Origin: Candidatus Saccharimonadota bacterium
GTDB taxonomy: Bacteria > Patescibacteriota > Saccharimonadia > Saccharimonadales > Saccharimonadaceae
Assembly (NCBI GenBank): GCA_017431745.1
Contig: JAFRKK010000013.1
Location: 1 to 64,000, forward strand
Reading direction: 5' to 3'
Length of the DNA stretch: 64,000 nt
How positions within the stretch are numbered: the stretch's first letter is position 1; the number at the start of each line of letters is the position of its first letter. Shown in pieces: positions 1-64,000 of this stretch. A program made the position numbers and the translations under genes. The notes below the pieces were generated by a model that was not told where the DNA came from, searched no databases, and saw nothing but the letters and a program-made list of their open reading frames with translations.

Positions 1-3
1 ACT

Positions 4-203
4 TACTATTTTGTAAACCAGCACATTTTTATAACCAGATTAATTATCCAAGTGTAATAATGGCACCACAAGGTTCCATACGCTTGGACAGTTAATGCTG
101 GTTAAGTAGTAGGTTATTGCACCCCTTGCGGTGCCATTTTTGTGAAGAAGTCACGAAGAAGTGTACCGCTTGGGAGAAAGCAATTCTAACAAGAGAGGTA
201 TAC
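4..203 (+). promoter_or_regulatory. Structured leader of FISUMP gene 1
   Basis: A -10-like TACTAT at 4-9 lies 7 nt before a long imperfect hairpin. Its arms are 16-23 with 96-103 (8 bp), 39-43 with 92-96, and 47-56 with 79-88 (10 bp, one G-U). The apical segment 61-73 is complementary at 12 of 13 positions to 124-136, which is followed by TTTTT (137-141). The second pairing excludes the apex from any local fold and resembles an intrinsic terminator or a pseudoknot. A 14-bp direct repeat (151-164 and 211-224) brackets the ribosome binding site and start. Function as an attenuator is inferred from architecture only. Confidence 0.55.
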
Positions 204-2681
204 ATGAAGTTCACGAAGAAGTGTGATAGCGCTCAACATAAAATTAGCATAAGCAATAGGCGACGTTCCAGCGCCGGTATGTTTTACACTTCTTCTGCCG
301 GCGCTGTGACCTCGCTTATTTTGATAGCTACATTATCTTTCCTCTCTTCTGCCTTTCTTAACATAACTGGCTTTACTAGAGCCAATACCTATGCAGATAG
401 CATCAGTATGACAGTAAGCACAGACAATCTAACCATTAACATGGCTCCTATGTCCTCATCCGGAGAATTCGCTAAATCAGGCAATATGAATATCGCAGTC
501 TCTACCACTAGCTCTAGTGGCTATAACCTAAGCATTGCCTCATCTACCGGCAATACAAACCTAACAAGTGGTTCTAACTCCATTGCTTCTATTAGCTCAG
601 CTATTTCTGAATCTACCTTCTCCTCTAGCTCTACTTATAATAATCAATGGGGCTATAAACCAAGCAATCTATACAGCTCCTCCACTGAACAAATCATCAC
701 TAACACAGACTTCCGCCCACTTCCAGGCACAGCTGGTGAAATAATCGCTAAGACTAAATGTGCTAACGGCACATCTCCTTGTACTAATCCTGTAGATAAC
801 TACACCTTGTCTATTGGCACTAGAACTACCAACACTACGCCTATAGGTAATTATATTAGTGATACTTTTGTTATCACGGCAGTTACTAATAAAAGCGTCA
901 TAGAATGTGATTCTTCTAAACTCTGTGTCCAGTACAATGGTAACGGCCTATCCTATCCAGAAACCAGCTCACAACTACCCAGAAACGTTAATAATGTGAA
1001 CTATAACTCCACCATTATTCCACAAACTATTACTAAATACTCTCACACGCCAAATGTCAGTGATGCAGGTATAGCAAGCGGTACCTATTCTAGTAGTATG
1101 AATACCACCGACACAGTCACGATAGATGGTGCTACCTCACTGAATGTCACTATCTATTACGATGCAGAGTCCACTAGCTATGACTGGGTAAGTGTTTATC
1201 AGAGCCCCTTTGATATATCAAATACCAATGACGCCACAGTCTCAACTACTACTGGTAATCTCTCTGGTAAACTATCAGGTAGAAATAGCGGTAGAACCAC
1301 AACATATTCTTCTTGGTACACCAAGTCTTACACAGTATCCGGTGATACCGTAAAGTTCCATTTTAAGTCAGACAGTAGCGGAAACTATTATGGCTACTAC
1401 GCCATCATCACCGGTACTAGTACGGCTTATGAACGTTCTGTCTCCTCCGGTGAATACGCCACTCCCACTGGCACTAATTCTGTCTTCCATGGCTGGTCTA
1501 CTTCTCAAACTACTCCAGGTGGTGGCTTCCCTAGTGACGTAGAATACACTAATGAATCTGAAATCCTCACTAAAATACCAGGCGATGAAGGCGAAACCAA
1601 AACTCTCTATGCCGTCTGGCAACAAGGTCAAACCATCACCTTCACTATGGATAGTAATATCACCAAGATTGATGTCCTAGATGCTAGTGGCGCCACAGTA
1701 GGTACTATCACCAGCAGTGGTCAATCTCTCAACCTTGCTCAAGGCGACACTTACACCATTAAACCTACTCATACTACAGGTTATGGCACTAATGCCATTA
1801 CTAAGACTTCCGGTGCCGGTACTTTAAACGGCAAGCAGTTCACCGTAGGTGCTGGAGCTGCCACTATTAACGTCACTAGCAAGCCTCTCTCCCCAATGCA
1901 GAACTGGACTGGTTGTTCTAGCCTAGCCCAAGGCGACACAAAAGAAGTCTACGATACTCGTGACAATGAAACCTATCTAATTGGGAAGCTAAAAGACGGT
2001 AAATGCTGGATGTTAGAGAACCTCAACATTTCTGGCGGTACTGCCCTCTCATCAACCGATACAGACTTTGAATCAACCTATACGCTTCCTACCACCAATG
2101 GTTGGACCACATCTAGCGGTAAACTTGTCCTTCCTGCCTCATCCACATCCGGATTTAGTACGAATAACTACGCCTACGTCTATAACTCTGGCAACAAAGA
2201 AAACTGCGGTGCTAGTGGCCAAAATACCCCATGCTACTCTTACTACTCTTGGGATGCCGCAACGCTCGGCTCTGGTCGTTCAATTTCAGCAAATGACACC
2301 GATGCACCATATTCCATCTGTCCTAAAGGCTGGAAACTCCCAACCGCCTATACCACTTCCGCCTCCAACTGGCAAACTACTTCAGACTTCTATGTAATGG
2401 CCCACCAATACGGCCTAGATAGCACCACTTCAACTAGCGAATCTGATAGCGACTTCTACAACCAGGCAGGCCCTGGCACTTTACCGAACTTCCTGCTCGC
2501 CGGCAACTACGGCTACGGCTCGTTCATCAATGGAGGCAATTACGGCAGCTATTGGTCGGCTACGTCAGGCAGCAATACCAGTAGCGCCCGGTACTTGGTC
2601 TTCAGTTCCAGTAGCGTGAATTCTGCCAATAGCTATAATCGGTGCATGGGCTACTCAGTGCGATGTGTGCTAGGTTCTTAG
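204..2681 (+). CDS. FISUMP-domain surface protein 1 with InlB-like repeat
   Basis: Large secreted or surface protein (825 aa) whose C-terminus is a FISUMP domain (TIGR02145-type, C-type-lectin-like). The start at 204 is preferred over an in-frame TTG at 117 because AGAGAGGT precedes it. Visible in order: a basic N-terminus and one membrane/signal segment (about residues 25-50), a Ser/Thr-rich beta domain with an NQWGYKP motif, a CUB-like stretch, an InlB-type repeat (GWSTSQTTPGG to LYAVW), and the FISUMP module from WTGCSSLAQGD through GKCWMLENLN to the final SVRCVLGS. The last 200 bases differ in codon style from the rest, with TCG, GCG and CGG codons, and align in protein with the DGR variable region near 32.6 kb, so a DGR elsewhere may target it. 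The ligand is unknown. Confidence 0.8.
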   Translation: MKFTKKCDSAQHKISISNRRRSSAGMFYTSSAGAVTSLILIATLSFLSSAFLNITGFTRANTYADSISMTVSTDNLTINMAPMSSSGEFAKSGNMNIAVSTTSSSGYNLSIASSTGNTNLTSGSNSIASISSAISESTFSSSSTYNNQWGYKPSNLYSSSTEQIITNTDFRPLPGTAGEIIAKTKCANGTSPCTNPVDNYTLSIGTRTTNTTPIGNYISDTFVITAVTNKSVIECDSSKLCVQYNGNGLSYPETSSQLPRNVNNVNYNSTIIPQTITKYSHTPNVSDAGIASGTYSSSMNTTDTVTIDGATSLNVTIYYDAESTSYDWVSVYQSPFDISNTNDATVSTTTGNLSGKLSGRNSGRTTTYSSWYTKSYTVSGDTVKFHFKSDSSGNYYGYYAIITGTSTAYERSVSSGEYATPTGTNSVFHGWSTSQTTPGGGFPSDVEYTNESEILTKIPGDEGETKTLYAVWQQGQTITFTMDSNITKIDVLDASGATVGTITSSGQSLNLAQGDTYTIKPTHTTGYGTNAITKTSGAGTLNGKQFTVGAGAATINVTSKPLSPMQNWTGCSSLAQGDTKEVYDTRDNETYLIGKLKDGKCWMLENLNISGGTALSSTDTDFESTYTLPTTNGWTTSSGKLVLPASSTSGFSTNNYAYVYNSGNKENCGASGQNTPCYSYYSWDAATLGSGRSISANDTDAPYSICPKGWKLPTAYTTSASNWQTTSDFYVMAHQYGLDSTTSTSESDSDFYNQAGPGTLPNFLLAGNYGYGSFINGGNYGSYWSATSGSNTSSARYLVFSSSSVNSANSYNRCMGYSVRCVLGS

Positions 2682-2768
2682 GGGTTCCGTCCTCTGTCGG
2701 ATGGTTCGGTTTTCCTTACGCTTCCCCCGCTCTTTCGTCCGGAATAGAGCACTTTGCGCTCTGCCCCC

Positions 2769-2888
2769 TTGCATTTCCACCCCAAAAGAGGTATAATAGA
2801 ATATAATATCAGCTCAGCAGAGGTGTCAACCCGAACCCAATAGATAAGGCGCGGAGAACAGCTTCTGCTTTAACCAAAGGAGTTTTCA
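2769..2888 (+). promoter_or_regulatory. rpsF promoter and leader
   Basis: TTGCAT (2769-2774) and TATAAT (2792-2797) are spaced 17 bp, with rpsF beginning about 90 nt downstream. The long leader contrasts with the very short leaders elsewhere in the window. It contains ACCCGAACCC and a GCGCGGAGAAC stretch that could form an S6:S18-type autoregulatory element, known upstream of rpsF in many bacteria. I could not fold it with certainty. AAAGGAG at 2877-2883 is the ribosome binding site. Confidence 0.55.
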
Positions 2889-3263
2889 ATGAAAGATTAC
2901 GAACTCACTGTCGTGTTTCATCCCGATCTCGAGATGAATCTCGACCCCGCCCTTGACAAGGTGAAAAAGGTCATCGAGTCAAACCAGGGCAAAATCACCA
3001 AAGAGGAGAACGATGGCAAAAAGCGCCTCTCCTACAAGATTGACGGCCAAGAATTTGGCGTCTACTACTATTTTGACCTCCAGCTTCCAGCCGAAGCCCC
3101 AGCCAAAATCAGCAGCACCTTTAACATTACTGATGAGATTTTGCGCTATCTTCTCGTCAAAGCTGACCCCAAAAGGGCTAAATTAGCTGCGCTTAAAAAA
3201 GCGGAGGAAAACGCAGCCGAAGAACCGGTGGGCGAATCATCAACTAATGAAAAAGGAGAATAA
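2889..3263 (+). CDS. rpsF: Small ribosomal subunit protein bS6
   Basis: Ribosomal protein S6, which binds S18 on the platform of the 30S subunit. It is 124 aa; the N-terminal fold (MKDYELTVVFHPDL, the KKRLSYKI strand and YYYFDLQLPAE) is typical, followed by an acidic, Ala/Glu-rich tail. AAAGGAG lies 6 nt before the ATG. It heads an rpsF-ssb-rpsR cluster, a widely conserved bacterial order, with efp as fourth gene. The spacing of 6 nt to ssb implies cotranscription. Confidence 0.95.
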   Translation: MKDYELTVVFHPDLEMNLDPALDKVKKVIESNQGKITKEENDGKKRLSYKIDGQEFGVYYYFDLQLPAEAPAKISSTFNITDEILRYLLVKADPKRAKLAALKKAEENAAEEPVGESSTNEKGE

Positions 3264-3269
3264 CTTATT

Positions 3270-3728
3270 ATGCGCGGTTTTTCTAAAGCAATCATCACTG
3301 GTAACTTAACTCGTGACCCGGAACTTCGGACTACACCTAACGGTGCCTCAGTCTGTAGCTTCTCAGTCGCCGTTAACCGTACCTTTAAGGATTCTAACGG
3401 GGAACAAAAGGAAGACGTTTCCTATATTGACTGTTCCGCTTGGGGTCGACTTGGCGAAATGATCAACCAATACGCCAAGAAAGGCTCCGGTGTATTAGTG
3501 TCCGGTCGTCTCGACCAACGCAGTTGGGAAGACAAAAACGGTGGCGGTAAACGTTCTCGCGTCGAAATCGTGGTCGAAGATTTCAATTTCATCGGCGCAC
3601 CTCGTGGTGACGGCGGTTCCAGCAATTTTAACGCCGGCTCAAGTTCAGCAGCCGGTACCGAAGCCTCAGCCGACATCCCGGACGACATCCCTGAGGAGGA
3701 AATTGACCTCAGCGAAGTCCCATTCTAA
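3270..3728 (+). CDS. ssb: Single-stranded DNA-binding protein
   Basis: SSB binds and protects single-stranded DNA in replication and repair. It is 152 aa, with an OB fold in residues 1-110 (ITGNLTRDPELR, SFSVAVNRTF, YIDCSAWGRLGE, SGRLDQRSWED). A Gly/Ser/Ala linker follows, then an acidic tail ending DIPEEEIDLSEVPF. That tail keeps the usual D-x-PF-like tip (EVPF) that recruits partner proteins. It lies between rpsF and rpsR, as in many bacteria. Confidence 0.95.
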   Translation: MRGFSKAIITGNLTRDPELRTTPNGASVCSFSVAVNRTFKDSNGEQKEDVSYIDCSAWGRLGEMINQYAKKGSGVLVSGRLDQRSWEDKNGGGKRSRVEIVVEDFNFIGAPRGDGGSSNFNAGSSSAAGTEASADIPDDIPEEEIDLSEVPF

Positions 3729-3766
3729 ATTAATTAAGTAAGCCAAACGAAGGAGATTATTAAATT

Positions 3767-3961
3767 ATGAAACGGATTAAAAGCGATCCAAACCTCTATT
3801 TCGATTATCGCGATGTCAAAACTTTGCAGCGCTATATCGATAGTTATGGTCGCATTGAACCTGTTAGCAAAACCGGTTTATCAGCCAAGCAACAGCGCCA
3901 ACTTGCAGTTGCGATTAAGCGTGCCAGGCACCTAGCACTTTTGCCATTTGTAGCTAAATAA
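3767..3961 (+). CDS. rpsR: Small ribosomal subunit protein bS18
   Basis: Ribosomal protein S18, the partner of S6. It is 64 aa, shorter than the usual 70-80. The core is recognisable from [40 protein letters not shown] and HLALLPFV. The Cys residues found near the N-terminus of zinc-carrying S18 forms are absent. AAGGAG (3750-3755) precedes the ATG. Third gene of the rpsF cluster; 9 nt separate it from efp. Confidence 0.93.
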
Positions 3962-3970
3962 GGAGTAAAT

Positions 3971-4531
3971 ATGTACGGACCAACAGATCTTAAGAAAAAC
4001 ACCCTTATCACCCTGGACGGCCAACCGTACAAGGTGGTGGAATACTCTCAAAAAGTCATGGGTCGCGGCGGCTCCATTGTGAATGTTAAGGTCAAAAACC
4101 TCATCACTGGCGCCCTGCTCCCCAAGACTTTCAAAGGCCAGGAGAAAATCGAACCGGCCGAAGTCACAACAAGAAAAACCCAGTATTTATACAAAGATGA
4201 CGAAAAGTTCTATTTCATGGACCCAGAATCTTTTGAACAATACGAGCTAAACAAAGACCTAGTTGGCGAAGCCGATGATTTTCTCAGGGAAGGGGACGAA
4301 GTAGAAATCCAATTCTACAACGGCACGCCTATCAATCTACAACTCCCCAAGAATTTGTGGCTCAAAGTCACCTACACGGAATCAGTCGTCAAGGGCGACA
4401 CTACCAGTTCGGTTATGAAGGACGCAACACTCGAAACCGGACTAGTAGTCAAAGTCCCTGCTTTTATCAAAGAAGGCGACATCGTCTCCGTTGACACTGA
4501 AACCTACGCCTATCGTGAACGCAAGAAATAG
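3971..4531 (+). CDS. efp: Elongation factor P
   Basis: EF-P enters the ribosomal E site and rescues stalling at consecutive prolines. It is 186 aa, full length, with the KOW-like domain I (residues 1-65), then the two OB domains through VTYTESVVKGDTTSSVMKDATLETG and the C-terminal VDTETYAYRERKK. The domain I loop tip reads MGRGGS, so an arginine occupies the place of the modified lysine found in the E. coli type. No EF-P modification enzyme is visible in this window. AAGGAG precedes the start; it is the last gene before a new promoter for pilM. Confidence 0.93.
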   Translation: MYGPTDLKKNTLITLDGQPYKVVEYSQKVMGRGGSIVNVKVKNLITGALLPKTFKGQEKIEPAEVTTRKTQYLYKDDEKFYFMDPESFEQYELNKDLVGEADDFLREGDEVEIQFYNGTPINLQLPKNLWLKVTYTESVVKGDTTSSVMKDATLETGLVVKVPAFIKEGDIVSVDTETYAYRERKK

Positions 4532-4579
4532 TTTAAATTAGCTCTTGCATTTTAAAATGATTAAGCATATAATAGTAGT

Positions 4580-5626
4580 ATGAATTTATTGCATGGCGTG
4601 GGCGATTTCTTCTCGCTTGATATCGGGACCAATTCGATGCGAATCGTACAACTTTCTGGTGACAGCCAACACGGCTGGGTTTTGCAGCGGTTTGCTTATG
4701 TCCCAATCGATCCTAAACTAACCGCCGATTCCTCTGATCTCGGCAAAAAACGCCTCGGTGAGGCTATTATGGGCGCTGTCGTCCAGGCTGGTATTAAGAC
4801 TAAAAACGTTGCCATTGGTCTTCCTGCTAAAAAGACCTTCACTTCCATCGTCGAGACTGAAACCCTCCCCGAAAAGGAACTGAAGAAATCTTTCAAATAC
4901 GAGATTGACAAATACGTTCCGATGGCTCTCAGCGAAGCCAAAGCCGATTATGTTATCCTTGGCCCCAGTCCCAACGACCCTGCCAAGACAGAAGTCTTAG
5001 TTAGCTCTGTCGCTAAGGATTTTGCTGAAGGCACGATGGAGACTATCGAAAAAACCGGTCTCAATATCGTCGCCATGGAGCCGGAGCCTTTGGCTATGGC
5101 CCGCTCACTGACTAATCCGGGAGCTATTGACGCCACTATGGCAGTAGATTTTGGTGAAAACTCCACTGATATTGTCATTACCTTCAAGAACCAACCGCGC
5201 CTAGTCCGGTCTATTCCGGGCGGCTTCAGCGTGCTTATCAAAGCCATCGCAACTGGCCTTAATGTTCGCGAAGACCAAGCCCGTCAGTTTATTCTTAAAT
5301 TTGGCCTTGATCAAAACCAAGTCGAAGGTCAGGTTTTTAAAATTCTTGATACCCACCTCGATAACTTCGCTTCCGAGCTCGCCAAATCTGTTCGTTTCTT
5401 CCAGACCAAATACATCAACGGCAAGGTCGGTGGTATTGTTCTCTCCGGCTACGCTAGTGTGATTCCGCTTCTTGCCAGCTTCATTGAAGCTAAAACCAAT
5501 ATTGCCACTATGAATGGTAACCCATGGCAGTTCGTCCGAACCACTCCTGAGCAGCAACAAATGCTGATGAATGTCGCCAGCGAATTTGCTGTCGCTATCG
5601 GCTTATCGGAAAGGAGTAACGACTAA
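4580..5626 (+). CDS. pilM: Type IV pilus assembly protein PilM
   Basis: Actin-like cytoplasmic ATPase-fold protein that docks onto the N-terminal tail of PilN and links the inner-membrane alignment complex to the motor. It is 348 aa and begins after a short N-terminus with SLDIGTNSMRIVQLSG, the phosphate 1 motif, followed by MAVDFGENSTDIVI and GGIVLSGYAS. No ribosome binding site is present. TATAAT at 4568-4573 is exactly 6 nt before the ATG, which suggests a leaderless transcript. It heads pilM-N-O-P-B; the stop overlaps the pilN start by 1 nt (TAATG). Confidence 0.92.
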   Translation: MNLLHGVGDFFSLDIGTNSMRIVQLSGDSQHGWVLQRFAYVPIDPKLTADSSDLGKKRLGEAIMGAVVQAGIKTKNVAIGLPAKKTFTSIVETETLPEKELKKSFKYEIDKYVPMALSEAKADYVILGPSPNDPAKTEVLVSSVAKDFAEGTMETIEKTGLNIVAMEPEPLAMARSLTNPGAIDATMAVDFGENSTDIVITFKNQPRLVRSIPGGFSVLIKAIATGLNVREDQARQFILKFGLDQNQVEGQVFKILDTHLDNFASELAKSVRFFQTKYINGKVGGIVLSGYASVIPLLASFIEAKTNIATMNGNPWQFVRTTPEQQQMLMNVASEFAVAIGLSERSND

Positions 5627-6795
5627 TGGCTCACGAAATCAACCTCGTTCCAGACATTAAGAACGAAATGATCAAAACCTTAAAACTCAGAAATTACATT
5701 TTCTTTGCCTGTATTGTCATAGCAGCCAGCAGCATCATTCTCACACTCATTTTTGGGCTTATTATGGGCGGCCAGCGCATTGCGGTTGAAAACAAGAAAT
5801 CGACCATCGAAACCCTCTCTGCTAAACTCAGCTCCTACACCGACCTTAACGATTTTCTCACTATCAAGGACCAGCTTGGCGATATTGACAATCTAACCAA
5901 AAACAAAACGGTCTTTTCTCGCACCTTTAATATTCTTTCTGCGTTACTTCCCACCGGTGCCGATACTATTACGGTTTCCGAATTAAGCGTTGACCTCACT
6001 GGCGACCAGCCCAGTTTCTCGCTTGAAGCTCAGGCTAATGCCGGCAAAGAGCCATTCATTGACTATAACGTCCTTGATTCCTTCAAGAAAAGTATGCAAT
6101 ACATGCGCTACGATTACGGTAGTTATGTCGACAAAGAGGGAAACACCATCCCAGCCTATTGTATGATTGAGCAGGGCTCTGACGGCGCTTTCTTCAGCGA
6201 TAGCGAAAAAGGCCTCTATGCCTACTGGACCATCGAAGGCGATGGCTGTAATCCTTCCGAGAAGCTCAAATCTAGTGACTACACCACCGAGGACTACAAC
6301 GGACAAAGTGTCGTTCGTGTCTGGCGCACCCCTCAATTTGACGAATGGTATAAAGAAACCGAATCTAGTAACCAGCCATCAATGAGTTTAAGCGGTGAAA
6401 TCAAAAATGTTCCGCATTTTGAAAGTGCTTGCAACGTTTATACTGGCACCGAAGGCAACGGTTCCAGCCCTAAATGGGACACCACAAACGATTGTAAACT
6501 AGTCTACGGCGTCGCAGGGGAAGAAGATTCCGACGAAAGCGGTATCACTATCACCGAATCTTCTAACGGTCGTGATTCTTCCAACGAGTTAGTTTTACGA
6601 TTTGCTGCGAGTATTTCTTTTGCTCCCGAAGTTTACCAGTTTACTAACACTCATATGATTGCCCTCGCCCCGTCTGGCCAGCGTAACGTTACCGACTCCT
6701 ATGTCCAAATTCAATCTATGTTTGGTCAACGCGCTGCCGACTGTGCCGAAAACGATACCGCCTGTAAAACCGCTAAAACGAATGAGAGGAGTTAA
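5626..6795 (+). CDS. pilN: Type IV pilus assembly protein PilN
   Basis: Bitopic inner-membrane protein of the alignment complex. The N-terminal INLVP (residues 5-9) is the conserved PilM-binding motif; a membrane helix follows at about residues 27-49, then a coiled region and a periplasm-facing domain. At 389 aa it is much longer than usual PilN (about 180-200 aa). The extra extracytoplasmic part contains several Cys (GDGCNPSE, ESACNVY, NDCKLVYG, DCAENDTACK). AAGGAG (5611-5616) serves the start. Function of the extension is unknown. Confidence 0.85.
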   Translation: MAHEINLVPDIKNEMIKTLKLRNYIFFACIVIAASSIILTLIFGLIMGGQRIAVENKKSTIETLSAKLSSYTDLNDFLTIKDQLGDIDNLTKNKTVFSRTFNILSALLPTGADTITVSELSVDLTGDQPSFSLEAQANAGKEPFIDYNVLDSFKKSMQYMRYDYGSYVDKEGNTIPAYCMIEQGSDGAFFSDSEKGLYAYWTIEGDGCNPSEKLKSSDYTTEDYNGQSVVRVWRTPQFDEWYKETESSNQPSMSLSGEIKNVPHFESACNVYTGTEGNGSSPKWDTTNDCKLVYGVAGEEDSDESGITITESSNGRDSSNELVLRFAASISFAPEVYQFTNTHMIALAPSGQRNVTDSYVQIQSMFGQRAADCAENDTACKTAKTNERS

Positions 6796-6797
6796 CC

Positions 6798-7664
6798 ATG
6801 GCCAAAGAAATCGCAATTAGCAAACGACTCAAAATCTCCGAAGCACAAAAATACATGTTGTTTTCTGTCATTGGCGCTTCCGTCGTTCTGGGTATAGCTA
6901 TCTCGCTAATCTCCTACTTCGTTCGCCAAATTTCCTTCAACACTAATATTATTATGGCCGAAGAAGAAGCCATTTCTAACTATTCAAACGTTATTAAAAA
7001 CACCGGCGCTTGTAAAGCTCCCAAAGGTAGTATTTATTCCGGTGATGAACTAAAGAACTGTACCCCTGATAGCGTTGAGGTATCCGAGGTACCGAACACA
7101 CTTCGCTCTGGTATTCTCGAAGGTCTTGCCTCCGACTCAGCCCTCAATTCAGTACCAAAAGAAGACAACTCCAGCTGTGTCAACCCTGACACCAACAAAA
7201 ACTACACCTACAAAGAGCTCAGCAAAATTTACAACGATGCTAACGGTAGCGAAGAGCTTAATGCTGCTAGCCAGCTTATCAAAAGCTGCTCCGCTCTCCG
7301 TGTCATCCCAGACGCTCTCCCTGCCTTCAAAAACGAAGAAGCCTTACTCGCTAGCTTAAACAAATTGTTCAATGTTTCTGGTTGGGAACCGGAATCTATT
7401 AGCCCAAGTAGTAACGATGTCGAAGAGGAACTTCCAGACGGCCTCAACGGTATTTCCGTCAACGTCTCAGTTGAAGCCAGCTCTGGCACCACTATGACTG
7501 TCTTACACAATATCGAACGTTCAATTCGTGAGTTTAACATTGGCAGCGCCACAATTGAGTGGAGTGGCAGCGACAATCTCTTATTCCAGGCCAGAGCCAC
7601 TGCTTATTATATGGATAAATCCATCATCACTGAAACTAAGAAAACCATTCGGGAGGGTAGCTAA
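6798..7664 (+). CDS. pilO: Type IV pilus assembly protein PilO-like
   Basis: Assigned PilO by position after pilN and by architecture: a short basic N-terminus, one membrane helix at about residues 17-42, then a helical stretch and a mixed domain with VSVEASSGTTMTVLHNIE, the region that forms the ferredoxin-like fold in PilO. 288 aa. Cys pairs (TGACKAP, LKNCTPD, SSCVNPD, KSCSALR) suggest extracytoplasmic disulfides. GAGGAG precedes the start and the gene abuts the next one without a gap. Sequence identity to known PilO appears low. Confidence 0.7.
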   Translation: MAKEIAISKRLKISEAQKYMLFSVIGASVVLGIAISLISYFVRQISFNTNIIMAEEEAISNYSNVIKNTGACKAPKGSIYSGDELKNCTPDSVEVSEVPNTLRSGILEGLASDSALNSVPKEDNSSCVNPDTNKNYTYKELSKIYNDANGSEELNAASQLIKSCSALRVIPDALPAFKNEEALLASLNKLFNVSGWEPESISPSSNDVEEELPDGLNGISVNVSVEASSGTTMTVLHNIERSIREFNIGSATIEWSGSDNLLFQARATAYYMDKSIITETKKTIREGS

Positions 7665-8024
7665 ATGAAAAACGATCTTGCCACTGCCATTATCGCCGCT
7701 GTTGCCAGTGTAATCATCTCGTATTTTATCTGTAACATGTTTATTAGCACCTCCGGCGACTTCTCATTTAACACTGTAGACGACTCTGTCAGTAGCGACC
7801 TCGCTACGCCCGACCCAGAACTATTTAATTATCAGGCTTTGAACCCAACGGTCGAAGTTTACGTCGGTAATTGTACCGAAATCAATATGTACGGCGAGTG
7901 TATCGACGAATCCTCCGAACAGATTGAAGAGGGGATTATCGAAGGGACCGACGATACTGATAATGCTCAGCCGGACTCGTCACCAAATAACCAAAGGAAC
8001 GACGACAATGGCGTCACTGACTAA
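7665..8024 (+). CDS. Small membrane protein in PilP position
   Basis: 119 aa protein with one N-terminal membrane segment (about residues 6-26) and an acidic, Asp/Glu/Asn-rich tail ending QRNDDNGVTD. Two Cys lie in VGNCTEINMYGEC. It sits between pilO and pilB, the position of pilP in classical operons, but I see no PilP beta-sandwich signature. Its 3' end overlaps pilB by 17 nt in another frame, so translation is probably coupled. Function in the pilus complex is inferred from context only. Confidence 0.6.
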   Translation: MKNDLATAIIAAVASVIISYFICNMFISTSGDFSFNTVDDSVSSDLATPDPELFNYQALNPTVEVYVGNCTEINMYGECIDESSEQIEEGIIEGTDDTDNAQPDSSPNNQRNDDNGVTD

Positions 8025-9774
8025 AGAAGCTGAGGATCGAATAGTTAGCTTATTGCTAGCCGAAGGTCTTGCTGACCCCAATTTGGTAAACAGCATTAAA
8101 GTCCAGGCTGAATCTGCCGGTAAACCTGTTCTTGCAGAACTAATTGCTGGTAAGCTAATCAATGAGGATATGGTTGCACGTGCCACCGCGGCAATCATCG
8201 GCGTACCCTATGTCGAGCTTAAAAACATCACCATCGATCAAGACACTCTCCTAAAAATCCCTGGCGATGCCTCTTCTCGCGCATTAGCGGTCGCTCTTGG
8301 TGAAAAAGATGGCATGCTCAATGTTGCCATGGTCGATGTCACCAATGTTCAGACCACCGACTACCTTTCAAATCTTATTAACCAACCAATTCGCGCCTGG
8401 ATGTCTTCCGAGCGTGGCATTCGTGAAATTCTAGAGCAATATAATGGTGACCTCTCCAGTGTAAAAGAAGCCGTCAACGAAACCAATGAAGAAATCGCTG
8501 AAGAAGCAGCAAAGTCTAACGTCAAAACCATCGTTCAAGATTCACCAATCAGCAAAGCCCTCACCACGATTCTAAGCTACGCTGCCAAAACTAAAGCCTC
8601 CGATATTCACATTGAACCACTCGAAAATTCCCTTATTATTCGTTGTCGTATTGACGGTGTTCTTCGCAGGATTATGGAACTGCCCAAAACTGTTGCCCCA
8701 GCCTTAGTCTCTCGCATTAAAATTCTCTCGAATCTCAAAATCGACGAACACCGTATCCCCCAAGACGGTCAGTTTACAGTATTAGTCGACGACCAAGAAA
8801 TTGATTTGCGTATCGCAATTTCACCGGTCACTTGGGGTGAACAAGTCGTAATTCGTTTGCTCGATAAAACCGGCGTTTCTATGGAAATTGAAAAAATGGG
8901 GATGAGCGGTCGCGCTCTTCGTGATGTCCTAAGCGGCATCAAACAACCAAATGGCATGATTCTAACCTCTGGACCTACTGGTTCTGGTAAGTCCACCACT
9001 CTTTATGCTCTCATTCAGCAAATTAAATCTGAACAAATCAACATTGTAACTTTGGAAGATCCAGTTGAGTATAAAATGGACGGAATTAACCAAATTCAAG
9101 TCAACGTTGACGCTGGACTAACTTTCGCATCCGGCCTCAGAAGCATCCTTCGGCAAGACCCTGACGTAGTGATGGTTGGGGAGATTCGCGACTCCGAAAC
9201 TGCCGGCCTTGCCGTCCAAGCCGCTTTGACCGGTCACTTAGTATTTAGCACCCTCCACACTAACTCCGCTGCCGGTATTTTACCGCGTCTTCTGGATATG
9301 GGTATCGAACCCTTCCTCCTCGCTTCTACTTTGAATGTTGTGATTGGTCAGCGCCTAGTTCGACGCATCACCGAAAAACGCGAAATGTACAAGTCTTCCG
9401 AAGTTGAAACCAAAGGTATTAATGAAATCGTCGGTCACCTTTTGCCGCAAGACAAAGAATCTGTTGCTCAGGTCAGCGAAGACCTCGGCTATCCCGGCCT
9501 TCCGGTCAAAAGTGACGATTATTATATGCTTGCTCGTGGCATCAATTCCAAAGAAACCCCAGGTGGCTATAAGGGCCGCGCTGGTCTATATGAAACCATC
9601 ACCGTCGATGAAGACATCCAAAAAATGATCATCAATCATTCTACAGCTAACGAAATTATGCGCCTAGCTAAGGAAAAGGGCACTATCACTATGCGCCAAG
9701 ACGGCATGCTCAAAGCCTTGTCAGGCATAACAACAATAGAGGAGGTCAACCGCGTAGCTAGTGACTTATCATAA
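8008..9774 (+). CDS. pilB: Type IV pilus extension ATPase PilB
   Basis: Hexameric motor ATPase powering pilin polymerisation. The start at 8008 has AAAGGA 10 nt upstream; an in-frame start at 7924 lies inside the previous gene and is rejected. 588 aa. N-terminal MshEN-like domain (residues 1-150), then SDIHIEPLENSLIIRCRIDG, Walker A GPTGSGKST near residue 322, Asp box, Walker B VGEIRDSE near 390 and His box GHLVFSTLHTNSA. The C-terminal tetracysteine zinc motif of the PilB/GspE family is missing: RRITEKREMYKSS and GYKGRAGLYE stand where CxxC pairs are expected. Confidence 0.94.
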   Translation: MASLTKEAEDRIVSLLLAEGLADPNLVNSIKVQAESAGKPVLAELIAGKLINEDMVARATAAIIGVPYVELKNITIDQDTLLKIPGDASSRALAVALGEKDGMLNVAMVDVTNVQTTDYLSNLINQPIRAWMSSERGIREILEQYNGDLSSVKEAVNETNEEIAEEAAKSNVKTIVQDSPISKALTTILSYAAKTKASDIHIEPLENSLIIRCRIDGVLRRIMELPKTVAPALVSRIKILSNLKIDEHRIPQDGQFTVLVDDQEIDLRIAISPVTWGEQVVIRLLDKTGVSMEIEKMGMSGRALRDVLSGIKQPNGMILTSGPTGSGKSTTLYALIQQIKSEQINIVTLEDPVEYKMDGINQIQVNVDAGLTFASGLRSILRQDPDVVMVGEIRDSETAGLAVQAALTGHLVFSTLHTNSAAGILPRLLDMGIEPFLLASTLNVVIGQRLVRRITEKREMYKSSEVETKGINEIVGHLLPQDKESVAQVSEDLGYPGLPVKSDDYYMLARGINSKETPGGYKGRAGLYETITVDEDIQKMIINHSTANEIMRLAKEKGTITMRQDGMLKALSGITTIEEVNRVASDLS

Positions 9775-9795
9775 CGCTTGTGGTAAAATAGTATT

Positions 9796-10881
9796 ATGGA
9801 AAACAGTGGGCAACTTTCAACCAATCTCAAAATCGAAACTTTACTCGAAGAGTGTATCAAACGCAAAGCCTCCGATCTTCATCTTCAGTATGGTTTACCG
9901 CCAATTTTACGAGTTGACGGCGTCCTTACTCCTATTGCTGGCAACAACTCCCTTAACGAAGAAACCGTCAAAAATCTAATTTTTGCCACCCTAGACGAAG
10001 AACAGCAAAAAATCCTTATGCAGGATAAAGAATTCGACTATTCTTTTGCTTTTGGTGATATTGCTCGTTTTCGTGTTAATGCTTTCCACGAACGAGGTAA
10101 ACTTGCTGCCGCGTTCCGCTTAATTCCGAACCAAATTAAGAATATTAACGATCTTGGCATGCCTGCCATTGTCGAAACTTTTGCCGAATTTCCGCGCGGT
10201 TTAGTATTAGTTACTGGTCCTACCGGTTCTGGCAAATCTACTACCCTCGCCGCCCTAGTTGATAAAATCAATCGTGAAAAATCCGCCCACATTATTACCA
10301 TCGAAGACCCAATTGAGTTTACTCACAAATCGCAAAGGTCAGTCATTGCCCAACGTGAAGTTCATTACGATACCTTCAGCTTTGCCGCAGCCCTTCGCTC
10401 AGCTCTGCGTGAAGACCCCGATGTGGTCTTAATCGGCGAAATGCGTGACCTCGAAACTATTCAAGCCGCTATCACTATTGCCGAAACTGGACATCTAGTC
10501 TTTGCAACTCTCCACACCAACTCTGCCGCTCAGTCCATTGACCGTATGATTGATGTCTTCCCAGCTCACCAACAGCCGCAAGTTCGCACTCAGCTCTCCA
10601 ATATGTTGATGGCAATTTGTGCTCAACGTCTTGTCCCAGCTATCGGTGGTGGTCGTGTCGTAGCAGCCGAAATCATGGTAGCAAATTCCGCCATCCGTGC
10701 GCTTATTCGTGATGGCAAAACTCACCAACTTGATACCGCCATTCAAACTGGTGCCGACCAAGGTATGCAGACTATGGACCGGACATTAGCCAAACTTGTT
10801 CAAACTGGTGTTATCACTTACGATTCTGCGCGTGAATTTGCCGTTGACATCAACGAGCTTAACCGGCTAGTAAAGGGCTAA
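9796..10881 (+). CDS. pilT: Twitching motility retraction ATPase PilT
   Basis: Motor ATPase that depolymerises pili, enabling retraction and twitching. 361 aa, close to family length. Walker A GPTGSGKST starts at residue 141, Walker B VVLIGEMRDLE at about 211, and His box GHLVFATLHTNSA. The C-terminal AIRALIRDGKTHQL matches the AIRNLIREGK motif of PilT. It has its own promoter: TAAAAT (9784-9789) with an upstream TG, exactly 6 nt before the ATG, and no ribosome binding site. One base separates it from pilC. Confidence 0.95.
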   Translation: MENSGQLSTNLKIETLLEECIKRKASDLHLQYGLPPILRVDGVLTPIAGNNSLNEETVKNLIFATLDEEQQKILMQDKEFDYSFAFGDIARFRVNAFHERGKLAAAFRLIPNQIKNINDLGMPAIVETFAEFPRGLVLVTGPTGSGKSTTLAALVDKINREKSAHIITIEDPIEFTHKSQRSVIAQREVHYDTFSFAAALRSALREDPDVVLIGEMRDLETIQAAITIAETGHLVFATLHTNSAAQSIDRMIDVFPAHQQPQVRTQLSNMLMAICAQRLVPAIGGGRVVAAEIMVANSAIRALIRDGKTHQLDTAIQTGADQGMQTMDRTLAKLVQTGVITYDSAREFAVDINELNRLVKG

Positions 10882-10882
10882 C

Positions 10883-12085
10883 ATGAAGCGGTACAAATAT
10901 AAAGCTAAAGTCAAGGAAACTGGCAAGACCGTCAAAGGCAGCATTCAAGCCGAAAACGAACAGTTTGCTGGCCGGCTTTTAATCGAACAAGGCTACATTC
11001 CTGAATCCGTCGTCGAAGAGGGAACTGGCTTATTCGGCAAAGAAGCTCGCGTTACCACCAAAGACCGGATTATGTTCACTCGTCAGCTTTCTACTTTGAT
11101 TGGTGCCGGCTTGCCGCTCGCGACTTCACTTCGTACTGTTGCCGAGCAAACTCAAGGCAAAGCCATGAAATCTATTGTCGAAGAAATTCTCGCCAAAGTC
11201 GAAGCAGGTAAAACTCTTCACGAAGCCTTTTCGGCCTACCCTGACATTTTCAACGGTGTTTATTTGGCACTCATCAAAGCCGGTGAAACCTCCGGTACTT
11301 TGGACCTTGCCTTGAAGCGCTTAGCCGATCAGGAAGAAAAAGATGCCGCCATGATGAGTAAAATCCGTGGCGCCCTCGTTTACCCAGCCATTATTTTCGT
11401 AGTTATTATTGCCGTACTCGCTTTCATGATGATTATGGTAGTTCCGCAAGTCGAAGGTCTTTACGAAGACATGGGCAAAGAACTTCCTGGTCTTACTAAA
11501 TTCTTAGTCAATATCTCCCATTTCTTTGGCCAATTTTGGTGGCTAGTTTTTCTCGTCGTTGTCATTATTGTTCTTGCCGCTTGGTACGCAGTTAAGAAAA
11601 CTCCAGCTGGCCGCAAAATCGCTGACGGCTTCAAACTCAATGTTCCTATCTTCGGTGGCTTGTTCCGTAAATTATACGTTTCACGTTTTGCTCGTACAGC
11701 TGAAATGATGTTAGCTACTGGTGTGCCAATGCTTGATTCTGTCAAAATCGCCATCGACGCTACGGCCAACGTCGTCGTTGAGGAGGAATATAGCAAATCT
11801 CTGGATATTATTAAGGGTGGTAAACCTCTTTCTGAAGGTCTCAAAGGTCGCGAATACATGCTACCGCTTGTTCCGCAAATGGCTTCCATCGGTGAAGAGT
11901 CCGGTAAAATCGACGAAATGCTTGGCAAAGCTGCCGCTGTCTATGAAAATGAGCTCGATGAGCAGATTAATAACATTTCTACCATGATTGAGCCAATTCT
12001 CATGGTTATCATGGCTGGTCTTATTGGCGTTGTAGTCGGTGGTACTCTTCTTCCAATCTACTCCCTCGTCAACTCTGTCGCATAA
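10883..12085 (+). CDS. pilC: Type IV pilus inner-membrane platform protein PilC
   Basis: Polytopic platform protein (GspF family) that couples the motors to pilin subunits. 400 aa with two GspF repeats: RQLSTLIGAGLPLATSLRTV in the first and ARTAEMMLATGVPMLDSVKI in the second. Membrane helices lie near residues 168-195, 212-235 and at the C-terminus (MIEPILMVIMAGLIGVVVGG). The N-terminal MKRYKYKAKVKETGKTVKGS is typical. Cotranscribed with pilT; a bidirectional terminator follows at 12106-12134. Confidence 0.95.
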   Translation: MKRYKYKAKVKETGKTVKGSIQAENEQFAGRLLIEQGYIPESVVEEGTGLFGKEARVTTKDRIMFTRQLSTLIGAGLPLATSLRTVAEQTQGKAMKSIVEEILAKVEAGKTLHEAFSAYPDIFNGVYLALIKAGETSGTLDLALKRLADQEEKDAAMMSKIRGALVYPAIIFVVIIAVLAFMMIMVVPQVEGLYEDMGKELPGLTKFLVNISHFFGQFWWLVFLVVVIIVLAAWYAVKKTPAGRKIADGFKLNVPIFGGLFRKLYVSRFARTAEMMLATGVPMLDSVKIAIDATANVVVEEEYSKSLDIIKGGKPLSEGLKGREYMLPLVPQMASIGEESGKIDEMLGKAAAVYENELDEQINNISTMIEPILMVIMAGLIGVVVGGTLLPIYSLVNSVA

Positions 12086-12105
12086 AAGGGAATCATTGTA
12101 CAACC

Positions 12106-12134
12106 AAAAAGCCGCTTATAAAAAGCGGCTTTTT
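12106..12134. terminator. Bidirectional intrinsic terminator pilC / pilin
   Basis: AAAAAGCCGCTT and AAGCGGCTTTTT form a stem with an A/T-rich loop. The flanking A-run and T-run let it serve pilC on the plus strand and the pilin gene on the minus strand, which converge here. Confidence 0.9.
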
Positions 12135-12143
12135 AATAACTAT

Positions 12144-12626
12144 CTATTGGTTATCGGCACAGTAAGTACCAGAACCTTCAAGTTTGTAGGCGATAGCATA
12201 ACTACGTGCCTGGGCACCGCTATCTGTTACTTTTTCGCCGTTGCATACAGCTTTCTCAACTAGATATATAGTATGATCACCGAAGGAAAGTCCGCCATCC
12301 TTTGCGTATCCCTTGCTAGAATCATAGTTCTGTATATTGATTATATAAGCTGCCCCATCCGGGTCTACGAATTCATTTCCACCCAAATACTTCGTGATTA
12401 ATGATGCACCTTTACCCGTATCCGGCAGTTTACCGTTGTTATTGGTCTGATATTGAGTAATCGCAGTAGCTACACGCGCCATATCGTCTCGCCGTTGAGT
12501 GTCACGTTGCGAGCGCTGGAGTGCTGGAAGAGCTACGAACACCATCAAGAATATAAGACCGGCAATCGCAAGCACGAGCACAACCTCGATAATCGTAAAG
12601 CCACTTTTCTGACTTCTGTTTTTCAT
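12144..12626 (-). CDS. Type IV major pilin-like protein
   Basis: Prepilin of 160 aa. The class III leader is short (MKNRSQKSG) with cleavage expected before FTIIEVVLVLAIAGLIF, including Glu5 of the mature protein. The hydrophobic N-terminal helix is followed by the RDTQRRDDMARVATAITQYQ linker helix and a small globular domain with two Cys (KAVCNGEKV and TYCADNQ) likely forming the D-region disulfide. About 110 nt upstream is a paralogue at 12739. Transcription is opposite to the pil operon. Either of the two could be the main subunit. Confidence 0.9.
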   Translation of the reverse strand: MKNRSQKSGFTIIEVVLVLAIAGLIFLMVFVALPALQRSQRDTQRRDDMARVATAITQYQTNNNGKLPDTGKGASLITKYLGGNEFVDPDGAAYIINIQNYDSSKGYAKDGGLSFGDHTIYLVEKAVCNGEKVTDSGAQARSYAIAYKLEGSGTYCADNQ

Positions 12627-12738
12627 ATCATCCTTTCTTTTAAATTAGTTCTACACCGCACATAATTAACCATGCAGCATAACCTTACTATAATAATATA
12701 CGAAATCCAGAAAAAAGCAAGAGCTTTTTACTATAAAC

Positions 12739-13272
12739 TTAACTGTTCTCGCAGTACAACCCACCGCCTTCAAGCTTGTATAGTACTGCAATTTTTCGCG
12801 TATTCGCCGTAGACAACACACCTGTGCTCTCGTCTCCTGCGCACTTCGCCTGCGTAATTACATACATGTTACCAACACTGACATTAAAGTTATCAGTCAA
12901 AACCTTTTGCCAATTTTCATTTGTGGCGCATGTTTTATCCTTACCGCCACCATTGCAAGCCTCCACTACTAGCTCGTATCGTTCACCAGTACTTGGGTCC
13001 TCAAACCCATTGTTCATGTAGTCATCGACAAATTTATCCCAGCTAGTTGAATCGCTTCTGTCATCTGGCAAGGCTCCTCGATTGTTTGTTTGATATTTTT
13101 TCACTGCCGAGATAAAAGCAGTAATATCTTCCTTTCGCGCCGTATCTCGCTGTTGCCTTTGAAGAGCCGGCAAGGCAATGAACACCATCAAAAAAATTAA
13201 TCCCGCAATCGCTAGCACCAACGACACTTCGATTATTGTAAACCCCTTAAGCTTATAATCACCCTTTTTCAT
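12739..13272 (-). CDS. Type IV pilin-like protein, paralogue
   Basis: Prepilin of 177 aa with leader MKKGDYKLKG and mature start FTIIEVSLVLAIAGLIFLMV. The first 60 residues are nearly identical to the downstream pilin, while the C-terminal domain differs and has four Cys (VEACNGGGKDKTC, QAKCAGDE and the terminal LYCENS). TATAAT on the minus strand (13279-13284) is 6 nt before the ATG, with no ribosome binding site. It shares a symmetric divergent promoter with pilD. Confidence 0.9.
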   Translation of the reverse strand: MKKGDYKLKGFTIIEVSLVLAIAGLIFLMVFIALPALQRQQRDTARKEDITAFISAVKKYQTNNRGALPDDRSDSTSWDKFVDDYMNNGFEDPSTGERYELVVEACNGGGKDKTCATNENWQKVLTDNFNVSVGNMYVITQAKCAGDESTGVLSTANTRKIAVLYKLEGGGLYCENS

Positions 13273-13278
13273 AACTTA

Positions 13279-13296
13279 ATTATAACATGTTATAAT
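13279..13296. promoter_or_regulatory. Symmetric divergent promoter, pilin / pilD
   Basis: An 18-bp perfect palindrome centred on ACATGT gives TGTTATAAT on each strand. Each TATAAT is followed by exactly 6 nt and then the ATG of its gene (13303 plus, 13272 minus). The two -10 elements share the central bases, so polymerase binding should be mutually exclusive. Confidence 0.75.
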
Positions 13297-13302
13297 GAGA
13301 AT

Positions 13303-14100
13303 ATGCTAATTTTATTCCGCATATTCCTATTTGTCCTAGGCGCATGCCTTGGCTCTTTTCTATGTTGCCAGGCTCGCCGCCTACGCTTAAAGGAACAACA
13401 CAAAAAGTCACTAGGCAGTCGCTCCGTCTGCCTCAGCTGCCACCGTAAGTTAAATTGGTACGACAACTTACCAATTATTTCATGGCTAATTCTAAAAGGG
13501 AAATGCCGCCACTGCCACAAAAAAATCGGCCTTGCCGAACTGTTATCTGAGCTTGGCACTGCTTTATCCTTTGTGCTACTTAGTTTCAGCATAAATATCT
13601 CCTCCGCCTCTTCAATGGACTGGACTATCTTCGTCGCCACACTTCTGCTTTCTACTATTCTGATATTCCTTGCCATCTATGACGGATTGTATGGCGAACT
13701 TCCCACTATGTGCCTTGCTCTTGCTATCGGCTGTTCCATCGCAATCCTACTATTCAGAATATACGTCACAGTTTCTGCTAGTGGGTTTACCCTAGAGCTT
13801 ATTTGGAAACCAGCTCTGTCTTTCGCGATTTTAGGCGGAATTTATTTGGTGCTTTATCTTTTGTCAAAGGGTCGCTGGGTAGGGGATGGCGACTGGCTGC
13901 TTGGCACCGCTATCGGTATCGCCCTCTTTGAGCCATGGCTTGCCCTCATCGCTCTTTTTCTCGCTAATCTTATTGCCTGTCTCATCATGTATCCAGCCAC
14001 TAAATCTAAAAAGAACCACAAAATCCACTTTGGCCCATTTCTGGTTATCGCCTTTATTATTACACTCAGTTTTGCCAATTTCTTTTTGAGTATGATATAA
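13303..14100 (+). CDS. pilD: Prepilin peptidase PilD
   Basis: Membrane aspartyl protease that cleaves and usually N-methylates prepilins. 265 aa. The N-terminal cytoplasmic loop keeps two CxxC pairs (VCLSCHRK and GKCRHCHKK), the zinc site of the methyltransferase part. The peptidase aspartates are in AIYDGLYGELPT and KGRWVGDGDWLLG (GxGD-type motif). About seven membrane helices. The start is given by TATAAT 6 nt upstream. It lies next to its substrates, the two pilins and the pilin-like gene at 14108. Confidence 0.93.
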   Translation: MLILFRIFLFVLGACLGSFLCCQARRLRLKEQHKKSLGSRSVCLSCHRKLNWYDNLPIISWLILKGKCRHCHKKIGLAELLSELGTALSFVLLSFSINISSASSMDWTIFVATLLLSTILIFLAIYDGLYGELPTMCLALAIGCSIAILLFRIYVTVSASGFTLELIWKPALSFAILGGIYLVLYLLSKGRWVGDGDWLLGTAIGIALFEPWLALIALFLANLIACLIMYPATKSKKNHKIHFGPFLVIAFIITLSFANFFLSMI

Positions 14101-14107
14101 TAAGGTT

Positions 14108-15877
14108 ATGGTTAAAAAGGGTGACACATTAATTGAGGTCCTCCTCGCGGTAGGAATTTTTTCGATGATTGCTATTTCCGTAGTAGCCATAATGAGCGGC
14201 GGGACTTCCAGCGCCCAAACTGCTCTTGAAACCACTCTCGCTCGTGAAGAAATCGACGCCCAAGCCGAAGCTCTCCGCTATATCCATAGTTCCTACATCA
14301 ACGAAAAGAACTCTGACAACGCCAGTCTTTCTTCCGTTGCCTTATGGCGACGAATCACAAACATGGACCCAGAAAAGGGCCCAGTAGTTGTGTATGTTCC
14401 TACTGGCGACGAAGACAAAGACAAGGATATTTTACAATACACTCCCACCGAGTGTCCTACCGATGCCTCTAAGCTCCCAAAGAATGCTTTCATCCTAGAC
14501 ACTAGATCGCTTGGCCTTCCTGACGCCGCAGCCTATAAGTCCGCTTCGGCTAATCCGGGTGTTTTTATCGCTGCACCCACTTTCCCGCGCTTAGTCTTTA
14601 ACGGTGACGATGAAAGTTTAGTTGAAGAAGGCACCAGCAATACCCTCAAATGGGCTGAAGGTATTTACGTCATCGCTGTCGCCGACAAAGACACCACTAC
14701 TGTTCTAGATATCGATGGTAATCCAGTCGCCACGGGCAGCCCCGCCTTCTATGACTTCTACATTCGCACTTGTTGGTATGGTACCGATGCTGAAACCCCG
14801 TCTACCATTTCCACCGTCATTCGTCTTCACAATCCTGACGTCCAAACTCAGTACTTCAAATATTCCCGCACTATTTACGACGAATTCGGTGAGCAAATCG
14901 GAAATTCCGACGGCCCCACCTATCAACCAACTACCCTTGAAGACAGGACCCAGGTCCACAACCAACCAGGTTGGGATTTTCTAGGTTGGTGTTATGGCGG
15001 CCAAAAGATTTCAAAACCAGGTGATCCTTGCACTGGCACAATTTTCAAGGAAACTAAATTCTACAATACCGACTCAAACACAGAAACGTACAATTTTTAT
15101 CCTGCCTGGCGGCAAATACAGTATACAATTAATTATGATTTAAACGGTGGAAGCTGGAATACTGGGACAGCGCCAACATCCCAAAAATGTCTTGTGAACT
15201 GGGGTGCAACATCGCAAGCCTGCGCTGTTCAGATGCCAAGCGACAACCAAGCCTTCACCCGTTCTGGCTATGAATTCAAAGGTTGGTGCAGTGGCCAAGT
15301 CGATGATGTGTTTGGTACCTGCAGCGGCAAAACATACCCAGTAGGGCAGAATAACACTATCACTGCTCCAAATGACTTCTCAAACAACAACCCTACAATC
15401 AATCTCAAAGCCATCTGGAAAGAAAGCGACGAAGAAATCACCATCCGTGCTTCTTGGACCAGCAACAGTGATTACGATTCATTCATGTATCTTCAAAAAC
15501 CTGGAACCAATTCCTATCAATACGCTTATTGGGGCACTACCAACATCGACGTCACCTATAGCGGCAGGACCTATTCTCTCGTCACTGGCGCTGGCGATGG
15601 TCGCGGCGGCTCCAACGGTAAATATTACGAAAACTTCGTAATTCACACTTTGGGCGGCAAAAACTATTACTACTCTATCTCCAAATACTCAGGTGGTTGG
15701 CCAAAAGGTGTAGGCAACGATGTCACGGTCACCGTTACCGGGTCAAGTTTTGGCACTAAGACTTTCCGGTCATCAAGCATTAGCTGTCCTAACGGTTATT
15801 GGAACGTTTTTGCCTATAAAAACGGTACAATTGTTAACCGTAATACCTGTTCGTCTGACGTACAGTATAATTACTAA
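14108..15877 (+). CDS. Large pilin-like protein with InlB-type repeats
   Basis: 589 aa protein starting with a prepilin-like segment (MVKKGD then TLIEVLLAVGIFSMIAISVV) and carrying a long extracytoplasmic part. Two InlB-type (Listeria-Bacteroides) repeats are visible: QPGWDFLGWCYGG to FYPAWR, and YTINYDLNGGSW through GYEFKGWCSG to LKAIW. A C-terminal beta-rich domain follows. Location next to pilD suggests it is processed and incorporated as a minor, perhaps tip-located, adhesin; this is inference. TATAAT lies 6 nt before the ATG. The stop at 15875-15877 directly abuts the stop of the convergent xer gene. Confidence 0.8.
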   Translation: MVKKGDTLIEVLLAVGIFSMIAISVVAIMSGGTSSAQTALETTLAREEIDAQAEALRYIHSSYINEKNSDNASLSSVALWRRITNMDPEKGPVVVYVPTGDEDKDKDILQYTPTECPTDASKLPKNAFILDTRSLGLPDAAAYKSASANPGVFIAAPTFPRLVFNGDDESLVEEGTSNTLKWAEGIYVIAVADKDTTTVLDIDGNPVATGSPAFYDFYIRTCWYGTDAETPSTISTVIRLHNPDVQTQYFKYSRTIYDEFGEQIGNSDGPTYQPTTLEDRTQVHNQPGWDFLGWCYGGQKISKPGDPCTGTIFKETKFYNTDSNTETYNFYPAWRQIQYTINYDLNGGSWNTGTAPTSQKCLVNWGATSQACAVQMPSDNQAFTRSGYEFKGWCSGQVDDVFGTCSGKTYPVGQNNTITAPNDFSNNNPTINLKAIWKESDEEITIRASWTSNSDYDSFMYLQKPGTNSYQYAYWGTTNIDVTYSGRTYSLVTGAGDGRGGSNGKYYENFVIHTLGGKNYYYSISKYSGGWPKGVGNDVTVTVTGSSFGTKTFRSSSISCPNGYWNVFAYKNGTIVNRNTCSSDVQYNY

Positions 15878-16816
15878 TTACTTCGTTTCACTATGAAATT
15901 TTTCGTGTATTTCGCGTAAATGCGCATCCGTCACGTGAGTATAAATCTGTGTCGTTGAAATATCTGCGTGCCCTAACATTGACTGCACTGCCCGTAAATC
16001 CGCTCCGTTCATTAAAAGGTCAGTTGCAAACGAATGCCGCAGAGTATGTGGGGATACATGTTTTGTAATACCCGCCAATCTAGCATATTTTTCTACAATC
16101 CTTTCTACCGAACGCGCCGAAATCCGACGGTAATCTCCAGAAGTATCTGCCGTTTGCATATTCCGCGAATTGTTCAAAAAAAGCGCCGGCAGGGAATCAG
16201 TTCTCGCATCCAGATAGTCAGACACTCTGTCTGCACAGGCCTGTGATATAAATATAGGTCGGTCTTTTGACCCTTTACCACGCACCATGAATTCGCGTCG
16301 CTCTAAATTGATCGAATCACGATTAAGCCCCACCAGTTCTGATACGCGCAAACCTCCTGAATATAACAATTCAATAATTGCTCTGTCCCTCAGCCCTGAT
16401 TCAGTAGACGTATCAATTTGGTTCAGCATTTCCTCAACTTCATCAAAATGTAGGAATGTCACCTGTTTTCTAATCACTTTTGGTAAATCTACTAGCGAAG
16501 GATTTAGCGATTTAATATCTCGCCTTGCTAAGTATTTCAAAAACCCCCGGAGAGCTATTAAATGGTATGCCTGCGTAATTACCTTTAAATCATCCTCGCC
16601 ATTTTCTGAACCATATCGGTTTAATTTCAAACGATATTTGCGTAGCAGCTCTTTTGTAATATCCTGTGGCCGTACTGCATCTTTATTTAAAATCTCTTGT
16701 GCCATCATCAAAAACCGCTCTAGATATAGTCGATAATTATCAATCGTCTTTTTACTCCTTCCCGCCTCAATCTCGAGATGCTCTAGAAAATCATTAATTA
16801 ACTCACTAATATCCAT
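15878..16816 (-). CDS. xerC: Tyrosine recombinase XerC/XerD-like
   Basis: Site-specific tyrosine recombinase, probably the single chromosome-dimer resolution enzyme; XerA/C/D-type cannot be separated from sequence alone. 312 aa. N-terminal SAM-like core-binding domain (residues 1-100), then catalytic Arg in SGGLRVSELVGL, Lys in RGKGSKDRP, HTLRHSFAT and LGHADISTTQIYTHV with the nucleophilic Tyr. Minus-strand TATAAT (16823-16828) is 6 nt before the ATG. Codons are more A/T-rich than those of neighbours. No dif-like site was recognised nearby. Confidence 0.88.
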   Translation of the reverse strand: MDISELINDFLEHLEIEAGRSKKTIDNYRLYLERFLMMAQEILNKDAVRPQDITKELLRKYRLKLNRYGSENGEDDLKVITQAYHLIALRGFLKYLARRDIKSLNPSLVDLPKVIRKQVTFLHFDEVEEMLNQIDTSTESGLRDRAIIELLYSGGLRVSELVGLNRDSINLERREFMVRGKGSKDRPIFISQACADRVSDYLDARTDSLPALFLNNSRNMQTADTSGDYRRISARSVERIVEKYARLAGITKHVSPHTLRHSFATDLLMNGADLRAVQSMLGHADISTTQIYTHVTDAHLREIHEKFHSETK

Positions 16817-16830
16817 AACACCATTATATC

Positions 16831-16956
16831 AAATAGCAATCAGAATAATACTTTTTGAGGGCTTCCGGAGGTTACGACCGAGGATGAGGGCGCGAGCCCT
16901 GTGACGACAGGAGCGAGCGACCCGTCCCTCAAAAAGTATTATTTGATTGCTTATTG
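16831..16956. repeat. Palindromic element, intergenic copy (xer/ackA)
   Basis: Arms 16835-16860 and 16926-16950 are complementary over about 25 bp, with one bulged base. They enclose a GC-rich core containing GCGAGCCCTGTGACGACAGG and AGCGAGCGACCCG. The same core type occurs inside argS, the lipid-kinase gene and ileS, while the arms are specific to this site. It lies between two divergent promoters; the left arm starts beside the xer -10 and the right arm ends beside the ackA -10. Confidence 0.8.
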
Positions 16957-16989
16957 TGCTATAATGATTTAAGAATAATAGGAGTTAAA

Positions 16990-18186
16990 ATGAAAATATT
17001 ATGCGTCAACGCTGGCTCATCGTCTTTGAAGTTCCAACTTTACGAAATGCCAGAAGAAATCTCAATTATTAGCGGTTATGTAGAAAAAATTGGTGCCAAG
17101 GATAGTTTTTATACTATCAAGCACGAAGGCGAAAAAGTTGAAACCAAAGTCCCCATCAAGGACCACACTGAGGCCGTTAAAATTATGCTCGACGAATTAA
17201 TTAATTACGGCGTCGTCAAAGACCTCTCAGAAATACGCGGCGTAGGCCACCGAGTCCTCCACGGCGGGGAGAAATACTCCGATTCAGTAGTTATTACTAA
17301 GGAGGTTCTACGTGACATCAAGAATCTGACCAAACTCGGGCCTCTTCATCACCCAGGCAATATCGCTGGCATCAAAGCCATGCAAGCCGCCCTGCCAGAT
17401 GCTGTCCAGGTCGCAGTATTTGATACTGCCTTCCATCAGACCATTCCAAAAACTCAATATATGTACCCAGTTCCAATGGAATGGTACAAAAAATATGGTG
17501 TTCGTAAGTACGGTTTCCACGGCACTAGCCATAAATATATTACTCAGCTCATGGCCCAAAAACTTGGCAAGGAAAAGGTCAACCTTATTATTTGTCACGT
17601 AGGTTCCGGCGCCAGTATTACTGCAGTCAAAGATAGCGAGAGTTACGATACCACCATGGGCCTTACTCCGCTCGACGGCCTCATGATGGGTACTCGCTCT
17701 GGTTCAATTGACCCTTCCATCATCAAATATATGATTGACGAATCTGGCATGAAATACGACGAAATCGACGAAGCCTTAAATAAGAAATCCGGCCTTCTTG
17801 GCATTTGTGGATTTAATGATAACCGCGACGTTGAGCAAGCTATTCGTAATGGCGACGAAGACGCTCGCCTTGCTCTCGATATGTATGTCGACCGCATTGA
17901 CCGCTACATTGCCGAATACTACATTGAACTAGGCGGCAAGGTCGACGCTATTGTCTTCACTGCTGGTGTTCTTGAAAACGGCGCCGAAACCAGGGAATCA
18001 ATCATCGAAGGCTTGGAGCCACTTGGTATCAAGATTAACCACGAAGTTAACAATGCTATTGCTAGCTTCAAAGAAATCACTAGCGGTATTATTACAGCAG
18101 AGGACTCCACCGTCCCAGTTTATGTAGAACCTACCAACGAAGAAGTTATGATTACTCGTGATGCCTATAGATTCTGCGAAAAGTAA
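16990..18186 (+). CDS. ackA: Acetate kinase
   Basis: Converts acetyl phosphate and ADP to acetate and ATP, a fermentative substrate-level phosphorylation step. 398 aa, full length. Signature KILCVNAGSSSLKFQLYE at the N-terminus, RVLHGGEKY, the GFHGTSHKY motif, GSGASITAVKDS and DTTMGLTPLDGLMMGTRSG, with C-terminal FTAGVLENGAETR. The start at 16990 has AGGAG 6 nt upstream; an in-frame start at 16954 precedes the promoter. TGCTATAAT at 16957-16965. No phosphotransacetylase gene in the window. Confidence 0.96.
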   Translation: MKILCVNAGSSSLKFQLYEMPEEISIISGYVEKIGAKDSFYTIKHEGEKVETKVPIKDHTEAVKIMLDELINYGVVKDLSEIRGVGHRVLHGGEKYSDSVVITKEVLRDIKNLTKLGPLHHPGNIAGIKAMQAALPDAVQVAVFDTAFHQTIPKTQYMYPVPMEWYKKYGVRKYGFHGTSHKYITQLMAQKLGKEKVNLIICHVGSGASITAVKDSESYDTTMGLTPLDGLMMGTRSGSIDPSIIKYMIDESGMKYDEIDEALNKKSGLLGICGFNDNRDVEQAIRNGDEDARLALDMYVDRIDRYIAEYYIELGGKVDAIVFTAGVLENGAETRESIIEGLEPLGIKINHEVNNAIASFKEITSGIITAEDSTVPVYVEPTNEEVMITRDAYRFCEK

Positions 18187-18232
18187 CTAATGATTATTTA
18201 TTAAACTAGCTAAAGTGCGCTATAATAATAGT

Positions 18233-19084
18233 ATGCATAAGCTTAAACATGCGATATTTATTACGATTTTTATCGCAGTGACAATTGGGATGGGAGTCAG
18301 CATCTTCTTTTCCATTCAAGGCGATTCCAAGGCCGATTATGTTGTAGAAACAAATGTCCCATTTGCTCCTTTTGAGTTTTACAAAGATCGCAAAATTGTC
18401 GGAGTCGATGTCGATATTGTCGACCGCGTCGCCAAGAAATTAGACAAGACCATCCAAATCAAAAACGTTGAGTTCGACGTCATCATCGATAATGTCGAAA
18501 GTGGCCTCATTGCCGATGCTGGTGCCGCTGGTCTCACCATCACCCCAGCTAGAGAAGAAAAAGTCAACTTTACCATTCCATATTATACCTCCGTCCAATA
18601 CGTCATTTTTAGTCATAATTTTCCGCCCGCCCTGCGTGACGACCACATCGTTTGGGACTCTCTCGCTGGCTACACTATTGGCTCGCAAATTGGCAGCACC
18701 GGTTATATTTTCGTAGAGGATGAAATAAAAAATGGCGTACTAATGAATACTGGCACCACTCTCAAAGGCATCGATTCACACCAGCTTGCAGTGGATGCCA
18801 TCAATTCACATATCGTTGATTTTGCCGTTGCCGATGAATTGGTCGCCAAGTTTATCATCGAAAAAAACCCCGAGCTTGGCGCCTTGCCTCTTTACTATTC
18901 TGGCCGCACCCGCGCAGAGGATTATCCAGTCGAAGAATCCTATGCTATCGCCGTCAACAAAAATCGTCCCGAACTACTCAAGGCCTTCAACGAAGTATTA
19001 ATTGAGATGATTAACGATACCGAAGACGGCACCAACGAAATAGATAGATTAGTATTAAAATATATGGGGTTAGAAAATGAATAG
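18233..19084 (+). CDS. Amino-acid ABC transporter substrate-binding protein
   Basis: Periplasmic-type binding protein of the polar amino-acid family (PBP2, GlnH/HisJ-like), 283 aa. An uncleaved-looking N-terminal membrane segment (residues 7-30) without a lipobox Cys implies membrane anchoring. The ligand-binding domain shows TNVPFAPFEFYKDRKIVGVD, DAGAAGLTITPAREEKV and a hinge after YTIGSQIGSTGY. The start at 18233 is chosen because TATAAT (18221-18226) ends 6 nt before it. It overlaps the permease by 8 nt. Substrate unknown; glutamine, arginine or another amino acid is plausible. Confidence 0.88.
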   Translation: MHKLKHAIFITIFIAVTIGMGVSIFFSIQGDSKADYVVETNVPFAPFEFYKDRKIVGVDVDIVDRVAKKLDKTIQIKNVEFDVIIDNVESGLIADAGAAGLTITPAREEKVNFTIPYYTSVQYVIFSHNFPPALRDDHIVWDSLAGYTIGSQIGSTGYIFVEDEIKNGVLMNTGTTLKGIDSHQLAVDAINSHIVDFAVADELVAKFIIEKNPELGALPLYYSGRTRAEDYPVEESYAIAVNKNRPELLKAFNEVLIEMINDTEDGTNEIDRLVLKYMGLENE

Positions 19085-19799
19085 TTTAATCATTATTGGA
19101 GATTTCTTCGCTAAAGTAGCCGAACTCTTTACTACGCCAGAATACATCGATGCTCTTCTTCATGGCTTTTTGCTTACCATCCAAATCTCATATTTTGCCA
19201 TCCTACTCGGTATTCTACTTGGTGCCATCATCGCGCTAGTGGACGTCGCTAAACCCAAAGGTTGGCTCATCATCCCGAAATTCATCTGCAGGGTCTATAC
19301 TACTATTATTCGAGGTACGCCAATGGCCCTTCAGCTATTTATCATGTTTTTTGCTATCTTCGCTATCAAAGGATTCCCTAGCATTATCATTGCCATCCTA
19401 GCCTTTGGTCTCAACTCTGCTGCCTACACCGCTGAGGTTATTCGCGGCGGTATCCTTTCGGTAGATAAAGGCCAAACCGAAGCCGGTGAAGCACTCGGGC
19501 TTTCGCAAACTACTATCTTCTTCAAAATCGTTGCTCCTCAAGCCATCAAGAACATCATTCCAGCTCTCGGTAACGAGATTATCACTGTTATCAAAGAGAC
19601 CGCCATCGTTAGCATGGTCGGTATGTACGATCTTAACATGGCTGCCAAAGACATCGGCTCCGGCCAAAATATGGCCAGCTATATCGTCCCGATGTTTGTC
19701 GCCGCCCTGTTCTATCTTGCTACCATTTACCTTATTACTTTTATCGTCAAACGTATTGAAAAATCACTCCGCAAAAGTGACTTAAGGACGGAGGGCTAA
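19077..19799 (+). CDS. Amino-acid ABC transporter permease
   Basis: Inner-membrane permease of the HisM/GlnP family, 240 aa with about five membrane helices. The EAA-type coupling loop is EAGEALGLSQTTIFFKIVAPQ, contacting the ATPase. RGTPMALQLFIMFF is the conserved N-terminal His/Glu/Gln-permease motif. It overlaps the binding-protein gene and its stop (19797-19799) abuts the ATPase start at 19800, so the three genes form one operon. A CPR-type host with few biosynthetic genes would depend on such import. Confidence 0.92.
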   Translation: MNSLIIIGDFFAKVAELFTTPEYIDALLHGFLLTIQISYFAILLGILLGAIIALVDVAKPKGWLIIPKFICRVYTTIIRGTPMALQLFIMFFAIFAIKGFPSIIIAILAFGLNSAAYTAEVIRGGILSVDKGQTEAGEALGLSQTTIFFKIVAPQAIKNIIPALGNEIITVIKETAIVSMVGMYDLNMAAKDIGSGQNMASYIVPMFVAALFYLATIYLITFIVKRIEKSLRKSDLRTEG

Positions 19800-20534
19800 A
19801 TGGATAACCAAAACACTGAACTCATCATTAAAAACCTGAAAAAACATTACGGTAAAAATAAAGTTCTAAGGGGCATTAATTTTGAACTTCATGAAGGCGA
19901 ACGCGTTGTAGTGCTTGGCCCTTCCGGCTCTGGCAAATCCACTTTTCTTCGCTGTATCAATCGTCTTGAGGAACCATCAAGCGGCCAAATTATCCTCGAC
20001 GGCGTCGAAGTCACCGATAAAAATATTCGCAAAATTCGTCGCAATATCGGCATGGTATTCCAACACTTTAATCTTATCAATAATCTCACCGTAATGGAAA
20101 ACCTTATTCTCGCACCAGTAAAACTAAAGGTCATGAAAAAAGATGAAGCTATAAAATGCGCTCACGAACTCTTAGGACACATTGGTTTACCTGGCAAAGC
20201 TGATGCTTATCCCGCCTCCCTTTCCGGTGGGCAAAAACAACGCATTGCCATTATTCGCGCCATGATGCTTTCACCTGAAATACTCCTTTTTGACGAACCT
20301 ACTTCTGCGCTTGACCCTGAGTCCATTGGCGATGTTCTTTCGCTCATCCGCGAACTTGCTGATCGTGGCATGACTATCATGATTGTTACTCACGAGATGA
20401 GTTTTGCCAAAGAAATTGCCACCCGCATTGTTTTTGTCGACAAAGGTAAAATTATCGAAGAGGGAACGCCTGACGAATTCTTCAATCATCCGAAAACCCC
20501 CCGGGTCCGCGAGTTTCTAAAGAAAGTATTATAA
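19800..20534 (+). CDS. Amino-acid ABC transporter ATP-binding protein
   Basis: GlnQ/HisP-type ATPase driving import, 244 aa. Walker A GPSGSGKST (about residues 40-48), Q-loop MVFQHFNLINNLTV, signature LSGGQKQRIAIIRAM, Walker B ILLFDEPTSALDPE and switch His in MIVTHEMSF. The ribosome binding site GGACGGAGG lies inside the end of the permease gene. The stop is 5 nt before the 3' end of a tRNA gene on the other strand. Confidence 0.95.
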   Translation: MDNQNTELIIKNLKKHYGKNKVLRGINFELHEGERVVVLGPSGSGKSTFLRCINRLEEPSSGQIILDGVEVTDKNIRKIRRNIGMVFQHFNLINNLTVMENLILAPVKLKVMKKDEAIKCAHELLGHIGLPGKADAYPASLSGGQKQRIAIIRAMMLSPEILLFDEPTSALDPESIGDVLSLIRELADRGMTIMIVTHEMSFAKEIATRIVFVDKGKIIEEGTPDEFFNHPKTPRVREFLKKVL

Positions 20535-20539
20535 AAAAT

Positions 20540-20614
20540 GGTGACCCGGGTGCGAGTCGAACGCACAACCTTCTCCTTAGGACGGAGCTGCTCTATCCAT
20601 TGAGCTACCGGGCC
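20540..20614 (-). tRNA. tRNA-Arg (anticodon CCT)
   Basis: Cloverleaf on the minus strand: acceptor GGCCCGG with CCGGGTC, D arm GCTC/GAGC, anticodon stem-loop CTCC-GTCCTAA-GGAG giving CCT (reads AGG), T arm with GTTCGACTC, and an encoded CCA. The upstream promoter is the minus-strand half of a symmetric palindrome at 20629-20650. Confidence 0.93.
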
Positions 20615-20628
20615 ATAACACACATTTT

Positions 20629-20650
20629 ATGCTATAATATATTATAGCAT
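20629..20650. promoter_or_regulatory. Symmetric divergent promoter, tRNA-Arg / ppiC-like
   Basis: A perfect 22-bp palindrome containing TGCTATAAT on both strands. The plus half drives the gene starting at 20649 (10 nt between TATAAT and ATG). The minus half lies 26 nt from the tRNA-Arg 5' end. Confidence 0.7.
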
Positions 20651-21671
20651 GAGTCTACTAAAGAAAAAAGACACTAAAAAAACCGAACAGGAAAAGGTCG
20701 AAGAGCGCCGCGAAGAGGTCCTTGCCAAGGGACGTAAGTTTAAATACCCTCTCCAGTGGACCAAGCACCGCGTGGTTATTAATACCATTCTGATCGCTTT
20801 TATTATGATAGCTTTGGTCATCACTGGCATCTGGCTTGGTCTCTATAAACTCAACATGACCGATGATTTTCTATTTCGCATTACCGAAATCGTTCCTCTT
20901 CCCGTCGCCAAAGTTAACGGCGAAGACGCCAAGTTTTCAGATTATTTGATGTTTTATCGTAGTAGCATGACTTCTATCGAGCGTCAATCCGGTAGTGAAT
21001 TCGACGAAGGCTCCGTCGAAGAACTGCGTGCTGAGTACAAGAATTCCGCCCTTGCCGAAGCCGAGAAATACACCTATGCCGCTAAGCTCGCCAAAGAGCA
21101 GGGCATTGAAGTCACCGACGAAGAAGTAGCAAATGAATTTGACCGCCACCTTAAAATCGGCGGAGTTGACCGTAGCGTTGAAGGCTTCGTTAAAATTATC
21201 AAAGACAATTTTGGGCTCGATAAATCCGAGTACGAACGCATGCTATACCTAACGCTACTTAAGTCCAAGGTCGAAATCGCCATTGACACCAACGCTGCTA
21301 AGACCGTCAATCAAGTTGAACAAATACTTGCTGAATCCGGCAACGACTACGCCAAAGTCGCTGAAGAGCTCGGTGACAAAGTCAGCTACCAGGAAACCGG
21401 TGGCTTAGTCGATAGTAAAAACATCGACGGTGGTCGCGCTAGCGAAGCCATGAAATTGGAACCTGGGGAAAGCAGTGGCAAGTTCATCTCTATTAATGGC
21501 GACGGTTACTACTTTGTTAAACTCATCAACAAAACCGAAAACGAAGTCAATTTTGTCTCTATCAAAGTCCCATTTACCGAGTTCGATAAACGTTTTGACG
21601 CCCTAAAAAACGACGGCAAAATCACCGAATATATCACCATCCCCACTCCCGATTACACCCCCGAAGAATAA
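20649..21671 (+). CDS. Membrane-anchored PpiC/SurA-like foldase
   Basis: 340 aa protein with a highly charged cytoplasmic N-terminus, one membrane helix (about residues 38-60) and an extracytoplasmic part. AKVNGEDAKFSDYLMFYRS and AYAAKLAKEQGIEVTDEEV resemble the SurA/PrsA N-terminal chaperone domain. QVEQILAESGNDYAKVAEELGDKVSYQETGG followed by GESSGKFISINGDGYYFVKL resembles a parvulin-type PPIase domain. It probably helps fold exported proteins. Overall identity to PrsA or SurA is low, so catalytic activity is uncertain. Confidence 0.75.
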   Translation: MSLLKKKDTKKTEQEKVEERREEVLAKGRKFKYPLQWTKHRVVINTILIAFIMIALVITGIWLGLYKLNMTDDFLFRITEIVPLPVAKVNGEDAKFSDYLMFYRSSMTSIERQSGSEFDEGSVEELRAEYKNSALAEAEKYTYAAKLAKEQGIEVTDEEVANEFDRHLKIGGVDRSVEGFVKIIKDNFGLDKSEYERMLYLTLLKSKVEIAIDTNAAKTVNQVEQILAESGNDYAKVAEELGDKVSYQETGGLVDSKNIDGGRASEAMKLEPGESSGKFISINGDGYYFVKLINKTENEVNFVSIKVPFTEFDKRFDALKNDGKITEYITIPTPDYTPEE

Positions 21672-21691
21672 CACCACGATTCATTCAAAAA

Positions 21692-21779
21692 TAAAAACCG
21701 CTAGAGCAGTATTTTCTCTTGCTGAAGCGCGATTATACATCGAGCGAAGCAAGAAAAATGCCGCTATTAGCGGTTTTTA
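21692..21779 (+). terminator. Long hairpin terminator after ppiC-like gene
   Basis: AAAAACCGCTA (21694-21704) pairs with TAGCGGTTTTT (21768-21778), and further inward AGCAGTATTTTCTCTTGCT pairs with AGCAAGAAAAATGCCGCT imperfectly. The apex contains GAAGCGCGAT and ATCGAGCGAAGC, resembling apical motifs of the other palindromic elements in this window. The T-run on one side and A-run on the other allow bidirectional use. Confidence 0.7.
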
Positions 21780-21789
21780 ATTTGAATGA

Positions 21790-21864
21790 TGGTGCGGGTA
21801 TGGGGAGTCGGACCCCAATCTTATCCTTGGGAAGGATACATAATAGCCGCTATACGATACCCGC
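21790..21864 (-). tRNA. tRNA-Gly (anticodon CCC)
   Basis: Minus-strand cloverleaf with acceptor GCGGGTA/TACCCGC, anticodon stem-loop TATCC-TTCCCAA-GGATA giving CCC, T arm TGGGG/CCCCA and an encoded CCA. A minus-strand TGGTATAAT (TATAAT at 21875-21880) lies 10 nt upstream of the 5' end. A plus-strand reading frame running through this tRNA into argS is not real. Confidence 0.93.
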
Positions 21865-21913
21865 TAGCCCCCTCATTATACCATATCTCTGTAAAATATG
21901 CTATAATTACCTT

Positions 21914-23689
21914 ATGCAAGGAATCAGGGAACAGCTTAAAAAAGTTATTCAGGACCTCTATGGTTTAGATTTTGACCCTGAAATTACTCCTTCTCCCGAT
22001 AATATCGACGCCGACTATTCCACTAATGCGCCCTTAAAACTCGCCAAAACCTTACATAAGTCGCCAATGACAATAGGGGAGGAGTTATTGGAAGCTTTTG
22101 TGAGCATTTGCGACAACGGGAGCAAACTAGCGAGCGAGCCCCGTAACGACGGGCGCGAGCGAAGCGGCGAACAAAAGGTTTCAATAACCCCTCCTGGCTT
22201 TATTAACTTTACTTTATCTAACGAATATCTAGCAGAAAAAATTAATGAGTTAACTGATGATTTTGACGAAAGCATCAAATCCGGTGCGTTTAAGGACAAA
22301 ACGGTAATTTGCGAATTCAGCGACCCCAACCCTTTCAAAGTCCTTCATGTTGGTCACCTTTATACATCCATCGTTGGTGATTCCATCAGTAGATTATTTG
22401 AATACGCTGGCGCCAAAGTCATCCGCGCTAACTTCGGGGGCGATGTCGGACTCCATGTCGCAAAAACCATGTATATTCTCGAGCAAAAACCCCTAGACGA
22501 GCTAACCATTGAAGACATCGCTAAATGTTATGTTGAGGGCACCGCCGCCTACGACGACGATGAAGTCGCCAGGCAAGAGATTACCAAATTGAACAAAGAA
22601 ATCTACAAAATCAATAACGAAAACCTTCATAACAGTCCACTTGCCGACTTGTATTGGAAGGGTAGAGAATTGTCCTATCAATATTTTAAGGATTTCTACA
22701 ACACCATTGGTGTGAAATTCGATAAATTCTACCCTGAATCTTCCGTTGCTAGCCTAGGTCTCAAAACCGTCGAGGAACAACTAGAAAGGGGTGTTTACGA
22801 AGTTTCAGACGGCGCCGTAATCTTTAATGGCGAAAAATACGGCCTCCACACTCGGGTATTCGTCAATCAAGAAGGCGTACCCACCTATGAGGCCAAGGAC
22901 GTCGGATTAATTTTCACCAAATGGGATGATTACCACTTCGATAAATCCGTCGTCATTACCGGCTCAGAACAGCTAGACTATATGAAGGTTGTCTTAAAAT
23001 CTGTCGAGCAATACGCCCCTGAATTGGTTGAGCGAACGAGCCATCTGACTCACGGCCTCGTCAAGCTACCCGGTGGCATTAAAATGTCATCACGAAAAGG
23101 CAACTTCTTAAAAGCCGTTGATGTCCTAGATATGGTCAAAGACGAGCTAAAGAACGAGTATAATTCGAGCGATGGAATCGTTGCCCTCGCTGCCACCAAG
23201 TACGCTTTCCTCAAATACAAAATGGGCGGCAATATCATCTTCGATCCGAAAGAATCGGTCAAAATGACCGGCAATTCCGGCCCCTACCTCCTTTATGCAT
23301 GTGTTAGAGCTAAGAAAATTCTAGCATCTGCGAATAACACTTCTGAGGAGCATAATCGCCGACGGGGCGATTACGGAGCGACCGAAGCCCGTGACGACGG
23401 GCCTGAGGGAGCGTTCCGAAGAAGTGTTATTGCAGATGCCGAAAGTTCATTGATGAAAAAGATCTTGGAGTACAAGGAGGTATTGGCCGAAGCAGTCCAT
23501 GAGATGGCTCCTCACAAATTAGCCAACTATCTTTACGAACTTGCCCAAGAATTCAGCCGTTTCTACGAACATTGCCCAGTCATCGGCTGCGAGAATGAAT
23601 CAGAACGCCTCAGATTAGTCAAAGTATACCTAGACACCATGACTCACGGTCTGAACCTTCTCGGCATTAACATCCCGGAGGAAATGTAA
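21914..23689 (+). CDS. argS: Arginyl-tRNA synthetase with two in-frame palindromic insertions
   Basis: Class I synthetase charging tRNA-Arg, 591 aa. HIGH motif VLHVGHLYTS, KMSK-like IKMSSRKGN and a C-terminal DALR domain (YLYELAQEFSRFYEHCPV). The start at 21914 is fixed by TATAAT (21902-21907) 6 nt upstream and by the tRNA-Gly just before it. Two palindromic elements are translated in frame: residues about 55-94, in the N-terminal tRNA-recognition region, and about 471-509, at the catalytic/DALR junction. They encode low-complexity Arg/Gly/Asp/Glu-rich peptides absent from ordinary ArgS. The active-site motifs are intact, so the gene is probably functional. orn follows after 1 nt. Confidence 0.94.
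   Translation: MQGIREQLKKVIQDLYGLDFDPEITPSPDNIDADYSTNAPLKLAKTLHKSPMTIGEELLEAFVSICDNGSKLASEPRNDGRERSGEQKVSITPPGFINFTLSNEYLAEKINELTDDFDESIKSGAFKDKTVICEFSDPNPFKVLHVGHLYTSIVGDSISRLFEYAGAKVIRANFGGDVGLHVAKTMYILEQKPLDELTIEDIAKCYVEGTAAYDDDEVARQEITKLNKEIYKINNENLHNSPLADLYWKGRELSYQYFKDFYNTIGVKFDKFYPESSVASLGLKTVEEQLERGVYEVSDGAVIFNGEKYGLHTRVFVNQEGVPTYEAKDVGLIFTKWDDYHFDKSVVITGSEQLDYMKVVLKSVEQYAPELVERTSHLTHGLVKLPGGIKMSSRKGNFLKAVDVLDMVKDELKNEYNSSDGIVALAATKYAFLKYKMGGNIIFDPKESVKMTGNSGPYLLYACVRAKKILASANNTSEEHNRRRGDYGATEARDDGPEGAFRRSVIADAESSLMKKILEYKEVLAEAVHEMAPHKLANYLYELAQEFSRFYEHCPVIGCENESERLRLVKVYLDTMTHGLNLLGINIPEEM
22078..22194. repeat. In-frame palindromic element, argS copy 1
   Basis: Arms 22078-22101 and 22171-22194 match at 21 of 24 positions as inverted repeats. 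The core contains GCGAGCGAGC, the hairpin CCCGTAACGACGGG and GCGAGCGAAGCG. The insert keeps the argS reading frame and encodes a Ser/Arg/Gly/Glu-rich segment. Confidence 0.8.
23324..23439. repeat. In-frame palindromic element, argS copy 2
   Basis: Arms 23324-23344 and 23420-23439 are perfectly complementary except for one bulged base (23332). The core begins TGAGGAGCATA, has an inner hairpin TAATCGCC-GACG-GGGCGATTA and GCCCGTGACGACGGGC, and ends GGGAGCGTTCCGA. Both ends of the core match the ileS copy. Confidence 0.85.
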
Positions 23690-23690
23690 C

Positions 23691-24215
23691 ATGAAAAGAG
23701 CTAAATTATTGTGGATAGATTTAGAAATGACCGGCCTTGACCCCTCAAAAGACAGAATTCTTGAGGTTGCCGCCATTGCCACTGACATGAAATTCGATAA
23801 AATCGCCAGCTACGAGGCCGCTATCAAAGTCCCCGACGCATTAATCAAAGAACGCATGGTCGGTGAATTTTGGGAACAAAATAGCAAAACTCGCGACGCC
23901 CTCATCGCGCAGAACCAAGGCGGCAAACCTATCAAACAAGTCGAGCAAGAACTACTAGAGTTTATCGATCAAAACTGCACCAAGGAGCTCTACCTCGCTG
24001 GCAACTCCATCCACCAAGACCGTAAATTTATCGAACGCGAAATGCCAGAGCTAAACAAACGTTTGCACTACCGCATGCTTGACGTTTCCGCCTGGAAGAT
24101 TTATTTCGAAAATGCCCGGAACAAAAAGTTCATTAAGCCAGAAAACCACCGTGCCTTGGAAGATATCAACGGTAGTATTGAGGAGCTAAAATGGTACCTG
24201 ACCTTCATGAAATAA
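23691..24215 (+). CDS. orn: Oligoribonuclease
   Basis: DEDDh 3'-5' exonuclease that degrades very short RNAs (2-5 nt) to mononucleotides. 174 aa, near the usual 180. Exo I motif LWIDLEMTGLDPSKDRILEV, Exo II around LAGNSIHQDRKFI and Exo III HRALEDINGSIEELKWY. GGAGG lies at 23680-23684 just before the start. It overlaps the next gene by 25 nt. Confidence 0.95.
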   Translation: MKRAKLLWIDLEMTGLDPSKDRILEVAAIATDMKFDKIASYEAAIKVPDALIKERMVGEFWEQNSKTRDALIAQNQGGKPIKQVEQELLEFIDQNCTKELYLAGNSIHQDRKFIEREMPELNKRLHYRMLDVSAWKIYFENARNKKFIKPENHRALEDINGSIEELKWYLTFMK

Positions 24216-24481
24216 ACGGCATTGATAACTACGACGTTAAACAGGAAAAAAGCCGCACCCTTTACCAAAAAAACGGCAAGACTTTCCTAGTCCAAAACCT
24301 TAGCACCATTGAAGTCCGCTGTGATAAGGAACTTGGAAGAACTCTCCAAGAAAGATACGAATCTGTCATGCAGTCACGCTACTTCGGCCACGGCGGCATC
24401 GAAATCGTCCCAACCCACCAACTCACCAAAGAGGAACTCGCCGACTTAATCAGGCTAAGCTACGAGCTAACGGATAAATAA
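24191..24481 (+). CDS. MmcQ/YjbR-family protein
   Basis: 96 aa protein. The C-terminal half (IEVRCDKELGRTLQERYESV, then IVPTHQLTKEELADLIRLSY) fits the MmcQ/YjbR fold (former DUF419), a small CyaY-like domain of unknown biochemical role. It is shorter than usual (110-120 aa). AGGAG at 24180-24184 supports the ATG; translation is probably coupled to orn. The final codons lie inside the left arm of a long palindrome at 24472-24637. Confidence 0.6.
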   Translation: MVPDLHEINGIDNYDVKQEKSRTLYQKNGKTFLVQNLSTIEVRCDKELGRTLQERYESVMQSRYFGHGGIEIVPTHQLTKEELADLIRLSYELTDK

Positions 24482-24637
24482 TAATTAAAGCTTCGAAACA
24501 TATAAAATTTCCCATATAAAAATCACAACTAGTACGGATTTTGGAGGAAACTGTAATTTCCGACAAAATCCGCCTACCGTTGTGATTTTTATCTTGACGA
24601 AATTTTATCGTTGAGAAGATTAATTATTATTTATCCC
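24472..24637. repeat. Long nested palindrome between convergent genes
   Basis: A 166-nt imperfect inverted repeat. GGATAAATAATAATTAA (24472-24488) pairs with TTAATTATTATTTATCC. Inside it ATAAAAATCACAAC pairs with GTTGTGATTTTTAT, CGGATTTTG with CAAAATCCG, and GGAAA with TTTCC at the tip. It separates the YjbR-like gene from convergent mscL and probably ends both transcripts. Confidence 0.75.
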
Positions 24638-24668
24638 TACGGCGCACGTTTCAACGCCTAAAAACAGA

Positions 24669-25061
24669 TTATTTTTTATTCTCTTTCTTAGCTTTCTTAG
24701 CATCGCGTCGTTCGTTCAAGCGATTCATCGCCTTAATCACCATAAAGATTACCCAAGCAATTACGAGGAATTGCACTACATTTTGGATAAAATTACCATA
24801 GGCGATCACCGCTTCATCCCCGGTACCAAAGAAATTCGGGATTCGAATCGCCAGTCCAGTAAAGTCCACGCCACCAAGTAGAAGCCCCACAATCGGCATC
24901 ACGATATCATTTACTAGGGAATTAACAATCGCCGTAAACGCACCACCGACTGCCACACCTACCGCGAGGTCAATCATCGAACCACGATTGATGAATTCGA
25001 TAAACTCTTCCTTCATCGTTTGTTTTTCTTTAATTTTTGCTAGCTCTTCGGATTTAGCCAT
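24669..25061 (-). CDS. mscL: Large-conductance mechanosensitive channel MscL
   Basis: Pentameric channel released by membrane tension to protect against hypo-osmotic shock. 130 aa. After a basic N-terminal helix, TM1 is [22 protein letters not shown]2 is [20 protein letters not shown], and the C-terminus is Lys/Arg-rich. It is second in a two-gene minus-strand unit with the membrane protein at 25077. An mscS-type channel occurs at 40442. Confidence 0.95.
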
Positions 25062-25076
25062 AATAACTCCTTTCTA

Positions 25077-25694
25077 TTATTTAGTTTCCGAAAAATCATT
25101 AAAACTATTATACAGACTGTCCAGGCTCCCGTACGATTTCGTGAGAAGCTCTTTCAGGGTATCATTATTAGCCGAACGCAAAATCTGGTTTTCTTCCGTT
25201 GCAATTAAGGAGATTTCATACGCCATCTTGTGCGCAAAAATTCGGTCCAGATTTCCATTGATTTTTGCTTCAAATAGCTCTGCCTCTAATCCGTCCTTTG
25301 ACGTGTTGGCCTCCGCTATAAAATTCTTGTCAATATCCTTTTCCTTAAATTCATATTTTTCCGTCAAATACCCGGTTAAATCTTTGTTCGTGTTGGTCAG
25401 AACACCCTTCAGCGATGCTGCGTTCGCTCTGAGGTCAGACGACTTAATATCGTTTTGATAATCCTCAATCACTTCGGCCGTAGCCGCTAGGTGTAAATAT
25501 AATCTATAGCAATTGTTTTTTTCGCCACCCTTGTTGCCACTTAATATCGAGCCAATTATTATAATAATAATCAAAGCTACTAGCGCGGCCAACCCACCTA
25601 AGAAAAGTTTTGACGATAGTAAACTGCTGACTTTTGATTTTTTTACCGGCCGGTTCGAAGCCGATATTTGATTAAGATATTCTTGACCTTCCAT
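25077..25694 (-). CDS. Single-pass membrane protein of unknown function
   Basis: 205 aa. A basic N-terminal region is followed by a strongly hydrophobic segment (about residues 32-50, with a run of Ile) and an extracytoplasmic, largely helical domain rich in Asp, Glu, Lys and Asn. No recognised domain. One Cys (NNCYRLYLH). It is divergent from dnaG with a shared promoter and lies upstream of mscL with a 15-nt gap, so the two may be cotranscribed. No function can be assigned. Confidence 0.75.
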   Translation of the reverse strand: MEGQEYLNQISASNRPVKKSKVSSLLSSKLFLGGLAALVALIIIIIIGSILSGNKGGEKNNCYRLYLHLAATAEVIEDYQNDIKSSDLRANAASLKGVLTNTNKDLTGYLTEKYEFKEKDIDKNFIAEANTSKDGLEAELFEAKINGNLDRIFAHKMAYEISLIATEENQILRSANNDTLKELLTKSYGSLDSLYNSFNDFSETK

Positions 25695-25715
25695 ATGCTA
25701 TAATTATACCATATG
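25692..25715. promoter_or_regulatory. Near-symmetric divergent promoter, membrane protein / dnaG
   Basis: The sequence between the two start codons carries TGCTATAAT on the plus strand (TATAAT 25699-25704) and TGGTATAAT on the minus strand (TATAAT 25703-25708). Each ends 8 nt before its own ATG (25713 plus, 25694 minus). The -10 boxes overlap by 2 bp, so only one can be occupied at a time. Confidence 0.75.
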
Positions 25716-27350
25716 AACGACGCGAAAGAGGAAATAAAATCGCGTCTAGCCGTAGAAGACGTGGTGGGACAGTACGTAGAACTAAAAAGAGCTGGACGCA
25801 ACTTAAAAGGGCATTCTCCCTGGGGTGTCGACAAGACCCCCAGTTTTATGGTTTCACCCGAAAAGGGTATTTGGCACGATTTTTCCGCGAACAAAGGTGG
25901 TGATATTTTCACTTTCATTATGGAAGTTGAAGGCATCGGTTTTAAAGAAGCCCTTGAAAAATTAGCCGGTCAAGCCGGCGTGGATCTGACCAAATATCGC
26001 GGCGGCGACCCGGCTGTCGCCAAGAAAAAAACCCGCGCCAAGGAGGCTTTGCAACTTGCTACCAAGTACTATCAAGCTTGCCTCGTCCGCAGCAAGCCAG
26101 TTTGCGAGTACGTTTTTTATAAACGCAATCTCAACCGTGCCACCGTCAAAGAATTTAAAATCGGCTATGCTCCGGCGAGCGGCAAAGCCCTCACCGCAGT
26201 ACTTAAAAAACGTGGCTTCACCGAAGCAGAGCTTGATGCTGCCGGCCTCTTAAACCGTTTTAAATCTGATTTATTCCGCGACCGTATGATGGTCCCATTT
26301 ATTGACACTACCGGCAATGTCATCGGTTTCACCGCCCGTATCTTGAAACAAGGTGAGCCCAAATATTTAAACACCCCCGAAACTTTATTGTTCAATAAAT
26401 CTAAATTCATTTTTGGGCTGTTTCAAGCCAAAGAAGCCATTCGCCGTAGTGGGTTTGTCGTGATTGTAGAAGGGAACATGGATGTTATTTCCTCGCACCA
26501 GGCCGGTGTCAAGGAAGCCGTTGCGACGAGCGGGACCGCCATGACCGAACAACACCTAAAAGCTCTCAGCAATCTCACTAGCGATATTCGCCTCGCCTAT
26601 GATGGTGATGCGGCCGGCATCAAGGCTGCTGAGCGTGCCATTATGATGGCCGGTGACTTAGGACTAGACCTCACTGTCGTCTCCGACTATCACGGCGCCA
26701 AGGACCCCGACGAACTCATCCAAAAGGACCCCAAACTCTGGCAAGATGCCGTGGGCCACAGCGTCCCCGCTGTTGATTGGCTCCTTAAAAAATACGAAGA
26801 AGATTTAGACCTTCGCAAATCTCCCGACAAACGTAAATATTCCGACATCGCCCTGAAACTCTTATCCTACGTCAAAGACGAAGTTGAACGTGCCTCCTAC
26901 GAGGAAAAAGTCGCCAAAAAACTCAGCGTAGCGGTTGGTATTCTTCGCGAGAAAGGTGACCGTCTAACCAAAAAACTCGAAAAATCCTCCAAAAAATACC
27001 TCAAAAAACCTAAAACCGAAGCAAAAAGTGACAAATTAAAAAAACTAGAAGACTCTTTACTCGCTCTAAAACTCTTTGGCGGCGTCACCAAGCCAAAAAT
27101 CCCCCTCGACCCTCCTGAAGACGACACCAAACTCGCCGAGCTTGAGTTAATTTTCAATACCGAACACGCCGCCATCAAGGAGCCTAACTACGAGCACGAA
27201 GCCACTGAACTACTTAATCTCTATACCAAGGAATTGAGCAAACAAAAAATCGCTGCACTCAATGAAAAATTAGAAATGCTAGATGAAAACTCCGAAGAAT
27301 ACACCAAAGTGTTAGAAGAAATTACAGACTTGCAAAAATCCGCAAACTAG
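25713..27350 (+). CDS. dnaG: DNA primase lacking zinc ligands
   Basis: Synthesises RNA primers for replication. 545 aa. The N-terminal CHC2 zinc-binding domain is recognisable by fold residues ([21 protein letters not shown]), but the ligands are gone: SPWG replaces CPFH and HDFSANKG replaces HCFGCG. The RNA polymerase core follows, with the TOPRIM motif [17 protein letters not shown] and LAYDGDAAG. The C-terminal region is charged and shorter than the helicase-binding domain of E. coli. Leaderless-type start. rpoD follows, recalling the widespread dnaG-rpoD operon, but with its own -10. Confidence 0.93.
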
Positions 27351-27366
27351 ATTATACTTTAGAGTA

Positions 27367-28341
27367 ATGAGCTTGAAAAATGACGATATTTTGAATGCGA
27401 AAGATTTAACTCTGGAACTTGACGAACCAGAAAACGACGATCTCGAAAAAGAAGAAGAACTTTCCGATGAAGAACTCGCCATCACGGCGGAAAATGTTGA
27501 TGCTTTCGCTGACGATTCAGTTAGATTATACCTCAGAGAAATCGGCAAAATCCCTCTACTCACTCCCGAAGAAGAAGCTGAACTTGCCCAGCGCATCGTC
27601 AAAGGCGACAAAAAAGCCAAAGACAAAATGGTAGAATCTAATATGCGCCTAGTTGTGTCCATCGCCAAGCGATATGGCGGTCGCGGCCTAGATTTTCTTG
27701 ACCTTATCCAAGAAGGGAACACTGGCCTTCTTAGGGCCGTTGAAAAATTTGACCCCAGCAAGGGCTTCAAATTCAGTACCTATGCTACTTGGTGGGTGCG
27801 CCAAGCCATCACCCGCGCCATTGCCGACCAAGCCCGAACTATTCGTATCCCAGTTCATATGGTCGAAACCATCAACAAAGTACTAAGAACCACTCGCAAA
27901 CTCACCGCCGAACTCAATCGCGAGCCAACTAACGAAGAAATCGCCAAAGCCCTCGACATGGAACCAGAAAAGGTTGATTACGTCATGCGCATCAAGCAGG
28001 ACATCGCTTCACTTGACGCTTCTATCGGCCGCGAGGGTGACGACGAAGATTCCGTTCTCGGCGATTTCGTCGAAGACGAAGAGCGCGACTCACCCGAGGA
28101 TTCTGCTGCTAACCAAATCTTGAAAGAACAACTTTCCGAAATCATCGCCACCCTGACGGATAGGGAACAAAAAATCATCCGCCTCAGGTTCGGTATTGGC
28201 GGCGGTCGTCCACATACTCTCGAAGAAGTCGGCGCTGAATTTGATGTTACCCGCGAACGCATTCGTCAGATTGAAGCAAAGGCTCTTTCAAAACTTCGCA
28301 AAAACAAAGAAACCAAAAAACTACACGAATACTTAAAATAG
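27367..28341 (+). CDS. rpoD: Primary sigma factor RpoD
   Basis: Housekeeping sigma-70 factor, 324 aa, without region 1.1. Region 1.2 is [21 protein letters not shown], region 2 [22 protein letters not shown] and [21 protein letters not shown], region 3 [16 protein letters not shown], and region 4 [29 protein letters not shown] -10-like TATACT sits just upstream. The sharply defined extended -10 motifs in this window fit a region 3.0-dependent recognition mode; this is inference. Confidence 0.96.
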
Positions 28342-28350
28342 GAGGTCATC

Positions 28351-28725
28351 ATGAAAAAAGTTTTATCAGCTCTTACTGCCATTATTCTAACTTTTTCCGT
28401 TCTAGCTACTCCAGTTTTTGCCGCCGACAAGGACAAGGCAGAAAACACCGGCGTTGAAACTGCCATCCTCACTACTTGCGGTCAAGATAGCGATGGCGTA
28501 GGCTGTATTTTAAGACTAGTTGTTGACATTATGTCCATCGGTATCGGCATCCTAGGCGTTATCGGTATCACTATAGTTGGTATTCAGTACCTCACTGCCG
28601 GTGGCGACGAAGGTAAAGTCAAAAAATCCAAGCAACGTATGTTTGAAATTGTGATTGGCCTGGTCGCCTATGTTGTAATTTATGCCGCCTTGCGCTGGCT
28701 TTTGCCTAACTTCAACGGTGTATAG
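28351..28725 (+). CDS. VirB2/T4SS pilin-like small membrane protein
   Basis: 124 aa with a cleavable signal peptide (residues 1-25, ending PVFAAD), a short Cys-containing segment (TTCGQDSDGVGC) and two membrane helices with a basic loop between them (GGDEGKVKKSKQRM). This is the architecture of TrbC/VirB2-type T4SS pilins seen in many CPR genomes. No other type IV secretion gene lies in the window, so the role is open. AGGAGG precedes the start; probably cotranscribed with rpoD or the following lipid kinase. Confidence 0.65.
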   Translation: MKKVLSALTAIILTFSVLATPVFAADKDKAENTGVETAILTTCGQDSDGVGCILRLVVDIMSIGIGILGVIGITIVGIQYLTAGGDEGKVKKSKQRMFEIVIGLVAYVVIYAALRWLLPNFNGV

Positions 28726-28734
28726 GAGCCAAAA

Positions 28735-29724
28735 ATGAAACGTATTCTCATTGTTTACAACCCGCGCTCTTCTCGCTACGCCGAGGTTGAAAGGGATGTT
28801 CTTACTCCAGCCCGCGACCTTAAGGGCTACATTATTGGTAAATATGAAGTCAAACCCACCAACCTAGATGACAACATCGCTACCCTGTCAAAACTTCTCA
28901 AAAACGGCGACATCGTCATTTCCGCCGGCGGTGACGCCACCGGTGTCATCTCCGCAAACGCCATCTTAAAATCCAAAAAAGACGTGACATTATCTGCCCT
29001 CCCTTTCGGCAACTTCAACGACCTCGCCCGCACCCTAGGGAACAAAAATGTAGTTGGAAATGGCCTTTTGAGGGTATTTCGGAGCGCGGCAGCGCGAGAA
29101 TTAGCGCGCTCGCCCCGTGGCGACGGGCGCGAGCGACGCGACCCGAAAAAGGCCATTCCAACTACCAATTTATACCCCCTAGAGATTTGGGTAGACGGCA
29201 AGTTCTTCCGCTATGCGACCTGTTATGTCACCATCGGCATGACCGCCGCCGCCGTCCACCTTTACGACCAACCCAAAATGCGAAAAGCCCTCAAAACTAA
29301 CTTCGGTCGTAAAATCACTTCCTACACCGCTCTAACTAGTTGGTATTTCAAGCACCGTCATAAAAAAGTCTTCCTTCCCGAATTTACCCTCAACGGCGTC
29401 AAACAACACAAAAAAACTTCTGACTACGCTGCCGTCAATGGCCGCTCCATGGCCCGCGTCATGAAAGGCGGCGATGATTTTCTAAAACCCAGCGTTTTTC
29501 ATCACGAAACCGACCGCCTCACTAGCTTCTGGCGCCTAGCTAAGTTAATGCTAAAAAGCATTTTCCATCGCATCCCTGGCACCGAAACCACCGGCGATAT
29601 TCTAGAATTCATTAAACCAGCCACCACCGAGCTTCAAGCCGAAGGTGAGCACACAGTCTTAAAAAATATCAATAAAATCGAAATCAGGAAGGGAACCACA
29701 TGCCTGAAAGTCATCACGAATTAG
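28735..29724 (+). CDS. Diacylglycerol/lipid kinase-like protein with in-frame palindrome
   Basis: DAGK catalytic-domain family (YegS/LCB5-like), 329 aa; phosphorylates a lipid or related substrate. N-terminal RILIVYNPRSSRYAEVERDV and the nucleotide motif SAGGDATGVISANAIL (GGDGT variant), then PFGNFNDLARTLGNK. Residues about 106-144 are encoded by a palindromic element giving an Arg/Ala/Gly-rich insert (ELARSPRGDGRERRD), after which the family sequence resumes at PLEIWVDGKFFRYATCYVTI. GGAGCC precedes the ATG. It overlaps the next gene by 25 nt. Confidence 0.8.
   Translation: MKRILIVYNPRSSRYAEVERDVLTPARDLKGYIIGKYEVKPTNLDDNIATLSKLLKNGDIVISAGGDATGVISANAILKSKKDVTLSALPFGNFNDLARTLGNKNVVGNGLLRVFRSAAARELARSPRGDGRERRDPKKAIPTTNLYPLEIWVDGKFFRYATCYVTIGMTAAAVHLYDQPKMRKALKTNFGRKITSYTALTSWYFKHRHKKVFLPEFTLNGVKQHKKTSDYAAVNGRSMARVMKGGDDFLKPSVFHHETDRLTSFWRLAKLMLKSIFHRIPGTETTGDILEFIKPATTELQAEGEHTVLKNINKIEIRKGTTCLKVITN
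29050..29165. repeat. In-frame palindromic element, lipid-kinase copy
   Basis: Arms 29050-29069 and 29147-29165 form a 19-bp stem with one bulged base. The core contains GCGCGGCAGCGCG, the hairpin CCCCGTGGCGACGGG and GCGAGCGACGCG. It shares core features with the argS, ileS and xer/ackA copies but not the arm sequence. The reading frame is kept. Confidence 0.85.
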
Positions 29725-30497
29725 AACAAATTATCAAATATATGAAATCCCACTGGCCCTCCAAGGTCAAGCCCGAATGGCAAGTAGCTCTTGGCGAATA
29801 CCCTAAAATCTTAGAACAAGTCCTCGCCGACTTTACTGTTGCCACTACTAAAAATCATCATTTTATCCGCATCGCCGGCCTTTCGGGTTCTGGCAAAACT
29901 ACCCAAATCCTCCCCGCCGTCGAAGCGTATTCTAAAAAACATAATTTCGAACCCATCCTTCTAGCCGCCCGTCGTTTTGTGGAATATCACCCCCACTACC
30001 AGGAAATTAAGGATTTCTACGGTGATGAAAACCTCCGCAAAAATACCGACGAGTTTAGCACTATTATGTTATTTCTTACCCTATCCGAACTCACTAAAAG
30101 CGGCTATGACATCGTCCTAGACGTCACCCTCCTCGACCCCGAAATGGAAGCCATCCTTCTCAAAATGCTAACTGCCTATCAATATGACTTCACTATTTTA
30201 ATGATTGCCGTCTCTCCCACTGTCACCGAAAAGTTCTTAAGCGGTCGCGCCTGGCGCCACAGTAAGGCAACCGAGCAAGAATTTATCCGCGCCACCGAAA
30301 AAGCCCTCGCCTTTTACGCCGATAAAGCCCCATCTACTCATATAATATTATGGAGCGTCTACGATCTAGATCCTATCTACGACGGTCCAGTCAAGGACTG
30401 TTTACAAATCTTCCACGACTATTCCACCCGCACCGACCTTCCAAAAAACGACGACGACGCCCGCCGCGACGCCAAAATCGCCTACCTCACCCGCTAG
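29700..30497 (+). CDS. Zeta-toxin-like P-loop kinase
   Basis: 265 aa with Walker A GLSGSGKTTQILPAVEAY near residue 60, a DVTLLDPEME stretch and an Arg-rich SGRAWRHSKATEQEFIRATE that resembles the lid of zeta-type kinases. Family members phosphorylate UDP-sugars as toxins or act as housekeeping nucleotide/sugar kinases. No antitoxin-like partner overlaps it; the HTH gene at 30760 is separated by 260 nt with its own promoter. GGAAGGGA precedes the start. Confidence 0.6.
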   Translation: MPESHHELEQIIKYMKSHWPSKVKPEWQVALGEYPKILEQVLADFTVATTKNHHFIRIAGLSGSGKTTQILPAVEAYSKKHNFEPILLAARRFVEYHPHYQEIKDFYGDENLRKNTDEFSTIMLFLTLSELTKSGYDIVLDVTLLDPEMEAILLKMLTAYQYDFTILMIAVSPTVTEKFLSGRAWRHSKATEQEFIRATEKALAFYADKAPSTHIILWSVYDLDPIYDGPVKDCLQIFHDYSTRTDLPKNDDDARRDAKIAYLTR

Positions 30498-30672
30498 ACC
30501 CACGGCCAAAACCGACGTTTTCAAAAAACACCCTACCATCTAAGCAATACCACCTTCGCAATTTCTCCAGAGGTGATACTACTTAAGCTCGCTCAAAATT
30601 AGTGGGGGGTTGTAATTTTTGTTGTTTTATGCCTATACTCTCCAGAATTAACAACTTTAATTAAACATCCTC
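30498..30672. other. Intergenic stretch without recognised gene
   Basis: After the zeta-like gene I see no reading frame with a start and ribosome binding site. The bases around 30601-30612 are a GTGGGGGGTTGTAA-like stretch similar to the GTGGGGGGGTTCAA at 35515-35528 on the other side of the DGR island. No hairpin terminator is evident. Confidence 0.4.
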
Positions 30673-30701
30673 TTGACAATATGGGATATATGCCATATAA
30701 T
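30673..30701 (+). promoter_or_regulatory. Promoter with overlapping operator of the HTH gene
   Basis: TTGACA (30673-30678) and TATAAT (30696-30701) are spaced 17 bp, the best consensus promoter in the window. An inverted repeat ATATGG-N8-CCATAT (30679-30698) fills the spacer and overlaps the -10, the expected place for autorepression by the HTH product. A hairpin GTGGGAG/CTCCCAC lies in the leader near 30718-30749. Confidence 0.7.
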
Positions 30702-30759
30702 AAGCACTAATGGAGATGTGGGAGACTGGTAAATATTCCAAACTCCCACCACTAGAATA

Positions 30760-31215
30760 ATGATACACCGAGGAATTAAAGTAGAGTTTCTAAAAGGCAC
30801 CAAATTAAAAATGACTTTCCAAGACGGCAAAGTCAAAATCTACGATATGGCGCGACTTTTTGAGTGCTACCCCGAAACTAAAGCCTTAAAAAATCGCAAG
30901 TTATTCAAATCTGGTAAACTTAACGCCTACGGAGTTATCTGGAATGACGAACTAGACATTGACTCTGATACGGTCTATGAATGCGGCAAAGACGCCGGGG
31001 AAGAGGAAGTCTCCGCCAGTACCATGGTGGCTTACGCCGTGACAACAGCGCGAGTAAGCGCCGGCCTTTCCCAAGCTCAACTCGCCAGTATCACTAATAT
31101 CAACCAAGCTGATATTTCTAAAATTGAACGCGGCACTGCCAACCCCTCAGTAAATACACTTAACCGTATTGCCAAAGCCCTAAACTCTCAACTCCTAGTC
31201 TCATTTCAAAAATAA
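30760..31215 (+). CDS. DUF2442-like / HTH-XRE regulator
   Basis: 151 aa. The N-terminal part (GIKVEFLKGTKLKMTFQDGK, then YDMARLF) resembles DUF2442-type small domains found in toxin-antitoxin proteins. The C-terminal half is a Cro/C1-type helix-turn-helix: SAGLSQAQLASITNINQADI, then SKIERGTANPSVNTLNRIAKAL. It is probably a DNA-binding autorepressor acting on the operator just upstream. No toxin gene is directly attached. It borders the DGR island and could regulate it, but its recognised site is only at its own promoter. Confidence 0.75.
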   Translation: MIHRGIKVEFLKGTKLKMTFQDGKVKIYDMARLFECYPETKALKNRKLFKSGKLNAYGVIWNDELDIDSDTVYECGKDAGEEEVSASTMVAYAVTTARVSAGLSQAQLASITNINQADISKIERGTANPSVNTLNRIAKALNSQLLVSFQK

Positions 31216-31239
31216 TCCTTACTCACCACAAAAATCCTC

Positions 31240-31268
31240 TTGCGCTTATGCCCAGCCTAGGTTATAAT
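31240..31268 (+). promoter_or_regulatory. Promoter of the DGR target gene
   Basis: TTGCGC (31240-31245) and TATAAT (31263-31268) are spaced 17 bp, with a leader of about 45 nt and GAGGT before the ATG at 31318. The long structured leaders of the other two FISUMP genes are absent here. Confidence 0.6.
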
Positions 31269-31317
31269 AATAAACACAAATACTATTACATGAAGCATAA
31301 CTAAGTGAGGTAAATAC

Positions 31318-32772
31318 ATGAAGCACCATCAAAAAAACCTTAACTCCAGCCATATATTATATGGTATTTCTGGAGTTTTATTATTTGCCACAGTCCTAAC
31401 TGGCGTAGTTCTATCCAGCCCTACCACTAAGGCCGATAGCCAAAAGACAGAAACCAGCAACGTCTCCGTCACAGTTAATTCAGCCTGTACTCTGTATGGT
31501 GGCCCAAATGGCACAGAAACTAGTGGCAGTAGCATTTACAGTGCTACTATAGACCCAGGTACCTCAGCTGAGATTAATGGTAGCAAACTCACTACCATTT
31601 GTAATGATCCTAACGGTTACTCACTCTATGCTATCGGCTATTCTAATGATGCTTATACTACACCTACTAATACTCAAATGATAGGAAGTGGTGGTATTGG
31701 TAATATCAATACTGGTACTAGTGGCACCAGTGCTTCCTGGTGGGCTATGAAGATTAACCCAGTATCAGGTAACAACCCTACCATCATGAATACCTTCAAT
31801 AACTATCATGTAGTACCACAAACCTACACCCAAATCGCTCAGTATAACTCCTCTACCTCTTCAGCCTCATCTACCGGTGCCCAGGCTCAAGTTAAATACA
31901 ATGTCTATATTAGCAGCGCCCAAACTGCTGGTACCTATACTGGCAAAGTAAAGTACACTATGGTTCATCCTAACAATGCCGCTGCACCATCTACCAAGAC
32001 CATTGCCGATGCTACTTATATGCAGGAAGTAGGAAGCTGTCCATCTACCTTAACCACTGGCATGGTCTATCAGCTAACTGATAGTCGTGATAACCAAAAA
32101 TACTTAGTAGCAAGACTCAAAGACGGCAACTGCTGGATGCTTCAAAACCTCAAACTCGGCCGCTCTACCTCAACTCTCACTCTAACCCCAACCAATTCTG
32201 ACGTAGGTAGCAATTACATCCTAGACAACAAGCTCCCATCTCCAGGCAAATTCCATGCCTATACTATTGATGGAGTGGTAAACCAGAACAACAGCACCGA
32301 ATACTATTGTACTGGCGATGGTACTGCTAGCGACTGGGAATCCTGCTATTATAACTGGTATACTGCTACGGCCGGTACTGGTACTACCTACATCGCTACT
32401 CAAGGCCAAAACGTTAATAATAGTATCTGTCCAGCTGGCTGGACCTTGCCCACCAGTGGTTCAGGCGGCCAATTCCAAGCCCTCTATAATCAATACCCAT
32501 CCGCCGCTCAAATGGAAGTAGCAAACCCAACTACTACTAAGGAAAACACCCCAACTGTAGGTCAAGTCACAAACACTCCTGGCTTCCTGCTTAGCGGCTA
32601 CTACTACACTGGTGGAGCCAGGGGTCTCGGCTCCTACGGCTACTACTGGTCGCGTACTGCGGGTTCTGCTCAGAGCGGATGCAGTCTGTACATGTATACT
32701 ACCGGTGTCTACCCTTCGGACTACAACCGCAAGTACTACGGATTCGCAGTCCGTTGCGTGTTACAGCAGTAG
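31318..32772 (+). CDS. FISUMP-domain surface protein 2, DGR target
   Basis: 484 aa secreted protein and target of the diversity-generating retroelement. Basic N-terminus and membrane/signal segment (about residues 14-36, ending TTKADS), a beta-rich domain of about 200 residues, then the FISUMP module from EVGSCPSTLTTGMVYQLTD through GNCWMLQNLKLGR and ICPAGWTLPTSG to FAVRCVLQQ. The last 66 codons lie in the variable region, whose residues differ from the template-encoded version mostly as Asn to Tyr, Ser, Gly or Asp. This is expected to alter a lectin-like ligand surface. The ligand is unknown; a host-cell or phage surface is plausible. Confidence 0.88.
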   Translation: MKHHQKNLNSSHILYGISGVLLFATVLTGVVLSSPTTKADSQKTETSNVSVTVNSACTLYGGPNGTETSGSSIYSATIDPGTSAEINGSKLTTICNDPNGYSLYAIGYSNDAYTTPTNTQMIGSGGIGNINTGTSGTSASWWAMKINPVSGNNPTIMNTFNNYHVVPQTYTQIAQYNSSTSSASSTGAQAQVKYNVYISSAQTAGTYTGKVKYTMVHPNNAAAPSTKTIADATYMQEVGSCPSTLTTGMVYQLTDSRDNQKYLVARLKDGNCWMLQNLKLGRSTSTLTLTPTNSDVGSNYILDNKLPSPGKFHAYTIDGVVNQNNSTEYYCTGDGTASDWESCYYNWYTATAGTGTTYIATQGQNVNNSICPAGWTLPTSGSGGQFQALYNQYPSAAQMEVANPTTTKENTPTVGQVTNTPGFLLSGYYYTGGARGLGSYGYYWSRTAGSAQSGCSLYMYTTGVYPSDYNRKYYGFAVRCVLQQ

Positions 32773-32827
32773 CAGTGTCGCTGGGGCCGCAGTCTGGTGC
32801 CGGGTAGGCCGGTGGCCTTGCCCCCTC
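32575..32827 (+). repeat. DGR variable region (VR)
   Basis: 253 bp, colinear with the template at 34874-35126 (inverted) without gaps. Twenty-two positions differ; in 21 the template has A (to T, G or C) and in one it has C (to G). Mutated positions run from 32599 to 32737, with one more A to G at 32785, beyond the stop codon (32770-32772). The bases 32786-32827 are identical and GC-rich, the place of an IMH-type initiation site. Confidence 0.96.
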
Positions 32828-32910
32828 GAATTCTCCAGGCTAACAAAGAGTATCGGGTGGAAAAGTATAACTAGAGCGAAAAAGTATCAATGTCAAAATG
32901 AAAGGCAAAA

Positions 32911-33714
32911 ATGGCTAAAACCACCAACCAAAAGTCAAAGTCTGCAAAAAAGACCAAATCTGACAAAGACCGGTACTATGATCTGAAGCGGAGAATTTTG
33001 AGTTGGGAAAAGGAAAACTACACCAGGCTGGCGGTAGTGGAAACCGGCGACGGCTGGTACAAATTGTTCGACCATTCTGCAATAATCTACGCCTGCCAAA
33101 TCGCCAAAAGATTAAAAATCGCTGCCAAACTGGTTTCGGATGCTGATTTCAGGTTTACGACTGATACGCCAGTATGTTTGCTAAAGGAACTGAACGAGTT
33201 TGAGGAGGCTTTGAAAAGTCTAAAGATCTTCCGGTCGTCAATGGAGCCAGGGGTTTATGTCTATGATTTAGGTTACAGAGTAGATGCGGGAGATTTAGTA
33301 TCCTGGCAGAAGGAAGAAAAACTACTAAGGGAACGGGCGAATGAATTGGTGCTGCCAGTGGAAGTATTTCCGGGACTCAGGAATGAGTTGAAATTGTTAA
33401 CCTGTAAAATATACGAAGTAGTCAGAAAGATGAACACAACCGGTCGGGAACTAGTCGGTGATGGGCTAGTTGGTACCTGCTCAAAAATGTATGTGAACTT
33501 TGTAGTGGCAGCAAACGGACACACCGACATGCGACAATATTTAAAAACCACGGTGAAAGATTTAAGGCTAATGGAAGCGAAGATGCTCCTCGTATCGGAA
33601 CTAAGGTTAGCGACAGATAACCAGGTGTATAATCTGCTACTGAGGATTGGTAAGGCCCACCGCAAAGTAGCGGATGCGCTAGCCAAAACAGAGTCAGGTG
33701 ATTATGGCCACTAA
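32911..33714 (+). CDS. DGR accessory protein: MutS-domain-I-like plus Avd-like
   Basis: 267 aa. Residues about 15-130 (YYDLKRRILSWEKENY, then LAVVETGDGWYKLFDHSAII) resemble the MutS mismatch-recognition domain I pattern (V-G-D-F-Y-x-x-F-x-x-D-A), as in MSL-type DGR accessory proteins. Residues about 150-265 (LKLLTCKIYEVVRKMN, then DMRQYLKTTVKDLRLMEAKM) fit the Avd four-helix-bundle family, which binds the reverse transcriptase and template RNA. In described systems these usually occur as separate genes, so a fusion is notable. The coding is A/G-rich, unlike neighbours. It overlaps the RT gene. Confidence 0.7.
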   Translation: MAKTTNQKSKSAKKTKSDKDRYYDLKRRILSWEKENYTRLAVVETGDGWYKLFDHSAIIYACQIAKRLKIAAKLVSDADFRFTTDTPVCLLKELNEFEEALKSLKIFRSSMEPGVYVYDLGYRVDAGDLVSWQKEEKLLRERANELVLPVEVFPGLRNELKLLTCKIYEVVRKMNTTGRELVGDGLVGTCSKMYVNFVVAANGHTDMRQYLKTTVKDLRLMEAKMLLVSELRLATDNQVYNLLLRIGKAHRKVADALAKTESGDYGH

Positions 33715-34840
33715 GAAAAAGTGTCACAAAAGTTATGCCAACCAAGTGAGCCGGGCTTGGCTCCACCGTGAGTTATATCGAGCGTACTTGGCAGCCAGGA
33801 AACACAAACGCCATACTAAGGACGTGTATTTATTTGAAATGAACTTAACGGAGAACTTAACGCAACTTTGCGAAGATATCATCCGGCAACGCTATCAGCC
33901 CAGCCGCAGTATTGCTTTTATCGTAAGATTTCCGGTGATAAGGGAAATTTTTGCAGCACCGTTTCGAGACCGTATTGTCCACCATTTTCTCTATAATATG
34001 TCCTATGATTGGTGGGACCGGCGGTTGATTTATGATTCGTATTCTTGCCGGATTGGCAAGGGGGCATTGCTTGGGATTTTGCGTTTACAACATTTTATTC
34101 GAAGCGCATCCGAGGACTATACTAAAGAAGCCTATGTATTAAAACTAGATATTCAGGGGTATTTTATGAGTCTGTCCAGACAGAAACTTTTTGATAGAAT
34201 ATGCTGGGGAATTGAACGCCAATTTGCCGGCAACCGGAATACGGGGAATCTAATGAAATACTTATGGAAGCAAATAATTTTTGATGACCCCTGTAAAGGA
34301 GTGAGGATTCGGGGGTATTGGAGTAATTGGAGCTGTTTGCCGAGAACTAAAAGTCTATTTTACCAAAAGGCGGGGTATGGCATTGTGATTGGGAATTTAT
34401 CATCGCAGCTGCTATCGAACATCATGCTAGACCAACTAGACCGCTATATCTATTACGAGCTGGGCTATAAAAGGTACGGGCGTTATGTGGACGATTTCTA
34501 TATTGTGGTAACGGCAGAAGAACTAGCGCAGTTGAAAAAGGACATAAGCAAAATAGATATGTTCTTAAAGGGGGAGTTGGAGCTAACTTTACACCCGAGA
34601 AAACGGTATTTGCAAGAAGTACATAAAGGAGTAGAGTTCTTAGGTGCGGTGGTGTATCCGAATCATTTAGCGCCTTCAAAAAGGTTCAAAAACAATTTTT
34701 ATAAGGCCGCGGCAGAGGTAGGAATGGGGTATCGGGATGCAAACTCGATTATTTCGTACCTAGGGTTATCCAAGCATTACGATAGCAAAAAATTGTCGAA
34801 GAGAGTATTTGACTATTACGGGTGGGACTATAGTTTTTAG
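33704..34840 (+). CDS. DGR reverse transcriptase
   Basis: 378 aa reverse transcriptase of the DGR clade. RT motif GYGIVIGNLSSQLLSNIMLDQLD carries the SQ-type signature of DGR enzymes in place of QG. The catalytic box is RYVDDFYIVV and the thumb region includes LTLHPRKRYLQEVHKGVEFLG. It makes error-prone cDNA from the template RNA, misincorporating at adenines. ATG 33704 is preferred over GTG 33698 because AGGTG lies 5 nt upstream; both overlap the accessory gene. Codon use differs from host genes, which suggests transfer. Confidence 0.95.
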   Translation: MATKKKCHKSYANQVSRAWLHRELYRAYLAARKHKRHTKDVYLFEMNLTENLTQLCEDIIRQRYQPSRSIAFIVRFPVIREIFAAPFRDRIVHHFLYNMSYDWWDRRLIYDSYSCRIGKGALLGILRLQHFIRSASEDYTKEAYVLKLDIQGYFMSLSRQKLFDRICWGIERQFAGNRNTGNLMKYLWKQIIFDDPCKGVRIRGYWSNWSCLPRTKSLFYQKAGYGIVIGNLSSQLLSNIMLDQLDRYIYYELGYKRYGRYVDDFYIVVTAEELAQLKKDISKIDMFLKGELELTLHPRKRYLQEVHKGVEFLGAVVYPNHLAPSKRFKNNFYKAAAEVGMGYRDANSIISYLGLSKHYDSKKLSKRVFDYYGWDYSF

Positions 34841-34873
34841 CTTTTGGTAATGGGGTGATTTTGGTGAGAATCA

Positions 34874-35126
34874 GAGGGGGCAAGGCCACCGGCCTACCCG
34901 GCACCAGACTGCGGCTCCAGCGACACTGCTACTGCTGTAACACGCAACGGACTGCGAATCCGTTGTACTTGTTGTTGTTGTTCGAAGGGTTGACACCGGT
35001 AGTATTCATGTTCAGATTGTATCCGTTCTGAGCAGAATTCGCAGTACGCGACCAGTAGTTGCCGTTGGAGCCGAGATTGTTGGCTCCACCAGTGTTGTAG
35101 TTGCCGCTAAGCAGGAAGCCAGGAGT
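34874..35126 (-). repeat. DGR template repeat (TR), inverted
   Basis: 253-bp template whose sense (adenine-bearing) strand is the minus strand, opposite to the RT gene and the target. It would encode an Asn-rich version of the target C-terminus, with AAC codons at nearly all varied sites. The shared segment ends at GCCCCCTC (minus strand), after which similarity drops. The template lies just after the RT stop. Confidence 0.95.
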
Positions 35127-35482
35127 ACTGGTTTATGCTGCTTTTAAGAGAGGCTGCCATCTTTAGTTGCGATTTTTCGGTTGAGTGTCTCTTCGCCTAC
35201 ATCCAACAACAGGTCAGCTTTTGAAAGCCAATTGCTGATGTTCAGATGAACGACTAAAAAGCTCAGGCACCCCGTAGAATACCTGCCTAAAGGTATAAAC
35301 CTCGCGCAGCCCTAACTCATGGCCAGGGCACATGTCAACCACATGGCTAAGCCACATGACTAGGTTATGCGTGGACGCACAAGGGCGTTCATGAATTCTC
35401 TATTTACATGAGGCAGTCCGTTATTTAGGATGAGGCAGCCTGTCCTAATCCGGACAATCACCCCACTAGGGTAATTGTAACA
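35127..35482 (-). ncRNA. Putative leader and promoter of the DGR template RNA
   Basis: On the minus strand TGTTACAAT (TACAAT 35474-35479) is an extended -10 like others in this window, and would start an RNA near 35467 running about 340 nt before the template. The region has no convincing reading frame and several short stems, for example TGGCT-A-AGCCA and TGCGT-GG-ACGCA (plus-strand reading), and a repeated CCACATG. I assign it as template-RNA leader by position. It could alternatively be an unrelated structured RNA. Confidence 0.45.
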
Positions 35483-35553
35483 TAATACCCACTCCGCCTA
35501 CGCTTAACCCGCGATGTGGGGGGGTTCAATTAACTGAGCAATTTGTGTAAGGG

Positions 35554-35582
35554 TTGAACTTTTCCCCAATCTGTGCTATAAT
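35554..35582 (+). promoter_or_regulatory. rpsU promoter
   Basis: TTGAAC (35554-35559), a 17-bp spacer and TGCTATAAT (TATAAT 35577-35582). The ATG follows 10 nt after the -10, so the mRNA has almost no leader. Confidence 0.75.
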
Positions 35583-35592
35583 ACACCCTAAT

Positions 35593-35811
35593 ATGGCTAT
35601 TAAAGTTACAAGAAAAGATCAAGGTGAAGCGAACGAGAACATCATTCGTCGTTTCAACCGCAAAGTCCTCCAGAGTGGCATGATGCCTTTGAAGAAATCG
35701 CAAATGCGCTTTACTAAACCTATGTCTAAGCGCGAGCGTCGCCTCAAGGCCATCATCCGCGAAGCGCGCAAGGCCGAAAAGACCGAACGCATCAAATTAG
35801 GACTCAAATAA
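35593..35811 (+). CDS. rpsU: Small ribosomal subunit protein bS21
   Basis: Ribosomal protein S21, 72 aa, involved in initiation on the 30S subunit. It is basic: MAIKVTRKDQGEANENIIRR, KVLQSGMM, then MSKRERRLKAIIREARKAEK. The start at 35593 is chosen because an upstream ATG at 35554 lies in the -35 box. A canonical terminator follows at 35814-35839. Confidence 0.93.
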   Translation: MAIKVTRKDQGEANENIIRRFNRKVLQSGMMPLKKSQMRFTKPMSKRERRLKAIIREARKAEKTERIKLGLK

Positions 35812-35813
35812 TA

Positions 35814-35839
35814 AAATCCCCCTTAAAAGGGGATTTTTT
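35814..35839 (+). terminator. rpsU intrinsic terminator
   Basis: AATCCCC and GGGGATT form a stem with a short loop, followed by a run of six T on the plus strand. It closes the single-gene rpsU unit ahead of the adk promoter. Confidence 0.9.
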
Positions 35840-35877
35840 GATTGCCATATATGCTATAATATCCCTAAAGGAGTTTT

Positions 35878-36471
35878 ATGATTATACTATTTGGTTTAGC
35901 TGGTTCCGGCAAGGGCACTCAGGGCAAAGCATTATCCGAGATTTTCGGTTGGCGCTGGCTTTCCGTCGGCGAAGCCATCCGCCAGCACGGCGGCTACGAG
36001 GAAATCATCAATAGCGGCGGCCTCATCCCTGATGAAGACGTCATCCATCTCATGGACAAGCAAATCAAAAAAGCCGAAGACGAGGGTTTTGACGTCATCT
36101 TGGATGGTTACCCCCGTGACAAAGCCCAGGCTGAATATATTATGGAGCACATGGCCGATAAGGTCGACGGTGCTATTATTCTGGAAGTTCCAAAGTCAGA
36201 ATTATACGAGCGCCTTGCTCTCCGTGGCCGCGATGATGATAAGGAACGTGCCAGCATCGATCACCGCTTTGCTATCTTTGAACAAAATATTTATTCAATT
36301 TTACCCCTGTTAGAAGCGAAAAACATTCCTATCGAGCGCGTTGATGGTGTCGGCAAAATAGAAGACGTCACCGCTCGCTTAGTCAATGTAGTCAAAGAAA
36401 TGAACCCTGACGCCACCGAACAGGAGCAGGATGTTAACGGCGACGATATCGAAAGGAGTTACGGTGAATAA
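35878..36471 (+). CDS. adk: Adenylate kinase
   Basis: Interconverts ATP + AMP and 2 ADP. 197 aa. Walker A GLAGSGKGTQGKAL at the N-terminus, LDGYPRDKAQAEYI (AMP-binding/NMP motif) and RLALRGRDDDKERASIDHRF at a short LID without zinc Cys. The C-terminus has an acidic extension. TGCTATAAT lies 15-23 nt upstream, with AAAGGAG before the ATG. It overlaps map by 8 nt. Confidence 0.93.
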   Translation: MIILFGLAGSGKGTQGKALSEIFGWRWLSVGEAIRQHGGYEEIINSGGLIPDEDVIHLMDKQIKKAEDEGFDVILDGYPRDKAQAEYIMEHMADKVDGAIILEVPKSELYERLALRGRDDDKERASIDHRFAIFEQNIYSILPLLEAKNIPIERVDGVGKIEDVTARLVNVVKEMNPDATEQEQDVNGDDIERSYGE

Positions 36472-37249
36472 AAACCAAATCAACATTGAAACCGCCACTC
36501 GAGCAGAAGTCGATCAGAAAACCGCCGCCATGCGCGAATGTGGCAAAATCCATGCCCAGATTTTCAAGGATTTAAAGGAATATGTGAAGCCCGGTATGAC
36601 CGGCAAGCAAATCGATCAATGGGTCAGGGAACAGATTGTAAAACACGGTGCCAAAGTAGCCTACGATATGCTAGATGATGATTTTCCGGGGGCGATTTGT
36701 ATTTCCGTCAATGACGAACTAGTCCACGGCGCCCCAACCGACGAACCATTAGAGGCAGGCGATAAAGTTTCCTTTGATTTAGACATTTTCTATAAAGGTT
36801 ATTTTACCGACTCTGCCTTCACCATGTTGGTCGGCGGCACTGGTTCACCTGCAGTCAAGAAAATGATTCAAGTCACCGAATCCTCTATGTGGGAGGGAAT
36901 CGAGCAGGTTAAACCTGGCGCCCATATCGGTGATATTGGCCACGCCGTCGAGAAAGTTTTGAAAAAGGGTCATCTTGGTGTAATCGAAAACTACATTGGC
37001 CACGGCATCGGCAAAACCATGCACGAAGAGCCAGCCGTGCCAAACTATGGCAAAAAAGGCCACGGCTACAAGCTGGTCGAAGGCGACACTATCTGTATTG
37101 AGCCAATGTCCTGCCTTGGCAAACCCGCCAACTACGTCGACAAAACCGACCACTGGACCGTCAAAATGAAGGACGGCTCCATCGGCTGCCACTGCGAACA
37201 CACTGTTTTAGTCACAAAAGATGGCTACGAAGTCCTAACTGTGTTATAA
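36464..37249 (+). CDS. map: Methionine aminopeptidase, type I
   Basis: Removes N-terminal Met from nascent proteins. 261 aa from GTG 36464, which has AAAGGAG 6 nt upstream; an upstream ATG at 36431 lies within adk and lacks a binding site. Metal ligands are visible in VSFDLDIFYKGYFTDSAF (two Asp), GHGIGKTMHEEP (His), CIEPM (Glu) and HCEHTVLV (Glu). The C-terminus ends within the ftsA promoter. The adk-map pairing is common in bacteria. Confidence 0.93.
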   Translation: MNKNQINIETATRAEVDQKTAAMRECGKIHAQIFKDLKEYVKPGMTGKQIDQWVREQIVKHGAKVAYDMLDDDFPGAICISVNDELVHGAPTDEPLEAGDKVSFDLDIFYKGYFTDSAFTMLVGGTGSPAVKKMIQVTESSMWEGIEQVKPGAHIGDIGHAVEKVLKKGHLGVIENYIGHGIGKTMHEEPAVPNYGKKGHGYKLVEGDTICIEPMSCLGKPANYVDKTDHWTVKMKDGSIGCHCEHTVLVTKDGYEVLTVL

Positions 37250-37256
37250 TAAGCTT

Positions 37257-38489
37257 ATGGATAACGATAAACATTTTGTTACCGGTCTTGACGTTGGTAC
37301 GGAAAACGTCCGTGCCGTCATCGCTTCAGTTGACAAAGAAGGCAAAATTGCCATCGTCGGTTTTAACGAAGGGAAATCCGCTGGCATGCGTAAGGGCATT
37401 CCGGCTAATCTCGCCGGCCCGGCTGGCGCCATCGATAAAATGCTTGGGAGTGCTGAGCGTATGGGCGGCTATGATGTTCGCTCGGCCTATGTTTCCATTA
37501 ATGGCTCCACTGTTATGTCTAATCATACCGAGGGTATGATTGCTGTTGGTACCGTTGAACACGAAATTGACCAAGAAGACCTAATGCGCGTCGAAGATAT
37601 CGCCGTTTCCGGTCGTATTCCTGCTAACCGCGAAGTTTTAGATGTTATACCTCTAGAGTACGCTCTAGATGGTCAGGGTGGCATCAAGGATCCACTAGCG
37701 ATGTCCGGTGCCAGGCTCGAAGTGCGCGCTTGTGTAATTTCCGCTCTCGTTCCAAACGCTGAAAACCTCAAAAAGGCGACTATGGCCGCTGATGTTAAGG
37801 CTTTGAAGCTCGTCCCCACCGCCGTTGCCGCCGCTAAGGCCGTCCTAAATGAACGCCAAAAAGAAAACGGTGTCGCCGTCATTGATTTTGGCGCAACCAC
37901 TACGTCAATTGCTATTTACGAAGAGGGTGATTTACAATATGTCGGCGTTATTCCGGTCGGCTCTAATAACATTACCAATGATCTTGCCATCGTTCTTGCC
38001 ATCGATCCTGAACTTGCCGAAGAAATCAAAACCCGCTTTGTTACCGGTGATTTCAACTCCGACAAATCCCTTGCCATCAAAGTAGGGAAGAACAAAGAAC
38101 GCACCTTTGAACGCAAAGAAGTCGAAGAAGTCGTCAAAGCTCGCCTCGAAGAAATCTTCTCCGAAGTCCGCAAGAAGCTAAAAGCCGCCCATTACGACCA
38201 ACGCCTCCCAGAAGGTATCATATTAACTGGCGGTGGTGCCAAAATGCGCGACATTGAAGTTTTTGCTAAATCTTGTCTCGAAGCTGCCGTTAAAATCGGC
38301 GCCCCAGCTGGTTTAGACGGTGTCGCCGACGCTGTCGCCAAGCCTGAATTTGCCGTTTCTGTTGGCCTCGCCATCCTTGCCGCAGAGGAAAGCCAGCTAG
38401 ATACCCCCATCCCAGGCAAAAAATCCAAAAAAGCCAAGAAAGCTCCATCCTCTGGTAACTTTTTGAAAAAAATCTTCAGCAAGTTTTAA
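37257..38489 (+). CDS. ftsA: Cell division protein FtsA
   Basis: Actin-like membrane tether of the Z-ring. 410 aa. N-terminal VTGLDVGTENVRAVIASVDK (phosphate 1), SHA domain region DLMRVEDIAVSGRIPANREV, phosphate 2 VAVIDFGATTTSIAIYEEG and adenosine motif IILTGGGAKMRDIE. The tail ends in the basic amphipathic helix SSGNFLKKIFSKF, a membrane-targeting sequence. TATAAT (37245-37250) is 6 nt before the ATG, with no ribosome binding site. Confidence 0.94.
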   Translation: MDNDKHFVTGLDVGTENVRAVIASVDKEGKIAIVGFNEGKSAGMRKGIPANLAGPAGAIDKMLGSAERMGGYDVRSAYVSINGSTVMSNHTEGMIAVGTVEHEIDQEDLMRVEDIAVSGRIPANREVLDVIPLEYALDGQGGIKDPLAMSGARLEVRACVISALVPNAENLKKATMAADVKALKLVPTAVAAAKAVLNERQKENGVAVIDFGATTTSIAIYEEGDLQYVGVIPVGSNNITNDLAIVLAIDPELAEEIKTRFVTGDFNSDKSLAIKVGKNKERTFERKEVEEVVKARLEEIFSEVRKKLKAAHYDQRLPEGIILTGGGAKMRDIEVFAKSCLEAAVKIGAPAGLDGVADAVAKPEFAVSVGLAILAAEESQLDTPIPGKKSKKAKKAPSSGNFLKKIFSKF

Positions 38490-38550
38490 AAACCCTTGAT
38501 TTATAGAGAATTTAGGTGTACAATGGGTTTAAATTAAAGCGAGGTAGATT

Positions 38551-39714
38551 ATGCCAGAAGTTAAACCAACAGAGGTGGAAAGTAAAGCAAGTATTAAAGT
38601 AGTAGGTGTAGGTGGCGCCGGTGGTTCTGCAGTTGAACGCATGAAAGAAGTGGGCTTAAGTGGCGTTGAATTTGTTGCAATTAACACTGATGCGCAGGCG
38701 CTTCATCACTCTCCAGCTGATGCCAAAGTTCACATCGGCAAAGGCCTTGGCGCCGGTGGTGACCCCGAAAAGGGTCGTGAGGCTGCCGAGGAAAGCCGCG
38801 AAGCCATCGACAAGGCTCTCGACGGCGCTGATATGGTATTTATTACTCTAGGTGCTGGTGGTGGCACTGGTTCCGGTGCCGGCCCGATCGTTGCTGAGGA
38901 AGCTCGCAAGAAGGACATCCTCACCGTTGGTGTCGCGACTAAGCCATTCACCTTTGAAGGTGCTCGTCGTCGGGCCAATGCCGATGTTGCAATTGATAAA
39001 TTAGCTCGCAACGTCGACGCCCTAATCACCATCCCAAACGACCGTCTACTCCAAACTATCGACCCTCGCACCCCGCTTCTTGAAACTTTCAAGATCGCGG
39101 ATGATGTTCTACGCCAAGGCGTTCAGGGTATTTCCGAACTCATTACCGAGCACTCATTGATTAACCTAGACTTTGCCGATGTCAAAGCTATCATGAAAAA
39201 TGCCGGCTCCGCCCTCATGGGTATTGGTCGTGCTAGCGGCGAAAATCGCGCCGTTATCGCCGCCCAGCAAGCTGTCGAATCCCCACTTATCGAAGTTAAA
39301 ATCGACGGTGCTCGTGGCGTACTCTTCTCGGTCGCTGGTGGTTATGATATGTCTATGAGCGAAGTCCAAGAAGCTGCCGAAGTCATCACTGGCGCAGTTT
39401 CGCCTGACGCCAATATCATCTTTGGTGCATCCATCCGTCCAGAACTTGAAGACGAAATTGTCGTTACCGTGGTTGCCACTGGCTTCGATTCCAGCTATTA
39501 TTCAGAACCTGAAGAAGTCGAAGAAGAACCTACCAGCAGTTTTAAAACCGAAAAACCAGCCACCGAAGCTAAGGATTTTGCCCAGGAGAGCAAATCCAAT
39601 ATGTGGGATTCCATCAAAAACGAACCCGAACCTGAACCAAAACCTGAGGATGACGACGAACTTGATGTTCCGCCATCTCTCCGTGAGCGCCTAAAAGGTA
39701 AAAGGAAAAAATAA
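38551..39714 (+). CDS. ftsZ: Cell division protein FtsZ
   Basis: Tubulin-like GTPase forming the division ring. 387 aa. GVGGAGGSAVERMKE, the tubulin signature GAGGGTGSGAGPIVAEEA (about residues 100-117), the T7 loop INLDFADVKAIMKNAG, then an acidic linker (PEPEPKPEDDDE). The C-terminal peptide LDVPPSLRERLKGKRKK matches the D-x-P-x-x-[LF]-R partner-binding tail. GAGGTAG precedes the ATG. Directly after ftsA, with 61 nt between. Confidence 0.96.
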   Translation: MPEVKPTEVESKASIKVVGVGGAGGSAVERMKEVGLSGVEFVAINTDAQALHHSPADAKVHIGKGLGAGGDPEKGREAAEESREAIDKALDGADMVFITLGAGGGTGSGAGPIVAEEARKKDILTVGVATKPFTFEGARRRANADVAIDKLARNVDALITIPNDRLLQTIDPRTPLLETFKIADDVLRQGVQGISELITEHSLINLDFADVKAIMKNAGSALMGIGRASGENRAVIAAQQAVESPLIEVKIDGARGVLFSVAGGYDMSMSEVQEAAEVITGAVSPDANIIFGASIRPELEDEIVVTVVATGFDSSYYSEPEEVEEEPTSSFKTEKPATEAKDFAQESKSNMWDSIKNEPEPEPKPEDDDELDVPPSLRERLKGKRKK

Positions 39715-39728
39715 CAAAGGAGGCGCGG

Positions 39729-40178
39729 GTGGAACACTCATTTAAAATCGGAGATAGCAAAGTTCTAGAAAGCCGCGAAACTCTAGACGGCACTATGATT
39801 CGGCGTCGTCGCGAATCGTCCGACGGCCATCGTTTTACTACTTACGAACGGATTGAAATGCCACCCCTCACCGTCACTAAACGTAGCGGTAACAAGGAAA
39901 TCTATGACCGCGACAAGTTGCTATTAGCCGTGCGCCGTAGCGTTGGTAAGTTTTTCAATTCCGAACTCGAAGTCGAGGAAGTAGTCAATAAGGCTTCTGA
40001 TATTCTGTATTCTTATGGCACTGACGAAATCACTTCTAAGCAAATCGGCGAAGCCGTCCTTGATGTCCTAGCCGAAGTCAACGAAGTCGCCTACGTTCGT
40101 TTCGCTTCCGTATTCCGTGAATTTAAAACCTTGGAAGATTTTGAAAACATCCTAAAGGAGCAGAAAAAGAAAAAGTAA
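39729..40178 (+). CDS. nrdR: NrdR-like regulator without zinc ribbon cysteines
   Basis: 149 aa, GTG start with AAGGAGG upstream. It aligns along the full length with NrdR, the ATP/dATP-sensing repressor of ribonucleotide reductase genes: ESRETLDGTMIRRRRES then HRFTTYERIE, and the ATP-cone PLTVTKRSGNKEIYDRDKLL. The four zinc Cys are absent: EHSFKIGD stands for the first CxxC and SSDGH for the second, so a zinc-free DNA-binding part is implied. Two NrdR-box-like sites precede nrdD at 63.1 kb. Confidence 0.82.
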   Translation: MEHSFKIGDSKVLESRETLDGTMIRRRRESSDGHRFTTYERIEMPPLTVTKRSGNKEIYDRDKLLLAVRRSVGKFFNSELEVEEVVNKASDILYSYGTDEITSKQIGEAVLDVLAEVNEVAYVRFASVFREFKTLEDFENILKEQKKKK

Positions 40179-40179
40179 T

Positions 40180-40434
40180 ATGCGGGTGGTATGTGTTTAC
40201 AGAGAAAAACAGGATTATTCTCGTTCCGTCAACGAGTGGCTTGAGAACTTCCGCCGCCAAACCGGCCGCGTTATTGAGACTATCAACCCCGACACCAACC
40301 CGCATTTTTGTGAAGCCTACGACATCGTAGAATACCCCACCATCATCGCACTTGGCAGTCGTGGTGACATCCGCGCCATCTGGTCTGGTCGCAACCTTCC
40401 GCTCATCAACGAAGTGCTATATTATATGATATAA
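40180..40434 (+). CDS. Small thioredoxin-fold-like protein
   Basis: 84 aa. MRVVCVYREKQDYSRSVNEW and AYDIVEYPTIIALGSRGDI recall a thioredoxin fold with its cis-Pro (EYPT), but the CxxC active site is absent (YREKQDYS). It follows the NrdR-like gene after 1 nt and probably belongs to the ftsZ-nrdR unit. The mscS promoter overlaps its last codons. Function is unknown; a redox-inactive scaffold is possible. Confidence 0.55.
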   Translation: MRVVCVYREKQDYSRSVNEWLENFRRQTGRVIETINPDTNPHFCEAYDIVEYPTIIALGSRGDIRAIWSGRNLPLINEVLYYMI

Positions 40435-40441
40435 TAAGCTT

Positions 40442-41242
40442 ATGGATACATTTAAACACATCGTTGAAAACGTTTGGACTCAACGTCTTTTTTGGTCGGC
40501 CATTGTTATTTTGCTTAGCCTCTTAATTTACCGCATTATTGCTAGAGTTCTTTCCGTCAAGGAAAAGAAATCCTCCAGAATCATGAGCGACAAAAAGAAT
40601 AAAACTCTAATCCGCATGCTCAAAAGTGTTGCCGCCGGTACGCTCAGCATCGTTACGGTCTTAATGGTGCTTCAGATTTATGGCGTCAACGTCACTTCTA
40701 TGCTCGCCGGTGTCGGTATTGCCAGCATCGTCATTGGTTTCGCCTTGCAAGACTCCCTCAAAGATATCGTCCGCGGCTTTGTTATCGTTTCCGATAACTA
40801 TTACGAAATTGGCGACGTCATCAAATACGGCGACAACGTTGGCCCGGTCGTTTCGGTCAGCCTCCTTACTACCCGAATCCAAGATATCAATACCATGAAT
40901 TACGTTTCCATCGCTAACCGTAATATTGACCAAGTCGAAGTTGACCCCGGTTATATTTACATCCCTATTCCTTTTCCATATGATATTAAAATTGAAAAAG
41001 CCGAGCAGGTTATTCACGACATGGTTCAAAAACTTCGTCGTCATCATGGCATCAACAGCGCCGATTATCAGGGAATCACCAAAATTGACACTTCGTCGCT
41101 TGACTATCAAATTGTCATCACTTGCGACCCAGCTAATAAGCTCCAAATTCGTCGCGACTGCCTTCGGGTTATTATGATCACTCTCGAAGAAGCAAAAATC
41201 CGCATCCCTTACCAACAGCTCGATATCCACACCAAAAAATAG
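40442..41242 (+). CDS. MscS-family mechanosensitive channel
   Basis: 266 aa small-conductance channel. Helices at about residues 15-33 and 57-79, then the pore-lining TM3 MLAGVGIASIVIGFALQDSL and the beta domain (GFVIVSDNYYEIGDVIKYG, NYVSIANRNIDQV). The C-terminal alpha-beta domain ends RIPYQQLDIHTKK. TATAAT (40430-40435) is 6 nt before the ATG. With mscL it gives osmotic protection. Confidence 0.92.
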   Translation: MDTFKHIVENVWTQRLFWSAIVILLSLLIYRIIARVLSVKEKKSSRIMSDKKNKTLIRMLKSVAAGTLSIVTVLMVLQIYGVNVTSMLAGVGIASIVIGFALQDSLKDIVRGFVIVSDNYYEIGDVIKYGDNVGPVVSVSLLTTRIQDINTMNYVSIANRNIDQVEVDPGYIYIPIPFPYDIKIEKAEQVIHDMVQKLRRHHGINSADYQGITKIDTSSLDYQIVITCDPANKLQIRRDCLRVIMITLEEAKIRIPYQQLDIHTKK

Positions 41243-41265
41243 CCTATTTATGGTATAATTACTCT

Positions 41266-44200
41266 ATGAAATATAGAGCAGGGAGTCGGCGAAAAGCCAT
41301 TGAATATGAAAAAGCCATCACTGATTGGTGGAAGAAAAACAAAACTTTTGAAAAATCGGTCGAACAAAGACCGATTGATAAATCCTATGTTTTTTATGAT
41401 GGACCTCCGTTTATTACCGGTAACCCACATCATGGTACACTCCTTAGCTCTATTGTCAAAGATGCCGTCCCGCGCTACTGGACTATGAATGGCTATCGCG
41501 TCGAACGGCGCTGGGGCTGGGACTGCCACGGCCTCCCGGCTGAGAATTTTGTCGAAAAACAGCTCGGCATCACTGACCGCCGTGAAATCGGCACCAAATG
41601 GAGCCTCGAAGATTACATCATCAAAGCTCGCGAATCTATGGTCGCCAATTCCGAAACTTGGCGCTCCACCATCGACCGCGTTGGCCGCTGGGTGGACTTT
41701 GACAACGCCTACCGCACCATGAACAAGGATTTTATGGAATCCGTTTGGTGGGCTTTCAAGAGGCTCTACGAAGCCGGCAAAATTTACGAAGGTCGTAAAG
41801 TTTTGATGTATGACACCAAATTCGCCACCCCAGTTTCAAAGGCCGAAGTAACTATGGATAACGACGCCTACCAAACCGTCACTGACCCATCAGCGTACGT
41901 CAAATTTAAGTCTGATGATTTTTATTTCTTAGCCTGGACCACTACACCTTGGACCTTGATGGGCAACCGCATGCTGGCAGTGAATCCAAAGATGACCTAC
42001 GGCATTTATGACGTTAATGGCAAAAAGTTTGTCTTAGCTACTAAGCTCGCTCCTAAACTCTTTGAAGGTGCCAAACCTGAAAAAACCTTCAAGGGCAAAG
42101 AGCTCGCCGGACTCAAGTATGAATCTATCGATGGCACCACTTGTCAAGTCTATGCCGCCGATTTCGTCGGTGAAGAAGAAGGCACCGGCATCGTCCACTG
42201 TGCTCCTGCTTATGGCGAGGACGACTACGAGCTTTACAAACAGCATGAAGACGAAATCGAATTTGTTGACACCCTAGACGAAAACGGCTACTACATTGAA
42301 GAGTATGCTAACAAACTTCACAAATTCGGTGTTCGCGACACCGACGAACACGGCATTCAAATCTGGGCTGGCAATAAGTTTATCGCTAAATGCCTAGAAG
42401 AGAAGGGAATTATTTACAAGATTGAATATATCCAGCATGAATACCCATTCAACCCTAGGAGCAAAGAGCGCATCATGTACCGCGCCTTCCCATCTTGGTT
42501 TTTCGATATCGAAGGCCAAAAACCCATGATGCTCGCCGAAAACGAGCACATTAACTGGTTCCCAGGCTACTTGAAGCATGGCCGTTTCGCTAAAAACATC
42601 GAAGTCGCCCCTGACTGGAACTTAAGCCGTGATCGTTTTTGGGCTACCGCCATGCCAGTTTGGAAAGGCGACAAAGGCTCAGTCAAGGTTGTCGGTTCTT
42701 ACGAAGAACTCGAACAACTCTCTGGCAAAACCCTCGACGATTACCACCGCCCTTGGGTAGACGAAATCGAATTTGATATCGACGGGGAGCATTTCACCCG
42801 CATCGAAAAGGTATTGGACTGCTGGTTCGAATCTGGCTCCATGCCGTTCGCCCAACTCCACTACCCCTTTGAAAACAAGGAAAAATTCGAACAAAATTAC
42901 CCAGCCGACTTCATCGTTGAGTATGTCGGCCAGGTTCGCGCTTGGTTTTATTACGTTCACGTTGTCAACACTGCTCTTGCCGAAATCGGCGCTTTCGGCG
43001 AAAAGGCCAAAAACGGCGCTAAAAACGCCTATAAAAACGTCATTACCACTGGCACCTTAGCCGGGAATGATGGCCGCAAAATGAGCAAGTCCCTCGGCAA
43101 CTACACCGACCCAAACGAGCTGATGGACCAATACTCTGCCGATGCTTTGCGCTTCCTCTTGCTTTCCAGTCCAGTCCTGTCCGGTGAAGACTTCGCTCTG
43201 CTAGACAAAGACGTCTCCGACGTCAACCGCAAACTCGCCATGATTTGGAATGTTTACGATTTCTTTACTACATATGCCGAGGTAGAAGGCCTATCATCGG
43301 AAGATTTTAATAATACTCTTTTGAGGAGCATATTTGCCGACGGGGCAAATACGGAGCGACCGAGCCCTGTAACGACGGAACGACGAAGCGAGAGAAATTC
43401 GAATTTATTCGAATTTCCGAGCGAGGAAGTTCCGTCTCGCGAAGCAAAGACAGGAGCGAGGGAGCGTTCCGAAAAAGATGTATTATTAAAATCTCCTATG
43501 GATAGCTGGATTATTTCTAGAGTGTATGAGTTAAGGAATCAAATCACCGAAGGCATGGAGGAATACAATATCCCGAAAGCCCTAGAGAACGTCTTGCCCT
43601 TCATCGACGACCTCTCCAACTGGTTCGTCCGTCGCTCTCGCCGTCGCTTCAGCAAAAACGATAACGCTGAGGACAAAAAGCAGGCTTTCGCCACCCTTTA
43701 TTTCGTCTTAGTCTATTTGTCCAAGCTCCTTGCCCCCTTCACTCCATTCCTCGCTGAAGAATTGTACCAGAAAATGACCGGCTCTGGCAATTCAGTCCAC
43801 CTCTTAGATTGGCCTGAAACAAGCGAAATTGACCACGAAGTACTAAACAACATGTCACGTACTCGCCAGATTATCACTGACGCTCTCGCTCTTCGTATGC
43901 AAAAATCCGAAACCGAAGCTCAGATTAAGATTCGCCAGCCTTTGGCCAAACTCACCTATGACGGCGATAAACTAGACGATTATTATGAAGGGATCATTGC
44001 TGACGAAGTAAACGTCAAAGAAGTCAAACACGGCAAAAACCTCACACTTGATAAAAAGCTCACCAAAGAACTTAAAGAAGAGGGAAGAGCTCGCGAAATC
44101 ATTCGCGCTGTCCAGGCTGCCAGGAAGCACGCCGGCCTCCAAGTTGATGACGAAATCAAGCTCTCACTATCTTGTGACTTGCCAAAAGGCTACGAGAGCC

Positions 44201-44313
44201 TCATCAAATCCGAAACCGGCGCCAAGGATATCGTCAAAGAAGGGAATTATTCTCACGACGAAATCGCCAAGATAAACGGCGAAAACCTCACAATTTCTCT
44301 AGAGAGAATATAG
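41266..44313 (+). CDS. ileS: Isoleucyl-tRNA synthetase with nested palindromic insertion
   Basis: Class I synthetase, 1015 aa, of the longer eukaryote-like type. HIGH motif NPHHG (residues 53-57), CP1 editing domain, KMSKS at about 605-609 (GRKMSKSLGNYTDP) and anticodon-binding domain from about 750. Residues about 680-743 are encoded by a 193-nt palindromic element carrying another palindrome at its tip; this gives an Arg/Glu/Ser-rich insert between catalytic and anticodon domains. TATAAT is 6 nt before the ATG. The last codons lie in another palindrome (44301-44525). Confidence 0.95.
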   Translation: MKYRAGSRRKAIEYEKAITDWWKKNKTFEKSVEQRPIDKSYVFYDGPPFITGNPHHGTLLSSIVKDAVPRYWTMNGYRVERRWGWDCHGLPAENFVEKQLGITDRREIGTKWSLEDYIIKARESMVANSETWRSTIDRVGRWVDFDNAYRTMNKDFMESVWWAFKRLYEAGKIYEGRKVLMYDTKFATPVSKAEVTMDNDAYQTVTDPSAYVKFKSDDFYFLAWTTTPWTLMGNRMLAVNPKMTYGIYDVNGKKFVLATKLAPKLFEGAKPEKTFKGKELAGLKYESIDGTTCQVYAADFVGEEEGTGIVHCAPAYGEDDYELYKQHEDEIEFVDTLDENGYYIEEYANKLHKFGVRDTDEHGIQIWAGNKFIAKCLEEKGIIYKIEYIQHEYPFNPRSKERIMYRAFPSWFFDIEGQKPMMLAENEHINWFPGYLKHGRFAKNIEVAPDWNLSRDRFWATAMPVWKGDKGSVKVVGSYEELEQLSGKTLDDYHRPWVDEIEFDIDGEHFTRIEKVLDCWFESGSMPFAQLHYPFENKEKFEQNYPADFIVEYVGQVRAWFYYVHVVNTALAEIGAFGEKAKNGAKNAYKNVITTGTLAGNDGRKMSKSLGNYTDPNELMDQYSADALRFLLLSSPVLSGEDFALLDKDVSDVNRKLAMIWNVYDFFTTYAEVEGLSSEDFNNTLLRSIFADGANTERPSPVTTERRSERNSNLFEFPSEEVPSREAKTGARERSEKDVLLKSPMDSWIISRVYELRNQITEGMEEYNIPKALENVLPFIDDLSNWFVRRSRRRFSKNDNAEDKKQAFATLYFVLVYLSKLLAPFTPFLAEELYQKMTGSGNSVHLLDWPETSEIDHEVLNNMSRTRQIITDALALRMQKSETEAQIKIRQPLAKLTYDGDKLDDYYEGIIADEVNVKEVKHGKNLTLDKKLTKELKEEGRAREIIRAVQAARKHAGLQVDDEIKLSLSCDLPKGYESLIKSETGAKDIVKEGNYSHDEIAKINGENLTISLERI
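43302..43494. repeat. In-frame palindromic element, ileS copy with nested palindrome
   Basis: Arms 43302-43322 and 43472-43494 pair over about 21 bp with one extra base. The core starts TGAGGAGCATA with hairpin TTTGCC-GACG-GGGCAAA and ends GGGAGCGTTCCGA, as in argS copy 2. At the usual CCCTGT/ACAGG tip a second palindrome is inserted, with GACGGAAC/GTTCCGTC arms and an inner GAAATTCGAA/TTCGAATTTC stem. Confidence 0.85.
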
Positions 44314-44525
44314 TATAAAACCTATTTTAAGTGAGCATTTGACGAACCCAGTTAATTTTTACAACTTTTCCTCATCCGAGGCGAGTAAAGTTGCCGAGCG
44401 AAGCTGAAAGCTTCGCGAGCTAGCAACTTGATCGAGACGAGGATGGAGTGAAACGTTGTAAAAACTAACATGGCGTGAGTTCAAGCGCGAACGAAAAATA
44501 GGTTTTATGTATGTTTTTCTCTCTG
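44301..44525. repeat. Long nested palindrome after ileS
   Basis: A 225-nt imperfect palindrome. AGAGAGAATATAG and ATAAAACCTATTTT at the left pair with AAAATAGGTTTTAT and TTTTTCTCTCT at the right. Inner pairs are GTTAATTTTTACAAC with GTTGTAAAAACTAAC, TCCTCATCCGAGG with ACGAGGATGGA, and GAGCGAAGC-TGAA-AGCTTCGC at the tip. It includes the last ileS codons and probably terminates transcription. Confidence 0.8.
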
Positions 44526-44564
44526 TTAATTTGACAAATCGTAATAATTAAAGCATAAAAGGTA

Positions 44565-44593
44565 TTGACAAATTAGCATAAGTGTGCTACAAT
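44565..44593 (+). promoter_or_regulatory. Strong promoter of the 44.6-kb gene
   Basis: TTGACA (44565-44570), a 17-bp spacer and TGCTACAAT (TACAAT 44588-44593). The leader is A-rich and about 55 nt long, with AAAGGA before the ATG at 44653. The remaining bases between ileS and this promoter (44526-44564) show nothing further. Confidence 0.75.
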
Positions 44594-44652
44594 GAAAACA
44601 AGTTAAAAAATAAAATAAAAAAATTAACAAATAAAACAAAAAAGGAAACAAA

Positions 44653-44880
44653 ATGACACAAACTCAAAACGACACCGAAGATATCAAACTACCAAAAGAA
44701 GTTATCGATTCCGAATGGAAAGACGATATCGACTATGAACCATATGAAGACGAAGGAACCTACGTTTCGCCAGATAGCATTAAGAAGGAAACAATCGCCA
44801 AAATTAAGCGTTCACCCATCAAACTGTCCATCCGTAATCTGGTAGATTGGAATAAAATTGATAAACAGCTCGCAGCCTAA
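44653..44880 (+). CDS. Small acidic protein of unknown function
   Basis: 75 aa. The N-terminal 45 residues are acidic (NDTEDIKLPKEVIDSEWKDD) and the C-terminal 30 basic (KKETIAKIKRSPIKLSIRNL), with no Cys, signal peptide or membrane helix. It has a strong promoter and AAAGGA ribosome binding site, so it is likely well expressed. I recognise no family. Confidence 0.65.
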   Translation: MTQTQNDTEDIKLPKEVIDSEWKDDIDYEPYEDEGTYVSPDSIKKETIAKIKRSPIKLSIRNLVDWNKIDKQLAA

Positions 44881-44904
44881 ACTAACAGGGCAAACAAAAA
44901 ATTA

Positions 44905-44994
44905 GAAAGGAGACCAATGTAAGACAAAACAAAAACCAAAAGAATATAAAAAACTAAAAAAAGGATATGTCTATAAGATAGATACCAAATAAGC
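44905..44994 (+). pseudogene. Possible frameshifted micro-ORF
   Basis: AGAAAGGAG (44905-44912) is a strong binding site 5-6 nt before ATG 44917, but the next codon is TAA. Shifted by one base, the sequence reads about 23 sense codons (KTKQKPKEYKKLKKGYVYK, then IDTK) to a stop near 44992-44994. A single extra T after the ATG would explain this. It could also be a deliberate start-stop element. Confidence 0.35.
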
Positions 44995-45195
44995 CATAAA
45001 TTATCACTAGTCACATTAAGCCAAACGATGCCATTTAAGGACACCTAACGCACCGCAAGGGTAGAAAACCGAACATAATGTTCGGTTTTCTGATGGTCGG
45101 CCAATTAAACATTACTATAAAACAGTTGACCCGTCATTAAGGTTATGTTAAACTAAAAGCAGAAAGGTCAACAAGTAATAAAATTAATCAACTCT
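44995..45195. promoter_or_regulatory. Terminator and promoter between small genes
   Basis: A hairpin terminator AGAAAACCGAACA/TGTTCGGTTTTCT lies at 45063-45091. It is followed by TTGACC (45126-45131), a 17-bp spacer and TGTTAAACT (45146-45154), an extended -10 driving the gene at 45196. Confidence 0.7.
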
Positions 45196-45525
45196 ATGGA
45201 CAACTTACTCATAGATCGAGAAACCTTGGGCCGGTTTGTCGACGAACTAATTAAGAAAAAACCTTTGGCGGTTAATAACCCCGAAGAATTAAACGCTTTA
45301 AGGGAGGAATCTATCAAAAACCTTGATGATCGGATTACCCTGGCAATTTTTGGCGGGCTTAACGAACAGCAAAACGCAGAGCTAAACCAACTCCTCGATC
45401 GCCCCGACACCTCAGAAACTGAATTCCAACAATTCTTTGAGAAAAACGGCCTCAATGTTGAAGAAGCCGTCGCTAACACTGTCCGGGTTTTCGGCAGGGA
45501 ATTTTTAGGAGGTGAAAATGTCTGA
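45196..45525 (+). CDS. Small helical protein of unknown function
   Basis: 109 aa, predicted mostly helical and acidic (LREESIKNLDDRITLAIFGG, then NEQQNAELNQLLD). It resembles small CPR proteins of the DUF5663 type, but I am not certain. No signal peptide. There is no clear ribosome binding site at the ATG; the leader is about 35 nt. The stop overlaps an ATG at 45518 that has a strong binding site and leads to the next gene in frame, interrupted by an amber codon. Confidence 0.6.
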   Translation: MDNLLIDRETLGRFVDELIKKKPLAVNNPEELNALREESIKNLDDRITLAIFGGLNEQQNAELNQLLDRPDTSETEFQQFFEKNGLNVEEAVANTVRVFGREFLGGENV

Positions 45526-45580
45526 GAATTTTAATAACCCTAGTACCAATGAACAAAACCCCAACGAATCGTAGGATAAC

Positions 45581-47047
45581 ATGGACACCAAGGCAGAAGC
45601 CAACAACTCCGAACCAGGCTTGGCGGACCGCATCCGAAGCAAAATGACCTTGGCTGAAATTAATGAACTTGACATCAAAAATCTCCCCGACGCTGAATAC
45701 GAAGCCGTCAAGGAACGCGTCAAGCAGTTCCGTGAAACCGGTAATGCTGGCCCAATCGTAGACGAGTCCACCAAAGTAGTTGAAGAAAAAATCGAAAAAG
45801 TTGAACAAATTGAAAAAGTCGAAAAGCCCGAACTCTCACCTGAAGTTCAAGAGTTGAAACAAAAAGCCGAAAAGCATTCAGGCTTCGCCGGGATTCTTAA
45901 TAAAGTCAAAGAAGTTTTGAAAGACCCAAAAACGAGGCGAAAAGTCGGTGCCGTTGCACTCGCAGCGGCCACAGCTGCCGGCGCTATCGGCTTTGCTGGC
46001 CACGAAATCACTGAAAACCTCTTTGGCAACGCTGATAGCACGCACACTGAAACCGAAGAATCCATCGAAGACAATTACGAAAGCCTAACTGGTTATAACA
46101 AACTAGATAAATTAATCGATGGTTCATATGAACAAGACGGCAATTTAGGGTGTTTTGAATCCGAGGGTAAAGTTTCAGAGTCAGCCGTAGGTAACCCAAG
46201 CCTCGCACTAGAAAAGATAGGCGTTGACCCAGCCAATGCTACGCCCGAAGAACGTGGCGTAGTTAGTGAGTATATGACTTACTCCATGAAATATCCAGCT
46301 GGCTTCCAGGCAATCGCATATGGTTTAGACGGTTTTGAAGGTTTATCTCTCAACGAAGCTGAGGATAAAATTGCCAATATGTCTGACGAAGAAAAAGCCG
46401 AACTCCAAAAGCAATTCCAAAAGATTTATGAGAACTCTGAGTACTCAGAAGAAATCGGTCAAGGTATGTACAAAAACCATGGTGTTGCCGAGAGGGCAGA
46501 CGGCAGACACAGCTATTTCGTAGAATCGGATTTAACAGGCAAAAACATACTCGTACGTGAAACAAAACTTGAAAACGGCACCACGGTCATCACAAAAGAA
46601 AAGGAAGACTGTGCCAACATGCTAACAGAAATAGAGTATCGTCATCCAGATGGCACTACCACGGTTATCACAATCAATACCCCAGACGAACCAACTCCAG
46701 GAAAAGGCGACAACCCAACCCCAACTCCAAGTCCAGAACCAACTCCAGGCGGGCATCCTGCTAAAAACGAAGAAGCCGAAAGAAGAAATGCTGGTTCGCG
46801 GGTAGATCAACAACCTTTAAACGAGAGCGTCACTCCAAAAACCAATTTATCTCAGGACTATGAACCAGTTCAGCAAGCCCATGAACAAGTTAGCAGCGGC
46901 AATACGGCTGGCTCAGAAGCCGAAAAGGAACAACAAGCAGCCGTCGACAATAGCGCTCAGACTCAACAAAACAACCAGGAAGCCACGTCTCACGCTGATG
47001 ACACGGCGAGCGAACGCGCCAACGCATTTGAAAACGGAGATTTTTAA
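45581..47047 (+). CDS. Membrane-anchored protein with Pro-rich region
   Basis: 488 aa from ATG 45581. A charged N-terminal part with a Glu/Lys repeat (KVVEEKIEKVEQIEKVEKPE), a membrane segment at about residues 125-145 (VGAVALAAATAAGAIGFAG), an extracytoplasmic domain, a Pro/Thr-rich spacer (PTPTPSPEPTPGG) and a Gln/Ala-rich tail. An in-frame ATG at 45518 with TAGGAGGTGAAA upstream is separated from this start by TAG at 45572-45574; the true start and N-terminus are therefore unsure. It lies 12 nt before the LPNTG protein, probably in one operon. Function unknown. Confidence 0.65.
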   Translation: MDTKAEANNSEPGLADRIRSKMTLAEINELDIKNLPDAEYEAVKERVKQFRETGNAGPIVDESTKVVEEKIEKVEQIEKVEKPELSPEVQELKQKAEKHSGFAGILNKVKEVLKDPKTRRKVGAVALAAATAAGAIGFAGHEITENLFGNADSTHTETEESIEDNYESLTGYNKLDKLIDGSYEQDGNLGCFESEGKVSESAVGNPSLALEKIGVDPANATPEERGVVSEYMTYSMKYPAGFQAIAYGLDGFEGLSLNEAEDKIANMSDEEKAELQKQFQKIYENSEYSEEIGQGMYKNHGVAERADGRHSYFVESDLTGKNILVRETKLENGTTVITKEKEDCANMLTEIEYRHPDGTTTVITINTPDEPTPGKGDNPTPTPSPEPTPGGHPAKNEEAERRNAGSRVDQQPLNESVTPKTNLSQDYEPVQQAHEQVSSGNTAGSEAEKEQQAAVDNSAQTQQNNQEATSHADDTASERANAFENGDF

Positions 47048-47058
47048 AAGGAGGAAAA

Positions 47059-48108
47059 ATGAGTAAAAATCTTACAAAAATGGTGGGCACCACAACAAAA
47101 ATACTAGCCACTACACTTTTATTGGCGAGTAGTTTCACCGGTGCCGTTTCGGCTTGGGGTCCCGAACGTACCACTTATACCAACGAACAACCAGCCGATT
47201 ACGCGACCTTCAACTCTATTACTAACAATGTGGCAGTTGGCGATGAGCGCAACTTCGTTCGTGTTGGTGAAGCAGGTTCTACCGATCCATACCGAGACGA
47301 AATTGAAATTGTACCGGGCAAAGAATATGAAGTGTACATCTACTATCATAATGATGCCGGCTCAGATACTAACCAAAGTGGTTTTGGTATGGCCACCAAC
47401 ACCAGGGTATCCTCAGGTTACCCAACTACATTGAATAAAGGTGACCGTGGCATGGTTAGCGGCATTATTTCCTGGAGTTATGTCACTCCAGATAAGCCCA
47501 ATGACCCACAAACCGGCAAAGTTTGGGACGAAGCCTATCTCACCACCAACACAGATGGCGTAGTGCTAAAATTCAAGGCCTCTTCTGCCATCATCCATAA
47601 CAGTGGTGCAGCTAACGGCTCCATTTTGCCAACTGCCTTGTTTAGCGAAGAAGGGACTCCAATTGGCTTCAACAAGCTCGCTGGCACTGTACCAGGTTGT
47701 GCTGAGTATTCCGGTCATATCACTTACACCCTAGTAGCCGAGAAAAACGAAGATTGTACCACCAACCCCGACTTACCAGAATGTAAAAACTGCGACACTA
47801 ACCCTGACCTACCAGAGTGTCAACCAGTAGACTGCACCACCAATCCCGATCTACCAGAATGTAAAGAGAAAAACTGTATCACCAACCCCGAAATGGAAGG
47901 CTGCCAGGAACTACCAAACACTGGTCCACTCGAAATCGTGATGGCAATCATCATCATCGCAGGCATTGGCGGCGGTGGCTACTACCTCTATCGCACTAAG
48001 CGCACTTTGAAGACTGCTGAAAATGTCGTCAAAGGCGAAAACGAAATCAAACCAGAGGTTAAACCAGAAATTTCAAAGGATACTCCAACCGAAGAATCAA
48101 AGAAATAA
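47059..48108 (+). CDS. LPxTG-like cell-surface protein with Cys repeats
   Basis: 349 aa. Signal peptide (residues 1-34, ending GAVSAWG), a beta-rich domain (EIVPGKEYEVYIYYHNDAG), then four short repeats of the form C-x-TNPDLPEC (about residues 232-285). ELPNTG, a membrane helix (IVMAIIIIAGIGGGGYYLY) and a basic tail follow, the arrangement of a sortase substrate. No sortase gene is in the window. GGAGG precedes the start. Terminator at 48127-48154. Confidence 0.75.
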   Translation: MSKNLTKMVGTTTKILATTLLLASSFTGAVSAWGPERTTYTNEQPADYATFNSITNNVAVGDERNFVRVGEAGSTDPYRDEIEIVPGKEYEVYIYYHNDAGSDTNQSGFGMATNTRVSSGYPTTLNKGDRGMVSGIISWSYVTPDKPNDPQTGKVWDEAYLTTNTDGVVLKFKASSAIIHNSGAANGSILPTALFSEEGTPIGFNKLAGTVPGCAEYSGHITYTLVAEKNEDCTTNPDLPECKNCDTNPDLPECQPVDCTTNPDLPECKEKNCITNPEMEGCQELPNTGPLEIVMAIIIIAGIGGGGYYLYRTKRTLKTAENVVKGENEIKPEVKPEISKDTPTEESKK

Positions 48109-48126
48109 CAGTTAACCTCTCGTTAG

Positions 48127-48154
48127 AAAAGACCCCAGCTATCTGGGGTCTTTT
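48127..48154 (+). terminator. Intrinsic terminator after LPNTG gene
   Basis: AAAAGACCCCAG and CTGGGGTCTTTT form a perfect stem around a short loop, with flanking A and T runs. Confidence 0.9.
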
Positions 48155-48206
48155 CAAATCTGAAAAAATGTGATAAAATAGTACGAGTATTAAACAAAGG
48201 AATAAT

Positions 48207-48515
48207 ATGAAAAAAGCAGTCATCCTCGTCGGGGGTAAGCAATACCTCGTCGAAGAAAAAGAGACCCTACGGGTGGACCTCCTCCCGGCAGGCACCAAAG
48301 AGCTCGAACTTGACGCTTTACTCGTAATCGACGGCGATAACACAAAAGTCGGCACTCCTACGGTAAAGGGCGTAAAAGTTTCAGCCAAAATCAAAACGCC
48401 CGAAATTAAAGGCGACAAAATCCGCGTCATCCGCTATAAAGCGAAGAAACGCGTTCACAAAGAAACTGGTCACCGTCAGAAATACAGCGAGATTGAAATC
48501 ACTAAAATCGCTTAG
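48207..48515 (+). CDS. rplU: Large ribosomal subunit protein bL21
   Basis: Ribosomal protein L21, 102 aa. KKAVILVGGKQYLVEEKETL, VGTPTVKGVKVSAKI and the C-terminal VIRYKAKKRVHKETGHRQKY are diagnostic. TGTGATAAAAT lies about 25 nt upstream, with AAAGGAA before the ATG. rpmA, usually next to rplU, is not here. The gene ends inside the left arm of a palindrome at 48515-48704. Confidence 0.95.
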   Translation: MKKAVILVGGKQYLVEEKETLRVDLLPAGTKELELDALLVIDGDNTKVGTPTVKGVKVSAKIKTPEIKGDKIRVIRYKAKKRVHKETGHRQKYSEIEITKIA

Positions 48516-48704
48516 AAAGCAAGAAATGCTTTTGATGGCATAATGAGATTTAGACCAGATTTCTAAATTGTAAGTTTTGCAACTCAACAATGAAAAAATG
48601 TCCCCAAGCGAACTTTAGTTCGCGAGTAAGGACATTTTTTCTTGCCTTGTGTTGCAAGTCTTACAATTTAGAAGTCCAAGCCATCAAAAACATTTCTTGC
48701 TTTC
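48515..48704. repeat. Long nested palindrome between rplU and parA
   Basis: A 190-nt imperfect palindrome. GAAAGCAAGAAATG pairs with CATTTCTTGCTTTC, TTTTGATGGC with GCCATCAAAA, TTTCTAAATTGTAAG with CTTACAATTTAGAAG, TTGCAAC with GTTGCAA, and GAAAAAATGTCC with GGACATTTTTTC. The tip is AAGCGAACTTTAGTTCGCGAG, close to that of the ileS 3' palindrome. Confidence 0.8.
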
Positions 48705-48739
48705 CAACAAATGATTAATGTGTTATAATCTTAAGTATT

Positions 48740-49510
48740 ATGGCGAAGGTAATTTGTGTGACAAATCAAAAGGGCGGCGTAGGCAAAACTACCACTGCTG
48801 TCAACATCTCTTTTTACCTCGCAAAAAACAAATTCAGAACTCTCCTAATTGATTTTGACCCCCAGGGCAACGCCACTTCCGGTCTTGGCATCGATAAAAA
48901 TGACAAGTCTCTCGGTAACACCATGACCGAAGTTCTGCTTGGCACCGCAACTCTCAGCCAGGCTATTCGCCCCACCAAGTACAAAAATTTTGCGCTCGCT
49001 CCAGCCACCCCTGAACTCGCTAACGCCGAGGTCGAAATTACCGCTCAGAACAAAAAATTTACTCGCCTGCGTGATGCTATTCGCACCGTAGAAGTAAACT
49101 ACGACTATATTATCATCGACTCACCTCCATCATTGTCGCTTCTAACCGTCAATGGTATGATCGCGTCAAATTATTTACTCATTCCAGTTCAAACCGAGTT
49201 TTACGCCCTTGAAGGTGTAGCTCAATTGCTAGAATCCATGAAACTCGTAATGAAACAAGCCAACCCCAGCCTCAGACTTCTCGGCGTAGTCGCTACTATG
49301 TACGACAAACGCACCAGCCTCTCCCCTCAGGTTTTCGCCGAAATCAAAAAATACTTCAAACAGCTTACTTTCAACACTACTATTCCTCGTAACGTTCGTG
49401 TCGCTGAGGCGCCATCCCATGGTGTGCCAGTCGGCGCCTACGATAAATTCAGCAAAGGCGCCAAAGCCTACAAAGATTTAACCAAAGAAATCATAGAAAG
49501 GACTAAATAA
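48740..49510 (+). CDS. parA: Chromosome partitioning ATPase ParA
   Basis: Walker-type ATPase of the ParABS segregation system, 256 aa. Deviant Walker A VTNQKGGVGKTTTAVNIS, A' motif LLIDFDPQGNATSGLG, Walker B YDYIIIDSPPSL. The start has TGTTATAAT 10 nt upstream. parB starts on the last base of its stop. A parS site (consensus TGTTTCACGTGAAACA) was not seen in this window. Confidence 0.95.
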   Translation: MAKVICVTNQKGGVGKTTTAVNISFYLAKNKFRTLLIDFDPQGNATSGLGIDKNDKSLGNTMTEVLLGTATLSQAIRPTKYKNFALAPATPELANAEVEITAQNKKFTRLRDAIRTVEVNYDYIIIDSPPSLSLLTVNGMIASNYLLIPVQTEFYALEGVAQLLESMKLVMKQANPSLRLLGVVATMYDKRTSLSPQVFAEIKKYFKQLTFNTTIPRNVRVAEAPSHGVPVGAYDKFSKGAKAYKDLTKEIIERTK

Positions 49511-50349
49511 TGGCAGGACTTGGTCGCGGTTTTGAATCGCTTATCCCTACAGAATTAATTGATGATGAGTTTGACCCCACAATCGCCGAAGATAAAAAGG
49601 AAAGCAAATTAAAAGAGATTAAACTAACTGACATTATTCGCGACGAAGAACAGCCCCGCCGTGAATTCAGCACCGAATCCCTCGAAGCCTTAGCCGCATC
49701 CATCAAGGAACATGGCGTCTTACAGCCCATCGTCGTTACCAGGGAAGAAGGTAAATATAAAATCGTCGCTGGTGAACGCCGTTGGCGTGCTTCTAAAATA
49801 GCCGGCCTTGATAAAATTCCCGCTATCGTTCGCACCCTGGACGCTCAAAACCGTCTTGAGCTTTCCATCATCGAAAACGCTCAACGTGAAGATTTAAATG
49901 CTATCGAGCTTGCCACCGCCTATGCTAAACTCCAAGCTCAATTTAACCTCAGCAGTGAAGATATCGCCGCCAAAGTCGGTAAATCTGAAACCTCGATTAA
50001 TAACACCTTAAGGCTCCTCAGCCTCCCCGATGACGTCAAAAAAATCATGATTAAAGAACGCCTCACCGAGGGAGTTATGCGCCCCCTTGTTTCTCGCGAC
50101 GAAAAAGAAGTCAAAAAAGTCCTTCCCAAGATTATCTCAGAAGGTTGGACCGCTCGCAAAGTTGAACGTTATTTTGCTGAAAACAAGAAAAAATCCTCCG
50201 CTACCGCCATCAAACGGCGCGAGCACATCAAAGACGAAAATGCTCTCACCGCCAAATACAATGCGGTCGCCGAAATCAAAGGCCGTAGCCTCACCTTTCG
50301 CTGCAAATCTGGCGCTGAATTGAAAGAGTTAATAGAGAAGTTAAAATAA
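49510..50349 (+). CDS. parB: Chromosome partitioning protein ParB
   Basis: CTP-dependent DNA clamp of the ParABS system, 279 aa. N-terminal MAGLGRGFESLIPTE, CTP-binding motifs DIIRDEEQPRREF and GERRWRASKIAG with NAQREDLNAIELATAYAKL, central HTH (EDIAAKVGKSETSINNTLRL) and a C-terminal dimer domain. It overlaps parA by 1 nt. Its last codons form part of a long hairpin at 50337-50414. Confidence 0.95.
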   Translation: MAGLGRGFESLIPTELIDDEFDPTIAEDKKESKLKEIKLTDIIRDEEQPRREFSTESLEALAASIKEHGVLQPIVVTREEGKYKIVAGERRWRASKIAGLDKIPAIVRTLDAQNRLELSIIENAQREDLNAIELATAYAKLQAQFNLSSEDIAAKVGKSETSINNTLRLLSLPDDVKKIMIKERLTEGVMRPLVSRDEKEVKKVLPKIISEGWTARKVERYFAENKKKSSATAIKRREHIKDENALTAKYNAVAEIKGRSLTFRCKSGAELKELIEKLK

Positions 50350-50414
50350 GGTTTTCAGGACCGTAAGCTTGGGCGAGCGCCCTTGAGCGTGTCCTGAAAA
50401 CCTTATTTAACTTC
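50337..50414. terminator. Bidirectional hairpin parB / lepB
   Basis: GAAGTTAAAATAAGG and TTTTCAGGAC (50337-50361) pair almost perfectly with GTCCTGAAAA and CCTTATTTAACTTC (50391-50414). The tip is GGGCGAGCGCCC. The stem includes the parB stop codon and the region just after the lepB stop side. Confidence 0.85.
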
Positions 50415-50418
50415 TTCC

Positions 50419-51099
50419 TTAAAATGTTCTAATTTTATCAAGTGGGAATAACCGCAAGATTACCGGCCCCACAATTCGGCAATAGGGAATTGTTCCAAGA
50501 CCATTTCTGGAATCCCACGAATTTGAACCTTCACGATTATCACCTGACACAAACAGTTCACCTTCTGGTACTACCATATCCACCTCGCCCGAAGTATGTT
50601 CTTTTGGCCCATCGTTTTCAGATTTCCGCCATTCTTCGTCGTATACGATTCCTTCGGTAGATTCTGCATCCGGGTAAATTTTCATTTCGCCATCTTTCAC
50701 TACCACTCTTTCACCAGGGAAGGCAATTACTCGTTTAATGATATATTGGTCATTTACGTTAGATGGCACATTGCAAGTCATCGGGTTTTCCACCCCAGCC
50801 GCCTTGTATTCTGCCACTTTTTCCTCATCTTCGTTCAAAAACACAATAATCTGCCCCCGTTCTGGCACATATTCTTGCCCGGTAAAGTGTGACCACGAAA
50901 CCGCTGCACGATTCACTATCACTCGGTCATCACCGTGTAAAGTATTTTCCATTGACCCCCCCACCACGTTATACGACCGGTAAATGAAAGTATTCAAAAA
51001 CAGTGTCCCAAGCACTATTGCCGCAATAAACCCGCCTAGGCTTAGCAAATCCTTTAGTAACGGGTGTTTCTGAAAAAAAGTTGGCTCCAATTCTTCCAT
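50419..51099 (-). CDS. lepB: Signal peptidase I
   Basis: Membrane serine protease that removes Sec signal peptides. 226 aa from 51099; a longer reading frame upstream passes through the promoter and is rejected. One membrane helix (LLSLGGFIAAIVLGTLFLNTF), catalytic Ser in NVVGGSMENTLHGDD, Lys in YIIKRVIAFPGE, and box E VSGDNREGSNSWDSR. Minus-strand TATAAT (51107-51112) is 7 nt before the ATG. Confidence 0.93.
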   Translation of the reverse strand: MEELEPTFFQKHPLLKDLLSLGGFIAAIVLGTLFLNTFIYRSYNVVGGSMENTLHGDDRVIVNRAAVSWSHFTGQEYVPERGQIIVFLNEDEEKVAEYKAAGVENPMTCNVPSNVNDQYIIKRVIAFPGERVVVKDGEMKIYPDAESTEGIVYDEEWRKSENDGPKEHTSGEVDMVVPEGELFVSGDNREGSNSWDSRNGLGTIPYCRIVGPVILRLFPLDKIRTF

Positions 51100-51158
51100 A
51101 CATGCTATTATACCATTTTTTAAGTTTAATTTAAATTTTTTGCTATAATATAATGTAT

Positions 51159-51941
51159 ATGGCAGATTATGTTTTAGCAAGAAAATCTCGCAATATCGCA
51201 AGTAGTATGATTCATGTCTTTTTGAATCTTCTGCTTGGTGTGGGCGCAGTTCTAGTAACAGTTTTGTCCAACAACCCAATCCTCGGTATTATTTTAGTCC
51301 TAGCCTCAAAATGGCGTGTCTTTGCGGTGCGCGCTCGTTATTTCATGCTTAACCTCAAATCTAATCTAGTTGATTTAATCGTCGGTATTAGCGTAGTGCT
51401 AATCGCCTATTATGCCGGCCCCGAGTTCTTACCGGTAGACTTTATCCTCATGGCTTTTTACCCAATCTGGCTTCTATTTATCAAGCCTCTCTCAAACGAA
51501 ACTGCCGCCATGGTTCAATCTCTCATCGCCGTATTTCTTGGTATGTCCGCCGCCACTATTATGACTGCGAATTTAGATTCCATTGCCATCGTCCTCTTAG
51601 CCTTCCTGATTGGCTATGCTGCTAGTCGCCACACCCTCATTCAAAGCAACGACAAAGATTTCACACTTACCACTCTGGTCTGTGGGCTAGTCTTTTCAGA
51701 GATTGCTTGGCTTTGCAACTCCTGGTCCATCATTTATACTTTTGGCGCCACTGGTATTCGTATCCCACAACTCGCCATCATTCTCACCATCTTTGCTTTC
51801 GTTTATAATTATGCTCGCCGAGCCATGATTAAATATCAAGCCGATTTTCGTTTCAAGCATATTATTGGTCCAGTTATTTTTGGCGCGGCACTCGTCGCCG
51901 TAATCGTTATATTCTTTAGCAATCCAATATTTAATATCTAA
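51159..51941 (+). CDS. Polytopic membrane protein (FUSC/aromatic-exporter-like topology)
   Basis: About 260 aa with roughly eight hydrophobic helices, for example VFLNLLLGVGAVLVTVLS and LVDLIVGISVVLIAYYAG. No confident family; the topology is that of a small multi-pass protein of CPR genomes. ATG 51159 (MADYVLARKS) is preferred, although an ATG at 51153 is in frame. TGCTATAAT at 51141-51149. It is followed after 9 nt by htrA, with AAGGAGG between, so the two are probably cotranscribed. Function unknown. Confidence 0.6.
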   Translation: MADYVLARKSRNIASSMIHVFLNLLLGVGAVLVTVLSNNPILGIILVLASKWRVFAVRARYFMLNLKSNLVDLIVGISVVLIAYYAGPEFLPVDFILMAFYPIWLLFIKPLSNETAAMVQSLIAVFLGMSAATIMTANLDSIAIVLLAFLIGYAASRHTLIQSNDKDFTLTTLVCGLVFSEIAWLCNSWSIIYTFGATGIRIPQLAIILTIFAFVYNYARRAMIKYQADFRFKHIIGPVIFGAALVAVIVIFFSNPIFNI

Positions 51942-51950
51942 GGAGGTAAA

Positions 51951-53141
51951 ATGGAAGAAAACTCAAAGGGCAAAATTGTTGAAGCCAAAGTTAAAGCAGA
52001 AGCTCCAGCTTGCTGTTGTGCGAAAAAAACTAGCAAAGCTCCAATGATTATTTCAATAATCGCAATACTGTTCGGTATCGCTGGTTTTTGCTATGGTTTT
52101 TTGGCTCTCCAAAGAACTGGCGCTCCTATCACCTTTTTGGGTTCAGGGACCGATGGCAACTCCGCCAATTTTACTGAGGGCTCCATTGCCGACATTGCAA
52201 ATAAAGTCTCAAAAAGTGTAGTTTCTATCGTCACCTCTACTAAGAGCATGAACCTGTTTGGCCAAAGCACTGACGCTCAAGCTGCCGGCACCGGTATCAT
52301 TGCCACCGCAGACGGCTACATCGTTACCAACAAACATGTCATTAACGGTGCTCATAAAGTCACAGTAATTCTAGATGACGGCACTACTTATGAGGATGTT
52401 GAAGTCGTCGCCACCGACCCATTAAACGATGTCGCTTATCTCAAAATCAAAGACGTTTCAGATTTAACCCCAGCCACACTTGGTGATTCCAAGACTATTG
52501 TCGTTGGACAACAAGTTATCGCTATTGGCAACGCGTTAGGTGAGTATCAAAACACAGTTACTGCTGGCATTATTTCTGGCACTGGCCGTTCTGTCACCGC
52601 TTCCGATGGCACCGGCTCCAACGTTGAAACTCTTTCCGATATGATTCAAACCGACGCCGCCATTAACTCTGGCAACTCTGGTGGACCTCTCGTTAACGCG
52701 GCTGGTGAAGTGATTGGTATTAACACTGCCACGAGCAGCACCGCTGAAAATATGGGTTTTGCCATTCCAATATCCAGCGCTAAAGGTATGCTAAATCAAC
52801 TCATTGAAACCGGCAAAGCCGAACGTGCCTATTTAGGTGTTTACGCCGTCGCTATCACCCCTGAAGCCGCCAAGGAGTATAATTTACCAGTCTCTACCGG
52901 TGCCTATCTTTATAGCCCGTCAGCTTATTCTGCCATCGTCAAGGATAGCCCTGCCGCCAAAGCAGGCCTTAAGGATAAAGACATCATTACCGCCATTAAC
53001 GGCACCAAAGTTGGCGCTGCTGGCTCACTCTCTGACCTGATTAGCGAGTATAAACCAGGCGACACCGTTCAACTTACCGTTATTCGGGAAGGGAAGGAAA
53101 CGACTGTCAACGTCACTTTGGAAGGTTATTCAGAAAAATAA
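51951..53141 (+). CDS. htrA: HtrA/DegP-type serine protease
   Basis: Membrane-anchored trypsin-like protease with one PDZ domain, for quality control outside the membrane. 396 aa. N-terminal Cys cluster (PACCCAKK), membrane helix at about residues 32-52, catalytic His in VTNKHVINGAH, Asp in PLNDVAYLKI, Ser in NSGNSGGPLVN, PDZ from about residue 300 (AYLGVYAVAITPEA). The 3' end overlaps the convergent prmC by 16 nt. Confidence 0.93.
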   Translation: MEENSKGKIVEAKVKAEAPACCCAKKTSKAPMIISIIAILFGIAGFCYGFLALQRTGAPITFLGSGTDGNSANFTEGSIADIANKVSKSVVSIVTSTKSMNLFGQSTDAQAAGTGIIATADGYIVTNKHVINGAHKVTVILDDGTTYEDVEVVATDPLNDVAYLKIKDVSDLTPATLGDSKTIVVGQQVIAIGNALGEYQNTVTAGIISGTGRSVTASDGTGSNVETLSDMIQTDAAINSGNSGGPLVNAAGEVIGINTATSSTAENMGFAIPISSAKGMLNQLIETGKAERAYLGVYAVAITPEAAKEYNLPVSTGAYLYSPSAYSAIVKDSPAAKAGLKDKDIITAINGTKVGAAGSLSDLISEYKPGDTVQLTVIREGKETTVNVTLEGYSEK

Positions 53142-53767
53142 AGGATAAACCCTCGGGTCTCACGCAGAGTGAGGCCCTTTTTCTTGGCGTAGTCTATTAT
53201 TCGTGCATGTTGACACGGGTCAGCTTCGAGTATTAAATGTTTAACCCCACGCTCCACCACCTGATCAATTAATTTATAGATTAGTTCTAGCCCTCCATTA
53301 TCAGCATACAGCGCTAGTGCCGGCTCTTTTGAAAGAGCTTCTTTGTCTATCCAATCCCAGCTTTCATCAACATAAGGCAAATTCGCCGCTACCAAATCGG
53401 GCTTTATCTTGACACCATCTAGCAAATCACTCTGCAAAAACTCTACTTCGGCCTCAAGGTTGACAGCATTCTTTTTAGCAACTATTAAAGCCTTATCAGA
53501 AATATCTGTCGCTATCACCTTAGCTTGTGGCAATAATTGTTTCAATGTTATTGCTATGCAACCTGAACCTGTTCCCACATCTAGAATAGTTATATCCTCT
53601 GGCAGCTTCGGTTCACTCGGCTTCACGCCTGGGAGAAATGGCTTCCCTATGAGATTTAATATCGCATCAACCATCATCTCCGTCTCCGGACGAGGAATCA
53701 GGACATCAGGGGTAACAATGTAATCCCTACCGTAAAAATCTTGTTTATTTTGCAATGTTTCTTTCAT
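53126..53767 (-). CDS. prmC: Release-factor glutamine methyltransferase PrmC-like, short
   Basis: SAM-dependent methyltransferase that modifies the Gln of the GGQ motif in release factors. 213 aa, so the N-terminal helical domain (about 70-80 residues) is missing or very short. [14 protein letters not shown] and the SAM motif [16 protein letters not shown] are clear. The catalytic NPPY motif reads NLPY here ([11 protein letters not shown]). It overlaps prfA by 23 nt, the usual partner arrangement. Confidence 0.85.
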
Positions 53768-54782
53768 GATTAATCAATTCTGTCACGATATCATCGATAT
53801 CCCCATCCATCACCGCTGGGATATTTGACCTAGAATAATGAATCCGGTGGTCGGTTACACGGTCTTGCGGAAAATTATAGGTTCGGATTTTTTCGCTTCT
53901 ATCTCCTGTGCCAATCAAGGACTTACGAGCCTCTGAGGCGTTCTTACGTTCCTCTTCCTTCTTTTTCTCAAGTAGCCTTGTCCTTAGCACATTCATCGCT
54001 TTGACGCGGTTCTGTTGCTGTGAGCGCTCATCTTGCATTGCCACCACAATTCCAGTAGGGAGGTGTGTAATTCGTACTGCTGAATCAGTTGTATTCACCC
54101 CCTGACCACCATGTCCGCCCGAACGATAGATATCGATCCTGAGGTCTTCTGGTTTAATTTCTAAATCCTTTTCCGAAGCCTCTGGTAGCACTGCCACCGT
54201 CACTGTAGAAGTATGAATTCGCCCCTGTGATTCGGTCACCGGCACCCTTTGTACTCGGTGTACACCACCTTCAAACTTAAGTTGACCATAAGCCTCATCA
54301 CCAGAAATCTTGAAAATCACTTCTTTCATCCCACCAGCTTCGTTTTGATTTTCAGAAATCAGCTCAAACTTCAGCCCATGCCTTTCAGCATACTTCATGT
54401 ACAAACGATAAAGCTCTGCCGCGAAAAGTGATGCCTCGTCACCCCCCGCCCCTGCTCGGATTTCAAAAATCGCCGGTTTATCGTCTTCTGGGTCGCGCGG
54501 GATCAACAATTCCTCCATTTTTTCCTCAGCAACTTTGAGCTCATTTTTTAATTTTTCTGAGTCTTCTTTTGCAATCTCGCCAAGCTCCGGGTCATTTAAC
54601 AGGGAATTAGCCTCCTCTAAATTGTTCTTCATCTGTTCAATATTTTTGTTCAAATCCAAAATCTCGCGCAAAACATTCGCGCGTTTGCTTTTCGTTGCGA
54701 ACTCCGGATCCGCATAAGCATCAGGTTGAGCCAAAAACTCCTCAATCCGACCAAGCTCCTCTTTAATTTTTTCTAAATCCAT
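53745..54782 (-). CDS. prfA: Peptide chain release factor 1
   Basis: Recognises UAA/UAG and triggers peptidyl-tRNA hydrolysis. 345 aa. The specificity segment has [17 protein letters not shown] (P-x-T class, hence RF1 and not RF2), and [19 protein letters not shown] carries the GGQ motif. The start at 54782 has minus-strand TATAAT (54789-54794) 6 nt upstream. Divergent from tRNA-Val through a shared promoter palindrome; prmC follows. Confidence 0.95.
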
Positions 54783-54796
54783 GTTATAATTATACC
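54782..54796. promoter_or_regulatory. Near-symmetric divergent promoter, prfA / tRNA-Val
   Basis: Plus-strand TGTTATAAT (TATAAT 54785-54790) precedes the tRNA-Val 5' end by 15 nt. Minus-strand TGGTATAAT (TATAAT 54789-54794) precedes the prfA ATG by 6 nt. The hexamers overlap by 2 bp. Confidence 0.75.
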
Positions 54797-54805
54797 ATAT
54801 CATTT

Positions 54806-54882
54806 GGGCTTTTAGCTCAGTTGGCTAGAGCGCAGCATTCACATTGCTGAGGTCAGAGGTTCGAGCCCTCTAAAGCCCACCA
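54806..54882 (+). tRNA. tRNA-Val (anticodon CAC)
   Basis: Acceptor GGGCTTT/AAAGCCC, D arm GCTC/GAGC, anticodon stem-loop CAGCA-TTCACAT-TGCTG giving CAC (reads GTG), T arm AGAGG-TTCGAGC-CCTCT and encoded ACCA. A terminator follows at 54897-54926. Confidence 0.95.
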
Positions 54883-54896
54883 GAGGTAAAAACGAG

Positions 54897-54926
54897 AAAA
54901 AATCTAAAGCTTGCTTTAGATTTTTT
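54897..54926 (+). terminator. Terminator after tRNA-Val
   Basis: AAAAAATCTAAAGC and GCTTTAGATTTTTT form a perfect stem with a minimal loop and a run of six T. Confidence 0.9.
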
Positions 54927-55016
54927 GAATTGGCGCTCTGGCAGCGCCCTCGTTTACGCGGACCACGACCTATGCTACAATATAACAAAGGAGCAAATAC
55001 CTAGAAAACTTGTCTT

Positions 55017-56129
55017 ATGAAAAATAATCGCGAAAAAACAGTAGTCAAAACCAGTGTTATCAGCATTTTAGCAAACCTAGTGCTTGTAGGTTTTAAGGCC
55101 ACAGTCGGTTTGTTATCAAACTCCATTGCAATTATCACAGACGCCGTAAACAACCTCAGTGATGCACTATCTAGCATTATTACGATTATCGGCACCAAGC
55201 TAGCCGGTAAAGCGCCAGACAAAAAGCATCCCTACGGCTATGGACGCATTGAGTACATTACTTCGCTCATCGTTTCGGCTATCGTGCTTTACGCTGGTGT
55301 TACGGCGTTCATTGAGTCTGTAAAAAAGATTATTTCGCCAGAAGAAGTAGATTACAACGTTACGACCCTAATCATTTTAATTGCTGGTATTATCGTTAAG
55401 TTTGCGCTCGGGCTATATGTTAAGAAAAAGGGTCGCGCTATCAAATCCGATTCTTTGGTCGCCAGCGGGGCAGATGCCTTTAATGACGCGATTCTTTCAA
55501 TTTCGGTTCTCGCCTCAGCAATTATTTATATGATTTTTAGTGTCAACATTGAGGCATATGTAGGCGCGCTGGTGTCGGTGTTTATCATTAAAGCTGGCCT
55601 AGAGCTCGTCAAAGAATCGATCGACAACGTCCTCGGCACGCGCATAGAAAGCAGTCTAGCTAAATCAATCAAAAAAGAGGTCCTCAAGGAAAAAGAGGTC
55701 AAAGGCGCGTTTGACCTAGTGCTGCACGACTACGGCCCAGACAAATACCTAGGCTCGATCCACATTGAAGTAGACGACACGCTGACCGTAGCGGATATCG
55801 ATAAAATTTCCCGCCGCATCACAAAGCAAGTAGCCGAAAAATACGGTGTGATTTTGCATACTATTGGCGTTTATTCCATCAACACCAAAGATAAAAATAT
55901 CATTGAAGCTAAGAAAAAAGTCGAGAAAATTGTTTTTGCCCACAAAGATATTTTACAAATGCACGGCTTTTTCCTAGATACTAAAGATAAAACACTTAGC
56001 TTTGATATCATCATTGATTTTAAGGCCAAAAATCGCGAAAAAAATTATCAAGACATCTACGACGCAGTTCAAAAAGAATTCAAAGGCTACAAAATTACCA
56101 TCACACTAGATGTAGACGCGAGCGACTAA
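55017..56129 (+). CDS. Cation diffusion facilitator transporter
   Basis: CDF-family metal/proton antiporter, 370 aa, with six membrane helices and a cytoplasmic tail. Helix 2 metal site IITDAVNNLSDALSS and helix 5 site VASGADAFNDAILSIS suggest Asn/Asp ligands as in Mn/Fe-type members, HPYGYGRIEYITSLI follows helix 2. The C-terminal domain is longer than usual, with two ferredoxin-like halves. TGCTACAAT at 54974-54982; AAAGGAG lies 20 nt before the ATG, which is further than normal, so the start is moderately certain. Confidence 0.9.
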   Translation: MKNNREKTVVKTSVISILANLVLVGFKATVGLLSNSIAIITDAVNNLSDALSSIITIIGTKLAGKAPDKKHPYGYGRIEYITSLIVSAIVLYAGVTAFIESVKKIISPEEVDYNVTTLIILIAGIIVKFALGLYVKKKGRAIKSDSLVASGADAFNDAILSISVLASAIIYMIFSVNIEAYVGALVSVFIIKAGLELVKESIDNVLGTRIESSLAKSIKKEVLKEKEVKGAFDLVLHDYGPDKYLGSIHIEVDDTLTVADIDKISRRITKQVAEKYGVILHTIGVYSINTKDKNIIEAKKKVEKIVFAHKDILQMHGFFLDTKDKTLSFDIIIDFKAKNREKNYQDIYDAVQKEFKGYKITITLDVDASD

Positions 56130-56183
56130 CGGTCATACAGTTGTTTCGTTTGCTCAGAAGATAATGCGTGCTATAATTTAACC

Positions 56184-56603
56184 ATGAGCACTAAATCTAA
56201 TAAAACCAATTCACGTATCAAAACTAACACCGCTTTGCTTTTTATTATGAGCGTAGTTTTCGGAGTCATCACCTTCACTACGGCCTCACAGATTTACAAA
56301 GCTTCTAACAATTTCCAGCCAGTTTCCGACGCTCCTGGCCTATGCTTTGACGAAACCAAGACCGAAGGCTCATTCGTCCGCGACAACTCCTACATCTGCC
56401 TCACCATGGCGGACGAAGACGGCAACCCTCTCCCCGTTACCGACGATAACGAATACGCTTTATTCTTTTACGATCGCCTTACTCTGACTTCGCTCGTCCG
56501 CTCCGGCGACCACATCGCTCTCATTATTGCCATCGGTTCCATGCTCACCCTCGCCGGCCTCGTCACCACTTTTGTCTACTGGAACCACAACAAAGCTAAA
56601 TAG
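56184..56603 (+). CDS. Two-helix membrane protein of unknown function
   Basis: 139 aa. Helices at about residues 14-37 (TALLFIMSVVFGVITFTTAS) and 111-133 flank an extracytoplasmic loop with two Cys (PGLCFDETK and SYICLTMAD), likely a disulfide. No family recognised. TATAAT (56172-56177) is 6 nt before the ATG and there is no ribosome binding site. Confidence 0.7.
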   Translation: MSTKSNKTNSRIKTNTALLFIMSVVFGVITFTTASQIYKASNNFQPVSDAPGLCFDETKTEGSFVRDNSYICLTMADEDGNPLPVTDDNEYALFFYDRLTLTSLVRSGDHIALIIAIGSMLTLAGLVTTFVYWNHNKAK

Positions 56604-56655
56604 TTGCTTTTTCTCTTCCTTACGAGTATACTATAATTCAATATAAGGAGGAAGT

Positions 56656-57444
56656 ATGCTAACACCATCAGAAATTGCTGCAAAAACTATTGAGACAGGA
56701 AAAGCCAAAGCTAACCTACCTTGGTGGAAGATGATTTTACTGGGTATCTTTGCTGGCATGTTTATTGCCTCGGCTGGTGTGGGCGCTACTTTCGGTAACG
56801 TCTACGGTGGCAAAATCGCCGGTGCCTGTATTTTCACCGCTGGCCTCGCTATGGTGGTGGTAGCCGGAAGCGAACTTTTCACTGGTAATAATCTCATGGT
56901 TATGGCCCTTTTTAATCGCAAAATCAAACTTCACCAACTCCTCAAAAATTGGCTTTTTGTCTTCTTAGGCAATTTCATCGGAGCACTATTCGTCACTATG
57001 ATAGCAGTAATTAGCGGAGCTTTTGATCAAATCCCAGATACTGTAGTCGCCACCGCAAATGCTAAAGTCAATCTCGGGTTTTTCGAAGCACTTCTAAAAG
57101 GCATCATGTGTAACTTTCTCGTATGTATTGCAGTCTGGATGGCTACCGCCGCCAGCACCGTCACTGGTAAAATCACCGCCGTATTCCTGCCAATTATGCT
57201 CTTCGTCCTCTGTGGCTTCGAACACTCCATCGCCAACATGTTCTACATTCCAGCCGGCATAATTACTGGCGCAATCAACGGCATTCCAGCGCCCACTATC
57301 ACCGAGTTTCTGTTAAACAACCTTCTCCCTGTTACCCTCGGCAACATCATCGGCGGCGCTATTATTGTCGCTGGCGGCTACTACCTCGCCTACCATCCAT
57401 CAAAACCAAAATCCAAAGACAAAAACCAACCATCCATGTTATAA
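56656..57444 (+). CDS. focA: Formate/nitrite transporter family channel
   Basis: FNT-family pentameric channel for small monovalent anions such as formate, lactate or nitrite, 262 aa with six helices. GMFIASAGVGATFGNVYGG, AGSELFTGNNLMV (omega loop), NFIGALFVTM and CNFLVCIAVWMATAA match the family; the central His region is CGFEHSIANMFYIP. TACTATAAT upstream and AAGGAGG before the ATG. Together with ackA it suggests fermentative acid export; the substrate cannot be told apart from sequence. Confidence 0.92.
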   Translation: MLTPSEIAAKTIETGKAKANLPWWKMILLGIFAGMFIASAGVGATFGNVYGGKIAGACIFTAGLAMVVVAGSELFTGNNLMVMALFNRKIKLHQLLKNWLFVFLGNFIGALFVTMIAVISGAFDQIPDTVVATANAKVNLGFFEALLKGIMCNFLVCIAVWMATAASTVTGKITAVFLPIMLFVLCGFEHSIANMFYIPAGIITGAINGIPAPTITEFLLNNLLPVTLGNIIGGAIIVAGGYYLAYHPSKPKSKDKNQPSML

Positions 57445-57454
57445 TAAAAAGCAT

Positions 57455-58363
57455 ATGAATAAAAAAGTTGGTGGAGCGAAAGTAAAAATAATTATAGGCG
57501 GAATTTTGTTAGTTGGCGTTGTAGCTATAGTAGCAGTACTGTTGACGATAGGAAAAAATAATGAGCGACCATCGGAAATTGGCATAACTACCGCGGAAAC
57601 TACTAAAACTGTCAAAACTCCTAAAAATACTGATAACGATAGCCAATCAGCAGGCGATTCATTTGCCGAACCAAAGGGTGTTTCCGAAACTACCAAACCG
57701 GAAAACCGCGCCCAATCCAAACGCAATCGCCAGCCGTCTAAAGAATCATCCAGACAAGCATCTACTCAGTCAACGGCCAACGACGACCAAACCGACAGCT
57801 CAAGCCAATCTGCAAATTCAGAATCAGCAAATAATGATTCAAGCGATAACAATTACGCAGAAGCTGAAGAGGTTAGATCTCAGGAGGAGCTCGCAAGAAT
57901 GCAAACACAAGGTCAAGCGATTAACCCTAGCAATAGCTACCCCTGGAAAGATAACTGTCCGGCAGAAAACGAAAATTCTACTGCTCGCCTCATCAACGGG
58001 TATCCTGCATGTCAATGCACTAGCTATGTAGCTTGGAAAACGCTTGAAACTTTTGGAATAACTCTTCCTAATTGGGGGGATGGGAACTTTTGGGACGTTG
58101 CGGCATCGGCCAATGGTTACTTAGTGAATAATACTCCTACAGTCAACTCCATCGGCCAAATCAAAAATAGCAACTATGGGCATCTATTCTGGGTAGAACA
58201 AGTTCTTCCAGACGGTTCCGTTATGATCACAGAATACAACAACCTGCTCTCTACTTATCAGCTCACAGGTGATAGTCACACACAAGATTTTGGCGCAATG
58301 ATTATCCCAGCGCAAGCAGCTGCAAACTACAGATATATACACCCGAACCAACGAGTTTGGTAG
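57455..58363 (+). CDS. CHAP-domain cell-wall hydrolase, membrane-anchored
   Basis: 302 aa. A short basic N-terminus, a membrane helix (about residues 8-28), a long Ser/Asn/Gln-rich linker (about 30-165) and a C-terminal CHAP domain. The catalytic Cys is in ACQCTSYVAWKTLE and the His in YGHLFWVEQVLPDGSVMITE. CHAP enzymes cut peptidoglycan amide bonds or peptides. The start at 57455 follows TGTTATAAT by 9 nt; an upstream in-frame start lies inside focA. Confidence 0.87.
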   Translation: MNKKVGGAKVKIIIGGILLVGVVAIVAVLLTIGKNNERPSEIGITTAETTKTVKTPKNTDNDSQSAGDSFAEPKGVSETTKPENRAQSKRNRQPSKESSRQASTQSTANDDQTDSSSQSANSESANNDSSDNNYAEAEEVRSQEELARMQTQGQAINPSNSYPWKDNCPAENENSTARLINGYPACQCTSYVAWKTLETFGITLPNWGDGNFWDVAASANGYLVNNTPTVNSIGQIKNSNYGHLFWVEQVLPDGSVMITEYNNLLSTYQLTGDSHTQDFGAMIIPAQAAANYRYIHPNQRVW

Positions 58364-58392
58364 CAGTCCATAAAGTGATATAATATATATAA

Positions 58393-59088
58393 ATGTTAGA
58401 GTTAAAAAACATTAGCTACGAGGTCAAAGGTGGGTCTAGGGACAAAATCCTAGACCATATTTCGCTTCGCATCAAAAAAGGCAGTTTCACAGTCATTACT
58501 GGCCCCAACGGTAGCGGTAAATCCACTCTCGCCGATATTATTATGGGCGTCAAAACTCCTACTAATGGCAAAATTTTTCTAGAAAATAAAGACATCACCG
58601 ACCAAACCATCACCGAACGCGCCGAAAATATCGCCTACTCCTTTCAACAACCAGTCAAATTCAAAGGCATCACCGTTTATGACCTTCTAAACATCGCTAG
58701 TGGAGAATTAATCGCACCTGAGGAAGCTGGGAATCATTTAAAAAATGTCGGTTTAATCCCCAAGGATTATCTCACAAGAGAAATAAACGACAAGCTTTCT
58801 GGTGGGGAATTGAAGCGTATCGAAATCGCCTCCGTGCTCGCCCGTCCTGCTAAACTCTTCGTTTTTGACGAACCCGAAGCCGGTATCGATCTCTGGAGCT
58901 TTGATAATCTCATCAAGGTTTTCAAAAAACTCAAAAAAGAGCAAAAAACCATCATTATTATCTCCCACCAAGAAAAGATTCTAAAACTCGCCGACGAAAT
59001 TATCATCCTTGAAAAAGGAAAGATTAAATCAAAAGGTACTCCGAACACTCTTCTAAAGACCATCACAGGAGAAAACCATGGAGCTTAA
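58393..59088 (+). CDS. sufC: Fe-S cluster assembly ATPase SufC
   Basis: ABC-type ATPase of the SUF system, 231 aa. Walker A GPNGSGKSTLADIIMG, Q-loop YSFQQP, signature KLSGGELKRIEIASVLARP, Walker B LFVFDEPEAGIDLWSFDN and switch His IIISHQEK; EAGID is typical of SufC. TGATATAAT lies 8 nt before the ATG. It overlaps sufB/D by 11 nt. No cysteine desulfurase or SufU is in the window. Confidence 0.93.
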   Translation: MLELKNISYEVKGGSRDKILDHISLRIKKGSFTVITGPNGSGKSTLADIIMGVKTPTNGKIFLENKDITDQTITERAENIAYSFQQPVKFKGITVYDLLNIASGELIAPEEAGNHLKNVGLIPKDYLTREINDKLSGGELKRIEIASVLARPAKLFVFDEPEAGIDLWSFDNLIKVFKKLKKEQKTIIIISHQEKILKLADEIIILEKGKIKSKGTPNTLLKTITGENHGA

Positions 59089-60016
59089 CGATTACGAAAA
59101 AGAGATCTTCTGCACAGTAGCCGGTACCACTAGCGGCGATGATTTTGAAATCCCAGCTGGTGCCTACAATTTTCGCGTTAATGGCAAATCTGTCGGCCGA
59201 AACTCCACCAAAAACATCGACGTGAAACCTAAAACCGACAAATCCGGCCTCGACATCACTATCAAACCAAACACCAAAAACGAACAAGTCCACATTCCCG
59301 TCGCCATCAGCGCCACTGGTATCAAAGAAGCAGTTTATAACGATTTTTACATCGGCGATAATGCCGAAGTTACCATCATCGCCGGCTGCGGTATCTATAA
59401 TTGTGGTCCTACCGATTCGGTCCACGACGGCATTCATCGTTTTTACGTCGGCAAGAATGCTAAAATCAAATACATCGAAAAGCATTACGGTTTCGGTCCC
59501 GGTAGGGGAGGGAAAATTCTTAACCCCGTCACCGAAGTCCACCTAAAAGATAATTCCGAAGCTATTCTAGAGCTTGAACAAATCAAAGGTGTCGACTCCA
59601 CTATTAGAAAAACCACCGCCGATCTCGATAAAAACACTAAACTCATCGTCAAAGAGCGCTTATTCACTCACGGACGTCAAACTGCCGAATCAATCTACGA
59701 AGTAGCATTAAACGGCAAAGACTCCACCACCGACATCGCCTCTCGCTCCATCGCGCAAGACTTATCTAAACAAACTTTCAAAGCCACCATCATCGGCAAC
59801 AACAAATGCCGTGGTCACTCCGAATGCGATGCCATCCTCATGGACGAAGCCGAAGTCCACGCCATCCCCGCTCTAGACGCTAAAACTAAAGATGCTGAAT
59901 TAATCCACGAAGCCGCCATCGGTAAAATCGCTAGCGACCAAATCAAAAAACTCATGACCCTCGGTCTCACCAAAAAACAAGCCGAATCAAAAATCATCAA
60001 CGGCTTCCTCCGTTAA
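59078..60016 (+). CDS. sufB: Single SufB/SufD-family scaffold protein
   Basis: 312 aa protein with the right-handed beta-helix of the SufBD family: AEVTIIAGCGIYNCGPTDSV, HRFYVGKNAKIKYIEKHYG, NNKCRGHSECDAILMDEAEV and the C-terminal LMTLGLTKKQAESKIINGFL. It is shorter than SufB (about 460-490) or SufD (about 420), and only one SufBD paralogue is present, so the complex may be a homodimer with SufC, as in ancestral SMS-type systems. GGAG at 59070-59073 serves the start. Confidence 0.87.
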   Translation: MELNDYEKEIFCTVAGTTSGDDFEIPAGAYNFRVNGKSVGRNSTKNIDVKPKTDKSGLDITIKPNTKNEQVHIPVAISATGIKEAVYNDFYIGDNAEVTIIAGCGIYNCGPTDSVHDGIHRFYVGKNAKIKYIEKHYGFGPGRGGKILNPVTEVHLKDNSEAILELEQIKGVDSTIRKTTADLDKNTKLIVKERLFTHGRQTAESIYEVALNGKDSTTDIASRSIAQDLSKQTFKATIIGNNKCRGHSECDAILMDEAEVHAIPALDAKTKDAELIHEAAIGKIASDQIKKLMTLGLTKKQAESKIINGFLR

Positions 60017-60028
60017 AACTCATCGATA

Positions 60029-61087
60029 CTATTTCAATTTCAGATCTGGGTTTCGCTTCAAAAGTTCCACCACCATTTCCATAGATCGTTTTGTCAGCTC
60101 ACCCTGTAATTCAGAAACTACCGTCACAGCCTTACCCGCATCTTTAGAAGAAGCTCCACAATGGTAAATTACTTCACCCTTAACCCCATAATCTACAACA
60201 ATAAACCTATCGTGCATCACTTTACAAGTTTTCACAAACCTAATATTCGCGTCAGGGAATTCACGCTTAAAATCCTCAAAGTCGTTCTTATGAAGATAGT
60301 GTCCGATATTATCACTAAAAACAATTATCTCTACGCCGCTTTTCGCTTTTGCCAACAACCTCAAAGTTTTCATATCTATATAATCGTCAATAATATACAA
60401 ACTCTTTTTAGCTTTGCTGTAGATTTCTTGGTATACTTCCACTGCTTTTGCCGGCTCACCGTTCATCAATAAATACTCATGCGTTTCAACAAATTTATTA
60501 AAATCTAGCATAATCGGCGATATCTCATTTCGCATTATCGTATTGTCTAATTTAGCCTCCGCATCAGCAATTCTATTGTTCATTAGTGTAATTTCTTCTT
60601 CCACCTTGCCGAGGCTCTTACTATTTTCCGCCACAAGGGCCATCATTTTAAGCTGTTCGCGCTGATCTAGCAAAAACCGATTTTCTGTGATATAGTCCTT
60701 CATTGCCTTAAATAACCGGATTAGTGCTCGGCTCTGCGTCACTGCTAGCTCACCGCGCAGCACTGTCATTAGCATATAAATACCTTGTTCAGTAAAAGCA
60801 TAAGGCAGATACTTATAATGTTCGCCTCTCCCAGTTTTTAAGGTCAAAAAATTTGACCTTAAAAACTCTACAAGCTCTTCATGGGTTAACCGGAACATAA
60901 AATCTTCGCCCTCGAATTTTTCAATATTATTCTTCACCTGCTGATTGAATGCCTTTGTTGTATACCCGTATATCTCCGCCAGGTCATAATCTAGCATCAC
61001 TTTATACCCACGGATATTATAAATCTTATCTCTCAGTATCTCATTATTGACTATTGTGCCCACCACCTTTTCCGTATTTTTTGTCAT
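60029..61087 (-). CDS. ORF6N-domain protein with PLD-like C-terminus
   Basis: 352 aa. The N-terminal ORF6N domain (IYNIRGYKVMLDYDLAEIYGY, then FNQQVKNNIEKF) is a DNA-binding-type domain common in phages and mobile loci. A coiled-coil-like segment follows (about 140-180). The C-terminal half (LYIIDDYIDMKTLRLLAKAK, then VMHDRFIVVD) resembles one phospholipase-D-like unit with H-D-R in place of H-x-K. The stop side faces sufB. It may be defence- or regulation-related; this is inference. Confidence 0.75.
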   Translation of the reverse strand: MTKNTEKVVGTIVNNEILRDKIYNIRGYKVMLDYDLAEIYGYTTKAFNQQVKNNIEKFEGEDFMFRLTHEELVEFLRSNFLTLKTGRGEHYKYLPYAFTEQGIYMLMTVLRGELAVTQSRALIRLFKAMKDYITENRFLLDQREQLKMMALVAENSKSLGKVEEEITLMNNRIADAEAKLDNTIMRNEISPIMLDFNKFVETHEYLLMNGEPAKAVEVYQEIYSKAKKSLYIIDDYIDMKTLRLLAKAKSGVEIIVFSDNIGHYLHKNDFEDFKREFPDANIRFVKTCKVMHDRFIVVDYGVKGEVIYHCGASSKDAGKAVTVVSELQGELTKRSMEMVVELLKRNPDLKLK

Positions 61088-61239
61088 AGCAATCTCCTAT
61101 TTTAATTGATAGGGAATTATAAGCACGAAACCCAAATTTTACAACCCCCCACTAAAAAACAGGGAAGCATAACCCACTTCACCCCTGTAAAAATCTCAAA
61201 CCGCCTAGGCTTAATTAGATATTACCATCATCAAAAAAT

Positions 61240-61479
61240 TCTCTTGATTTTTTGTATTGATACTTTATAATAAGAAGTGGAACGTATGAAATAATAGTTG
61301 AATCGATATTTTTATATCAGATGATTCACAGAAAAATAGGCGTCATTAGGGCGTGTCTGTGAATCGATTCGACCAACAGTTCATGCGTTCCACCTAGTGG
61401 CGCCTTTTTATATGTACGCCTTTCATGTTAAAAAGGTGCCACTAGGAAGATAAAAGGCAAATTAAAGTGAGGTAGCTTC
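61240..61479 (+). promoter_or_regulatory. Structured leader of FISUMP gene 3
   Basis: TATAAT (61266-61271) lies 6 nt before a long hairpin. Arms are 61277-61290 with 61380-61393 (14 bp), 61297-61307 with 61363-61373 (11 bp), and 61323-61332 with 61356-61365. The apical segment 61338-61350 is complementary at all 13 positions (two G-U) to 61393-61405, which ends in TTTTT. The same segment can instead pair with 61429-61446 in an 18-bp hairpin, so two exclusive folds exist. The remaining bases from 61088 to 61239 show no gene. Confidence 0.6.
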
Positions 61480-62826
61480 ATGAAATTAGTTAGAAAAAAA
61501 TTATTAGCCCTATTCATAATTTCATTATGTATTGTTGGAGTTAACCATGTCTATGAGGATGTTTCCGCCGAATTCTACGAAGGTAGTGTAGGCATCTCAT
61601 TTACGCTTAATCCTACTATTAATGTCACTGTTTCAGGAGATTTAGTTATCTCTAACCTCACTCCAGGAGACTATAAAGATAGTAATAACATTACAGTTAC
61701 TACTTTATCAAATAGTATAGCTGGTTACAGTCTCTATGCTAATACAGGCAGTAGTAGCAACAATAGCAACGAACTTAGAAAAGATGGTACTAGTACTACC
61801 AATAAGTTCACTAGTATCACCACAGATGTAGCCTCATTATCAGACTTTACTGACAATACTTGGGGCTATTCTTATTGTAATGTCTCTACTAACTGTGCTA
61901 CCAGTACTAATTGGACTAACTATTCTTATTTACCTAAATACTCTGATAGTAACGATAAACTCCTTATTGCTAATAACACTAATACTACTACCAGCCTAGA
62001 ATTCAAAATCGGAGCCAGAGCATCCACTAATCAAATAGCTGGAGAATATACTAATATCATTAACTTCATAGGTATAGCCAACCCTAACCCACAGCCCATC
62101 TATATGCAAGATATTACATTGGCAGGGTGCCAAAAGAATGTAGGCACTAGTGGCAATCCAGCAAATATAGGCGATAACGTCACAGTAGTAGATAGAAGAA
62201 ACGGCAATATTTATACAGTAAGATATATTAATGGTGAGTGTTGGATGACTCAAAACTTAAGAATCACCGGCACCATCACGGCCACTGATTCTAATTTCAC
62301 CGGAGATAGCTTCAACGTATCACAGTATAGCCTAGATGCTAATGATGCATCCTACGCTAACCATTGTGACTCAACCAATAGTTTTAACTACGCTTGTGCT
62401 AAAGACTCAAACAGCGACACTACTGGTGTATGGTATAACTATTATGCTACTACGGCGGGAACGATAGCTACAAGTTCAAACACAAACCCAGCCACAGAAG
62501 ATATTTGTCCGAGCGGGTGGCATTTACCCAGTGGGCCAAATACAACAGTTGATACTGATATTAATAAGTTAATTGGCAATACTACGAGTGGTTCTCAAGA
62601 TGCTACAGATGGCCTGATTGCTTTTGAAGCAGTCACCGGAGGATACTATAATAACGACGGCATGGTTCATAGCACTGGGTACGGTTATTATTGGCAATCT
62701 ACTGCCGCCACTGATGTTAGGTACCGTCATATTTTACGCTATAATAGTTCCAATAGCCAATTCATTGGTGACAATAGTGGCGGCCGTCAAATTGGAATTT
62801 TCGTCCGCTGTATCAAATCTTCTTAA
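61480..62826 (+). CDS. FISUMP-domain surface protein 3
   Basis: 448 aa secreted protein. Signal or anchor segment at about residues 8-28 (LLALFIISLCIVGVNHVY), an N-terminal beta domain with the NTWGYSYC motif shared with FISUMP protein 1, and a FISUMP module from LAGCQKNVGTSGN through GECWMTQNLR and ICPSGWHLPSG to FVRCIKSS. The 3' end does not match the template at 34874-35126 and lacks VR-type Asn/Tyr codon richness. AGTGAGGT precedes the ATG. Probably an adhesin or binding protein. Confidence 0.82.
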   Translation: MKLVRKKLLALFIISLCIVGVNHVYEDVSAEFYEGSVGISFTLNPTINVTVSGDLVISNLTPGDYKDSNNITVTTLSNSIAGYSLYANTGSSSNNSNELRKDGTSTTNKFTSITTDVASLSDFTDNTWGYSYCNVSTNCATSTNWTNYSYLPKYSDSNDKLLIANNTNTTTSLEFKIGARASTNQIAGEYTNIINFIGIANPNPQPIYMQDITLAGCQKNVGTSGNPANIGDNVTVVDRRNGNIYTVRYINGECWMTQNLRITGTITATDSNFTGDSFNVSQYSLDANDASYANHCDSTNSFNYACAKDSNSDTTGVWYNYYATTAGTIATSSNTNPATEDICPSGWHLPSGPNTTVDTDINKLIGNTTSGSQDATDGLIAFEAVTGGYYNNDGMVHSTGYGYYWQSTAATDVRYRHILRYNSSNSQFIGDNSGGRQIGIFVRCIKSS

Positions 62827-62907
62827 ACTCAAACTCAGCTCAATTTTTTAGCATAAAAATAATTTGTTATGTGTTTTGGCGGGTGGCCACACGTGTTTTG
62901 AAATAGT

Positions 62908-63094
62908 CTATAAGAACTCCAAACTGAATTTTTCTGAGCATTGAACGAACCAAGTAATTTTTGGTGATTTTTAGAAAATTCCTGAGCGAGACCCCCGTCC
63001 GGCGTGAGACGAAGGAATTTTCGTTAAGAAAATCACTAAAAATTACTTGACGTGAGTGAACCGCGAAGAAAAGTTTAGTTTGGAGTTCTATTAA
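62908..63094. repeat. Long nested palindrome between FISUMP gene 3 and nrdD
   Basis: AGAACTCCAAACT (62913-62925) pairs with AGTTTGGAGTTCT (63077-63089). Inside it AAGTAATTTTTGGTGATTTT pairs with AAAATCACTAAAAATTACTT, and GAAAATTCC with GGAATTTTC. The ends resemble the ileS 3' palindrome: TGAGCATTGAACGAACC against TGAGCATTTGACGAACC. The remaining bases of this gap hold the nrdD promoter. Confidence 0.8.
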
Positions 63095-63137
63095 CAAAAT
63101 CTGCAACAATTTCCACAAAAATTAAGCATAAAAAGTC

Positions 63138-63191
63138 TTGCAATTCCATATTTAGTGTTGTATACTTGATACCAGACACCAAATATAGCGT
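63138..63191 (+). promoter_or_regulatory. nrdD promoter with two NrdR-box-like sites
   Basis: TTGCAA (63138-63143), a 17-bp spacer and TATACT (63161-63166). Box 1 (63143-63158) matches the NrdR consensus ACACTATATATAGTGT at 12 of 16 positions, and box 2 (63176-63191) at 13 of 16. Their starts are 33 bp apart, about three helical turns, as for known tandem NrdR boxes. They overlap the spacer and the region just after the -10, fitting repression. Confidence 0.65.
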
Positions 63192-63228
63192 CATACATAA
63201 AAATTTGAACAAACTAAAAGGAGGTAAA

Positions 63229-64000
63229 ATGTTCAAAAGAATCGTCAAAAGAGACGGCAAAATCGTAAAATTTGATCCCGAAAAAATCACTGAGGCCATC
63301 GCGAAAGCCGGCCTTGCTACCGAAGAATTCAAATACGACCGAGCCAAAGCCTTAACTGATAAAGTCATCAACCGTGCCGACGAAGAGATTACTACACGTA
63401 CTCCTAATGTCGAACAAATCCAAGACATCGTCGAAGAAGTTTTGATGGAATCCAGTTTTAAAAAGACTGCCAGGGAATACATTCGCTATCGTCAGGAACG
63501 TTCACGCCGTCGCGAAGCTAAATCTGATCTCATGATGATTTATCGCACGATTAGTCACGCTGACGCCTCTGAAGATTCTGACGTTAAAAGAAGTAACGCC
63601 AACGTTGACGGCAACTCTGCCATGGGTAAAATGCTTCAATTTGGTGCGGAAGGTTCCAAAGTTTTTGCCAAATCATTATTACTTCGTCCTGATATCGCTG
63701 CCGCTCACGATAACGGTGATATCCATATTCATGACCTAGATTTTTATGCTACTGGTACTTTGACTTGTTGCCAGTCTGATCCGTTCGTATTGTTTGAAAA
63801 TGGCGGCTTTAACACCGGTCACGGCCACCTCCGCACTCCGAACTCTATTGGCTCTTATGGCGCTCTCGCTGCCATCCTCCTTCAAGCCAATCAGAACGAA
63901 CAACATGGTGGTCAATCCATCCCGAATTTTGATTATGCTATGGCTCCGGGCGTCAATAAATCATTTAGAAAAGCCTTAAAACGCAACCTCAAAAAATACA
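63229..64000 (+). CDS. nrdD: Anaerobic ribonucleoside-triphosphate reductase, 5' part
   Basis: Class III (oxygen-sensitive, glycyl-radical) ribonucleotide reductase. The gene runs off the window; 257 codons are visible. N-terminal ATP-cone (FKRIVKRDGKIVKFDPEKIT to about residue 95), then DGNSAMGKMLQFGAEGSK, GDIHIHDLDFYATGTLTC (family motif) and NEQHGGQSIPNFDYAMAPGV. GGAGG lies 5-9 nt before the ATG. It indicates DNA precursor synthesis under anaerobic conditions. Confidence 0.95.
   Translation, partial: MFKRIVKRDGKIVKFDPEKITEAIAKAGLATEEFKYDRAKALTDKVINRADEEITTRTPNVEQIQDIVEEVLMESSFKKTAREYIRYRQERSRRREAKSDLMMIYRTISHADASEDSDVKRSNANVDGNSAMGKMLQFGAEGSKVFAKSLLLRPDIAAAHDNGDIHIHDLDFYATGTLTCCQSDPFVLFENGGFNTGHGHLRTPNSIGSYGALAAILLQANQNEQHGGQSIPNFDYAMAPGVNKSFRKALKRNLKKY

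Follow-up and report, generated by a model that had tools for sequence, protein, structure and literature searches.

The diversity-generating retroelement (DGR) of BPP-1 carries its template (TR) on the strand of the reverse transcriptase (RT) gene; 3′ of TR lies an RNA module to which RT-Avd binds and from which cDNA synthesis is primed (PMC12875486). The route of the mutated cDNA into its target, and the reason why IMH works but IMH* does not, are incompletely understood (PMC12875486, 2026; PMC3240598), and a preference for targets co-directional with replication has been reported for the reconstitution of BPP-1 in E. coli. RT clade 2 comprises DGRs of the Candidate Phyla Radiation (CPR), and its targets are usually without recognizable domains (Roux et al. 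2021, PMC8144416), and several DGRs may be found per patescibacterial genome (PMC10907252). In the accessible literature on CPR DGRs we found no description of a 5′ leader fold or guide.

The window analysed here, a 64,000-nucleotide stretch of contig JAFRKK010000013.1 from a gut Saccharibacterium (assembly GCA_017431745.1), contains a collinear arrangement of genes for a FISUMP target, an Avd-fold accessory protein and an RT, with TR just beyond the RT gene on the opposite strand (Table 1). The FISUMP protein has a hydrophobic, signal-like segment at its N terminus and VR at its C terminus; Pfam places the FISUMP domain at residues 270–481, and a lectin fold is presumed from this domain match. 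VR (32575–32827) and TR (34874–35126, inverted) align without gaps over 253 bp with 22 differences, 21 of which are at TR adenines (hypergeometric p = 6e-14), a recount that agrees with the initial annotation. The single non-adenine difference, C>G, is flanked by mutated adenines (AACAAT>AGGGGT), and the full 261-bp homology adds two more, TG>GA, which lie inside the proposed guide site and distinguish the VR 3′ end (IMH) from that of TR (IMH*). The 21 changed adenines are spread over 32599–32785, the one at 32785 being downstream of the target stop codon (32770–32772). Eight AAC codons have indeed become TAC, but the initial annotation went too far in ascribing most of the changes to this class, as A>T accounts for only 9 of the 21 (the ninth is AAT>TAT) and A>G for 11. 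Similarly, the adenine specificity that it described holds, at 21 of 22, but to call this “direct evidence” of retrohoming overstates what is one static comparison.

Table 1. Features of the DGR locus in the window
Feature	Position	Strand	Remarks
Target gene, FISUMP (Fib_succ_major) protein	31318–32772	+	484 aa; PF09603 6e-13, TIGR02145 3e-13
VR	32575–32835	+	261 bp homologous to TR; extends 63 nt beyond target stop codon
GAATTCTC, proposed IMH/guide-binding site	32828–32835	+	VR 3′ end; 8/8 complementary to leader guide
Accessory protein	32911–33714	+	267 aa; N-terminal alpha/beta domain (about 17–125); Avd-like four-helix C-terminal domain (about 150–263)
DGR-type RT	33704–34840	+	378 aa; IGNLSSQ, YVDDF; RVT_1 2e-7, above cut-off
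TR	34866–35126	−	Antisense to RT; starts 26 nt past RT stop codon
Template-RNA leader	35127–35479	−	From −10-like element (TACAAT, 35474–35479) to TR
Structured leader core	35244–35393	−	150 nt, larger than in most relatives; covariation in relatives
P1 3′ arm	35246–35252	−	By analogy with relatives
P2 5′ arm	about 35376–35384	−	By analogy with relatives
P1 5′ arm	35386–35392	−	By analogy with relatives
Guide-like element GAGAATTC	35393–35400	−	Complementary to VR 32828–32835

The SSQ motif and YVDDF box reported earlier for the RT are borne out by its translation, in which DGR-type motif 4 (GxxxSQ) reads IGNLSSQ and the YxDD box reads YVDDF. Judged by NCBIfam curated cut-offs, the protein falls far below group II intron, retron and DRT RTs (e.g., 64.7 vs 300, 44.6 vs 235 and 33 vs 200). 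In the AlphaFold model of the accessory protein (pLDDT 90) the C-terminal domain is predicted to have the Avd fold (Z 14.4–14.9 over 108–111 residues), and the phrog_3206 Avd profile matches the accessory protein in 3 of 25 relatives; the window protein had no match in Pfam and no credible match in PDB profile searches. The N-terminal domain is possibly MutS-domain-I-like, which would recall the MSL (MutS-like) accessory proteins of DGRs: searched alone, its best rows were mostly MutS domain I (Z 5–6.5), tied with GFRP and others, and Foldseek returned nothing at E<0.001. With an RT bearing DGR-type motifs, TR>VR differences specific to adenines, a FISUMP target and an Avd-fold accessory, this Saccharibacterial locus is, on its sequence, a genuine DGR. 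It acts on a FISUMP surface protein, as the initial annotation had proposed.

The host genome and the template RNA hold features absent from that annotation, namely a second complete DGR, remote VR paralogs and a leader RNA with a guide-like element. The RT of the second DGR is 54% identical to that of the window, and all 19 of its TR/VR differences are at template adenines. There are about 28 FISUMP matches in the genome, and six further VR-like paralogs were written by a template now absent from the assembly. DGR-type RTs are present in 94 of the 174 species of the genus. Two close relatives, L174 and L175, have 1068 of 1071 RT nucleotides and 206 of 207 TR nucleotides in common, and of the 26 positions that set their VRs apart 24 are template adenines; variation of this kind over a shared TR is what the initial annotation had anticipated. 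Since the VRs of these near-identical relatives diverge at adenines over a shared TR, the clade is, by this allelic comparison, active in diversification; for the species of the window one strain was compared, and the allelic evidence comes from L174 and L175.

The new part of the finding is the 5′ leader fold of the template RNA together with its guide-like element. In 64 related DGRs TR is likewise antisense to the RT and starts just beyond its stop codon (5–376 nt), and a promoter-like TATAAT is kept among relatives. The window leader has a folding z of −2.8 and matched no Rfam family at E≤1. Whole leaders proved too divergent to align by sequence alone, only the −10 element and fragments being alignable. 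The leader fold consists of P1 enclosing P2, and this core covaries in relatives, with P1 pairing at 87.5% vs 69.5% when shuffled (two-sided cells 28 vs 8.4) and P1 plus P2 pairing at 92.6% vs 72.4%. The P1 seed arms were chosen by eye with complementarity in mind, and a held-out covariance search serves as the control: in 325 kb, each of the 12 matches fell where a leader should lie, and on the correct strand. In a scan of the genus, all 19 matched genomes belong to the 94 that are RT-positive. The model of P1 and P2 (R2) replaced one of P1 only (R1) that found several held-out leaders and one probable false match (L185); R2 did not match the window's own leader with its 150-nt core, phage leaders or BPP-1.

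Among the 64 relatives, a guide-like segment of about 8–15 nt adjoins P1 on its 5′ side and complements the top strand of the target at the VR 3′ boundary, and the TR 3′ end less well. In the window TR has TGATTCTC where VR has GAATTCTC, and therefore makes only six contiguous pairs with the guide. A complement of at least 8 nt to the VR 3′ boundary is found at 45 of the 64 loci, as compared with 9–13% for swapped loci; the longest complement reached this length in 24 of 35 loci of a first set (swapped 12.9%, p 4e-14) and in 21 of 29 loci of an independent set (swapped 9.4%, p 2e-11). Of 48 phage DGRs that have TR and RT on one strand, 21 also show 5′ complementarity of at least 7 nt (vs 25%, p 1e-4), and complementarity on their spacer side is not in excess. 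Same-strand matches of 24 nt between VR 3′ ends and leaders, which came up in a control, belong to loci where VR itself is inside the 450-nt stretch used as the leader. Against a guide speak the 19 of the 64 loci without a complement of at least 8 nt, the shortness of the window match (only 8 bp, −13.3 kcal/mol), the failure of R2 to match the window leader, phage DGRs or BPP-1, and the remote VRs L003 and L004, which agree with TR1 at (almost) every non-adenine position and yet have no guide site. A stem-loop directly 3′ of VR was seen by eye in the relatives L041, L076, L077, L079, L172 and L174, and none is evident in the window. For the remote targets, the replication orientations given by local gene strand and by GC skew conflict between contigs.

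Taken as a whole, the locus is probably best explained as an active-type Saccharibacterium DGR in which the guide-like segment of the 5′ leader pairs with the target at the VR 3′ boundary; from the complementarity we infer for this segment a role in docking the hybrid of RNA and cDNA there. In the free RNA, the guide segment would pair with the 3′ end of TR and so set up cDNA priming from a nearby nucleotide. The product would be a guide-RNA-plus-cDNA strand, antisense to VR throughout, that could anneal to the target in the manner of an RNA-primed Okazaki fragment, and mismatches to the guide would protect TR itself from becoming a target. The outcome would be fresh variants of a lectin-like surface protein, probably used for binding the host bacterium, given that Saccharibacteria live as epibionts.

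The most serious competitor, to which we give appreciably less credence, is an ordinary DGR. Here the leader segment would have the TR 3′ end as its sole partner, for cDNA priming, its complementarity to VR would come from shared sequence, and the target would be recognised by cDNA homology and other factors. BPP-1 cDNA is indeed primed within IMH* by an internal spacer adenine (PMC12875486), TR complements the leader over at least 8 nt in 60% vs 10% when swapped, and the TR match exceeds the VR match in length at 17 of 63 loci. Against this, VR pairs better with the guide than TR does (energy p 2e-5): duplex energies are −19.4 for VR, −15.1 for TR and −12.1 kcal/mol for swapped loci, with VR the stronger in 24 of 29. 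TR is mismatched to the guide, and VR fits it where the two differ, in 44 of 47 loci, a count for which loci were selected by VR match first and in which some TR mismatch is expected, because the VR boundary is the end of TR-VR homology. The complement in L041 is present in VR and mostly absent from TR, and in BPP-1 it is VR that fits at all three differences within VR 118–126.

That VR merely records past diversification by a DGR no longer working is improbable. The species is represented by a single strain, and the template that made the six VR-like paralogs is absent from the assembly, but all four parts of the locus (target, accessory, RT, TR) are intact, YVDDF and SSQ are retained in the RT, TR accounts for every VR difference but one in 253 bp, and near-identical relatives carry allelic VRs. 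We attach next to no weight to an origin of VR and TR as paralogous FISUMP fragments that diverged through recombination or Asn-codon selection, for which the many mutually similar FISUMP paralogs of the genome would speak: in 33 DGRs of the genus, the share of changed positions is 36% for template adenines and 0.4–1.0% for other bases, and TR is non-coding and adjoins an RT in each of the genomes seen. As far as sequence can do so, the adenine bias over these 33 loci rules out an origin of the TR/VR differences other than reverse transcription.

An RNA stretch matching the end of the rewritten DNA suggests how DGRs may find their targets, and the agreement of guide-like elements with their own targets, locus by locus in dozens of cases, provides a concrete hypothesis at the level of base pairs. 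Were the guide real, the preference for co-directional targets would be explained, because an antisense strand begun from an RNA primer is akin to an Okazaki fragment. We lean towards the broader proposal that DGR targeting is by RNA guidance, with a short stretch of the template RNA, joined without a break to the nascent cDNA, pairing with IMH at the VR 3′ end and TR escaping through its mismatches (IMH*); the Saccharibacterial guide/priming module would then have shifted to the 5′ side of the template from the 3′ side, leaving the RNA in effect circularly permuted relative to that of BPP-1. The genus is one of host-dependent bacteria, and the occurrence of up to four DGRs per genome, with genomes of about 0.4–1.2 Mb, points to diversified surface proteins as central to its lifestyle.

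Among known systems, group II introns offer an analogy only, their EBS-IBS pairing also placing an RNA segment on a target DNA strand at the insertion boundary; unlike them, the locus shows no ribozyme, intron excision or endonuclease, and its RT scores 64.7 against a maturase cut-off of 300 bits. The Treponema denticola DGR (PMC4891356) likewise combines one TR with several remote target paralogs and remnants of an earlier template, but the present genome has two complete DGRs, and its remote VRs are without a guide site. With CPR DGRs the window has in common a patescibacterial host and several DGRs per genome, and it differs from those of clade 2 in that its targets are FISUMP proteins. Unlike in BPP-1, the window TR is antisense to the RT with its 3′ end 26 nt from the RT stop codon, the structured module with the guide-like element is 5′ of TR, and the Avd protein has an additional N-terminal domain; since TR is convergent with the RT and so close to its stop (5–376 nt in relatives), there is no BPP-1-type TR-RT spacer module in the window. 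Like BPP-1 (mtd/avd/TR/brt), the window combines an RT and an Avd-fold partner with adenine-specific transfer from TR to VR and with an IMH unlike IMH*; in both, a lectin-fold gene has VR at its 3′ end. Within the first 145 nt of the BPP-1 spacer, complementarity to a VR 9-mer occurs only once, between spacer 48–56 and VR 118–126 in IMH, with pairing at 9 of 9 positions (TR at 6 of 9). After this spacer segment, in which the known priming adenine would lie, comes AG, a feature that many Saccharibacterial leaders share.

The gapless pairing of a variable repeat (VR, 32575-32827) with a minus-strand template repeat (TR, 34874-35126) is confirmed, as are the 22 differences counted in the initial annotation, 21 of them at TR adenines (p 6e-14). 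The sole non-adenine difference in these 253 bp is a C>G flanked by mutated adenines. The homology extends to 261 bp, with two more changes at its extreme end, and the VR continues 63 nt past the target stop codon (32770-32772). AAC>TAC is indeed a common change (n=8), but it is not the majority that had been claimed, because the adenine changes comprise 11 A>G, 9 A>T and 1 A>C. The reading of the locus as a diversity-generating retroelement (DGR), a known kind of element, is correct, and the locus shows most of the tested features of the family but no spacer module 3' of the TR in the style of the Bordetella phage BPP-1. Upstream genes (28351-31215) encode a T4SS-pilin-like protein, a zeta-toxin-like kinase (29700-30497) and an HTH/DUF2442 protein (30760-31215). 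GC skew is positive only over the DGR (32001-36000) and negative almost throughout the remaining window; the DGR genes possibly have a foreign composition.

Features of the window DGR
Feature	Position	Strand	Remarks
FISUMP target	31318-32772	plus	PF09603 and TIGR02145 matches
Accessory	32911-33714	plus	
RT	33704-34840	plus	
TR	34866-35126	minus	starts 26 nt past RT stop
Guide-like element GAGAATTC	35393-35400	minus	pairs 8/8 with VR 32828-32835

The accessory protein matches no Pfam family, and its AlphaFold model (pLDDT 90) has two domains. The C-terminal bundle adopts the Avd fold (Z 14.4-14.9 against BPP-1 Avd and 17.0 against 2gsc). Matches to the PHROG family "Avd protein of DGR" occur in 3 of 25 relatives. 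Modelled alone, the N-terminal domain retrieves mostly MutS domain I; since Z is just 5-6.5 and ties with GFRP, a possible MutS-like (MSL) identity is no more than a lead. Such MSL proteins have already been reported as a type of DGR accessory (PMC10053308). Accessories at two other loci (L198 4227-5237 and L205 4068-5084) carry an additional N-terminal helix-turn-helix domain.

DGR-type RTs occur in 94 of the 174 species of the genus, at one to four per species. The layout was first recognised among about 40 fetched loci (set 1), and another 40 formed an independent set (set 2). Almost every locus in which a VR/TR pair could be detected has its TR on the strand opposite the RT, just beyond the RT end; inverted cassettes are known elsewhere (PMC6642488). 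At a single locus (L078/L228) the adenine rule identifies as TR the repeat that lies upstream of the RT, on the RT strand and in the place of the target gene. Over 33 pairs, the changed template bases are A 722/2006, C 22/2193, G 7/1666 and T 10/1636. Differing VR alleles under one TR, which the annotation had proposed to seek in related strains, are found in two genomes (L174 and L175) whose RTs are identical at 1068/1071 and TRs at 206/207 positions: the VRs differ at 26 sites, 24 of them adenines. Both are metagenome assemblies and the contig is possibly shared or misbinned, but the allelic difference stands regardless. The diversified target probably mediates host binding.

In the template RNA sense, a TATAAT-like element recurs upstream of the TR, followed by a leader of ~180-400 nt that matches no Rfam family. 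Side-by-side comparison of leaders revealed a core, present in at least 30 loci, in which stem P1 (CAGAAGCN ... NGCTTCT) surrounds stem P2 (CCCTTGC..GCGAGG). When 15 cores were aligned by sequence alone, P1 pairing came to 87.5%, versus 69.5% after shuffling and 42-56% after sliding, with 28 two-sided cells versus 8.4. P1 arms pair within their own leader in 25/30 cases and with other leaders in 11.6%, and over ten cores P1 and P2 together are 92.6% paired versus 72.4%. The arms were picked with pairing in mind, and a held-out search is therefore the fair test. When R2, a covariance model of this core built from ten loci, was searched against 38 set 2 loci (325 kb, both strands, E<=2), all 12 matches fell at the expected leader position and on the correct strand, position being judged by the RT in L209 and L224, where the TR was undetected. 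Across 170 genus genomes, 19 had R2 matches, and 19/19 of these are RT-positive. One genome (G022), whose only RT is on C8, has two matches far from it, C2:67093-67192 and 53907-53987, and a TR-like match adjoins one of the two; they are possibly orphan template RNAs served in trans. Another locus (L212) has two matches past one RT (2531-2605 and 3085-3159), possibly tandem template RNAs.

Directly 5' of P1 lies a guide-like segment whose sequence varies by locus and is complementary to the 3' boundary of the same locus's VR. In a blind test that ignored P1 and compared 24 nt of VR boundary with 450 nt of leader, complements of at least 8 nt were found in 24/35 set 1 loci (swapped 12.9%; p 4e-14) and 21/29 set 2 loci (swapped 9.4%; p 2e-11). 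Controls taken from inside the VR gave background levels; the same-strand control is inflated because the VR of some loci falls within the 450 nt. The TR 3' end is also complementary to the leader, but more weakly: mean duplex energies are -19.4 for VR, -15.1 for TR and -12.1 for swapped pairs, and the VR duplex is the stronger in 24/29. Where the VR pairs perfectly, one or more TR mismatches occur in the same register at 44/47 loci, a figure partly ascertained because the site lies at the homology end and was chosen by its VR match. The window TR differs by two bases at its guide site.

Most likely, the guide pairs with the TR inside the RNA, which would prime cDNA synthesis beside it, and the RNA-plus-cDNA strand, antisense to the VR throughout, would then dock on the target by annealing at the VR 3' end (IMH); the TR mismatches may provide self-protection. 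An Okazaki-like intermediate and lagging-strand preference, discussed in PMC12875486, are consistent with such annealing.

The window's own genome (744 kb, 13 contigs, 97% complete), whose named relatives with RTs 53-62% identical belong to Candidatus Saccharibacteria, several of them originating in ruminant gut, holds a second complete DGR with the same layout (C1:100494-104544; L041 3495-7545). Its mismatches lie at adenines in 19/19 cases, and its guide GGTGGAGGGC matches 10 nt at the 3' end of the VR of this DGR and hardly matches the TR. FISUMP has about 28 distinct matches in the genome (31 matched stretches). Remote VR paralogs match the window's TR (TR1), two of them closely: C10:22919-23104 (L003) with 16 adenine differences and no other, and C1:59389-59571 (L004) with 23 and one other. 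Shortly downstream of the L004 target gene is a long, MITE-resembling inverted repeat (GGCGGGTGACGGCACGTATTTTTCTAGCATC...). The guide site is absent from both VRs despite their agreement with TR1 at (almost) all non-adenine sites, and such VRs, evidently written by TR1, are the weak point of the guide model. They may have been written in trans, by homing that tolerates an absent site, or may be copies moved from the cassette by recombination. Six further VR-like C termini (L005-L008, L014, L016) share many non-adenine letters unlike TR1 and differ from one another mainly at adenine columns (42% versus 7.5% among L006-L008). Neither TR1 nor the second DGR's TR fits them, and no fitting template was found in the assembly; the simplest reading is that an older or missing template wrote them. 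Their consensus is closer than TR1 to the TR of a relative (L169).

Among 48 non-redundant phage DGRs with the TR on the RT strand, the TR 5' flank is complementary to the VR end more often than expected (21/48 versus 25% at 7 nt, p 1e-4; one complement of 15 nt, in L092), and the 3' flank shows no excess. In BPP-1, priming of cDNA takes place within IMH*, the matching end of the TR, from an internal spacer adenine (PMC12875486). Of the VR 9-mers there, VR 118-126 alone has a complement within the first 145 nt of the spacer, namely spacer 48-56; the TR pairs at 6/9, and all three VR/TR differences favour the VR. The priming adenine is reportedly A56 and the cDNA start TR G117, as attributed to Naorem in 2017 and Handa in 2018; in that case the guide would directly abut the cDNA on the VR. 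This match is one locus and is weighted accordingly. BPP-1 carries its spacer module 3' of the TR, an arrangement that the window DGR lacks, and the conserved leader RNA with its guide-like element is a new variant that yields a testable claim on target recognition.
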